Made by a program: the position numbers and the translations under genes. The notes under the pieces were generated by a model. It saw only the letters and a list, made by a program, of their open reading frames with translations. It did not search any database and was not told the origin of the DNA. A stretch of DNA of 38,270 nt from a virus: positions 1-38,270 of the IMG/VR virus record IMGVR_UViG_3300042898_001903. One strand, given 5' to 3'. This document shows positions 1 to 38,270 of this stretch, in pieces (the first letter of the stretch is position 1; each line of letters opens with the position of its first letter).

Positions 1-1
1 T

Positions 2-415
2 GCACCATACATCAATACATTTATTACTGTACAAAAGATTTGGTTAAGACCAAACGCTGTAGGGCAACCAACAATCATGCACAATGGTGGTGAAGGTTTT
101 AAATATGGTGTACGTATGATATTCCACATGGGTGGTAAATCAACATCAAGTGCCAAGAAACTTAACGCAACACAAGGTGGTAAAGATTATCAATTTGGTG
201 TGATGACTGATATTGAGTGTGTTAAGAATCACGTAAATGGTATTGAGTTAATGGGTAGTATTTGTTCAACACCACATGGTTTTCTTAACCCAAGTGAAAA
301 GAATAACTATGTAAAAGAACAAAAAGATTTTATCAACAAAAAACTAAATACAAATTTTGATGACTTTGATGTTAAAGAAGTTGATTTAGATGGTGATGCA
401 TACGAAAAAGAGTAA
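2..415 (+). CDS. uvsX: UvsX/RecA-like recombinase, C-terminal part (5' end outside window)
   Basis: The frame is open from base 2, so this is the last ~137 residues of a longer gene; the first in-window Met (base 77) is internal. The stretch resembles the RecA fold after the Walker B strand: a strand ending in Q-K-I-W-L-R-P-N, then GGEGFKYGVRMIF, which matches the RecA loop-2 region and following strand (GGxALKFYASVRL in RecA), then a strand with VKN like the RecA segment VKVVKNK. An acidic tail (DLDGDAYEKE) ends the protein, as in UvsX and RecA, where it tunes DNA binding. The expected role is strand exchange in recombination-dependent replication. In T4 uvsX lies just upstream of gene 41, and here the gp41-like helicase follows two genes later, which supports the call. 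The catalytic Walker motifs lie outside the window, so the family is inferred from the C-terminal half and context. Confidence 0.62.
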   Translation, partial: APYINTFITVQKIWLRPNAVGQPTIMHNGGEGFKYGVRMIFHMGGKSTSSAKKLNATQGGKDYQFGVMTDIECVKNHVNGIELMGSICSTPHGFLNPSEKNNYVKEQKDFINKKLNTNFDDFDVKEVDLDGDAYEKE

Positions 416-435
416 TAACCCTTTAAATTAACAAT

Positions 436-1485
436 GTGAATAGAAGACCGCCACGTAATGGTGAAATCATTGAAAAAAAACAAAATACGCTTTTAGTAGA
501 TGGAAATGCCTTGTTTAAACATGGCTTTTTCGGTGCTAAAAATACATACAACGAGCATGGTCAACACATTGGTGGTTTATATGCTTTTCTAACAATACTT
601 CGAAAGTTATTAACTGACGATTTATACCACAGAGTCTATGTATTCTGGGATGGTAATCTAAGTGGTAAGCTTAGATATGATATTTACAAGCCATACAAGA
701 GTGCTAGGGGTAAAGACTATATAAATGGTACTCACCCAATAGATGAATCAGAATTACAGCAACGTATGGTTATTTGGGATTATTTAAGTGAAATGTACGT
801 AAGACAACTCAAACACGAAATTATCGAAAGCGATGACTTTATTGGTTACTATTGTTTAAATAAAAAACAAAACGAAAGAATAACCATCGTGTCAACAGAC
901 CGTGATTTTTTACAACTAATGTCCGATGACATACGGATTTATTTTTTAGATTTAAAAGAATATGTTGCATTATCCAATTATTCTTCGTATTTTTGCTATC
1001 ACCAAAGTAATTCAGTTCTTATGAAAACTATGGTGGGTGATACCAGTGATACTATAAAGGGTATCAAAGGTCTAGGTGAAGATACGTTGGTTAAATTATT
1101 TCCAGAGATAAAAGAAAGAAAGTTAACCTTGAATGAAATTATAGAAAATGCACAGAGACAACAAATAGAACGAGTAAATAACAAAAAGAAACCTCTTAAG
1201 ATATTGGACAATATCATTAACAAGGTTACAGATGGTGTTCAAAAAGACAAGATATACGAAATAAACGAACAACTTGTCAATTTAAGCCGACCAATGATGA
1301 CTGAAGATGGGATAAGAGAGTTAAAACATTTAATTGAGGGTACCCTTGACTCATCGGGTAGAGAACTCAAGAATGTTTTTAGTATGATGAAAAGAGATGG
1401 GTTAGATAGGTCGCTTGGGGAATCAAGATTCAACGATTTCTTGATTCCTTTTAAAAAACTTATCGATAGAGAAAATATTTTTTAA
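436..1485 (+). CDS. rnh: FEN/RNase H-type 5'-3' nuclease (T4 Rnh-like)
   Basis: A 349-residue flap-endonuclease-family protein, expected to remove RNA primers and 5' flaps during lagging-strand synthesis. Visible motifs in order: the first metal-binding Asp in LLVDGNALFKHG (D22), the second acidic pair after a helical arch rich in Lys/Arg/Tyr (residues 70-95), the ESDDF cluster (E131, D133, D134), STDRDF (D155, D157), and the helix-three-turn-helix GDTSDTIKGIKGLG (201-214), which binds the downstream duplex and contributes the last Asp residues. Length is close to T4 Rnh (305 residues). Translation apparently starts at GTG 436; an ATG at 434 is followed directly by TGA and cannot be the start. 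It sits 20 bases after the recombinase and 17 bases before the next gene, in one operon with replication genes. Confidence 0.88.
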   Translation: MNRRPPRNGEIIEKKQNTLLVDGNALFKHGFFGAKNTYNEHGQHIGGLYAFLTILRKLLTDDLYHRVYVFWDGNLSGKLRYDIYKPYKSARGKDYINGTHPIDESELQQRMVIWDYLSEMYVRQLKHEIIESDDFIGYYCLNKKQNERITIVSTDRDFLQLMSDDIRIYFLDLKEYVALSNYSSYFCYHQSNSVLMKTMVGDTSDTIKGIKGLGEDTLVKLFPEIKERKLTLNEIIENAQRQQIERVNNKKKPLKILDNIINKVTDGVQKDKIYEINEQLVNLSRPMMTEDGIRELKHLIEGTLDSSGRELKNVFSMMKRDGLDRSLGESRFNDFLIPFKKLIDRENIF

Positions 1486-1502
1486 CCAGTAAAACAAAAA
1501 CA

Positions 1503-2006
1503 ATGACAACAACTCCGTCAAACAAACCAACAAGTTTTGAACCAAAAAAGATTGAAGAACAACGTTTTGAGTTCATACTCTACATCAACAACAAAATTAT
1601 CTGTCAACGGTATTTTAATATCCGTGACTTTAATGAAGATTCAGTTTCATCATTAGAAATGAAACAACTTATGGATTCTATTTGCAGCATGAACATAGGT
1701 CAATTTGGTCAAATGGGTATTATCCCTAAACAACTAAAAAACAAGTCTTTGGACTACTTATGGGCCAATTATAACCCATATTCAAATTACCAAGACCAAA
1801 ATCCAAGAAACATTTTTGAAAAAATTGATGATTTCCAGTTTGAAATCAAAATAGATAAGAGAACGGTAGCAAAATCAATGTTTTCTGGTAATTTTTTTCC
1901 ACCAAAAGTGAGATATGCGGTTGATATCAAAGAAATAATTCCAGCAATTATGACTGAGATTCGTTTCTTTTTGAGTCAAAAAAAATATACAAAAGTGGTA
2001 GCATAA
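1503..2006 (+). CDS. Conserved-looking protein of unknown function in the replication block
   Basis: A 167-residue soluble protein with no signal peptide or membrane segment. I do not recognise the family. The N-terminal ~20 residues are low-complexity (Thr, Pro, Lys), followed by alternating strand-like stretches (FEFILYINNKIICQRYF; FQFEIKIDKRTVAKSMF) that look like a small alpha/beta or beta fold. Two segments have the same form, a strand then 'I-cation-aromatic', which hints at an internal duplication, but this is weak. The position between the 5' nuclease and the gp41-like helicase is where T4-type phages keep helicase loader or single-strand-binding functions, yet the sequence does not resemble the alpha-helical gp59, so no function is assigned. 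Its stop codon lies in the loop of a strong terminator hairpin. Confidence 0.7.
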   Translation: MTTTPSNKPTSFEPKKIEEQRFEFILYINNKIICQRYFNIRDFNEDSVSSLEMKQLMDSICSMNIGQFGQMGIIPKQLKNKSLDYLWANYNPYSNYQDQNPRNIFEKIDDFQFEIKIDKRTVAKSMFSGNFFPPKVRYAVDIKEIIPAIMTEIRFFLSQKKYTKVVA

Positions 2007-2018
2007 GCTACCGCTTTT
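1991..2018 (+). terminator. Intrinsic terminator-like hairpin with the stop codon in its loop
   Basis: AAAAGTGGTAGC and GCTACCGCTTTT form a 12-bp stem (one G-U pair) around an ATAA loop. The left arm supplies the A-tract and the right arm ends in CTTTT, the form of a bidirectional rho-independent terminator. The TAA stop of the preceding gene (2004-2006) is in the loop and upstream stem positions are the last codons. It separates the nuclease operon from the helicase gene. Confidence 0.75.
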
Positions 2019-2019
2019 A

Positions 2020-2035
2020 GATATTTATTATAAAA
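2020..2035 (+). promoter_or_regulatory. Recurrent AT-rich motif upstream of the helicase gene
   Basis: GATATTTATTATAAAA lies between the terminator at 1991-2018 and the helicase start at 2063. The 14-mer TATTTATTATAAAA recurs exactly on the minus strand at 34746-34759, directly upstream of the only minus-strand gene. Related GATATTTATAA copies precede several structural genes. A promoter role is inferred from these positions; the element is not proven. Confidence 0.45.
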
Positions 2036-2062
2036 TGTGTTTTTAAAGTGAAATATAAATAA

Positions 2063-3487
2063 ATGGCGAAAATAAGCAAAGATAATTTAGGGTATTTAGG
2101 GTACGATTATCAGTTAAGATTGATGGCTCAAATCTTAACTGATACACGTTTTGCCAACACAATAATTGATATAATAGACCCTAATTATTTTGAGGACCCT
2201 TATATGAGGGTTATGGCAGCGGTTATCAAAGATGCCAAAGTAAAAGATGATATTGTTCCAGACATGGGTAGTGTCGAATTTAGATTGTTGGAGGATATCA
2301 AAGATGATGTTCAACAAAAATTTGTTATCAAACAACTTGCAAGAGTAAAAGAAGCTAGCTTACACGATACATTAAAAGTGCAAGATATTGCGATGAAATT
2401 CTGTAAGCAACAAGAGTTAAAAAAATCCATTAAGAAAATCCAAAAAATTATTGACACTGGTGATATTGAAGGTTATGATGAATGTGAACAAATTTTAAGA
2501 AAAGCGTTGGAGCATGGTGATAGTAAAGATGATGGTGTTGATGTTTTAGATAATATCAAAGATGTTTTGATGGCAGACTTTAGAAAACCAATCAGAACTG
2601 GTATTAATGGTTTAGATGAGTATATGGATGGTGGTTTATCAAAAAGTGAGTTAGCGGTTATATTGGCACCTTATGGTGTGGGTAAAACAACTATGATAAC
2701 TAAAATAGCCAATACAGCTATGAACGATGGGCATAAGGTTTTACAAATATTTTTTGAGGATAACACAAAAATTATCCAAAGAAAGCATTTATCTTGTTGG
2801 ACTGGGATTGAATTGAACAATCTATCAATACACAAAGATGAAATTATGGATTTGTGTCGTGAGAAGCAAATTTCTTCAAAAGAAGGAAAGGGTTTAATTA
2901 AGTTGAAGAAATTCCCTAGTGATGGTACGACTATACCTATGATTAGACAATATATAAGAAAATTAATAGCTCAAGGTTTTAGACCAGATATTGTATTATT
3001 GGATTATATTGATGTGGTTCAACCATCTAAAAGTTTTGATGATGTATACGCTGGTGAAGGTAGTGTTATGAGACAATTTGAATCAATGTTGGCTGAGCTT
3101 GATATCGCTGGTTGGACTGCGGTTCAAGGTAACAGAAGTTCTATAGGTGCAAGCGTAGTAGAAGCAAACCAAATGGGTGGTTCAATCAAAAAAGGACAAA
3201 TAGGCCATTTTATTGTGTCTATTGCAAAAACTCTTGACCAAAAAGAAAATGGTACTGCAACCATGGCGATTCTTAAATCACGTTTTGGCAAGGATGGTGT
3301 TGTATTTGAAGATATTGTTTTTGATAATGCAAAGGTTCAAATTGATATGGGTCAAAGCAAGGGTGCTAGAACTAGAACTGAATTCAAACAAGACACCAAA
3401 GATGCTGAACAAATTAGAGTAAATACAGTTTTAGAATCAATGAAAAGTAGAAAAGAAGCACTTAATGGAGTGCAACAAAACAATTAA
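2063..3487 (+). CDS. DnaB-like replicative DNA helicase (T4 gp41-like)
   Basis: A 474-residue hexameric RecA-fold helicase expected to unwind the fork 5'-3' together with the phage primase. The N-terminal ~150 residues are helical, as in the DnaB/gp41 N-terminal domain. The ATPase domain begins with GINGLDEYMDGGL (180-192), then Walker A APYGVGKTT (202-210), the FFED segment (230-233) where DnaB has its conserved Glu, and Walker B DIVLLDYIDVV (309-319). A later QGNRSS segment corresponds to the sensor/arginine-finger region (DnaB H4). Length matches T4 gp41 (475 residues). No Shine-Dalgarno sequence is visible; TATAAATA ends one base before the ATG. nrdB follows 14 bases later. In many phages this protein is a common intein host, but this copy is uninterrupted. 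Confidence 0.93.
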   Translation: MAKISKDNLGYLGYDYQLRLMAQILTDTRFANTIIDIIDPNYFEDPYMRVMAAVIKDAKVKDDIVPDMGSVEFRLLEDIKDDVQQKFVIKQLARVKEASLHDTLKVQDIAMKFCKQQELKKSIKKIQKIIDTGDIEGYDECEQILRKALEHGDSKDDGVDVLDNIKDVLMADFRKPIRTGINGLDEYMDGGLSKSELAVILAPYGVGKTTMITKIANTAMNDGHKVLQIFFEDNTKIIQRKHLSCWTGIELNNLSIHKDEIMDLCREKQISSKEGKGLIKLKKFPSDGTTIPMIRQYIRKLIAQGFRPDIVLLDYIDVVQPSKSFDDVYAGEGSVMRQFESMLAELDIAGWTAVQGNRSSIGASVVEANQMGGSIKKGQIGHFIVSIAKTLDQKENGTATMAILKSRFGKDGVVFEDIVFDNAKVQIDMGQSKGARTRTEFKQDTKDAEQIRVNTVLESMKSRKEALNGVQQNN

Positions 3488-3501
3488 AATTAAAAAAAAA
3501 T

Positions 3502-4455
3502 ATGTATTTAAAAGATAAAAATTTAAAGAAACGTTATTCCATTTTTCCAATAATCAATGATGATTTATGGCAAATGTATAAAAAAGCCGAGTCACAGACT
3601 TGGGTAGCTGAAGAAATTGATTTGAGCAAAGACAAATTTGATGAATTAAAAGATAATGAAAAAATTTATCTTAAAAACATATTGGCGTTTTTTGCTATTT
3701 CAGATGGTTTGGTTATTGACAATTTAGCCACCAATTTCTTAAATGAAGTCGAATTGCTTGAAGCTCAATATTTTTACGGTCATCAGACTTTTATTGAGCA
3801 AGTACATGCAAATGGGTATTCTTTATTGATTGATACCTACATCAAAAACTTACATGAAAAGGATGAACTTTTCAATTCAATGGAAACAAATGTAGCGGTT
3901 GCCAAGAAAGCTGAATGGGCTGAAAATTGGATTCAACATCCTTCATTTGCTCACAGATTGTTGGCTTTTGCTTGTGTTGAAGGTATTGCATTTTCAAGTG
4001 TGTTTTCTGGTGTGTTTTGGTTTAGAAGCCGTAATAAAATGCCAGGTCTTGGAGCAATGAATGAACTTATTCTTAGAGATGAAACTTTTCACTATGAATT
4101 TGCTTTGAACTTGTATAATAACTATTTAAAAGACGATTACAAATTATCCAAAGATGAAATCAGAAAAGTTGTTTTAAATTGCTATGATGTAGAGAAAACA
4201 TTTGTTGAAGAAAGTACACCAGACGGATTGCAAGGTATCACCAAAGAAGATATGGTTAAGTACGTACAATACGTTACTGATATTGTATTGAATGATTTTG
4301 GTTGCGAAACTGAATTCAAGGTGACAAATCCTTTGGAATACATGTCACGTATTGGTTTATCGTCTAAAAATAATTTCTTTGAGAAAAGAGAAGGTGAATA
4401 CACTAGAGTTGATATTCCTACTTCAATGGACGGAATTTTTCAAGAAGACTTTTAA
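3502..4455 (+). CDS. nrdB: Class I ribonucleotide reductase, small subunit (R2)
   Basis: A 317-residue ferritin-like radical-generating subunit; with NrdA it reduces ribonucleoside diphosphates to supply dNTPs. All diiron ligands are visible: D40 in WVAEEIDLSKD, E99 and H102 in FIEQVH, E160 in CVEGIAF, E194 and H197 in RDETFH. The radical tyrosine is Y106, four residues after H102, as in E. coli R2 (H118/Y122). The WxxEEIDLSKD form is closer to the eukaryotic and viral type of R2 than to E. coli NrdB. The C-terminus ends in DGIFQEDF, an acidic/aromatic tail of the kind that docks in NrdA. It lies 11 bases upstream of nrdA, so the order is B then A, the reverse of T4. Confidence 0.95.
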   Translation: MYLKDKNLKKRYSIFPIINDDLWQMYKKAESQTWVAEEIDLSKDKFDELKDNEKIYLKNILAFFAISDGLVIDNLATNFLNEVELLEAQYFYGHQTFIEQVHANGYSLLIDTYIKNLHEKDELFNSMETNVAVAKKAEWAENWIQHPSFAHRLLAFACVEGIAFSSVFSGVFWFRSRNKMPGLGAMNELILRDETFHYEFALNLYNNYLKDDYKLSKDEIRKVVLNCYDVEKTFVEESTPDGLQGITKEDMVKYVQYVTDIVLNDFGCETEFKVTNPLEYMSRIGLSSKNNFFEKREGEYTRVDIPTSMDGIFQEDF

Positions 4456-4466
4456 AATAAAAAAAA

Positions 4467-5942
4467 ATGAGAATATTAAAAAGAGATAGTAGTACACAGG
4501 CTTTTATGCCTAACAAAATACTTAGTAGAATCAAAACCCAATCCAACGGTTTGGAAGTCGATTCAGATGCACTTTTTCAAGAGGTAATACCTTTGATTAG
4601 TGATAACATTACAACAACTGAAATAGATGAGATAATAGCATTTAAAGCAGCTGATAAAATCATTCAACACCCAGACTATTCATTGCTAGGTGGTAGAATT
4701 CTACTTAGCCGTCAATCTAAATTGATTGGTAAAGAATTACAGTCGGTTGATTTAACGTATGACTTTTTTGCTGCAACAACCTTTTTATCCAAATATTCAA
4801 TGAGAGATGATAAAAAAACACCCATTGAATTACCTTCATGTATGTACGAGCGTGTTGCAAAACACTTACATGGTGAAGATGATATTCAAAGAAAAGAACT
4901 TTTAAAAGAGTTGAAATCCAAAAAACTTAATTTTGCGACCCCTATTTATACCAATGCTGGTATTGAAAAAAGAGGCGGCATGATTAGTTGCAATCTTACA
5001 CATTTGGAAGAAGATTCGTTTGAGGGTATTGAAAATACGCTTACAAAGATTGCAGCCGCATCAAAAGAAGGTTCTGGTATTGGGTTGTTGATTGACCCAT
5101 TAAGAAGCAAAGAAAGTGTTGTAGAATCGTTTCAAGGAAACGCTGGGGGTGTGATTAGATTGGCTGATATGGTTCAATCTAAAATGCGTTTCTACAAACA
5201 AGGTTCACGCTCTGGAAGTTGTGCGTTATACCTATCGGTATGGCACAAAGATATCTTTGATTTTTTGGAACTTACTTTACCTATTGGTGATGAACAAATG
5301 AGAAGCCGTGATTTGTTTACTTCAGCAATCATAAATGATTTATTTATGAGAAAACTTGAAGCTGGGGAAGATTGGTACTTGTTCTGTCCTAATGATATTA
5401 AAAAAGCTGGCTTAAAGCCTTTATATGACCTTTGGGGTGATGAATTTGATGTTGAATATGAAAAAGCAGTTGCTTTGGGTATCGGTAAAAAAGTTAACCC
5501 TAAAGAAATTTTTGATTCAATCGTTAAATCACAAGTTGAAAGTGGTCGTCCTTATGTAATGTTCAAAGATAATGCGAACAAACGTAATATGCAAGACAAC
5601 ATCGGCCCAATCAAACAAAGTAATTTGTGTTGTTTAGATGGTGAAACCTTAATTACGATAACTAATCAAGAGGGTGGTATAGAAAAAATAACTATGAAAG
5701 ATGTTATTGATAGATTTAACAATGATAAGACTTTATTTGTATTAAGTCAAGATAACACCTTCAGACCAATATTAGGTGCTATTAAAACTAAAGAAAATTC
5801 TGAAGTTATTGAGGTTGTTGATGATGAAAAAGGTATTAAAATAGTTTGCACACCAGACCATAGAATATTTACAAAAAATAGAGGGTATGTTATGGCTTGT
5901 GATTTATTAGAAGATGATGAATTAGATTTAAACTTTAATTAA
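4467..5942 (+). CDS. nrdA: Ribonucleotide reductase large subunit, N-terminal part fused to a split-intein N-half
   Basis: 491 residues. Residues 1-388 are the NrdA N-extein: an ATP-cone-like domain (about 1-90), then the alpha/beta barrel with the redox cysteine C175 in MISCNLTHL (E. coli C225) and the QSNLC segment whose last Cys (388) equals the thiyl-radical C439 of E. coli. Residue 389 is Cys1 of an intein: block A is CLDGETLI, and block B has the T-P-D-H signature (T74 and H77 of the intein). The intein half is 103 residues, close to the 102-residue N-half of Npu DnaE, and ends in an acidic segment (LLEDDELDL) before TAA. The chain stops before the rest of NrdA, which is encoded from 7153. 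An active subunit needs association and trans-splicing with that product. The ATG at 4467 fits the ATP cone start. Confidence 0.93.
   Translation: MRILKRDSSTQAFMPNKILSRIKTQSNGLEVDSDALFQEVIPLISDNITTTEIDEIIAFKAADKIIQHPDYSLLGGRILLSRQSKLIGKELQSVDLTYDFFAATTFLSKYSMRDDKKTPIELPSCMYERVAKHLHGEDDIQRKELLKELKSKKLNFATPIYTNAGIEKRGGMISCNLTHLEEDSFEGIENTLTKIAAASKEGSGIGLLIDPLRSKESVVESFQGNAGGVIRLADMVQSKMRFYKQGSRSGSCALYLSVWHKDIFDFLELTLPIGDEQMRSRDLFTSAIINDLFMRKLEAGEDWYLFCPNDIKKAGLKPLYDLWGDEFDVEYEKAVALGIGKKVNPKEIFDSIVKSQVESGRPYVMFKDNANKRNMQDNIGPIKQSNLCCLDGETLITITNQEGGIEKITMKDVIDRFNNDKTLFVLSQDNTFRPILGAIKTKENSEVIEVVDDEKGIKIVCTPDHRIFTKNRGYVMACDLLEDDELDLNFN
5631..5939 (+). other. Intein N-half (Hint domain, Cys1 nucleophile)
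   Basis: Codons from TGT 5631 to the stop form a 103-residue Hint N-half. Cys1 follows the extein Cys, giving two adjacent TGT codons at 5628 and 5631. Block A and block B (TPDH) are intact. There is no in-frame endonuclease domain and the frame closes at 5940-5942, which is the usual split point of natural split inteins. Confidence 0.9.
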
Positions 5943-5971
5943 AAAATACAGTATGTTGTGTATTTTTCATA

Positions 5972-7150
5972 ATGTACTGTGTATTTATTAATATGAGATA
6001 TTATGTTTATGTATTATTAGATGATAGAAAGAAAGGTTTTTTTTGTAATAACCATTGTGATTTAATTAATCAACCATTTTATATTGGTAAGGGTGATAGA
6101 AATACTAAAAATAAAAGTGAAAGACATTTAACACACTATAAAGATGTGTTATTAGGTAATAAAAGTAGTGAAATCAATCCATATAAAACTAATATAATAA
6201 AAAAGTTATTTAATTTAGGTTACGAACCAAACTTTCAAATAGTATTTGAAAGTAATGATGAAAATGAAGCTTTTAATGTTGAAAAGGAGTTAATAGAATT
6301 TTATGGTAGGTTTATAGATGGTGGTGTTTTAACTAATATAACAATTGGTGGTTCTGGCGGTGATACATTCACTAATAACCCTAATAAAGAAGAAATAAGA
6401 ATAAAACATAGTTTAAAAACTAAAGGTGAAAATAACCCTATGTATGGTAGACCTTTAGAATTAAACCCATCATATTTATCTAAATTAAGTGGTGAACATT
6501 GGAATAAAGGAAATAAAATGGGTGATGAGCATAAAATTAAGATTAGTCAAATTAATAAATCTAAATCTAAAAAAATTGTGGTTATAGATATTAATAGTTT
6601 AAAAGAAATAGATGTTTTAACTATTCACCAAATTATTGATAAATATAATATTAAAACTAAAAGTTTAGTATATAGATGTATTAAATACGGTGGTAGTCTT
6701 AACGGTTATTATTTTAGATACATTGATTCAGATTTAATTTTAACTAAAACAAAAAGGGATGGTTATATTAAACCTAAAGTTATTAAAAAAAATAAAAATA
6801 TTTATTATAAAACAAATATTAATTCTAATGAAGAGATAAAATTTAATGACGTTAAAGAAGCTAGCAAAGAAACTGGATTCAATGTTAATATTATTAGAAG
6901 AAAGTGTATTAATAATAATACTTATGAAGATATTTTTAGGTATGATAATAAAGATTACACTTTTGATGTTAAAATAGGTAATAATAAAAAAGAAGTAATA
7001 ATGATTGATAAAGACAACCAAGTCATGGTATTTGAGTCATTAAAATCAGCAGCTGATTACATAGACGGTAAAATAACTTCAGTATTAGCAGTATGTAAAG
7101 GTCGAAATAAAACTTATAAAGGGTGTAAATTTGAATATAAAAATAAATAA
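5972..7150 (+). CDS. GIY-YIG homing endonuclease located between the two nrdA/intein halves
   Basis: Up to 392 residues; the internal ATG at 5993 (giving MRYYVYVLL) fits the family start better than 5972. The GIY-YIG nuclease domain spans about residues 8-125: YYVYVLL and FYIGKGD are the two name motifs, RHLTHYKD carries the catalytic-type Arg, VEKELIEFYG the metal-binding Glu, and LTNITIGGSGG closes the domain. NUMOD3-like DNA-binding motifs follow (GENNPMYGR, GEHWNKGNKMGDEHKIK), then helix-turn-helix NUMOD1/IENR-type modules, the last near the C-terminus (SAADYIDGKITSVLAVCKG). The domain order is typical of intron- and intergene-encoded homing enzymes. The gene is more AT-rich than nrdA and lies 2 bases upstream of the second nrdA piece, so translation may be coupled. 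It likely cuts intein-free nrdA alleles to spread the insertion; this is inferred. Confidence 0.9.
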   Translation: MYCVFINMRYYVYVLLDDRKKGFFCNNHCDLINQPFYIGKGDRNTKNKSERHLTHYKDVLLGNKSSEINPYKTNIIKKLFNLGYEPNFQIVFESNDENEAFNVEKELIEFYGRFIDGGVLTNITIGGSGGDTFTNNPNKEEIRIKHSLKTKGENNPMYGRPLELNPSYLSKLSGEHWNKGNKMGDEHKIKISQINKSKSKKIVVIDINSLKEIDVLTIHQIIDKYNIKTKSLVYRCIKYGGSLNGYYFRYIDSDLILTKTKRDGYIKPKVIKKNKNIYYKTNINSNEEIKFNDVKEASKETGFNVNIIRRKCINNNTYEDIFRYDNKDYTFDVKIGNNKKEVIMIDKDNQVMVFESLKSAADYIDGKITSVLAVCKGRNKTYKGCKFEYKNK

Positions 7151-7152
7151 GT

Positions 7153-7251
7153 ATGATAAAAATAAATAAATTAGAACAAAAAATGGATGTGTATGACATC
7201 CAAGTAGATAAAACAGAGAATTTCTACGCTAATAATGTGTTAGTACACAAC
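7153..7251 (+). other. Intein C-half (blocks F and G)
   Basis: 33 codons encoding a separate Hint C-half with its own ATG, ending His-Asn before the +1 Cys codon at 7252-7254. Together with the N-half at 5631-5939 it makes a ~136-residue mini-intein with no endonuclease domain. Confidence 0.9.
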
Positions 7252-8247
7252 TGTGAGATTTTTCAAGCTTCAAAACCTAAATACACACCACAGTGTACCT
7301 TGGGTTCTATGAACTTGGCTGAACACGATACCTTGAAAAGTATTGAGAAAAGCACCAGAGTTATGGTTAGAAGTTTGAACCAAGTCATAAATAAAAATAA
7401 ATGGAGTGATGATTGGAGCAAGGAAGCTGGTCTTGACCAAAGAGCATTGGCTATTGGTGTTGCTGGGTTGGCTGATTTTTTTGCTAAGAAAAAGATTTCT
7501 TTTGAAAGTGAAGAGGCTAAAAAATGGAACAATGATATCTTTGAAACAATGTATAAAGCATCGGTTGAAGAATCAATGAAAATAGCTGAAGAAACTGGTG
7601 AAAATTATCCATCATGGGAAGGTAGCCGTTATTCAAAAGGTGAAACATATATTGAAGGTTGGTCACCAAAACCAGCTGGGGAACCAATCCCACTTTACAA
7701 TAGTTTGTTCTTGGGACTTATGCCTACAGCATCATCTGCTATTTTATTGGGTGTATTTGAATCATTTGAACCAGTGACTTCTAATTTGTTCACCAGAAGA
7801 GTAGGTCAAGGTGAATTTTTGATAATAAACAAGTATTTGGTTAATGATTTGCTTGAAAATGACCTTTGGAATTCAGAAATGATTGATAAAGTCATCAAAA
7901 ACAAGGGAAGTATTCAAAATATTATTGAAATTCCAGAAGACATCAGATTTAGATATAAAGATGTTTGGGAAATTTCTCAAAAAACATTGTTGGATTTGGC
8001 TATTATTAGAAACAAATACGTTGACCAATCACAATCATTAAACGTTTATCATTCTGATGCCAAATACGGTAAGATTGCCAGTGCTTTGATGTATGCATGG
8101 AAAGGTGGGCTTAAAACAGGTGTTTATTATACTAGAACCAAGTCAAAATTGGATGCTAATTCCAAGCTCGCTTCCAATCAGATAACCATGATTGCAAAAC
8201 AAAAACCAAAGGATAGTCAATTTGAATGTTTTGGTTGCACAACCTAA
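7153..8247 (+). CDS. nrdA: Split-intein C-half fused to ribonucleotide reductase large subunit, C-terminal part
   Basis: 364 residues. Residues 1-33 are the intein C-half: the start MIKI and block F VYDIQVDKTENFYA closely resemble the Npu DnaE C-half (36 residues), and block G ends in VLVHN. The cleavage Asn is residue 33 and the +1 nucleophile is Cys34. The C-extein resumes NrdA directly with CEIFQ, which supplies the Glu equivalent to E. coli E441, then redox Cys48 in PQCTLGSMNL (E. coli C462), the radical-transfer tyrosine pair at 325-326 (GVYYTRT) and the C-terminal CxxC pair (359 and 362) that is re-reduced by thioredoxin or glutaredoxin. Extein parts of 388 and 331 residues add up to 719, near the usual NrdA size. 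A terminator follows at 8266. Confidence 0.93.
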   Translation: MIKINKLEQKMDVYDIQVDKTENFYANNVLVHNCEIFQASKPKYTPQCTLGSMNLAEHDTLKSIEKSTRVMVRSLNQVINKNKWSDDWSKEAGLDQRALAIGVAGLADFFAKKKISFESEEAKKWNNDIFETMYKASVEESMKIAEETGENYPSWEGSRYSKGETYIEGWSPKPAGEPIPLYNSLFLGLMPTASSAILLGVFESFEPVTSNLFTRRVGQGEFLIINKYLVNDLLENDLWNSEMIDKVIKNKGSIQNIIEIPEDIRFRYKDVWEISQKTLLDLAIIRNKYVDQSQSLNVYHSDAKYGKIASALMYAWKGGLKTGVYYTRTKSKLDANSKLASNQITMIAKQKPKDSQFECFGCTT

Positions 8248-8265
8248 CAGTTTAATAAAAATAAT

Positions 8266-8292
8266 AAAAAGGCCCCAAAAGGGCCTTTTTTA
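8266..8292 (+). terminator. Strong intrinsic terminator after nrdA
   Basis: AAAAAGGCCC and GGGCCTTTTT pair in a 10-bp stem around CAAAA, followed by further T residues. It is G+C-rich at its core against an AT-rich background and ends the replication/nucleotide block. The A-tract on the left arm would allow it to act in both directions. Confidence 0.9.
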
Positions 8293-8347
8293 TTTCCATA
8301 TTTACTTACTAAAATTGTTTAGTATTATATTTATGTAAAAAGATAAT

Positions 8348-8383
8348 ATGGCAAACGGTAAATACATAAATATAAATTATCCC
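8348..8383 (+). repeat. Diverged copy of the gene 25 start (copy A)
   Basis: 36 bases that align without gaps to 9090-9125, with 28 identical. Five of the six differing codons are synonymous and the sixth is Lys/Arg, so the peptide is kept while the DNA differs. Confidence 0.85.
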
Positions 8384-9097
8384 AAATTAACAATATATGG
8401 TTTGGTTTCAGAGGATGAGCCAAATAATATAAAATATGTTGGTGTAACGAGGCGAAACCCATTATATAGGTTAAGTAATCATATTTACGAAGCTAAAAAT
8501 TTTAGTGATAAAAATAATAAAACAAGGTGGATTTCATCTATAAACTATAAGGTAAAACAAATAATTATAGATGAAATTGATGATGATAATTGTGTTATTT
8601 TTTGGGAGAAATATTGGATTAATCAAATTAAAGCGTGGGGTTTTAATTTAACCAATTCAAACAATGGTGGTGGTGGTTTAAATAAAAGGGATGAATCTTT
8701 TTTAGAATGGTTATCTAATAGAAATAAAGGTAATAAATATAATTTAGGTAAAAAACATACTGAAGAAACAAAAAATAAAATGAGTTTAAAGAAAATTGGT
8801 AAGGTTTCACCTAGAAAAGGGTGTGTTGTTACTGAAAAAACTAAGGAAAAACAATCTTTAGCTAAAATTGGTAAAATTAGTAACGCTAAAGGTTTTAAAC
8901 ATAGTGAAGACACTAAAAACAAAAAAAAGAAAAAAGTAATTGTATTTAATATTGATAAAGTTGTGATGGAATTTAATTCAGTTTCTGAGACAGCTAAATA
9001 TTTTAATGTTAATATTTCTGCGATATCAAAAAGAATAAATAAAAATAAAGAATATAAAGGTTTTATATTCAAAACTAAAATAGAAAACAATGGCTAA
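8348..9097 (+). CDS. GIY-YIG homing endonuclease carrying a copy of the gene 25 start
   Basis: 249 residues. The nuclease domain follows a borrowed leader: residues 1-12 (MANGKYININYP) copy the first 12 residues of the next gene, gp25, with K for R at position 5. The GIY-YIG core then starts at LTIYGLV, with IKYVGVT, the Arg in PLYRLSNHI, the Glu in FWEKYWI, and the closing FNLTNSNNGGGG. Repeated NUMOD3-type segments (KKHTEETKNKMS; FKHSEDTKNK) and a NUMOD1/helix-turn-helix module (SVSETAKYFNVNISAISKRI) form the DNA-binding part. Its stop codon overlaps the gene 25 start by 8 bases (ATGGCTAA). The likely target is gene 25 in phages lacking the insert. It is the first gene after the terminator at 8266, so it leads the late block. 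Confidence 0.9.
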   Translation: MANGKYININYPKLTIYGLVSEDEPNNIKYVGVTRRNPLYRLSNHIYEAKNFSDKNNKTRWISSINYKVKQIIIDEIDDDNCVIFWEKYWINQIKAWGFNLTNSNNGGGGLNKRDESFLEWLSNRNKGNKYNLGKKHTEETKNKMSLKKIGKVSPRKGCVVTEKTKEKQSLAKIGKISNAKGFKHSEDTKNKKKKKVIVFNIDKVVMEFNSVSETAKYFNVNISAISKRINKNKEYKGFIFKTKIENNG

Positions 9098-9125
9098 TGG
9101 TCGCTATATAAATATAAACTACCCC
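9090..9125 (+). repeat. Start of gene 25 (copy B of the duplicated start)
   Basis: Twelve codons encoding MANGRYININYP, matched by the first 12 codons of the endonuclease gene 742 bases upstream. The sequences outside these 36 bases do not align in either direction by eye. Confidence 0.85.
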
Positions 9126-9476
9126 TTCAAAGATAGTGGTAAAGGTTTTTTCTTAGATTTGAATTCAGACCCAAATGCGGCTATAAAAGCTGACCTTATG
9201 CATTTGATTTTGACTAGAAAAGGTCAAAGACTATATAATCCAGAGTTTGGGACTGATTTACTTAAATTTATATTTGAACCAGAGGATGGTTTAACATTAG
9301 GTGGTATTAAGGATGAAGTAAATACAGCGGTAAAAAAGTATTTACCTAATCTAAAAATAAACAGTTTAACAGTCGACCAATCAACAGAAAGCGATTATGC
9401 TTCTGTTGTAAGGATAGATTACACAATAACAAACGATGTCTTTAACGTATCAGACTTTGTAATAATCAACATTTAA
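9090..9476 (+). CDS. gp25: Baseplate wedge protein gp25 (lysozyme-like family)
   Basis: A 128-residue baseplate wedge subunit of the gp25/W family shared by contractile tails, where it joins gp6 and gp53 in the wedge core near the sheath. Diagnostic features: DLNSDPNAAIKADLMHLILT and the segment RKGQRLYNPEFGTDLLKFIFEP (shown only in part here: KGQR, YNPEFG and FEP are the key groups), followed by a helix and strands (SLTVDQ, VVRIDYTI). Length is near T4 gp25 (132 residues). The start overlaps the end of the preceding endonuclease gene, and gp6 follows one base after the stop, which supports the identification. The function is structural. Confidence 0.92.
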   Translation: MANGRYININYPFKDSGKGFFLDLNSDPNAAIKADLMHLILTRKGQRLYNPEFGTDLLKFIFEPEDGLTLGGIKDEVNTAVKKYLPNLKINSLTVDQSTESDYASVVRIDYTITNDVFNVSDFVIINI

Positions 9477-9477
9477 T

Positions 9478-11301
9478 ATGGCAAACACAGGAATAAATTA
9501 TTCTTCACGAAATTTCGCAGATATCAGAACTGATTTGGTTAATATGGCTAAACAGTATTACCCAGATATTTTTAACGATTATAACGATGCATCAGTTGGT
9601 ATGATGCTTCTTGAACTAAACGCTGCGGTTGGTGATATGTTATCATTCAACACTGATAGAATGTTTCAAGAAACACAAATTGACTATGCTCAAGAAAAAA
9701 AATCAGTACTCTCAATGGCCAGAACTTTTGGTTTAAAAATTCCAGGAAAAAGACCAAGTGTTACCATTGTAGATTTTTCAATTACGGTGCCTCCTTTTGG
9801 TGACACATTTGATGTTTCATATTGTCCTGTTATTTCTAGCGGTGCACAAGTTTCTGGTGGTGGTAAGATATTTGAAACCACGAATGATATTGATTTTTCA
9901 AACCCATTTACGATAGGTGGTATTCCAAATAGATTGATATTACCTAATTTTAATTCAAACGGTATATTGACAAACTATACGATTGTTAAGCGAGAAATGG
10001 TTGTTAATGGGTTTACAAAGATTTTTAGTAGAGTAATAACAGCTTCTGATGTAAAACCATTCTTAACTATAGTATTACCAGATGATAACGTAATATCCAT
10101 TGATTCAATGATAGCTTTGCAAGGCACCAACTATACAACCGTTCCAACGTCAAGCCAGTTTTTAGACCCATCTCTCAGATGGTATGAAATGGATGCATTG
10201 GCTGAAAGTGAAATTTTCATTGAAGATAACACTATTGCTAGTGATAACGCTGGTGTTAGACCAGGAAAATGGATAAAAACAACAAAAAAATTTATACGTG
10301 AATACACTGATTTAGGGTTTACCAAAATTACACTTGGTGGTGGTAGTCAAGACACTTCTAGTCTTTGTGATTTTGATACAAATACTGCTTTGGTAAATCA
10401 AATTGGTGATTTTATCAATAACATGTCTTTGGGTGAAACACCAACAGCCAATACAACCATGTTTATTAAATATAGAGTAGGTGGAGGTGCTGATACAAAC
10501 TTGGGTACTGGTATATTAACAAGTGTTGGTTTATTAAACATGACTGTTACTGGACCAAACCAAACAATAAACAATGCTGTTAAAGCTTCATTGAAAGTAA
10601 ACAATGCTTTCCCAGCTTTGGGTGGTAGAAACGAACCTAGTGTTGAGGAAATTAGAAACTTGGTTAAATATAACTTTTCATCTCAAAATAGAGCTGTAAC
10701 AATCAAAGATTACCAATCTAGAATATCTATGATGCCAGGTCAATTTGGTGTACCATTTAGATGTGGTGTATTTGAGGAACAAAATAAAGTTAAAATATAT
10801 ATATTAGGTTTGGATGCCAATTCAAGTCTTTCAAATACTTCTACAAGTACTTTGATGAATAATATAACAACATATTTGGCAGACTACAGGATGTTAAATG
10901 ACTATGTTCAAATAGCCAATGGAAAAATTATTAATTTGGCGTTTGAAATTGATTTATATGTTGACAAGAAAACATCACAATCACAGATAGCTAGTGAAGT
11001 AATCACTGATGTACAAAATTTTATGAACATCAACAATTATCAAATGGGTGAAAACATTTATTTGTCATCACTTATTGAAACTATAAATAATGTTGGTGGG
11101 GTTCTTAACGTTATTGACCTTAGAGTTTATAACAAGGTAGGTGGTGGAAAATATAGTCTTAATGAAATTTCACAACCTTACATTGATACCACTACTAGAC
11201 AAATCAATATTTCAGCAGATTATACTCTTTTTGGTGACCCAGTAAGTATGTTTGAAATCAAATACCCAACTTTAGACATCAAAGTAAGGGTTAAAAATTA
11301 A
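9478..11301 (+). CDS. gp6: Baseplate wedge protein gp6 (baseplate J-like)
   Basis: 607 residues; T4 gp6 has 660. This protein forms the wedge dimers that make the ring around the baseplate hub and change shape on sheath contraction. The N-terminal region (DASVGMMLLELNAAVGDMLSFNTDRM, key groups ASVGM and AAVGDML) is the typical gp6/J start. The J-core signature is near residues 380-423: GGRNEPSVEEIRN followed by QNRAVTIKDYQSRI and MMPGQFG. The C-terminal third has the strand-rich pattern with VDKKTSQSQIASEVI, like other J proteins. It starts one base after gp25 stops. No Shine-Dalgarno sequence is visible. The adjacent gp25-gp6 order is common to contractile tail systems. Confidence 0.9.
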   Translation: MANTGINYSSRNFADIRTDLVNMAKQYYPDIFNDYNDASVGMMLLELNAAVGDMLSFNTDRMFQETQIDYAQEKKSVLSMARTFGLKIPGKRPSVTIVDFSITVPPFGDTFDVSYCPVISSGAQVSGGGKIFETTNDIDFSNPFTIGGIPNRLILPNFNSNGILTNYTIVKREMVVNGFTKIFSRVITASDVKPFLTIVLPDDNVISIDSMIALQGTNYTTVPTSSQFLDPSLRWYEMDALAESEIFIEDNTIASDNAGVRPGKWIKTTKKFIREYTDLGFTKITLGGGSQDTSSLCDFDTNTALVNQIGDFINNMSLGETPTANTTMFIKYRVGGGADTNLGTGILTSVGLLNMTVTGPNQTINNAVKASLKVNNAFPALGGRNEPSVEEIRNLVKYNFSSQNRAVTIKDYQSRISMMPGQFGVPFRCGVFEEQNKVKIYILGLDANSSLSNTSTSTLMNNITTYLADYRMLNDYVQIANGKIINLAFEIDLYVDKKTSQSQIASEVITDVQNFMNINNYQMGENIYLSSLIETINNVGGVLNVIDLRVYNKVGGGKYSLNEISQPYIDTTTRQINISADYTLFGDPVSMFEIKYPTLDIKVRVKN

Positions 11302-11303
11302 GG

Positions 11304-11333
11304 TTTCCTTATGGAATATAACCCTTATATTTG
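11304..11333 (+). promoter_or_regulatory. Bacteroidota-type promoter candidate
   Basis: TTTC (11304-11307), 18 bases, then TATATTTG (11326-11333), matching the Bacteroidota -33/-7 form (TTG-like box and TAnnTTTG). It sits in a 63-base gap between gp6 and a small membrane-protein gene, leaving a leader of roughly 25-30 bases. Confidence 0.5.
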
Positions 11334-11364
11334 TACAAAATAATGCTTTAAAAAACACCACAAA

Positions 11365-11706
11365 ATGAGTTGTAATTGTAAAAACGGACAAAGCATGGAC
11401 TCCATGTTTGAAAATGATGACAAAAATAAAAAATCTGTAACACAAACAGTGATAAAATACACATTAAAAATTTTAGGATTTTTAGTGTTGGTAGCTGCTT
11501 TGCCACTAATAAATCTATACATAATTTGGCTTATGTTTAACATGTTGGTATTGAATAAAAATATTGATGTTAAACCTATTTTGTTATCTTTGGGTAACAA
11601 GTTCAAGCAAAAAGATGATGACGATGATGAAGATGACGATGAATATAACGAATTGACTGAAGATGATGTGATATTATTAGATGTTGAAGATATAACAAAC
11701 AAATAA
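11365..11706 (+). CDS. Small membrane protein with an acidic tail, unknown function
   Basis: 113 residues. The N-terminus has a CNCK motif and polar residues (about 1-28). Two adjacent hydrophobic segments follow (about 33-66: ILGFLVLVAALPLINLY then IIWLMFNMLVL), separated by Pro-Leu, which suggests a helical hairpin in the inner membrane. The C-terminal half is soluble and very acidic, with a run of Asp/Glu (KDDDDDEDDDEYNE). I do not recognise the family. It is unusual to find a membrane protein within the baseplate gene run; it could be a holin-like, superinfection-exclusion or assembly factor, but the sequence does not decide among these. A candidate host-type promoter lies upstream, so it may be made at a different time from its neighbours. 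Confidence 0.75.
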   Translation: MSCNCKNGQSMDSMFENDDKNKKSVTQTVIKYTLKILGFLVLVAALPLINLYIIWLMFNMLVLNKNIDVKPILLSLGNKFKQKDDDDDEDDDEYNELTEDDVILLDVEDITNK

Positions 11707-11716
11707 CTGGATAGTA

Positions 11717-14700
11717 ATGTCAAATACGATAAGAATAAGAACAACACCAAATGGTAACGATAAATATTTAAAGGTAAAATTAGACCAAGATTTTGATTTT
11801 ATTGAAATCCTTTCTTTGAGAATTTCTCAAGATGAGGCGTATACCAAATTTTGTTCTGATTATGGTACTATTGTGGGTAGGGTCATAATAAATAGCGGTT
11901 TTGGTGTTCCAAACGCTAAAGTTAGTGTATTCATACCCATTGACGATGTTGATAAAAACGACCCACTTATAAAGGGTTTATATCCTTTTGAGGTAATCAC
12001 AGACAAAGATAGTGAAGGTATTCGTTATAACTTATTCCCTAAAGAATCTGAAACCAACAATGATTGTTTTACACCTATAGGTACGTTTCCAACAAAAAGA
12101 GAAGTATTGGATAACGATACCATTTTAAGTGTTTATTGCAAATACTATAAATTTACAACCACAACAAACTATGCTGGTGACTTCATGATTTTTGGGGTAC
12201 CACTTGGAACATATACGGTGCACGTTGATGCCGATATATCTGATATCGGTGAAGCGTCACAAAGACCTTATGATTTAATTAGACAAGGAACACCAGCAAA
12301 ATTATTTGATAGTTCCACCAAGTTTAAAGGTGGTACAAATTTGAATAAATTGGTTCAAGTTAAAACAGCTAATGTTGGTGTGAACGTACAACCATTTTGG
12401 GGTGATACTGAAAACTGTGAAGTTGGTATTACCAGAGTAGATATTGACTTAAACTACAGTATGGTTCCAGCCGCTATCTTTATGGGTAGTATATTTGGAG
12501 ACCAAGATAAAGATAGTATAAACAAAGGTTGTCGTCCAAGAAAAGGGTTAGGTGAAATGTGTCAACAAGTTACTTCATCTGGTTCAATTGATATGGTTAG
12601 AAAAGATTTAGATAATCAAATTGAAGATTTTAGTGTTGATGGTGGTAGGGTTATAGGTGATGATGGTGTGTGGGCTTTTCAAATCCCTATGAATTTGGAT
12701 TATATGGTTACAGCTGAAGATGGTACAATGATATTATCACAAGACCCTAACATAGGGGTTCCAACAAGAGCTAGTGTTAGATTTAAGATAAAAATGGATG
12801 AAAACGGTGGTGAGGGTAGGTTAAGAACAAGAGCAGCTTATTTGGTTCCTAATAACCCACAAACACCTAGTGAAATCGATTATGAGTTTGGCACCAAAAC
12901 AAAAGATACCAGTTTTAAAGATATATATTGGAATAAAATATATAGTGTTTCTAATTTTATACCTAGATTTGGGCGTAATAAAACAATAGGGAACCCATCA
13001 GCAAATATGACAGCGATTAAAAATGTTGATGCTTGTGCTGGGGATAAAACACCTTTTCCATATAATAGAGTAAGAACTGAAACCAATCCTATATTTTTTA
13101 TCATTTGTATAATAATAAAAATCATAGGTTTTATAGTATGGTTAATCAACAAAACAGTAATATGGCTCATTAATAAAATAATACGTTTGATTAACCGTAT
13201 CGTTGAATTTATAAATGATTTTGGTGCTGGCCTTGATTTATTAGATTACATGCCATGTATTACTGTCCTTTGTCAAACAGATGATGGTGAAGTTTATTAT
13301 GCACCAGGCTGTAAGGGTGGGTTACAACCAGATGACGGATTCACTGTAGCCAATCCGCAACCTACAAGATACTGTGATGATGAAATGCAACACACATGTA
13401 ATTTTGGTGATGATGTTGGTTGGTCTGATTGTATTGCTTTTGGATTGGCAAAATCATTAAACATGTTCCAATACGATTTTTATAATGATTGGGTGAATGG
13501 TACGTTGTTTAGTTATCTTTTGAAATATAAGAAAAGAAGAAAAGGTAAAGAAAAATTTTGTGAATACGATTGTAGTGATTTTACTTCAGACCCAAATTAT
13601 AGCGGTGTCGATGGTAATAATAATGGTATTCCAGATAATGATTGTCATAGCAATATGTTTGTTGATACTCTTTTCGATAATAGTGACCATGATGATTGTC
13701 AAAAGGAGTATAGATTTTATAGACCATTTAGAGATGGTTTGATTAAAAAATATGACGATACGCTTTATTACGCTTCAACATTACACAATTTAACAAATAA
13801 ATTATTTGCGACTGATATTATTTGTTTAGGTTCTGTATTTGATTGTGATTGGCAAGGTATACCTAAAATTCAACAATATTTAATCCCAACAAGTTATAAA
13901 TTACCACCAGATGTTGCTGAAGTTTCAGAAACAACCAGTGGTACCGATGTTGTTGTTGCGACAGGTATTGTTTATGAAGGTGGAACTGTTTTGGGTAATT
14001 TCTTTCATGTAAATTGTTTAGGGCTACATGTTGATGCAACACAAGCCATGAATATTAGACATATATGTGAAATAGGTGTTGATATAGATGAATTATTGGA
14101 AGACCCACTTACTGGTGTTGTTATACACCCAGCTGATGGTATTATTGGTTCTGACGATATTAATGGCGATTTAAACCAAGAAATTAGAGATATTTTCTTT
14201 GCCCTTAATAGCGGTACAACTTTCCCTACAACACCTTTGATTATAAATTCAGTAACTACTGATTTTAATATTCCAAACACACAAGGTTTTTATAATTTTG
14301 CTACAGATACCACTATAAATGGTTCTGACTATGTTAAATTTAGAGGAATCCCAACTTATAGGGGTTATGGACAATCAAAACATTCATATTATTTTTATTT
14401 TGGTGCATTGCCAGGAAAAACTGGGTTGGATAAAATGAATGAAAGATATTTTACACCATGTGTTGCGGTTACTAGAAACGATATGGTTATAGAATCAACA
14501 GAAACACCATCTTTATCAAGTACACCTAATGGAAGTATTGTATTTATGGTTATTGGTGGACATGGGCCATATACATACACAGTGACTAGCTCAAATGGTT
14601 ATACTGCTGGTCCATCTACTGTAAATGCAGACCCAACCAATATAAATCAATCATTACCAGTTACTTTATCACCATTAGCAAGTGGTAGTTATACTATAAC

Positions 14701-15781
14701 AATCGTTGATGACACAGGTAACCAAGTAACACAAACTGTATTTGTTAGTGGACCACCACCATTTTATTGTTCAGCTAATGTTACTAGAAATTGTACAGTT
14801 TTAGGTGTAAATGATGGTCAAATATCAATAAGTGCTGGTGGTGGTGGACCAACACTTAACTTTACTGTAACTGACTTTTTTGGTGCTCCAGCTGGGGTCC
14901 CAAGTAGTGGTATTTTAACAACAAATCCACAAGTGATTAATGGTTTGCCAGTAAACACAACAAATGGTTATACAGTAACGGTAACAGATGGTGTTAATAC
15001 ATGTACAACAACTGGTTTGACAGTTAGCGGACCAACATACTTAAACGTATCACAAACACATACAGATGTCACATGTTTCAATGGACAAGATGGTACTATG
15101 GATATAACTATTAATGGAGGCACACCTCCATATACTGTAACAACAACTGGTCCTAGTAGCTACACAAGTTATTCATTACATTTGACAAACTTAAAAAATG
15201 GTACATATACAACCACAGTTGTTGATTCAATGGCACAATCAACATCGTTAACAACAACTTTGAATGCGTTGAATCCTCAATTAACTATTAGTACACCTAC
15301 ATCTGCTCAGTTGGCAAAACAATGTGACTCTAGTAATTATAATGTCCCAATTTACATTTCAGCACCAACTGGACTTGTAACAGCTTATATTGCTTACATG
15401 ATTGATGGTGGTTCATGGCAATATACGTCTGCACCGTATATTAATGCAACCACACCAATTATTATAACTATTCCTAGGGCATCAATGAATACGAATATAA
15501 AAATTAAGTTTAGCAATACATCAACACATACATGTTTTAGCAACGATATAACATACACAACCACTCAAATGGCGTTACCATCTTCTGCATTAAACTTTAA
15601 CATAACTACAACTAGCTCTGGTTCTGGTACTTATACACATGCTATTTCATCACCTACTGGTGGGTTTGCATCATATACATATTCTGGAGGGTATTCATCT
15701 GGTACGTTTACTGATTCTAACCCAACAATAACTGTAACTGTAACTGATAACGTAGGCTGTACTAAAACTATAACAGGATAA
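11717..15781 (+). CDS. Giant tail/baseplate protein with a hydrophobic helical stretch and SprB-like repeats
   Basis: 1354 residues, in the place where T4 has gp7 after gp6, though no clear gp7 match is visible. Residues 1-110 look like a structural core, and an Ig/carboxypeptidase-regulatory-like beta module is visible (GRVIINSGFGVPNAKVSVFIP, key groups GxVxxxxGxPxxxAxVxV; later FGVPLGTYTVHVDAD). Residues about 456-497 are strongly hydrophobic and helical (FFIICIIIKIIGFIVWL, then WLINK-type repeats), unusual for a tail protein. A cysteine- and Asp-rich middle follows (525-690). From about residue 928 to the end come four beta domains resembling SprB repeats: NGSI...GGxGPYTYTV...LASGSYTITIVD, VNDGQISISAGG..., FNGQDGTMDITINGGTPPYTV...NGTYTTTVVD, and a shorter last one. 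The role is probably structural plus surface contact. Confidence 0.75.
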   Translation: MSNTIRIRTTPNGNDKYLKVKLDQDFDFIEILSLRISQDEAYTKFCSDYGTIVGRVIINSGFGVPNAKVSVFIPIDDVDKNDPLIKGLYPFEVITDKDSEGIRYNLFPKESETNNDCFTPIGTFPTKREVLDNDTILSVYCKYYKFTTTTNYAGDFMIFGVPLGTYTVHVDADISDIGEASQRPYDLIRQGTPAKLFDSSTKFKGGTNLNKLVQVKTANVGVNVQPFWGDTENCEVGITRVDIDLNYSMVPAAIFMGSIFGDQDKDSINKGCRPRKGLGEMCQQVTSSGSIDMVRKDLDNQIEDFSVDGGRVIGDDGVWAFQIPMNLDYMVTAEDGTMILSQDPNIGVPTRASVRFKIKMDENGGEGRLRTRAAYLVPNNPQTPSEIDYEFGTKTKDTSFKDIYWNKIYSVSNFIPRFGRNKTIGNPSANMTAIKNVDACAGDKTPFPYNRVRTETNPIFFIICIIIKIIGFIVWLINKTVIWLINKIIRLINRIVEFINDFGAGLDLLDYMPCITVLCQTDDGEVYYAPGCKGGLQPDDGFTVANPQPTRYCDDEMQHTCNFGDDVGWSDCIAFGLAKSLNMFQYDFYNDWVNGTLFSYLLKYKKRRKGKEKFCEYDCSDFTSDPNYSGVDGNNNGIPDNDCHSNMFVDTLFDNSDHDDCQKEYRFYRPFRDGLIKKYDDTLYYASTLHNLTNKLFATDIICLGSVFDCDWQGIPKIQQYLIPTSYKLPPDVAEVSETTSGTDVVVATGIVYEGGTVLGNFFHVNCLGLHVDATQAMNIRHICEIGVDIDELLEDPLTGVVIHPADGIIGSDDINGDLNQEIRDIFFALNSGTTFPTTPLIINSVTTDFNIPNTQGFYNFATDTTINGSDYVKFRGIPTYRGYGQSKHSYYFYFGALPGKTGLDKMNERYFTPCVAVTRNDMVIESTETPSLSSTPNGSIVFMVIGGHGPYTYTVTSSNGYTAGPSTVNADPTNINQSLPVTLSPLASGSYTITIVDDTGNQVTQTVFVSGPPPFYCSANVTRNCTVLGVNDGQISISAGGGGPTLNFTVTDFFGAPAGVPSSGILTTNPQVINGLPVNTTNGYTVTVTDGVNTCTTTGLTVSGPTYLNVSQTHTDVTCFNGQDGTMDITINGGTPPYTVTTTGPSSYTSYSLHLTNLKNGTYTTTVVDSMAQSTSLTTTLNALNPQLTISTPTSAQLAKQCDSSNYNVPIYISAPTGLVTAYIAYMIDGGSWQYTSAPYINATTPIIITIPRASMNTNIKIKFSNTSTHTCFSNDITYTTTQMALPSSALNFNITTTSSGSGTYTHAISSPTGGFASYTYSGGYSSGTFTDSNPTITVTVTDNVGCTKTITG

Positions 15782-15783
15782 TA

Positions 15784-17574
15784 ATGAACACAGATAGAAT
15801 ACAACATAGATTAGGGGTTGAGACATCAAAAAAGTCTGTAAATACAGACACGTATTTGAAAATTAATCTTGACGGTGAACAAAGAATATTACCACCAGAC
15901 ATCATCAATGAATTGATTAATGTTGGTGAAAGATTCAACACAGAAAGACAACGAAGCCCTTTTTATAGGATTTTAGGGACAATCAACCCAACAATAAGCA
16001 ATGCTTTGTTTAATCTAGATGATACTTTATTTTTAGACAAATACACGTGGAAAGGTTTTAATTATAAAGACCCGTTAACATTTGAATATAGATTTGATGA
16101 CCCAGTTTATCCTAATGTTTTAAAAAAACATTTGAAAGAAAAAGATGGATGGTTTGGTTATTTTGACCCAGATATTTCAAATTCTGGTTTATGTAACTAT
16201 TTTGATATGGAACCAAAAAGGCAAAGATTTACCTTTACACCAGATATTGACCCATACAACGCCCCAAACATCCCACCTGTTAAGAACTGGGAATTAACAA
16301 TAACTTATCCAGCATCGGTTGATAGTGGGCATACAATGGTAAACAATGGTTTGTTGATTATAGACACAACACCAGCGGTTGTATCAACAAGAACAATGAC
16401 TGCTTTTGGTATGCCTTGTTTACATAATTTGAATGTTGGTGACATTGTTAGAATTTCTGGTGCCACTGGTTATAATGGTGACCATGTTGTTGTTAGAACA
16501 GGGTTGGACAATGGTGATTTAAAACCATATTATTTTGTTTTGGATTTACCACCTACTGGAACCATAACTGCTTTATCTAGAATGAAAAGAATGTTTGGTG
16601 GTGTGGAATCAGTTTATTACTTTAGAAAGTTTAGAAAAATTCAAACTAGAAATACGCCAATAATAGAACAAGATGATTACGAAACATATAATCTAGCTTT
16701 TAGCGAAAATTATTACTATGATAATATTTCACAGTTTGTATTTAACGAGGATATCAACGTAAATGGTTTAACTGATAATTTGGGTAGACCATTAAGTCAA
16801 TTATATTTAACCGTAATAAAAACAGACAGCAATGGTATATTTACAAATGTATCGTCTGGTATTGAAACACCATATATACCTATTTTAAATACTAGTAGTA
16901 CAACACCTCATTTATTAAATGTTCCAGCAATCAATAGAATACATAATGGTGGTTATACAACTGGTTCATTGCCGTTTCCATCGCATGTTCCATTGGAAAC
17001 AAACGTTACTTTTACAAACAGTAACATTGATTTTTATGGTGACCTAGTTGATTACAATCCAAACCAGTTAAAAGAAACTGTATTGGCAGATGTGTCACAT
17101 AGATTTAACACTGTAAATCGAGAGTCATCACCTAATATGACATATGTGGTAAATTTAGGAACAAACTCACCTAACTTGACTCCACCAACAACAGCGACAG
17201 TGAGTCTTGGCCCAAGACAAGAAGGGTACTTTTATAAAGCTCATAATTTGATAACAATCAGAGATTTTTCAACTTATGTAGAGCAAGGCGACCAATACAC
17301 TGTAGGTGTTCCAAATTACGCTGTTGATTTAGGTGATGGTAGATATTTATGGAGGGACTTGTTAGATATAGGTGTTAATGAATCTAATGCCAAGGCGTTG
17401 GATTATCCTTTTTTAAATGGGTGTCACTATATGTATGACAATTATTGTTTTACAGTTAGAAGACAAGACCCGTTTGATAACTGGGATTTATATTATTCAA
17501 AATATCCAGCAGACCCAATCGGTGAAAGAATGACAACTAAATTTAATTCAAATTCAGCAATATATGCTTGCTAA
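15784..17574 (+). CDS. Tail/baseplate structural protein, unassigned
   Basis: 596 residues, soluble, beta-rich, no signal peptide or membrane segment. I do not recognise the family. The N-terminal region holds DTYLKINLDGEQRILPP and an ERFNTERQRSPFYRI segment; a central part (about 150-300) has strands rich in Gly, Thr and Asp typical of tail proteins, including a small beta module (HNLNVGDIVRISGATGYNG) of the kind seen in carbohydrate-binding or structural insertions. The C-terminal ~100 residues are aromatic and end in a Cys (AIYAC). The gene starts 2 bases after the giant tail protein and overlaps the next gene by 11 bases, so it is translated within the baseplate operon, probably as another wedge or peripheral component. 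Confidence 0.7.
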   Translation: MNTDRIQHRLGVETSKKSVNTDTYLKINLDGEQRILPPDIINELINVGERFNTERQRSPFYRILGTINPTISNALFNLDDTLFLDKYTWKGFNYKDPLTFEYRFDDPVYPNVLKKHLKEKDGWFGYFDPDISNSGLCNYFDMEPKRQRFTFTPDIDPYNAPNIPPVKNWELTITYPASVDSGHTMVNNGLLIIDTTPAVVSTRTMTAFGMPCLHNLNVGDIVRISGATGYNGDHVVVRTGLDNGDLKPYYFVLDLPPTGTITALSRMKRMFGGVESVYYFRKFRKIQTRNTPIIEQDDYETYNLAFSENYYYDNISQFVFNEDINVNGLTDNLGRPLSQLYLTVIKTDSNGIFTNVSSGIETPYIPILNTSSTTPHLLNVPAINRIHNGGYTTGSLPFPSHVPLETNVTFTNSNIDFYGDLVDYNPNQLKETVLADVSHRFNTVNRESSPNMTYVVNLGTNSPNLTPPTTATVSLGPRQEGYFYKAHNLITIRDFSTYVEQGDQYTVGVPNYAVDLGDGRYLWRDLLDIGVNESNAKALDYPFLNGCHYMYDNYCFTVRRQDPFDNWDLYYSKYPADPIGERMTTKFNSNSAIYAC

Positions 17575-18439
17575 TAGATATCAAATAAACTTATCCGCAC
17601 TAGCTAGTGGGACCACAGCAACAACTATCAATATTCCAATTGATATGGATTTTCAATTGGTGGACCAAACTGAGTTGGTTAAACGTGTATTTGTGGATGT
17701 GGAAACTGAAAAAGCAATCAACCCTATCATTGACTATGAAAAGGTTAGATTTTTACCATTGGATTTACAAGGTGTTAATATAGATAAAATAATTTACAAC
17801 GTTGATTTGCTTGGTTTGACAAACTACGCTGCTATAGGTTTTACAAATGATGATATCAAGTTTCAAACTGAATCGTTTAAACAAACATTTCTTAATCTTA
17901 ATTTTTATGATTCTGATAACCCTATGACTCAAAATCTAATTAGCGATATAACCCTGTATTCTGAAATAAAAAGCGATAATTTACTACCAGATAAACCAAC
18001 ACAAATTGCTCAATATGGGTATGTTGTTGGAACACCTGGTCAAGCTCAACCAGCCAATATGATACCTTTGAGGTTTGTATTGGAAAGCCCGTTGTTAAAT
18101 CCTAGAGGCTTTGGTGAGGGTTATCATTTGTATGATTACAAAGATGAATTAAAAATAGGTGAATTCAAGTATTTGTATATGAGGGCTACATTTAAAAATG
18201 CCAAATTAGGCACCACTACCAATATGATGGTTAAAAATGTTGCTCAACCTATTGATGAATTGGTCCATCAATTATATACTAGATATAAGTTGGTACGTAA
18301 TAGTACTGGGTACTACTATGAAATTGATAACACTTATCAAGGTAGTGCTACTTTTACTGGCCCAAATAACGTATCATATACCTACAACCCAACTCAAAAT
18401 TCGGTTACAGTTAACCTTTATCAAATAAATGCATTATAA
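17564..18439 (+). CDS. Tail/baseplate structural protein, unassigned (291 aa)
   Basis: The start at 17564 overlaps the previous gene by 11 bases, and the stop overlaps the next start (TAATG). The N-terminus contains a strand-rich segment (TTINIPIDMDFQLVDQTELV) and the rest has mixed strands and helices, with a late LVHQLYTRYKLVRNSTGYYYEI segment and a Thr/Asn-rich beta C-terminus. There is no signal peptide, membrane segment or known catalytic motif. Size and position suggest a peripheral baseplate or tail connector protein next to the 596-residue one, but no homologue is recognised. The three consecutive overlaps (17564, 18439, 19317) suggest a co-translated assembly module. Confidence 0.7.
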   Translation: MLANRYQINLSALASGTTATTINIPIDMDFQLVDQTELVKRVFVDVETEKAINPIIDYEKVRFLPLDLQGVNIDKIIYNVDLLGLTNYAAIGFTNDDIKFQTESFKQTFLNLNFYDSDNPMTQNLISDITLYSEIKSDNLLPDKPTQIAQYGYVVGTPGQAQPANMIPLRFVLESPLLNPRGFGEGYHLYDYKDELKIGEFKYLYMRATFKNAKLGTTTNMMVKNVAQPIDELVHQLYTRYKLVRNSTGYYYEIDNTYQGSATFTGPNNVSYTYNPTQNSVTVNLYQINAL

Positions 18440-19317
18440 TGGAAGGAGTAAAACATAAAATATTATTAGAAAACAGTATAGACAGGTCGTTCAATAGCCC
18501 AAATTGGGGTACAATAACGGCTAGTACTTTCTACATCAATGTTTTTCTGACACAAAGCATTGATGATATGGGTTTATTTACTGATATTGAGTATTTTTCA
18601 GCTGATACGGCCAACCCAACACCAGTAGATTACACAATTTTGACAACAAAATTGATATCAAGTGGTTACACATTTCCGTTTATGGCCAATTTATTTGTTT
18701 ACCCAACTACTGGATTAACAGAAACTGACCTAGTTACCTTAAGATTAGCATCAGAAACTGAATCTAGCTTCTATAATTATATAAATTTACCAGTAACTGG
18801 TGTTACAGATAGTAAAATTGATGATTTAAGGTCATACGACCAGTTAAATAGGTACAGAATCGGGTTTGATATGGAAGCCGAAACCTATACCAACTATAAA
18901 AACATAAGTGTTAATGGGGTTAGTCGAATTGTATCAGCTAGTGAACCTAAAAAATATGTTTTTGATGCGGTAAATGACCCAACCATAGGAACCACAAGTC
19001 AAGTACACGGGTTACAATACATAGATTATTCGGCAAACACCCAAAATATCTTAGTTGATAACGTAATAGTACAAAATCAACTAACTAATTTTAGATTCAT
19101 AGGTGAAGGTCAGAATGAAACCAACATTTCTTTATCGGCCCTAACAAAAGAAGAGTATTTATTTGGAATAATTTCTACACCAGAAGTTAAAAACGATGTA
19201 TTTATAGACAGAGGGGTAACTAGCGTTATGGATATACACCTAAGACTTTCAGAAATAAAGAATTTGGGTCAGCTGAGTAGATATGGTAACGGTTTTTATA
19301 ACTTGACAAAACAATAA
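18439..19317 (+). CDS. Tail/baseplate structural protein, unassigned (292 aa)
   Basis: 292 residues, starting in the TAATG overlap with the preceding gene; the first codons contain GGAAGGAG but downstream of the ATG, so it does not act as its own Shine-Dalgarno sequence. The N-terminal sequence (HKILLENSIDRSFNSPNWG) is followed by a helical/strand mix and several Thr/Asn-rich loops (SATTGLTETDLV type). The C-terminal third contains an ALTKEEYLFGIISTPEVKND segment and ends in LSRYGNGFYNLTKQ. I do not recognise the family. It is similar in length to its upstream neighbour, but I see no convincing sequence match between the two. Confidence 0.68.
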   Translation: MEGVKHKILLENSIDRSFNSPNWGTITASTFYINVFLTQSIDDMGLFTDIEYFSADTANPTPVDYTILTTKLISSGYTFPFMANLFVYPTTGLTETDLVTLRLASETESSFYNYINLPVTGVTDSKIDDLRSYDQLNRYRIGFDMEAETYTNYKNISVNGVSRIVSASEPKKYVFDAVNDPTIGTTSQVHGLQYIDYSANTQNILVDNVIVQNQLTNFRFIGEGQNETNISLSALTKEEYLFGIISTPEVKNDVFIDRGVTSVMDIHLRLSEIKNLGQLSRYGNGFYNLTKQ

Positions 19318-19433
19318 TGGAAGAATTATACAAAGAATACTACTTACTTATGAAACATTTACACTTATCTTTAGGTGAAATAATGTCAATGGATAATAAT
19401 GAAAGAAAAGCATTAATTAAAGCTTTAAAATAA
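19317..19433 (+). CDS. Very small protein (38 aa) overlapping the preceding stop
   Basis: ATG at 19317 shares its A with the TAA of the upstream gene. The 38-residue product, which begins MEELYKEYYLLMKHLH and continues LSLGEIMSMDNNERKALI, is helix-prone and charged. The pattern 'helix, LSxGEIxxMxxxER' resembles short helical proteins next to tail genes in other contractile systems (for example the DUF6760-type or tail-chaperone style), but that is only a loose likeness. It may have lost its original C-terminus where the HNH endonuclease gene begins, 13 bases later. Translational overlap and the codon pattern make it likely to be real. Confidence 0.6.
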   Translation: MEELYKEYYLLMKHLHLSLGEIMSMDNNERKALIKALK

Positions 19434-19446
19434 AAAAATAATAATA

Positions 19447-20106
19447 ATGAGATTAAGTTTTACTGATATTGAAATAAAGACCATAATAGATTTATATACT
19501 AAAGATGGTTTAAACACAACTAAAATTGGTGTTAAGCTTGGTATTAGTAAAACCCCAATATCTAGGGTTTTAAGAGATAATGGGTTATTAAGAAAAGGTA
19601 ATAGTAATGGCCTTAAAATTTTATTAACTAATGAACAAGAGAATACTATTAAAAAATTATATTTAAAAGAATACAAATCATGTGAAGAAATAGCACAAGA
19701 AGTTGGGTTAACCAAATCATTTATTGATAAATTTTTAAGTAAGTGTGATTTTAGAAGAGATAAAGGTAAAGCGGCATCTATTGGTTTAGTTAAAAGATAT
19801 CGTAATATGAATTATGATGAATACTTAAAACAGATTGATATTTATTATAAATACGAATTAGAAGTTTTAAAAATAACTAGACAGCAACCAATAAAATTAT
19901 TAGCTAATTATAATAATAGAGGAAACAGTGGTGTTGATGGTGCATATCATTTGGACCACAAATATTCTATTATAGAAGGTTTTAAAAATAATATTAAACC
20001 AGAATTAATAGGTAACATTAGAAATCTTGAATTTATTCCTTGGAAAGAAAATCTAAATAAAAGAGCTAAGTGTTCAATAACAATAAAAGAATTAATAAAC
20101 GAATAA
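19447..20106 (+). CDS. HNH homing endonuclease with N-terminal helix-turn-helix domains
   Basis: 219 residues. Two helix-turn-helix units come first: residues about 5-45 (TKIGVKLGISKTPISRVLRD) and about 58-98 (SCEEIAQEVGLTKSFIDKFL), likely for DNA recognition. The HNH nuclease core is C-terminal: GAYHLDHKYSIIEGFKNN (His-x-x-His metal/catalytic type), then IGNIRNLEFIPWKENLNKR with the Asn and a final Lys/Arg-rich strand. This arrangement is typical of free-standing phage homing endonucleases. It sits between two tail genes and interrupts no gene in an obvious way: the next gene starts 2 bases after the stop. The codon use is more AT-rich than in its neighbours, consistent with mobile origin. 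Confidence 0.9.
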   Translation: MRLSFTDIEIKTIIDLYTKDGLNTTKIGVKLGISKTPISRVLRDNGLLRKGNSNGLKILLTNEQENTIKKLYLKEYKSCEEIAQEVGLTKSFIDKFLSKCDFRRDKGKAASIGLVKRYRNMNYDEYLKQIDIYYKYELEVLKITRQQPIKLLANYNNRGNSGVDGAYHLDHKYSIIEGFKNNIKPELIGNIRNLEFIPWKENLNKRAKCSITIKELINE

Positions 20107-20107
20107 T

Positions 20108-21031
20108 ATGGCAAGCGGCACTTATGGTATAGTAAGACCAGCAGATATAAACCCAGATGACGTAGAGGTTTTCTATCATTACACACCATCTAGGGATAAA
20201 ATGGGTAATACAAGTTTGATAAAGTTAAATGCAAATGATGTTTTAATAAGAATGGATAATCCAAACAAAACTCAATCCAACGTTGGTGGTTTTGAAGTGT
20301 TTGGTGGTATGTATACTTTAAAATTACCAGTAGCGACTTTTGGTGCAAAGGGTTTTTACACTATAATAATTAAACCAGTAGAAATTAGAACAAAAATAGT
20401 TGATGTTGGTGTGTTATCAGCGTTTCCAGATACCAGTGGTATCTTATTTGATATTTCATCTATACCACAAAATTTTGTGGCTAAATTTGAAAACAATGGT
20501 TTGGTTGGTTATAGAATTGAATATTTGAATTCAAACCCTAGTGCAGCTGATGCAAAAATTAATAATTTTTTCAGAGTAATCACCTCAAACAATAGAGCTG
20601 AGCCTGTAAATCAAAACTTGACCAATAGCAATCAAAAAGCTATTCGTTACAGATTTAATGATAACTCAACCCTTACATTTTGTACGGTTTCTCCATCATC
20701 AGCTGCCAACGTTAAACCAAATGCACTACCATATATCGGTCAACCTAATCAACAAGTAATATTGACCAATACTTTTTTCAATCCAATCATGATTGAAGTT
20801 GAAATGGTACAACATGATATAGAGACACTTGCATTTGCATTGTTTGGTAATCAAACCAAATCTCTTGAAGATGGTATTTACACAGTTTACAACTTTAATA
20901 ATGATATTTACAAGCAATACGACTTATATGAAATCAAAGATAAATTTACTGGTAAACCATTGTTTGAAGTTAGAGAACAAAGAACTTCAATAGACTTTAC
21001 TAAAACATTCACAAGTATAACAACAGTATAA
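20108..21031 (+). CDS. Tail/baseplate structural protein, unassigned (307 aa)
   Basis: 307 residues, soluble, starting 2 bases after the HNH gene stops. The N-terminus is extended (ASGTYGIVRPADINPDDVEVFYHY), followed by beta strands (GGFEVFGGMYTLKLPVATFG; FYTIIIKPVEIRTKIVDVGV) and loops of the type common in tail proteins. The C-terminal region has a helix-strand segment (EMVQHDIETLAFALFGNQTKSLEDGIYTVYNF, key groups HDIETLAFALFGNQ) and a final strand (DKFTGKPLFEVREQR). No signal peptide, membrane segment or enzyme motif is visible. I do not recognise the family. It sits in the middle of the baseplate/tail operon next to the 903-residue protein, 6 bases upstream of its start. Confidence 0.7.
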   Translation: MASGTYGIVRPADINPDDVEVFYHYTPSRDKMGNTSLIKLNANDVLIRMDNPNKTQSNVGGFEVFGGMYTLKLPVATFGAKGFYTIIIKPVEIRTKIVDVGVLSAFPDTSGILFDISSIPQNFVAKFENNGLVGYRIEYLNSNPSAADAKINNFFRVITSNNRAEPVNQNLTNSNQKAIRYRFNDNSTLTFCTVSPSSAANVKPNALPYIGQPNQQVILTNTFFNPIMIEVEMVQHDIETLAFALFGNQTKSLEDGIYTVYNFNNDIYKQYDLYEIKDKFTGKPLFEVREQRTSIDFTKTFTSITTV

Positions 21032-21037
21032 TAAGAA

Positions 21038-23749
21038 ATGAGCAACGATAGAATTAAAGTTTTAGGTTATTCTCAAGCTATAAAATATACTGATGGAATT
21101 GAGTATAGAAACTTTACGCCAGATTTGGTTGGTGTTCAGTTGGCTAGTAATGGCGGTACTCCATTGTTTTCAATGGGTAATTTTGCAATCACTACTAACT
21201 TTGACCCTAAATTAGACAAGACATACAATACATCTAAGTTCTCCCAATTTTTAACGTTAAATACTTTAAATTTAACATTAGAAGAAGCCAAAATATTACT
21301 TAGTGATAATGCTGGTGTGTTTCTTAATTTAGATAAAAGTAACTTAAACTATTATGCTTTATTTGGTTCATTAAGTGAATATATAAGAGTAGCACTTGAA
21401 AATATTATTATAAACTGGCCAGCGTCTTTGTATGTTACACCTTTAGCAATTTCAAGTTCTGGTAACAATATTACTGGTTACACTGCTGAAGATTATGTTT
21501 ATGACAAAATATATGAAATTGCTAGTTTTAAGGTAAATACTACGTTCATTAACAATAATTTTCAAATTGTATATACATCAAATGGAAATATCTTAAACAC
21601 ATTTAATTCTACAAATAATTTAAGAAACTTTACTGTAAACTATCCTTCATATTCAATTTTATTAAATGGAGCTGAATATCCTATTTTAAACTATACTGCT
21701 TCAACATATGAAATAAATGATTATGCGTATTTTACAGTAAAGGGGAACCCATTTTCTGGTATAAGTAACTCAAATAATTACTACCACATTAAACCTAGTA
21801 AGATTAATGAAGATAAATTCTTTAATACCTTACCAGATTTAGAAGCTTTTTTATTAAACAGAAATGTTAGACCCGTATATACAGCTACTTTCAAATACCC
21901 TATAAAATCTGAACAAGGTGTAATTCTTTACACTTCTAAATCTTTGACTTGGCCAGTATCTGATGGTTATAATATTGATTTTGATACAACAAACTATACT
22001 GATTATGCATCAAGTTTATTGGAGATAGCAACATCAAATGACTTGGTTTCAAGTAATTTGATGAATAGGTTTTTGGTATCGGAATCAATTACTCAATTTG
22101 ATACAACACCTGTACATGTTTCTTCATTAGACCAAGACACTTCTGGTCAAAAAATGAATAAAACATTACAACTATATGGTGTTGAGTTTGATGAAATAAA
22201 TAAATTTATTACTGGAATTCAATTTGCTAATTCAGTAAGTTATGATAAACAAGATAACACACCAGATGTTTATTTAAAAGACATTGCAAGAGTTTTGGGT
22301 TGGGAATTGGTCTCATCAGTGTTAGAAAATAACCTGTTGGCTAACTATGTCACAACTAGCCCATCAACTTATTCTGGTCAATCTGTTGGTTTAACAGCTG
22401 CTGAAGCGGATACAGAACTTTGGAGAAGATTAATATTAAATTCCCCATGGTTATGGAAATCAAAAGGTGCTCGCAAATCAATTGAGTTCTTGTTTAAGTT
22501 TATTGGTGCACCAAAAGGTTTGATAAAATTCAATGAATACATATACAAAGCTGAGGCACCTATAAATGTTGATTTATTTAGAGAAGTATTAAGACTTAAT
22601 GGTTTAAATGATGATATTTCTAACTATCCTATAGATTCAGACGGATACCCAAGACCTTTTGCCGATACACCAGACATGTATTTCCAGAATGATGGTTTAT
22701 GGTATAGAGAAACAGGTGGTTCTGGTTCTACGATAGATATTTTAACGGGAAACAACCCACATGTTGGTCCATACGATGGTGGTTATAAATACTTCAATCA
22801 ATTTAGAAGTCTTATACCTAATTTTTCACCAGTTACAATTAGTTCTATGACAACAACAACTGATGTTGAAAATTTATATACAAATTACGATTCTGGTAGT
22901 TTTAATAATGGTGTTTCGACTGCAACTACAGTTGATACAACTTCTATTTCTACTGAAAACGGTATAAATATTACTGATTGTGTTGTGTATACTCCTTCTA
23001 TTCAATTGGACCCTAACCCAACACCAGTATTAAACGATTGTGGTTGTGAAACACCAACAAGTGATAATGTGTTAAGTCTTTGTATAGATAAAAAAACAAA
23101 AGTAGAACCACAAAATCCTTGTGGTGCTTCATTGGTTGATAACCCACAAAGTAATGTTGATTTAAGTCTTCTGGAATTCAATTTTTACCAATATAATCAA
23201 AATGGAACTATTTATCCTAGTCCATCTAATCCAATATTAAATACAACGTTTTATGCACCAAAGCAATGTTGTGTTTCTAAGAATGGAAAACCATTTTTGT
23301 ATGAAAAGATAATAAATGGTACTACAGTAAACGCTGGTTATGTATGTTGTGATAATAATAGTAAATGTGGTTGTATAGTTTCATGTAAATGGATGGTCGA
23401 TACAATACCAGTTTTACTACCACCAGTTACACCTACATATACTGGTCCACAAGCCTCTTATTTGCAATTTATAAAACCAAACGGGATTATGGCTGTAGTT
23501 ACGCCAGATGGTTCTAATTGTGTACCACAATTAACAACACCTGTCCCTAACGTTGTTGACCCTTATACTGGTGAAATGGGTATTGGTTGTCAATTAACGC
23601 CAGCTGGTATTAATGATTTATCTTTAGGTGCATCAAGTAGCATATATATTCACTATCGTAGTAAATCTACGGGGCTTATACCTTGCATAAATGGTGGAAC
23701 AATAACATCTTTAACAATAACATCTTTAACAATTGATAATCAATTATAA
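21038..23749 (+). CDS. Large tail protein with a cysteine-rich C-terminal region
   Basis: 903 residues. The N-terminal two thirds are a mixed beta/alpha structural region with no recognised family; a helical segment (about residues 460-500: TELWRRLILNSPWLWKSKGARK, key groups WRRLILNSPWLWKSKG and IEFLFKFIG) resembles tail proteins that contact other baseplate parts. The last ~260 residues are rich in Thr, Pro and Cys. A cluster (KQCCVSKNGKPF, then YVCCDNNSKCGCIVSC) is also seen, in weaker form, near the N-terminus of the next protein. The C-terminal end (GGTITSLTITSLTIDNQ) is encoded by an exact 15-base tandem duplication at 23698-23727. Cysteines suggest disulfides or metal sites in an extracellular protein, which is inference. 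Probably a tail fibre or large baseplate component. Confidence 0.68.
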   Translation: MSNDRIKVLGYSQAIKYTDGIEYRNFTPDLVGVQLASNGGTPLFSMGNFAITTNFDPKLDKTYNTSKFSQFLTLNTLNLTLEEAKILLSDNAGVFLNLDKSNLNYYALFGSLSEYIRVALENIIINWPASLYVTPLAISSSGNNITGYTAEDYVYDKIYEIASFKVNTTFINNNFQIVYTSNGNILNTFNSTNNLRNFTVNYPSYSILLNGAEYPILNYTASTYEINDYAYFTVKGNPFSGISNSNNYYHIKPSKINEDKFFNTLPDLEAFLLNRNVRPVYTATFKYPIKSEQGVILYTSKSLTWPVSDGYNIDFDTTNYTDYASSLLEIATSNDLVSSNLMNRFLVSESITQFDTTPVHVSSLDQDTSGQKMNKTLQLYGVEFDEINKFITGIQFANSVSYDKQDNTPDVYLKDIARVLGWELVSSVLENNLLANYVTTSPSTYSGQSVGLTAAEADTELWRRLILNSPWLWKSKGARKSIEFLFKFIGAPKGLIKFNEYIYKAEAPINVDLFREVLRLNGLNDDISNYPIDSDGYPRPFADTPDMYFQNDGLWYRETGGSGSTIDILTGNNPHVGPYDGGYKYFNQFRSLIPNFSPVTISSMTTTTDVENLYTNYDSGSFNNGVSTATTVDTTSISTENGINITDCVVYTPSIQLDPNPTPVLNDCGCETPTSDNVLSLCIDKKTKVEPQNPCGASLVDNPQSNVDLSLLEFNFYQYNQNGTIYPSPSNPILNTTFYAPKQCCVSKNGKPFLYEKIINGTTVNAGYVCCDNNSKCGCIVSCKWMVDTIPVLLPPVTPTYTGPQASYLQFIKPNGIMAVVTPDGSNCVPQLTTPVPNVVDPYTGEMGIGCQLTPAGINDLSLGASSSIYIHYRSKSTGLIPCINGGTITSLTITSLTIDNQL
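23698..23727 (+). repeat. 15-bp tandem duplication at the 3' end of the 903-residue gene
   Basis: Two exact copies of AACAATAACATCTTT, followed by a partial third (AACAAT). In frame this gives ITSLT twice, so copy-number change alters the protein by five residues without a frameshift. Confidence 0.85.
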
Positions 23750-23751
23750 AC

Positions 23752-23765
23752 AATATTTATAAATA
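23752..23765 (+). promoter_or_regulatory. Recurrent motif AATATTTATAAATA before the 809-residue gene
   Basis: The motif ends 2 bases before the ATG at 23768. It contains TATAAATA, the T4 late-promoter -10 sequence, but a transcript started from it at the T4 distance would begin inside the coding region, so it may instead mark translation initiation or a leaderless start. Confidence 0.4.
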
Positions 23766-23767
23766 AA

Positions 23768-26197
23768 ATGTCAGATATTAATTTTTTAGGATGTTTCCCA
23801 TCAAACAGAGTAGTTGTTGAAAATCTAGACGGTACTGTTTCAGTATTTGTTCCAAACTCAACTACTGGAATTCCAAGTCCTAGAACAATAAATCAATATT
23901 GTTGTTTAGCTTTGAATCCTAAGTATACATTTGATGTTGACGCACAACAATGTAGATGGGCAGAAAAACAAACTTGTGATATTCAAAATGTTTTCAAGGT
24001 TACTTTGAATCCTTTAGGTAATGATGGAAATATATTTGATGTTCCTAGTTTTTCTGGTAACTCATGTACATTAGATATTGATTTTGATTATTTGTTCAAA
24101 ATTGATTGTGCTACATTGGTTGATATAGCCACTGGTGCTGCAACGTCATATAATGAAGCAAATTTAGGTTTACAAAATCAAATAGTTGCTTTAGAAATTC
24201 AAATTGAACAACAATATGTTACTTGTGAAACTATTGCAAATGAAATAGCTTACAATCAAAGTTTATTAACTAATATATTTGATTCAACTACCATAAATCA
24301 AATTCAAGTTGTTATAGACACTTTGCTACTTTCACAACAACAATGTGAAACAACTTTACAAAGTTTAAATACAACATTAGCACAATTAAAGGCTAGTGCT
24401 TCTACTGAATCAGCATCTTGTTCAAAACCAATTGATTTTTTTGAATCATTGGATGTGTCAATGACATTGGATGTTGTTTCTGCATCTACCAATACTTTGG
24501 TTACGGTATATGAAAGCAATGATGTTCACCCTGTTATTGGTTCTGGTAAACTTTATTCATATTTGATAAACAATCAAAATAGTGGTTTTTATGTTTGCAA
24601 TGGAACCCCATGTACACCATTAAGTTTAAATTTAACTGGTATACCAGCTAAAAACAGCACTGGGTGTGAAATGGTAATGGAAGACCTAGTACAATCATTA
24701 TATTCTGAATCTGGATTAAGCGGAACCACTGATGATTGCACAGCTTTTAGTATAACGTTTTCAAATAGTTTATCCAATAATGCGTTTGCATCAAATTGGC
24801 TTCATTTCCATACATCAATAACTGACCCTAACATTATTAATCAAATAGCTAATCAAAAAATAAAAATTAGCTTAAAGATTAATCACACATGTTCAAATAT
24901 TTGTATATTATTGGACAATATTGAACTTAACAAAACATGTACTTCTGTAAAAGAAACAAACATATTTGTAACCAATGCTCCAGGTTTTGAGATTGAAAGA
25001 ATTCGTGACAATAAAAAATCATGGGTTAAAAATGATACTCTTACCAATAGAAACTTCAAAATAACAAACTATAATGGGTTGGATAGTATTCGTCAAACAA
25101 ATTATGATGTTGAAGATGAGCGTTTGATTCTTAACTCTAAAGAAATTGATTTGGATATTAGTTTGGCATCTGCTATTCAAACAGATGTATGGTGTTATAT
25201 TGTTGATAACCCATGTATATTGACTGGTATTACTACATGTAATCCATGTGGTGACTGTCTATATAAATCATTCCAAGACAACGAATGTTTTGAATTTATG
25301 GATAACGAACCTTATGTTTTTATGGATGGCACATACTCTGGTTCAGCATATACAAATAATTGTTGTGGTGATAATGGTTTAGATTTTAATTCCTTGTTGA
25401 CACAACCATTATCAGCAATCACAGTTGTTGAAGATTTTGAATATTTTTTAACATCAGAACTTATTGATGCTAAAAATAGACAAACAATTTCTGGTTATCC
25501 AACACTTAGAGCTTTATATGATAGATATCTAAATAGTTTAGATTTTTGTGGCACCAAAAGCTCAGCTTTTGATTACTTAACCATCGACCAATTTGCTAAT
25601 TTGGTTGGTGATTATTGGGTTGATATTATTGAACAAGTTATTCCATCGACAACAATATGGGGTAGCGTAAAAGTTTACTCAAATTCAATATTTGACCAAC
25701 AAAAATTCAAATATAAAGGTTATTCATCATTGTTATGTACAAATCCTTTCTATGGTGATAACGTATTGAGTCCAATAAACATATACCAAGGTCAATCAGA
25801 AAGTATTGAAGTAACTATGACAACTTTAAGTTTACCTACAACAGGTAAAACATGTGTGACCACATCACAACCTATTGTTTGTGATAAACTTTGGATTGCT
25901 CAAATGAACTCTGGTTCTGAATTTATTGGAACTGTTAGTGTCATGGGTTCAACAGTTTGTAGCAATTTAGATGGACCAGCTATCGGTGAATGCACATTAC
26001 AAGTTTCTGTTGACCTTGATGGTTTTGCTGCTGCTGCTAATTTGATAGGTGCTGCAACACCTGTAATTTTTGAATGGAGCAATGGTGCTACTACTCAATC
26101 AACAACATTTAGTGGTGATGGACAGTATTCAGTAACTGTAATAGATGCAAATTGTTGTTCTGTAACAACCGATTTTAACATAATAGTGCCAGTATAA
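23768..26197 (+). CDS. Large cysteine-rich tail protein with a coiled coil and a C-terminal SprB/PKD-like domain
   Basis: 809 residues with about 33 cysteines, many in CC or CxxC pairs (QYCCLAL; TTCNPCGDC; NNCCGDN; NCCSVTT). The first ~80 residues form a Cys module (INQYCC...QQCRW...QTC) like that at the C-terminus of the upstream protein. A predicted coiled coil lies at about 135-220 (NQIVALEIQIEQQ; LLSQQQCETTLQSLNTTLAQ), which could trimerise or dimerise the protein. A central beta region follows. The last ~70 residues (IFEWSNGATTQSTTFSGDGQ, then YSVTVIDANCC) match the W-S-(N/T)-G...Y-xVTVxD pattern of SprB/PKD-type repeats common in Bacteroidota surface proteins. No signal peptide. Likely a tail fibre or appendage; the exact role is unknown. 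Confidence 0.7.
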   Translation: MSDINFLGCFPSNRVVVENLDGTVSVFVPNSTTGIPSPRTINQYCCLALNPKYTFDVDAQQCRWAEKQTCDIQNVFKVTLNPLGNDGNIFDVPSFSGNSCTLDIDFDYLFKIDCATLVDIATGAATSYNEANLGLQNQIVALEIQIEQQYVTCETIANEIAYNQSLLTNIFDSTTINQIQVVIDTLLLSQQQCETTLQSLNTTLAQLKASASTESASCSKPIDFFESLDVSMTLDVVSASTNTLVTVYESNDVHPVIGSGKLYSYLINNQNSGFYVCNGTPCTPLSLNLTGIPAKNSTGCEMVMEDLVQSLYSESGLSGTTDDCTAFSITFSNSLSNNAFASNWLHFHTSITDPNIINQIANQKIKISLKINHTCSNICILLDNIELNKTCTSVKETNIFVTNAPGFEIERIRDNKKSWVKNDTLTNRNFKITNYNGLDSIRQTNYDVEDERLILNSKEIDLDISLASAIQTDVWCYIVDNPCILTGITTCNPCGDCLYKSFQDNECFEFMDNEPYVFMDGTYSGSAYTNNCCGDNGLDFNSLLTQPLSAITVVEDFEYFLTSELIDAKNRQTISGYPTLRALYDRYLNSLDFCGTKSSAFDYLTIDQFANLVGDYWVDIIEQVIPSTTIWGSVKVYSNSIFDQQKFKYKGYSSLLCTNPFYGDNVLSPINIYQGQSESIEVTMTTLSLPTTGKTCVTTSQPIVCDKLWIAQMNSGSEFIGTVSVMGSTVCSNLDGPAIGECTLQVSVDLDGFAAAANLIGAATPVIFEWSNGATTQSTTFSGDGQYSVTVIDANCCSVTTDFNIIVPV

Positions 26198-26221
26198 AAA
26201 AAATATTTTAATTCGATAATA

Positions 26222-26235
26222 GATATTTATAAATA
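26222..26235 (+). promoter_or_regulatory. Recurrent motif GATATTTATAAATA before the HAEG-repeat fibre gene
   Basis: Lies in the 50-base gap after the 809-residue gene, 12 bases upstream of the ATG at 26248. It shares GATATTTATAA exactly with two sites upstream of 29190 and contains TATAAATA. Confidence 0.5.
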
Positions 26236-26247
26236 AACAAAAAACAT

Positions 26248-27459
26248 ATGAAATTAACAGATAGAGTAGAATTTTCAGCGGCAAGTCTTACAGATTTAAT
26301 TCACGTTGTAATACCAACAGATACATCACAAGATGCTGCTGGTAGTTCATATAAAATGACACTACAAAGAGTTGTTGACCTAGTTCCAGATACTTATTGG
26401 ACTTCTGGTTCAACAGGAACTAGTTCAATAAGAGCCAATAATTCAACTGGTTTGGATGCAACTGGTAATTACGCAGTAGCAGAAGGTTTTGCTACAAAAG
26501 CAACTGGTTTTGGTAGTCATGCTGAAGGTTATCAAACAACAGCTAGTGGTACTAATAGTCATTCTGAAGGTAGTGGCACAATGGCAAATGGTCTTAATAG
26601 CCATGCTCAAAATATATTAACAATAGCAAGCGGTACAGGTTCAACAGCTAGTGGTATTTATACATTAGCGTCTGGTAATTATAGTCATGCCGAAGGCAGT
26701 GGCTCAACGGCTAGCGGTTTATATAGTCATGCACAAGGTTGGGGTGGGAAAGCATTGGGTAACGGTACTCATTCTGAGGGCAGCGGTTCAACAGCAACAG
26801 GAACTGGTTCACATGCTGAAGGACTTTCAACAACAGCCATTGGTACTTTAAGTCATGTTGAAGGTGAAGGAGCGATAGCTAGTGGTTATTGTAGTCATGC
26901 TGAGGGTTTTTATACAAATGCTGGTGGTGAATATAGTCATGCTGAAGGTCGTATAACAAAACCAACTGGTAATACTAGTCATGCTGAGGGTTATAATACA
27001 ACAGCAAGTGGTAATTATAGTCATGCTCAAGGTTGGGCAACAATAGCTAGTGGTCAATTTAGTCACGCTGAAGGTAGTGGTACAACAGCTAGTGGTACTA
27101 GTAGTCATGCTGAAGGTTCATTTACAACGGCTAGTGGTATTCATAGTCATGCTCAAAATATACGAACAATAGCAAGCGGTAGTGGTTCAACAGCTAGTGG
27201 TAGTGGTTCAACAGCATCTGGTCATTATAGTTTTGTTCATGGTACTGGTTCAACAGCGTCTGGTGATGCAACTATTGTTTTAGGTAATAAGATAACAGGT
27301 GCATTATCTAACACTGTCTATGTTTCACCAATGATTGTTGCTAATCTTACAGATACACAAATCACCGCTTTAATACCAGCCAATGGTATGATAGTATATG
27401 ATACAACAAATAATAAGTTTAAAGGTTATGAAAACGGTGTTTGGACTAATCTGATATAA
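26248..27459 (+). CDS. Tail fibre/adhesin with YadA-head-like HAEG repeats
   Basis: 403 residues. Residues 1-60 form an N-terminal attachment part (KLTDRVEFSAASLTDLIHV). From about residue 70 to 340 there are some 16 imperfect repeats of 13-16 residues of the form ASG-x-x-SHAEG-x-x-T (variants SHAQ, SHSEG, SHVEG, SFVHG), the pattern of YadA-head/trimeric autotransporter adhesin repeats, which stack as a trimeric left-handed beta roll. The C-terminal ~60 residues (ALSNTVYVSP...GMIVYDTTNNKFKGYENG) look like a fibre tip ending in a G-x-W-x-x-L motif common in phage tail fibre endings. The function is probably host receptor binding as a trimer. Repeats at the DNA level allow length change by recombination. 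There is no signal peptide, as expected for a phage particle protein. Confidence 0.85.
   Translation: MKLTDRVEFSAASLTDLIHVVIPTDTSQDAAGSSYKMTLQRVVDLVPDTYWTSGSTGTSSIRANNSTGLDATGNYAVAEGFATKATGFGSHAEGYQTTASGTNSHSEGSGTMANGLNSHAQNILTIASGTGSTASGIYTLASGNYSHAEGSGSTASGLYSHAQGWGGKALGNGTHSEGSGSTATGTGSHAEGLSTTAIGTLSHVEGEGAIASGYCSHAEGFYTNAGGEYSHAEGRITKPTGNTSHAEGYNTTASGNYSHAQGWATIASGQFSHAEGSGTTASGTSSHAEGSFTTASGIHSHAQNIRTIASGSGSTASGSGSTASGHYSFVHGTGSTASGDATIVLGNKITGALSNTVYVSPMIVANLTDTQITALIPANGMIVYDTTNNKFKGYENGVWTNLI
26515..27243 (+). repeat. Array of ~40-48 bp degenerate coding repeats (HAEG repeats)
   Basis: Repeats centred on the sequence AGTCATGCTGAAGG. Some units are nearly identical at the DNA level: the segments starting near 26615 and 27155 share AATATA..ACAATAGCAAGCGGTA then GGTTCAACAGCTAGTGGTA. 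Spacing between units is variable in multiples of 3. Confidence 0.85.
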
Positions 27460-27465
27460 TATAAT

Positions 27466-27708
27466 ATGCCACAATTAATAAAAAAAGTAGAAGCTGATTT
27501 AATCATTGATATAACAAATGAAGTTATATTAGTTAAATCAGTTATTGGAGAAATTCAGCAAGAAGACTACATTAATATGAGTGGGTTTATTGCTTTTTTG
27601 CAAGATTTTTCTAAAGTAGAAGAATTAACCACATTAACAACACCATATCCATATGGGTTAAAAAACAAATATAATTTACAAACCAAGACGTTAAATATAA
27701 ATTACTAA
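27466..27708 (+). CDS. Small protein of unknown function next to the fibre gene
   Basis: 80 residues, starting 6 bases after the HAEG fibre gene and overlapping the next gene by 1 base (TAATG). It is charged and helix/strand mixed (LIKKVEADLIIDITNEVILV; INMSGFIAFLQDFSKVEEL) with no signal peptide or membrane helix. Position next to a fibre gene suggests a fibre assembly chaperone or attachment protein by analogy with other phages. No sequence family is recognised, so this remains a guess from context. Confidence 0.65.
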   Translation: MPQLIKKVEADLIIDITNEVILVKSVIGEIQQEDYINMSGFIAFLQDFSKVEELTTLTTPYPYGLKNKYNLQTKTLNINY

Positions 27709-29129
27709 TGAGGTATCAAGAACCAATATACATACAAAACAACAACAGTGCTGTCAGAAACAAAGATATTTTTAATGTCAATATGAGTTCTGATATTTGT
27801 ATTTTTGGTGCTCCATTGTTTACTATGAGTGGTGCATCTAAGATAGATTGCACTGGTGCAACTGGCACTACGTATGTTATTTCTACAGCAACCACAATAC
27901 CTTTATCGTTTTACTTTACAGGAAACACTGAATCTTTCACGGCCAACAGTGCTACTTTTAAGTATGAAATTTACAAATACAATTCAAATGCAAACGTGTT
28001 TGCATTGCCACCTGTTTATCAATCTAGCGTATTTCAATATTCTGGGTTTAGTGGTACAAGCATACTAACAGAAAATGTACCTATTAATAAATTGGGTTTG
28101 GATGGTGAATATTTGATTAAAGGATATTATCAATTCAGTGCTTGCACCAATTATTTGGGTTTGTTGGGTAAAACAGTTGATACCATAACATATAGAAGTG
28201 GTAAAGAATACAGTTTATATGATGAAGAATTGGATTTTTATTTTATAGGTATAACTGAAGCTGATTCACCTAAATTGTTGAATAGTGGAAGCAATACACC
28301 GTTAGCCAGCAAGTTATTTCAACAAATTATTTTACCTACTAATAATCAAAAAAACTTTACAGTAAACTATGGTGTTGTTGGTGATATTATTTTTACTTTA
28401 AATGGATTGGTTTTGGCACCTAATTATGATTATACAATAAGCGGAAGTGTTGTCACATTGGTTGATTCAGCGGTAAATGGTGATATCGCCACCATAATAT
28501 ACACTACAAGTGGTGGAAACACGCTAGGTAGTGATAACATTTACATTGCTTCACCTATTACAAGTGGTGTGACAAACGGTCAAGGAACAAATCAAGCTTA
28601 TTACAACACAACTCAAGGAAAATATGAACTATATGCTTCAGTAGCCCCAGAATCTGGCGGTTCTGTTATTGTTATGATAAACGGAGCTACACTAGCCAAC
28701 GGTGTTGATTATTATCAATCAATTTCAAATACCAAAAGAATCATTTTACAAGGAGATTTGATGGTTGGAGATATGATAACATTGGTTTATTTCCCAGCTA
28801 TTTCGGTGGTAAATGGCCTTTTGACCAATAGTCCAGTGGTTTCTTGGTCGGTAACCCCACCACAACTTATAAATGGTACGTTTACACTAGAAGTTAGTAC
28901 AAATTCAAGTTTTACATCGTTATATAGTTCTAGTTCACAAGATTATGTAGTGGGTAAAACAGTTTATTATGATACATTTGTTGCCTCTGGTTCAGTGGGT
29001 ACTTATTTGTATTATAGAATTAAAAACGAAAAGAATTATGTAAATCTTTGTGGTGATATTATCACATCGACAGCGTATAGTGATACAATACCAACAATAA
29101 TACAAACCAATGCAATAAATTCATACTAA
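27708..29129 (+). CDS. Tail fibre/structural protein with Ig-like or bacteriocin-type beta domains
   Basis: 473 residues, starting in a TAATG overlap. The N-terminus (MRYQEPIYIQNNNSAVRNKD) is followed by beta-rich segments rich in Thr, Ser and Asn. In the second half, two similar stretches occur: KNFTVNYGVVGDIIFTLNGL followed by LAPNYDYTISGSVVTL, and SGGSVIVMINGATLANGVDYYQ followed by ISNTKRIILQGDLMVGDMIT. Both have the form 'strand, xNGxxLxxxxDYxxS, strand, GD', so they are probably tandem beta domains of the same type, seen in many phage tail fibres. The C-terminal part is Ser-rich (SSSSQDY). No signal peptide, so the protein is a particle component. Confidence 0.72.
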   Translation: MRYQEPIYIQNNNSAVRNKDIFNVNMSSDICIFGAPLFTMSGASKIDCTGATGTTYVISTATTIPLSFYFTGNTESFTANSATFKYEIYKYNSNANVFALPPVYQSSVFQYSGFSGTSILTENVPINKLGLDGEYLIKGYYQFSACTNYLGLLGKTVDTITYRSGKEYSLYDEELDFYFIGITEADSPKLLNSGSNTPLASKLFQQIILPTNNQKNFTVNYGVVGDIIFTLNGLVLAPNYDYTISGSVVTLVDSAVNGDIATIIYTTSGGNTLGSDNIYIASPITSGVTNGQGTNQAYYNTTQGKYELYASVAPESGGSVIVMINGATLANGVDYYQSISNTKRIILQGDLMVGDMITLVYFPAISVVNGLLTNSPVVSWSVTPPQLINGTFTLEVSTNSSFTSLYSSSSQDYVVGKTVYYDTFVASGSVGTYLYYRIKNEKNYVNLCGDIITSTAYSDTIPTIIQTNAINSY

Positions 29130-29144
29130 TATTATTGACTATTG

Positions 29145-29156
29145 GATATTTATAAC
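29145..29156 (+). promoter_or_regulatory. Recurrent motif GATATTTATAAC, first of two copies before 29190
   Basis: Lies 34 bases upstream of the start at 29190 and 31 bases before the second copy at 29176. Of the six sites this has the spacing most compatible with a promoter for the downstream gene. Confidence 0.5.
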
Positions 29157-29175
29157 TAAAATAAGGTAAAAACAA

Positions 29176-29187
29176 GATATTTATAAG
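29176..29187 (+). promoter_or_regulatory. Recurrent motif GATATTTATAAG, second copy before 29190
   Basis: Ends 2 bases before the ATG at 29190. Same core as the copy 31 bases upstream; the two lie on the same DNA face (three helical turns apart). Confidence 0.4.
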
Positions 29188-29189
29188 AT

Positions 29190-31325
29190 ATGAGTTACAT
29201 AATTAATAGTACAAATCCGTTTGTTAGTATAAAATTAACAGAAAAAGGTAGAGAACAATTGGCGTTGGGCCAACTTAACTTCACATATTGGAGCATAGGC
29301 GACTCTGAAATAAATTACAACAGAGAAGCGGTAGTTGACGCAAATCCAACTGACGTAACATTATCAGCTACTAGCAAAGTAATGAGACCATTTGATAGAC
29401 AACCCAACATAAAGTATTTTATTGCTCCAAGCAACGCAACATCTCATTACCAAACTTTAAATGCTGGTAATATGAGCGTTGTTAAAGCAGTTGTTAATAA
29501 TGAAGCTACTGAAAGAGGGTTTTTTGATAATAATGTAACTGGTTTTACAACTTCATTGGATGCAACACTTACCCCATATTTTGAGTCGGTACCAAATTCA
29601 AACTTTATTGGTGGAACAGGTTTAGTTTTATCAAGTACTACTAGTATTTCGGTTGGTGACTACATGTTGGTTAAATTGACCAATGGTTTGGTTGGTACTT
29701 TATCATCAGATGACACAACAGAAGCAATCCCTAACTTATGGTTTCAAATTCAATCTATTGAAAGCCCTATAGTATTTGTGGATAGAAATCTACCTAATTA
29801 CTCAGCGGATTCAGCATCATCTGAAATTATAATTTACAAAGCTGGTGAAATCTATGATACAATTGCAACAGGAAATACAACAGCATATTGGGATACTGGA
29901 ACTCTTTCATTTAATTCAAACATAAACATTACTTGTCATGATGTACCAGTTTGGAACATGAACAATGTTTGGTGTGAAAACATGGTTGGTATGAGTGCTA
30001 ATACAGCATATGAAGATTATACAAAGTTTGGTTCTTATCCGTATTTGGGTACAAAAAATCCTTATCTTGAATACTTGTGTGAAAGCACTGGAACATCAGT
30101 TAATTTTAACTGTAACGGTCCTGGTATTAGTTATCCAGATGATGTAACTAAATCCGTTTCAATTATTCACTATACAAATAATGCTATTTCAAACCTTTAC
30201 GGTGAATTTTTATATGTTGATGCAACCAATAGCAAGATGGTTAAATTACACATACCTAACTTGATGTATCATAGAAGTGGTTACGCTACCAATAGTGGTA
30301 CGACAATGGGTATGACATTTATTGCTTCTGGCAGTACTCAATTACTTGGAACCAGCGATATTGAATATATTGATTTGGTTGAACACCCAGATTTGATTTC
30401 AAGTGCCAACACAACCACAATGGTTGTGGGTAAAGTATTCCCACAATTAAAGATGATTGTTATTCATGATGATGAAATCATAGCAGCAATGTCTTACAAA
30501 TCAAACAGAAACTGGACACTTCCAGCTTTGGCTGCGAATATTCAATCACCATCTGGTGGTACCTCTACAGGTGTTCTACAACCAAATGAAACAATTTATT
30601 TAACATATAGCCTAGAAAACTCAGCAGCAACTGGATTAACTAGCAGCTTGCCTTGTCAAGAATACATCAAAATCACAAACAACACTTCAGCTGCAAAAGA
30701 TGTTGTGTTTAAAATAAATGAAACTGATTTATTACCATACATGCGTAAAATTGAGAGTGCTTCATATGATGGTTATGGATTTTATGCGAACACATTCAAA
30801 TTGTTGTATCAAATAATGTCAGACACAACAACAAGACCAGATTCTGGTGCTTGGAAATCATATGATTTCACAACAAATGCTATAACAACAATTTCTGGTC
30901 AGACAATTGACCCTAAATTATTGGAAAATCAAACACCTACAACAACAGGATTTGTATTAGACAGTCTTAAGTATTCTGCGTCAACAACATTTGATTTGAT
31001 TCCTTTGCTTAATATGCCTCCTAACAACCAACCAAGTTATTTACAATTCGGTGATGAAAGATTTTTCTATGGTAATTTGGAAACATATATTGGTGCTACA
31101 ATCTATAAGACTATATTTGATATTAGAGTCAATTCTAGTCAATTTAACGCTACTACCAATCCAACTAGAAGCCAAGACTCGACTACCAACCCACCAGATA
31201 TTAGAATAACTGATGTTGGTGTTTATGATTCAGCTCAAAATTTGGTTTGTATCGGTAAGCTTAGCAAACCAGTTCTTTTGACAGCTGGAAATACAATAAT
31301 GCTTGAGTTGTCTATGGACTTTTAA
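29190..31325 (+). CDS. Large tail fibre-type protein (paralogue of the next gene)
   Basis: 711 residues. The N-terminal segment (SIKLTEKGREQLALGQLNF followed by YWSIGDSEINYN) is shared with the downstream protein and with many phage tail proteins whose N-terminus has 'LTxxGRxxLxxG...GDS'. The C-terminal ~45 residues (DIRITDVGVYDSAQNLVCIG) also match the downstream protein. The middle ~550 residues are unique, with beta segments and Cys-containing loops (CHDVPVWNMNNVWCENM), and are probably the variable or exposed part. It is preceded by two copies of the recurrent GATATTTATAA motif, so it may head its own transcript. Likely a tail/fibre structural protein. There is no signal peptide or membrane segment. 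Confidence 0.75.
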   Translation: MSYIINSTNPFVSIKLTEKGREQLALGQLNFTYWSIGDSEINYNREAVVDANPTDVTLSATSKVMRPFDRQPNIKYFIAPSNATSHYQTLNAGNMSVVKAVVNNEATERGFFDNNVTGFTTSLDATLTPYFESVPNSNFIGGTGLVLSSTTSISVGDYMLVKLTNGLVGTLSSDDTTEAIPNLWFQIQSIESPIVFVDRNLPNYSADSASSEIIIYKAGEIYDTIATGNTTAYWDTGTLSFNSNINITCHDVPVWNMNNVWCENMVGMSANTAYEDYTKFGSYPYLGTKNPYLEYLCESTGTSVNFNCNGPGISYPDDVTKSVSIIHYTNNAISNLYGEFLYVDATNSKMVKLHIPNLMYHRSGYATNSGTTMGMTFIASGSTQLLGTSDIEYIDLVEHPDLISSANTTTMVVGKVFPQLKMIVIHDDEIIAAMSYKSNRNWTLPALAANIQSPSGGTSTGVLQPNETIYLTYSLENSAATGLTSSLPCQEYIKITNNTSAAKDVVFKINETDLLPYMRKIESASYDGYGFYANTFKLLYQIMSDTTTRPDSGAWKSYDFTTNAITTISGQTIDPKLLENQTPTTTGFVLDSLKYSASTTFDLIPLLNMPPNNQPSYLQFGDERFFYGNLETYIGATIYKTIFDIRVNSSQFNATTNPTRSQDSTTNPPDIRITDVGVYDSAQNLVCIGKLSKPVLLTAGNTIMLELSMDF

Positions 31326-31339
31326 AAATATTAATAAAA

Positions 31340-32542
31340 ATGGGATTTAATACAACAGCAAATACAATTACTCTTACAGCCAAGTTAACACCTATTGGCA
31401 GACAAAGACTAGTGTCTACAAATAACGCATTGATTTCATCATTTTCATTGGGTGACTCAGATGCCAACTACAACGTACCATTAACTTTAACTACGGGTCA
31501 AATACCAGCAGAAGCTGGTGAAATTGGTTCAAACGCATCTGTTAGCAACAGCACAACTGTAAATGCAGCAATAAAAAGCAAATTGATAATCAATAGTAGC
31601 GGTTTGTTATCAAAACCAGTTGAAACTCAATCTACATTGATTTCTATTCAACAAATGTCAAATGGTTCAACCAGCGTAAGTGGTAGCAATTTATCTCAAG
31701 TTGTTATCGACAGAAATGATTATAACACAGATAGTCTTGTTAATCTATTTTATTCTTTTGGATTACCATTGAATTCTACTCAAGACTATACATATACTGG
31801 TTTAACCTATGGAAACGGTGGTTATTCAGATACAACATTAAGTGGTTTGGCCCAATCAAAAATAATTGTTCTTGGTATTAAAAATACAACTTATGGTGAA
31901 TGTTTGGATGGTAAAACTATAAAACTAGAATTACCAACATCAGCCACTACTTACAACATTTATAGCACATTCCAAAACAAAGGGACTTCACCAAGTGTTG
32001 AAGATGCCAACATTATAGAAACATCAGTGGTTACGTCTGGTATAGATGCTAATATAGCTTTGTTGTTTTCTGACAGTATCATGACACCTAATGGTGGTTC
32101 TGGTTCTTTATCATGGGCCACTGGTTACAATACAACAAGACCATTTAGCAACAACGCTAAACAATTTTACAATTTACAAACAGATTCAAATCTAGGTTTG
32201 TCAGCTGATACTATGGTTGGTATTGCTTATTTGGACAAAGGCTTTATTGTTATTACACATCCACAAATAGTTGCTGATTACGATTCAATAACAGCAGCAG
32301 CTGCGGTAGTAACGTTTGACAGCGTATCAACAGCTGTATTTCAAAACATAACATGTATTGCTGGTAGAGGTGAATTTGGTGGTTCAACCAATCCAACGTT
32401 TGAAGCTTCTGACGTACCTAGAATTAGTGAGATTGGTTTGTATGATAACTTGGGAAATTTGATTGCCATGGGTAAAACAGACCGTCATGTGACCAAGAAT
32501 GTAAATGAGTTTAAAGCATTTAACGTAAAAATTACGTTATAA
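31340..32542 (+). CDS. Tail fibre-type protein, shorter paralogue of the preceding gene
   Basis: 400 residues. The N-terminus (LTAKLTPIGRQRLVSTNN then FSLGDSDANYN) and C-terminus (RISEIGLYDNLGNLIAMGK) align with those of the 711-residue protein at 29190, and a segment 'IVITHPQIVADYDS' matches its 'IVIHDDEIIAAMSY'. The middle part differs and is smaller, so the pair look like a duplicated scaffold with different inserts. Thr/Ser/Asn-rich strands make up most of the protein, in keeping with a tail-fibre or collar-type structural role. It ends the tail block; the next gene starts 47 bases later and encodes a DNA enzyme. Confidence 0.75.
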   Translation: MGFNTTANTITLTAKLTPIGRQRLVSTNNALISSFSLGDSDANYNVPLTLTTGQIPAEAGEIGSNASVSNSTTVNAAIKSKLIINSSGLLSKPVETQSTLISIQQMSNGSTSVSGSNLSQVVIDRNDYNTDSLVNLFYSFGLPLNSTQDYTYTGLTYGNGGYSDTTLSGLAQSKIIVLGIKNTTYGECLDGKTIKLELPTSATTYNIYSTFQNKGTSPSVEDANIIETSVVTSGIDANIALLFSDSIMTPNGGSGSLSWATGYNTTRPFSNNAKQFYNLQTDSNLGLSADTMVGIAYLDKGFIVITHPQIVADYDSITAAAAVVTFDSVSTAVFQNITCIAGRGEFGGSTNPTFEASDVPRISEIGLYDNLGNLIAMGKTDRHVTKNVNEFKAFNVKITL

Positions 32543-32589
32543 CCTTTACCTTTGGTAAACCACCCTTAGATTGGTAATAAAAAACATTT

Positions 32590-33249
32590 ATGGGAAAAGA
32601 ATACGAAAATAAAAACTATTTATTAAGCTTGGATGTTTCAACCAGTTGCATCGGTATTGCCTTATTTGAAGATTTAGGAACAAAGGGTGATTTGAAATTG
32701 CTTCACCATGTAAGTCCGAAGGTAAAACCACAACCAGAAAACAAAATGGAAGAACTATTCAAGAAAGTTGAAATCTTTCAAACTGAGTTTTTGAACAAAT
32801 ATGCTGATTTTGGTATTACCAAAGTTATTATTGAAGAACCGCTTCTTCAATCCAACAACGTTTACACAATTGCAACTCTTTTACGTTTCAACGGGATGAT
32901 TTCCAAATCAGTTTACGATACCATAGGTGTTGTACCAGAATTCATATCCTCATATGATGCAAGAAAGTATGCCTTCCCAGAACTAATGGCTATTAGGAAG
33001 TTTAAAAAAGACGGTACTCCTTTACCAGAAAAACAAATAGTTAAAAATACCCCTGTTTTATTCGGTGGGTATGATTTTGATATTGACAAAAAATACGTAC
33101 TTTGGGAAAAGGTAGCTGAATTGGAACCACAAGTAAGTTGGTTCTACGACAAAAACAACAAACTAAAGAAAGAAACCTTTGATACCTCAGATGCTTATGT
33201 AGCTGCTCGTGGTTACATGATGAAGACTGGTTTGTGGAAAATTAGCTAA
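32590..33249 (+). CDS. RuvC-like Holliday junction resolvase (RNase H fold)
   Basis: 219 residues. The motifs of the RuvC/RNase H-fold resolvase group are present: LLSLDVSTSCIGIAL (first Asp D15), KVIIEEPLLQ (E82/E83, second acidic residue), and TFDTSDAYVAARG (D198, D201, last acidic cluster). The 'LDxSTxxxGxA' opening and the 'D-x-x-D-A' ending are the usual pattern. It would cleave branched recombination or replication intermediates before packaging, a role filled by endonuclease VII (an unrelated fold) in T4. The gene is separated from the structural block by 47 bases containing a short hairpin (TTTACC-TTT-GGTAAA at 32545-32559). Confidence 0.82.
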   Translation: MGKEYENKNYLLSLDVSTSCIGIALFEDLGTKGDLKLLHHVSPKVKPQPENKMEELFKKVEIFQTEFLNKYADFGITKVIIEEPLLQSNNVYTIATLLRFNGMISKSVYDTIGVVPEFISSYDARKYAFPELMAIRKFKKDGTPLPEKQIVKNTPVLFGGYDFDIDKKYVLWEKVAELEPQVSWFYDKNNKLKKETFDTSDAYVAARGYMMKTGLWKIS

Positions 33250-33252
33250 TTT

Positions 33253-33284
33253 CTTGTTTTATTAAAAAATATTTCGTACCTTTG
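33253..33284 (+). promoter_or_regulatory. Bacteroidota-type promoter candidate for the primase gene
   Basis: CTTG (33253-33256), 20 bases, TACCTTTG (33277-33284). The -7 box ends 4 bases before the ATG at 33289, so a transcript would start at or next to the start codon. Confidence 0.55.
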
Positions 33285-33288
33285 TGGA

Positions 33289-34248
33289 ATGTCACAATTT
33301 CTATTAGTAGATGTTCTTGAAAGTTTCCTTGGTGAACATAGGAAACATAACGAAGATACAGGCCAAATATCATTTGATTGTCCAGCGTGTTCTGATGATA
33401 AATCTATGTCAGAAGGTGACGGCAAGGGTAATTTAGAAATCAATTACAATTTAGGAAAATTTAGATGTTGGGCGTGTCAAGATGTTAATAACATGCATGG
33501 CCCTGTCATGAAATTGCTAAAACGTTACGCATCACCCAAGAACATTCGTGATTATTTATTGGTAAAACCAGACGCTGATGAAGTTCACGATAAAGAACAC
33601 AAAGAGATTGTAGTTACATTACCAGAGGGGTATAAAAAACTATCCGAATGCACATCTAGGGATTATAAATCAGATATAGCCAAAAGATACCTATATGAAC
33701 GTGGTATTACAGATGAAATTATCAAAGAATTTGATATAGGGTATACTATTAGGGGTAAATACCATAATAGGATTATAATACCGTCATATGATGTTGATAA
33801 AAAACTAAACTATTTTATAGGTAGGTGGTTTTCTAGAGAAAAAACCAAGTTAAAGTACTTAAATCCAGAGGCTGAGAAACAAGAAATCATCTTCAACGAG
33901 GGAAAATTAAATCTGGATGCCACAATTTATCTTGTTGAAGGTACTACAGACCACATTGTTACCCCAAATTCAATACCTTTATTAGGAAAATACCTTTCAC
34001 CTAAGCTTTTGGAGTTATTACACGACCATGCAATGGGTTATATTGTTATTGTTTTGGATGATGATGCATTGGAAGATGCTAAAAATCTTTATAGACAACT
34101 AAATTTTGGGAATTTAAGGAATAGAATCAAGATTGTAAGATGCCCAGAAGGTTATGACCCGTCAAAAATACATGAAAAGTTGGGTGCGAAAGGAATTATT
34201 AAGCTTTTAATGTCTGCAAAGTTCTTAAAAGATTATGAATTAGACTAA
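33289..34248 (+). CDS. DNA primase (zinc finger plus TOPRIM; DnaG/gp61-like)
   Basis: 319 residues. An N-terminal CxxC...CxxC zinc ribbon is visible: CPAC (C31, C34) and CWAC (C60, C63), as in phage primases. The TOPRIM domain has its catalytic Glu in IYLVEGTTDHI (E217) and the DxDxD-type motif IVLDDDALEDA (D257-D259). The region between (residues 110-205) matches the RNA-polymerase-like N-part of the catalytic core (IAKRYLYERGITDEIIKEFDIG, key groups KRYLxxRGI and FDIG). Expected role: synthesis of RNA primers for the gp41-like helicase at 2063. The length is close to T4 gp61 (342 residues). A promoter of the host type lies directly upstream. Its 3' end overlaps the convergent minus-strand gene by 4 bases. 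Confidence 0.9.
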   Translation: MSQFLLVDVLESFLGEHRKHNEDTGQISFDCPACSDDKSMSEGDGKGNLEINYNLGKFRCWACQDVNNMHGPVMKLLKRYASPKNIRDYLLVKPDADEVHDKEHKEIVVTLPEGYKKLSECTSRDYKSDIAKRYLYERGITDEIIKEFDIGYTIRGKYHNRIIIPSYDVDKKLNYFIGRWFSREKTKLKYLNPEAEKQEIIFNEGKLNLDATIYLVEGTTDHIVTPNSIPLLGKYLSPKLLELLHDHAMGYIVIVLDDDALEDAKNLYRQLNFGNLRNRIKIVRCPEGYDPSKIHEKLGAKGIIKLLMSAKFLKDYELD

Positions 34249-34739
34249 CCCATGAAATTTTTTAGTATATCTTGGTCAGAATTGTTTTTAATCATACATA
34301 AATCACCATTTTGATTAGATATACAATCAAAATCTGGGTCGTTTTTTAATTTATCCCATATTTTTGTTACATGTGGGTTCATTCTACGACCTTTTCCAGA
34401 GTATAAATGACCTAAATCATTAATAAGAGCTTTATATATCTTATACCCTAGGCCCAAACCATGTAAATTTTCAGACATGTGTATATGAATTTGATATACA
34501 GTATCCTTTATTACTTGTATATCTATAATAATACCTTTACTAGCTTCAGTTTTAAAAGGAAAGGTAATATCTAAATGGGCAATATTACCACTACCACCCA
34601 AATCTTCAACACCCAAATTGTTCCAACCAACAGATTTGATTGCGTTTATTTCATCTGGGGTCACGTCAATAATTTTAGGTAGTCTAAATGATGGAATATT
34701 TAGAGCTTCGTATATTTTGGATTTAATGAATTTTTTCAT
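34245..34739 (-). CDS. GNAT-like acetyltransferase-fold protein; only minus-strand gene
   Basis: 164 residues on the minus strand, converging on the primase stop with a 4-base overlap. The C-terminal half resembles a GNAT fold: a strand (YQIHIHMSENLHG) then GLGLGYKIYKALINDLG, the pyrophosphate-binding loop and helix of the acetyl-CoA site (normal form Q/R-x-x-G-x-G/A), then a helix and a strand (GDLCMIKNN). The N-terminal ~35 residues (MKKFIKSKIYEALNIPSFRLP) are basic and helical. The substrate is unknown; small phage GNAT-type proteins may modify host factors or be structural, and the call rests on one motif. It has its own divergent promoter region (34740-34796), so it is regulated separately from the plus-strand genes. 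Could be a moron-like accessory gene. Confidence 0.6.
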   Translation of the reverse strand: MKKFIKSKIYEALNIPSFRLPKIIDVTPDEINAIKSVGWNNLGVEDLGGSGNIAHLDITFPFKTEASKGIIIDIQVIKDTVYQIHIHMSENLHGLGLGYKIYKALINDLGHLYSGKGRRMNPHVTKIWDKLKNDPDFDCISNQNGDLCMIKNNSDQDILKNFMG

Positions 34740-34745
34740 CTTACT

Positions 34746-34759
34746 TTTTATAATAAATA
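34746..34759 (-). promoter_or_regulatory. Recurrent AT-rich motif upstream of the minus-strand gene
   Basis: Read on the minus strand this is TATTTATTATAAAA, identical to 2022-2035 (plus) before the helicase gene. It ends 6 bases before the ATG of the minus-strand gene (34739), the same side as the gene start, which strengthens the case that the motif marks gene starts. Confidence 0.45.
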
Positions 34760-34791
34760 CTTGCTACAACAAATAAAAAGTAGTATATTTG
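34760..34791 (+). promoter_or_regulatory. Bacteroidota-type promoter for the PD-(D/E)XK nuclease gene
   Basis: CTTG (34760-34763), 20 bases, TATATTTG (34784-34791), followed by C. The -7 box ends 5 bases before ATG 34797, giving a leader of about 0-3 bases. It also shows why a TTG start at 34761 is unlikely: that codon lies in the promoter. Confidence 0.65.
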
Positions 34792-34796
34792 CATAT

Positions 34797-35582
34797 ATGG
34801 CTAAAATAAAAAAATGGATTGGACCATGTTATCTCGAACCAATCGCACATAAATATCATCATAGGGAAACAGGTAAGATATACAAATCTGTTACTACAAC
34901 ACTGTCATCAATTGAACCTCATTTTGATTCAGAAGCTGTTTCTTTGGCCATAACCAGACAACTAGATAAGGTTAAACAAGAACGTTATATTGGTATGAAT
35001 CAACAACAAATTTTGGACTACTGGCAATTTCTTAATGATGAAGCCAACATTTATGGTACAAGGGTTCACGATATTGTTGAGCGTTATTTATTGGCCGATA
35101 AATGGTATTTTCCAGAAGAAACGGAAGAAGGTGCTTTTGAACAAAAAGTAATTGATGGATACAATGCGTTGAAAATTGATGAAGGTACAAATATGTGGCC
35201 AGAACGAATCCTTTTTTCCGAGCAATATCAGTTGGCTGGTACTTCCGACCTTATCATAGACATCAATGATGTTTTCTTTGATGTTGCGGACTATAAAACC
35301 AATCGTGTATTTAATTTCTTCAATCCTTATGGGTTTGAAACGCTTTATAAACCGTTTGACCATTTGCAAGCTTGTCAGTGGTCAATTTATACTTTACAGT
35401 TGAGTGTTTATGCTTATATGTATGAGTTGGAATTTCCAAATCGTAAGTGCCGTCAAATCTATGTTTTGTATTGGGATAAAGAAAAAGAAGCTTTTGAAAA
35501 AATACAAATAATGTATCTCAAAAAAGAAGCCAAGCAACTTATTGAGATGCACCACTATAATATAATGAGAGATAATGGTTAA
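34797..35582 (+). CDS. PD-(D/E)XK superfamily exonuclease (RecB/Cas4-like)
   Basis: 261 residues from ATG 34797. The nuclease motifs of the RecB/lambda-exonuclease-like group are visible in order: the His in YGTRVHDIVERYL (H91), the first Asp in YQLAGTSDLIID (D151), FDVADYKTNR with D165 and K167 (the D-x-K pair), and the Q-x-x-x-Y motif LQLSVYAYMYE. It could process DNA ends in recombination or degrade host DNA. The gene has its own host-type promoter and overlaps the following Mre11-like gene by 8 bases (ATGGTTAA), so the two are probably co-translated and may act together on DNA ends. Confidence 0.85.
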   Translation: MAKIKKWIGPCYLEPIAHKYHHRETGKIYKSVTTTLSSIEPHFDSEAVSLAITRQLDKVKQERYIGMNQQQILDYWQFLNDEANIYGTRVHDIVERYLLADKWYFPEETEEGAFEQKVIDGYNALKIDEGTNMWPERILFSEQYQLAGTSDLIIDINDVFFDVADYKTNRVFNFFNPYGFETLYKPFDHLQACQWSIYTLQLSVYAYMYELEFPNRKCRQIYVLYWDKEKEAFEKIQIMYLKKEAKQLIEMHHYNIMRDNG

Positions 35583-36387
35583 AAAAATAATACATACAGC
35601 AGATATACACATCAGAACATTCAGACTTCATGATGAATATGAAGATGTTTTTAGGACTCTTATAAAAGACGTTAAAGAGTTGGTAGAGGGTTATGATAGA
35701 GATGAAATAAGAATCGTAATTGCTGGTGATTTGGTTCACCAAAAGATTATTATATCAAATGAACAACTTATATTAGGTACATGGTTCCTAAGAAGCTTGG
35801 AACAAATAGCCCCAGTAGTTATTATAGCTGGTAATCATGACCTGTTGGAGAACAACAAAGACCGTATGGACAGCATTACTCCAATGGTTCAATTTTTACC
35901 AGACGAAAATATCAATTACTTTAAAGAAAGCAAATGTTATTTGGATGATAATATTGTATGGTGTGTTTATTCTATTTTTGAAGATAATCAAAGACCAGAC
36001 ATTGAAGCTGCAAAGGTTGAATTTGGGCCAGACAAGACATATATCGGGTTATTCCACGCACCACTAATCAACGCTAAAACAGATATCGGTTATGAAATTG
36101 ACCACGGTGCTGAATTGGATATTTTTGAAGGTTGTGATATGGTAATGCTTGGTGATATTCACAAGCGTCAATTCTTCAACCACAAAGGCATACATGTTGC
36201 GTACCCTTCAAGTCTTATTCAACAAAATTTTGGTGAGAACGTAAGCAAACATGGATTTCTTATGTGGGACATAGAAAGCAAAACATTTACAGAACATGAC
36301 GTAGAAAATAAACATCCGTTCTATCAATTTAAAATAAAGTCGCTAGAAGACCTAGAGACTGGTTCAGAAAAAATAACAAACAACTAA
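35575..36387 (+). CDS. Mre11/SbcD/gp47-like nuclease domain, lacking the usual C-terminal domain
   Basis: 270 residues; T4 gp47 has 339 and E. coli SbcD 400. The calcineurin-like phosphoesterase motifs are intact: HTADIHIR (D10, H12), IAGDLVH (D52), IAGNHDLLENN (N87, H88), LFHAPL, and GDIHKRQF. The nuclease domain ends with HPFYQFKIKSLEDLETGS and the protein stops 9 residues later. The 'capping' C-terminal domain that binds the Rad50 ATPase is absent here; sequence resembling it is found instead at the start of the ATPase gene at 37661. The stop (36385-36387) lies within the first copy of a 20-bp tandem repeat. Together with the Rad50-like protein it would act in DNA end processing for recombination-dependent replication, as gp46/gp47 does. 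Confidence 0.85.
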   Translation: MVKKIIHTADIHIRTFRLHDEYEDVFRTLIKDVKELVEGYDRDEIRIVIAGDLVHQKIIISNEQLILGTWFLRSLEQIAPVVIIAGNHDLLENNKDRMDSITPMVQFLPDENINYFKESKCYLDDNIVWCVYSIFEDNQRPDIEAAKVEFGPDKTYIGLFHAPLINAKTDIGYEIDHGAELDIFEGCDMVMLGDIHKRQFFNHKGIHVAYPSSLIQQNFGENVSKHGFLMWDIESKTFTEHDVENKHPFYQFKIKSLEDLETGSEKITNN

Positions 36388-36410
36388 TAAAAATAACAAA
36401 CAACTAATAA
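36371..36410 (+). repeat. Tandem 20-bp repeat at the gp47 break point
   Basis: Two exact head-to-tail copies of AAATAACAAACAACTAATAA. Copy 1 covers the gene's last codons and stop; copy 2 ends 2 bases before the ATG at 36413. The second copy repeats the stop signal and the A-rich leader. Such short duplications often mark recombination or insertion edges. Confidence 0.9.
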
Positions 36411-36412
36411 AA

Positions 36413-37042
36413 ATGAAAAATAGATTTAAACTAATTTTATGTGATTTTTCTGAGGAGTTATGTGCGGAATGGAGAATAGCGTTTGCTGAATTTCCAGAAG
36501 TAGAAATAATTTATGGAATATTTGAACACATTGATTTTGATTGTATAAATAGTCCAGCTAACTCTTTTGGGCTTATGGATGGTGGTATTGATGAAGCTAT
36601 CACAATGTACTTTGGTCAACAAATGATGGATAGAGTTCAAGAAATGATACTAGATAAGTACGCTGGTGAACAACCAGTTGGGACATCCGAAATCGTAAGA
36701 GGTACAGCTAATATTAATGATGATAGAATCAGATATGTTGCCCATACACCAACAATGATTATACCAGAATTAATAACCAATACCAATAACGTTTATATGG
36801 CAATGAAAGCTATGTTACTGGCGGTTGAAACACATAATAAAAACAATGAAGGTAGCCCCGAAAAGTTTAGAATAAGAACATTAGTTTGTTCTGGATTGGG
36901 TACTGGTGCTGGTAGAGTACCGTTTAAAAAAGCAGCTATTGACATGGCCAAAGCTTATAGGGTGTTTAAAAATAGACCGAAAACCATATCATGGCCATTT
37001 GCTACAATTAGATATCAATACATAAAAGGTAATAACGTATAA
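36413..37042 (+). CDS. Macrodomain (ADP-ribose-binding) protein
   Basis: 209 residues forming one macrodomain. Visible motifs: CINSPANSFGLMDGGID (about 44-60; the N-S-P-A-N-S-x-G-x-M-x-G-G loop that holds ADP-ribose), FGQQMMDRVQ, the VGTSEIVRGTANI strand, IRYVAHTPTM, and the second binding loop CSGLGTGAGRV (about 163-173) followed by FKKAAIDMAKAY. Macrodomains bind or hydrolyse ADP-ribose, ADP-ribosyl groups or related NAD metabolites. In a phage it could reverse host ADP-ribosylation, neutralise an NAD-based defence signal, or handle NAD products during infection; none is shown by the sequence. The gene lies inside the gp47/gp46 region, just after the 20-bp tandem repeat. Confidence 0.85.
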   Translation: MKNRFKLILCDFSEELCAEWRIAFAEFPEVEIIYGIFEHIDFDCINSPANSFGLMDGGIDEAITMYFGQQMMDRVQEMILDKYAGEQPVGTSEIVRGTANINDDRIRYVAHTPTMIIPELITNTNNVYMAMKAMLLAVETHNKNNEGSPEKFRIRTLVCSGLGTGAGRVPFKKAAIDMAKAYRVFKNRPKTISWPFATIRYQYIKGNNV

Positions 37043-37057
37043 AAAAATAACAAATTT

Positions 37058-37291
37058 ATGACACTTGCAGAATTAAAAGAATTCATCAATAAGCTCCCAC
37101 AAGACATTGATGACTATATTGTGGTAAATGGTGAATACGGTTTTTTAGACCCTAATGATGAAAATAGTCTTGTTTATCGTGCTGATAAACCTGTGCTTAT
37201 GATTACAGTTGATAAAAATGATAAAGAGATTTTATTATTGCATCAAACACGTGAAGATGTTAAAACAATTATGAATGATGGAAATTCCTAA
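37058..37291 (+). CDS. Small protein of unknown function in the gp47-gp46 gap
   Basis: 77 residues. The sequence has the form 'MTLAELKEFINKLPQDIDDY', a strand (IVVNGEYGFLDPNDENSLVYR), then VLMITVDKNDKEILLLHQT. It looks like a small alpha/beta protein with no signal peptide or membrane segment. The pattern is like small conserved phage proteins with a helix then 'D-x-P/D' turn, but I recognise no family. It overlaps the next gene by 17 bases, and both are probably co-translated. Confidence 0.65.
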   Translation: MTLAELKEFINKLPQDIDDYIVVNGEYGFLDPNDENSLVYRADKPVLMITVDKNDKEILLLHQTREDVKTIMNDGNS

Positions 37292-37661
37292 TGATTTAAA
37301 AGATGAAATTTGGGATTATTGTCGTGCCAACAATATAACCAATATTGATGAGTTTACGTTAAAGCTCTTAAAACAAGGGTTTACAAGCGAAAAATTTGGG
37401 TCGACACCTATGATTAAAACCATAGAAAAAGAGGTTGAGAAAATAGTAGAAGTGGAAGTTGAAAAGATAGTTGAAAAGATAGTTGAAGTACCAGTAAACA
37501 TGGTAGATACAGAGCTATCTGACAAATACACAGAACTCATAAAAAGTTATGAAAGTTTACAAAGTGAAGTTGAAAAATTAAAAGTTGAAAACGTAAGAAT
37601 AACAAAAGAACTGGGTGTTGAAACACAAAAAAATAAAAAAGACATATACGGAGAAGGATAA
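37275..37661 (+). CDS. Small coiled-coil protein with VEKIVE repeats
   Basis: 128 residues, starting within the end of the preceding gene. The N-terminal ~45 residues are a small helical domain (IPNDLKDEIWDYCRANNITN, then FTLKLLKQGFTSEKFG), followed by a charged, repeated segment (EKEVEKIVEVEVEKIVEKIV) and a long helix (ELIKSYESLQSEVEKLKVEN) that is probably a coiled coil. The repeated part is encoded by a 12-bp tandem duplication (37458-37487). No family is recognised. Its position directly before the Rad50-like ATPase, with a TAATG overlap, suggests that it may be an accessory factor for that complex; this is inference only. Confidence 0.68.
   Translation: MMEIPNDLKDEIWDYCRANNITNIDEFTLKLLKQGFTSEKFGSTPMIKTIEKEVEKIVEVEVEKIVEKIVEVPVNMVDTELSDKYTELIKSYESLQSEVEKLKVENVRITKELGVETQKNKKDIYGEG
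37458..37487 (+). repeat. 12-bp tandem repeat within the coiled-coil gene
   Basis: Two exact copies of GTTGAAAAGATA and a partial third copy (GTTGAA), encoding VEKI VEKI VE. Copy-number change would keep the frame and only alter coiled-coil length by four residues. Confidence 0.8.
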
Positions 37662-38270
37662 TGCAAGACACACTTACAAAAATACAAATATCACCTTACG
37701 CAAAGGTTAAAGTGGTTTGGGATGACAGACCAGAAAATTATTCCAAAGAAGCCAAGAACAAAGTTCGTAACTATTTTGCAAATAAGTATGGTGTGAACAA
37801 AAATAACATTACCGTTGTTTATCGTCCAGTAAAATACAATGATAAAGGAGATGCTATTGAAATTTCTGGTGCCAACATAGAAAACATCATGGATGTTAAC
37901 TATCAACGTGCTTTGATGAAGGAAGTAATCGCTAGAGATAACAAAGTTGTTGATTTCAATAGAATCCTTGCGTTGGATGATAAAGTCAACGGTGAATTAA
38001 ATGTTGACCTTACTCAATCACAACACAAAAGCTGGTCAGTTAAATGGATAATGATTGACAATTTCTTGTCATTCGGTGAAAACAATTACGTTCCGTTTAG
38101 CAAACTTAAAGGTTTGACGGTGGTAAACTCAATCCCAAGCAACACTGGTGGTAAAACGTCATTGTGTATAGATTCATTAAAGTTCTTATTACATGGTACA
38201 ACTACCAAGACTGATAAAAACGAACAAATATTTAATTCATTTAGCGGAAAGAACGAATTGGTTGTTCGTG
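37661..38270 (+). CDS. Rad50/SbcC/gp46-like ATPase with an N-terminal Mre11-type domain (runs off window)
   Basis: At least 203 residues, open to the end of the window. Start: ATG 37661 in a TAATG overlap, preceded by AGAAGG, one of the few Shine-Dalgarno-like sequences here. Residues about 5-112 resemble the C-terminal domain of gp47/Mre11: ISPYAKVKVVWDDRPE, a charged helix (KEAKNKVRNYF), NITVVYRPVKY, then a long helix with NYQRALMKEVIARD; T4 gp47 has the same order (VRVIV..., helix, strand, helix with LMEEYI). From residue ~126 the ABC-type ATPase starts (WIMIDNFLSFGENN), with a Walker A-like PSNTGGKTS (159-167) where the usual first Gly is Pro. The rest (Q-loop, coiled coil, signature, Walker B) is outside the window. 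It would act with the nuclease at 35575 in DNA end processing. Confidence 0.85.
   Translation, partial: MQDTLTKIQISPYAKVKVVWDDRPENYSKEAKNKVRNYFANKYGVNKNNITVVYRPVKYNDKGDAIEISGANIENIMDVNYQRALMKEVIARDNKVVDFNRILALDDKVNGELNVDLTQSQHKSWSVKWIMIDNFLSFGENNYVPFSKLKGLTVVNSIPSNTGGKTSLCIDSLKFLLHGTTTKTDKNEQIFNSFSGKNELVVR

Follow-up and report, generated by a model that had tools for sequence, protein, structure and literature searches.

The window, by which we mean the whole stretch of DNA analysed here, is a 38,270-base IMG/VR virus record whose contig end falls inside a Rad50-like gene. Read rightwards along the plus strand, it carries genes for a RuvC-like resolvase, a primase and, beyond a reverse-strand ORF, a PD-(D/E)XK exonuclease, an Mre11-type nuclease, a macro-domain protein, orf77, orf128, and a Rad50-type ATPase, of which it contains the first 203 codons. 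The gene set is predicted to encode a phage Mre11-Rad50 end-processing complex of the SbcCD, gp47-gp46 type. The features of its right end are as follows.

35575..36387 (stop included in the end coordinate), plus strand: Mre11/SbcD-type nuclease with the phosphoesterase domain only, 270 aa, assigned by Pfam, PHROG, and motifs.
36313..36384, plus strand: C-terminus of the nuclease, a tail of ~24 residues, HPFYQFKIKSLEDLETGSEKITNN, aligned with the strand from which fused and T4-type proteins continue into their C-terminal domain.
36413..37042, plus strand: macro-domain protein, 209 aa, present in 3/56 related loci; a late extra in the gap.
37058..37291, plus strand: orf77, with no assigned function, present in 40/56 related loci.
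37275..37661, plus strand: orf128, with an N-terminal domain, VEKIVEV repeats/coiled coil, and a conserved C-terminal K-D-I/L-Y-G-E; the near-constant occupant of the gap.
37661..38270, plus strand: Rad50/SbcC-type ATPase gene, N-terminal 203 residues only, running off the contig; PHROG SbcC-like match.
37700..38005, plus strand: Mre11 C-terminal domain (capping strands and helix-loop-helix) at the N-terminus of the ATPase, residues ~14–115, predicted order β-α-β-(β)-α-α, from profile alignments and AF2 models.

Based on profile searches, the window nuclease matches the Pfam family Metallophos (PF00149, E 1e-9) and an SbcD-like PHROG (E 2e-21). The phosphoesterase motifs are all present (ADIH, GDLVH, GNHD, GLFH, and GDIH) and conform to the pattern DxH, GDxx[DH], GNHD, H, G[HD]xH of an Mre11/SbcD nuclease. 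The protein ends at residue 270, within the 262–276 aa of most intact relatives, and is closed by a conserved tail, FYQFKIKSLEDLE...; the capping and Rad50-binding (helix-loop-helix) domain is missing from this chain and sits on the ATPase. The first-pass annotation had described an Mre11-like gene that stops after its phosphoesterase domain, and the 270-residue ORF with its full motif set bears this out. In the alignment, the tail pattern Y-x-F-x-I-x-S is kept in the clade with this split layout, where its conservation is higher than that of the equivalent segment in fused proteins, in which nuclease and ATPase form a single chain.

A relative with 93% identity, L006, has the whole ATPase (786 aa), and the full-length ATPases of relatives have ~780–790 aa. 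In the alignment headed by L006, the zinc-hook residues C470/C473, the Walker B residues D727-E728, and the S-G-x-E signature are invariant, and GGKT and H760 (H-loop) are also present. Moreover, the ATPase part of the 786-aa L006 model matches Rad50 7zr1 (E 1e-21). Alignment and model together contain the complete Rad50/SbcC set (Walker A, zinc hook CxxC, signature, Walker B, H-loop, and two lobes with a coiled coil), of which the window holds only the Walker A part. In the window protein, this region, PSNTGGKTS, occupies residues 159–167, and every split member has Pro in place of the first Walker A Gly. Furthermore, a helix of the L006 model ends at 113 and the first ATPase strand starts at 124, which leaves a linker of ~ten residues. 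This length agrees with the 9–12 residues computed for the Mre11-Rad50 link from the Thermotoga complex (PMC3175470), so that the helices are able to occupy the coiled-coil root in cis, a placement suggested earlier for the fused proteins.

The PHROG SbcC-like match to the window ATPase begins only at residue 96. Residues ~10–115 align colinearly with the nuclease-ATPase junction segment of fused relatives, with an HMM-HMM E of 7.3e-11 for the larger alignments and of 9.5e-7 when three fused proteins were compared; the split-fused junction score is 61.5, against 22.7 for the best of 200 column-shuffled control profiles. The fused N-terminal profile in turn aligns with a T4-type gp47 profile made from nine gp47-type proteins of T4, Twort, Kuttervirus, and other types (15–353 against 2–318, E 8.7e-21). 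Similarly, it aligns with Thermotoga maritima Mre11 (3qg5; 144–343 against 166–366), spanning the C-terminal part including the two-helix stretch. The fused C-terminal segment alone matches that of gp47 at E 0.02, a score reached by none of 200 shuffles. Compared directly, the split-family domain matches the gp47 C-terminal domain weakly (E 0.1), and an HMM-HMM comparison with full-length T4-type gp47 gave no match (E 0.25). As judged from these profiles, the chain of homology from the window through the fused proteins to the canonical ones is good, whereas the direct step from window to canonical is not.

The AF2 model of the domain (pLDDT 73) shows a strand at 16–22, a helix at 29–43, a strand at 50–59, and helices at 79–92 and 99–112, and the identical order of elements appears in the AF2 model of the L006 ATPase (pLDDT 84). 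This order agrees with that given in the first-pass annotation, which had matched the ~110 N-terminal residues to the C-terminal domain of T4 gp47; the match holds by way of the fused proteins and in the shared β-α-β-α-α order, but only weakly as a direct sequence match. Foldseek and VIA searches with the domain model alone returned generic β-α-β folds of the 4-oxalocrotonate tautomerase type, with no Mre11 among the matches listed. Against the PDB, phmmer gave no meaningful match for the window ATPase piece, and T4 gp47 gave no match there. The homology of the junction segment confirms the annotated observation and supports the reading of the N-terminal ATPase segment as the Mre11 C-terminal domain, away from its nuclease.

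To place the window among its relatives, IMG/VR was scanned with each piece, giving 51 loci for the ATPase and 63 for the nuclease; both genes occur in the split layout at 56 distinct loci, so that it is no local peculiarity of the window. At every one of these, the nuclease lies upstream of the ATPase, close by and in the same orientation, and the two are separate ORFs with matches at least 271 bases apart, not a single polypeptide of the fused R555 type. A complete gp47 beside the split pair, proposed earlier as a check, was found on none of 12 contigs of 197–380 kb, one of which (L094) carries a second locus that is also split. The split layout is also present on a Prochlorococcus single-cell assembly, the sole locus in a GTDB genome search with the domain-ATPase alignment, which points to cyanobacteria as hosts of one member or more.

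The Rad50-like gene had been placed three genes after the nuclease, which is true of the window, but most relatives have one or two genes between the pair. In one of two earlier scenarios, the intervening stretch (36388–37660) was an inserted cassette that split the gene; this does not hold for the whole of it, the rare macro-domain gene not being part, and its core is orf128. By BLAST, orf128 is found in 52 of the 56 loci, with more distant forms in at least two of the other four, and its N-terminal domain occurs in none of the fused loci examined. In the window, the orf128 tail carries the GGAG ribosome-binding site for the ATPase. A role of the tail DIYGE as a mere ribosome-binding site was rejected, as the peptide is kept where the ATPase start is 240–1500 bases further on; judging from these relatives, the tail is conserved as protein, and the ribosome-binding site is an extra in the window. 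The nuclease and ATPase genes are both under purifying selection, with dN/dS of 0.09 and 0.07 for the two genes in the closest pair (window and L006) and 0.03–0.13 wherever it is computable.

Nuclease and ATPase share one chain in Microcystis phage Mel-JY01 (WWT39521.1, 1066 aa), LR756501 (1202 aa), and the Tenacibaculum phages pT24 (1310 aa) and PTm1 (1318 aa), which were reached via tblastn and the records found by it; ~28 further fused genes were taken from IMG/VR contigs. A search for a gp47-gp46 fusion in related phages had been recommended in the first-pass annotation. Trees were built for the nuclease (39 rows), the ATPase lobes (38), and the two joined (38). Split and fused proteins form one clade against ordinary two-gene (T4/Twort-type) systems, with support of 100/99 and 100/100, R555 being absent from the trees; the window system shares a common ancestry with the fused phage proteins. 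Within that clade, the split members form one clade and the fused members two groups, and fused proteins of the LR756501/pT24 type group with the split clade in the joint tree (support 99/98). The fused proteins are monophyletic in 1%, 5%, and 0% of the bootstrap trees for the nuclease, the ATPase, and the two joined, respectively, and AU tests do not reject this monophyly (p 0.077–0.082). Collectively, the trees and the fused relatives favour, but do not prove, fusion first and fission second, as in the earlier scenario of a fused ancestor that was later split.

In the alignments, the last nuclease residues, HPFYQFKIKSLEDLE..., fall on the strand from which the fused, T4-type, and Thermotoga proteins continue into their C-terminal domain, and the ATPase piece begins just ahead of the next strand, KVKVVW. 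In Mre11 structures, these two adjacent strands are part of the capping sheet. The border probably lies inside the capping sheet and not cleanly between domains. The nuclease seems to have kept the first capping strand at the break, and strand completion is therefore the probable way in which the two chains meet again. In P. furiosus, the capping domain has several linkers to the nuclease and moves during the ATP cycle (PMC8824468).

The overall explanation that we prefer, with a probability of roughly 75%, is fusion followed by fission at a new border, with the C-terminal domain left on the ATPase and the nuclease docking non-covalently. An ordinary two-gene system of gp47 and gp46 would have given rise to a single-chain nuclease-CTD-ATPase protein, and the fused gene would later have been broken where nuclease and C-terminal domain meet, or slightly inside that border, orf128 now occupying the gap. 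The resulting ATPase subunit would bear the Rad50-binding helices of Mre11 in cis, on a linker of ~ten residues, and the nuclease subunit would be reduced to the phosphoesterase and a short, conserved strand at its C-terminus. Of this account, the homology of the domain, the layout, its conservation, and the purifying selection are observed, the order of events is what the trees favour, and the docking and the functioning of the complex are inferred. The helix-loop-helix most likely sits on the coiled-coil root as in canonical complexes, and the capping part would point to the nuclease, which may dock there without a covalent link as its tail strand completes the capping sheet. An adaptor held permanently on the ATPase and a nuclease left free had been proposed; the fixed adaptor stands, whereas the conserved nuclease tail speaks for re-association. 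More tentatively, and with less than even odds, the nuclease could be a detachable cartridge held only by capping-sheet strand completion after fusion and fission, possibly with orf128 as a third, bridging subunit. If so, nuclease loading could be regulated apart from DNA-end sensing.

The present arrangement could also have arisen by direct relocation, in which a two-gene system transferred the C-terminal domain out of its nuclease gene and into its ATPase gene and the single-chain forms were joined later. Although the survival of fused monophyly in the AU test (p ~0.08) leaves room for such a history, it is unlikely, given that split members lie inside the fused ones in the nuclease, ATPase, and joint trees and that relocation requires excision and insertion at precise domain borders, whereas fusion and fission need just one new break. 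The other departure from the preferred reading concerns function: the nuclease may be uncoupled, acting by itself or with different phage proteins as partners, and the ATPase may retain the domain for structural reasons only. The covalent link is indeed absent, and nuclease and ATPase are two genes. However, the two genes stay close, in one orientation and with the nuclease upstream, in 56/56 loci, and the nuclease tail is better conserved than its fused counterpart, which makes uncoupling quite improbable.

The identity of the domain can be doubted as well, in that the N-terminal ~115 residues might be a phage-specific DNA- or partner-binding ATPase domain that lies between nuclease and ATPase of the fused proteins by chance only. 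Consistent with this, the fold search with the domain alone found only tautomerase-like matches, and the split-family comparison with the T4 domain alone stayed at E 0.1. Against it, the fused profile runs through the domain region into T4-type gp47 and Thermotoga Mre11, the fused domain scores above all 200 shuffles against the T4 domain, the ATPase segment and the Mre11 domain have their order of strands and helices in common, and the nuclease is without any other such domain; we regard a chance position as very improbable. Finally, an assembly error or pseudogenes, which the stop of the window contig within the ATPase might suggest, are already refuted by the 56 distinct loci, the full-length ATPases, and a dN/dS far under 1.

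Single-chain Mre11-Rad50 proteins have been described since 2011, including one from a phage (PMC3175470). Among these fused proteins is Mimivirus R555, whose nuclease residues are GDxxH for GDxxD and GDIH for GHxH (PMC3175470); the window nuclease has the same two motif departures, with GDLVH and GDIH. Compared with the fused SbcDC proteins (R555, Mel-JY01, pT24, PTm1, and LR756501), the window system has the same domain order of nuclease, C-terminal domain, and ATPase, and the ~ten-residue link from the helix-loop-helix to the ATPase is alike. In contrast, its chain is interrupted immediately ahead of the second C-terminal-domain strand, and orf128 and other genes lie in the gap. The T4 gp47/gp46 and SbcD/SbcC systems likewise have their nuclease and Rad50-type ATPase genes close together, and T4 also has small ORFs between the two (46.1 and 46.2); however, the C-terminal domain is on the nuclease in T4 and on the ATPase in the window. 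Structures of Rad50 with the Rad50-binding part of Mre11 (e.g., PDB 3QKU and 5DA9) resemble the window in joining an ATPase to the binding part without a nuclease, but these are truncated laboratory constructs, whereas the window arrangement is natural and includes the capping strands.

Known phage genes in pieces include the split nrdA of Aeh1 and split gene 43 (PMC2988022). Similarly to the window, a contiguous enzyme gene became two polypeptides that need reassembly. In those cases, the split mostly goes with insertion of a homing endonuclease into a single gene, whereas the window break changes the subunit that owns a domain, and no endonuclease is present at the nuclease/ATPase break in the window. 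In the literature, with preprints and most subscription papers outside the coverage, we found no description of a separate nuclease with the Rad50-binding domain on the ATPase; this split arrangement thus appears to be new, and fused Mre11-Rad50 and phage genes in pieces were already known. How the Rad50 ATP cycle opens and shuts the Mre11 nuclease is still debated, and capping-domain motion is central to this debate. As separate natural chains, the nuclease and the capping/Rad50-binding part could be combined, left out, or mutated separately, with no need for artificial cuts. The system would also provide a clear case of a domain that changes its owner protein via fusion and then fission elsewhere.

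Trans-splicing of nuclease and ATPase by a split intein was considered and rejected, as there are no intein halves at this break. Further interruptions occur in relatives, in which an intein, atypically split or contiguous, lies exactly in the ATPase P-loop and the nuclease is broken again just after GDIH, usually with a homing endonuclease; for introns at these further breaks, there was no Rfam match. The NrdA of the window has an interruption of its own, made up of a split intein and a GIY-YIG endonuclease.

In the split loci, which encode the Mre11-type nuclease separately from a Rad50-type ATPase that carries the Mre11 C-terminal domain at its N-terminus, the Walker A motif of the ATPase reads P-x-N-x-G-G-K-T, both in the window (38135-38161) and in all aligned split relatives. 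The first Walker A glycine is replaced by an invariant proline (20/20 aligned split members), whereas the fused relatives, with all domains on a single chain, mostly keep Gly or Ala at this position. Additionally, the P-loop of some relatives' ATPases contains an intein, inserted directly behind ...NQGGK. It is atypically split in loci L046, L052, L056, L081, and L105, into an N-intein of ~29 residues and a C-intein of ~120 residues, in most cases with an endonuclease ORF of ~338 aa between them; L038 and L108 carry a contiguous mini-intein of ~145 residues.

The orf128 family, which usually occupies the gap between the two genes (window 37275-37661), comprises coiled-coil proteins with VEKIVEV repeats. 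Their conserved C-terminus, [KN]-[DN]-[ILF]-Y-G-E, is retained even when the ATPase start lies far downstream.

An identical split layout occurs in a Prochlorococcus single-cell genome assembly (L171, QCKH01000004.1), a hint of a cyanobacterial host. A second, more distant split locus, L168, lies on the 380 kb contig of L094 and has its own orf128-like and sigma-factor-like genes; this pairing reflects either a true duplication or a mis-joined assembly.

In L034, L038, L041, L105, L108, L110, L114, L115, and L118, the nuclease has a second break, immediately behind the phosphoesterase motif GDIH; the fused-type L004 and L149 are also broken at this site. Conserved tails (...EEDLExYxKMGWEID and MKKIKIKKIIP...) flank this break, and most such loci contain a TnsA/VSR-like endonuclease ORF within it; L108, L118, and L149 have no intervening endonuclease ORF. 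In L026, the same ~33-residue insertion is present in an unsplit nuclease.

Elsewhere in the window, the ribonucleotide reductase large subunit NrdA is fractured by a split intein (4467-8247):
NrdA first piece: 389 NrdA residues, then an N-intein of ~102 residues starting CLDGETLIT...
5972-7150: GIY-YIG homing endonuclease, between the two NrdA pieces
NrdA second piece: C-intein of 33 residues (...FYANNVLVHN|C), then the remaining NrdA
8348-9097: second GIY-YIG endonuclease, downstream of the second piece
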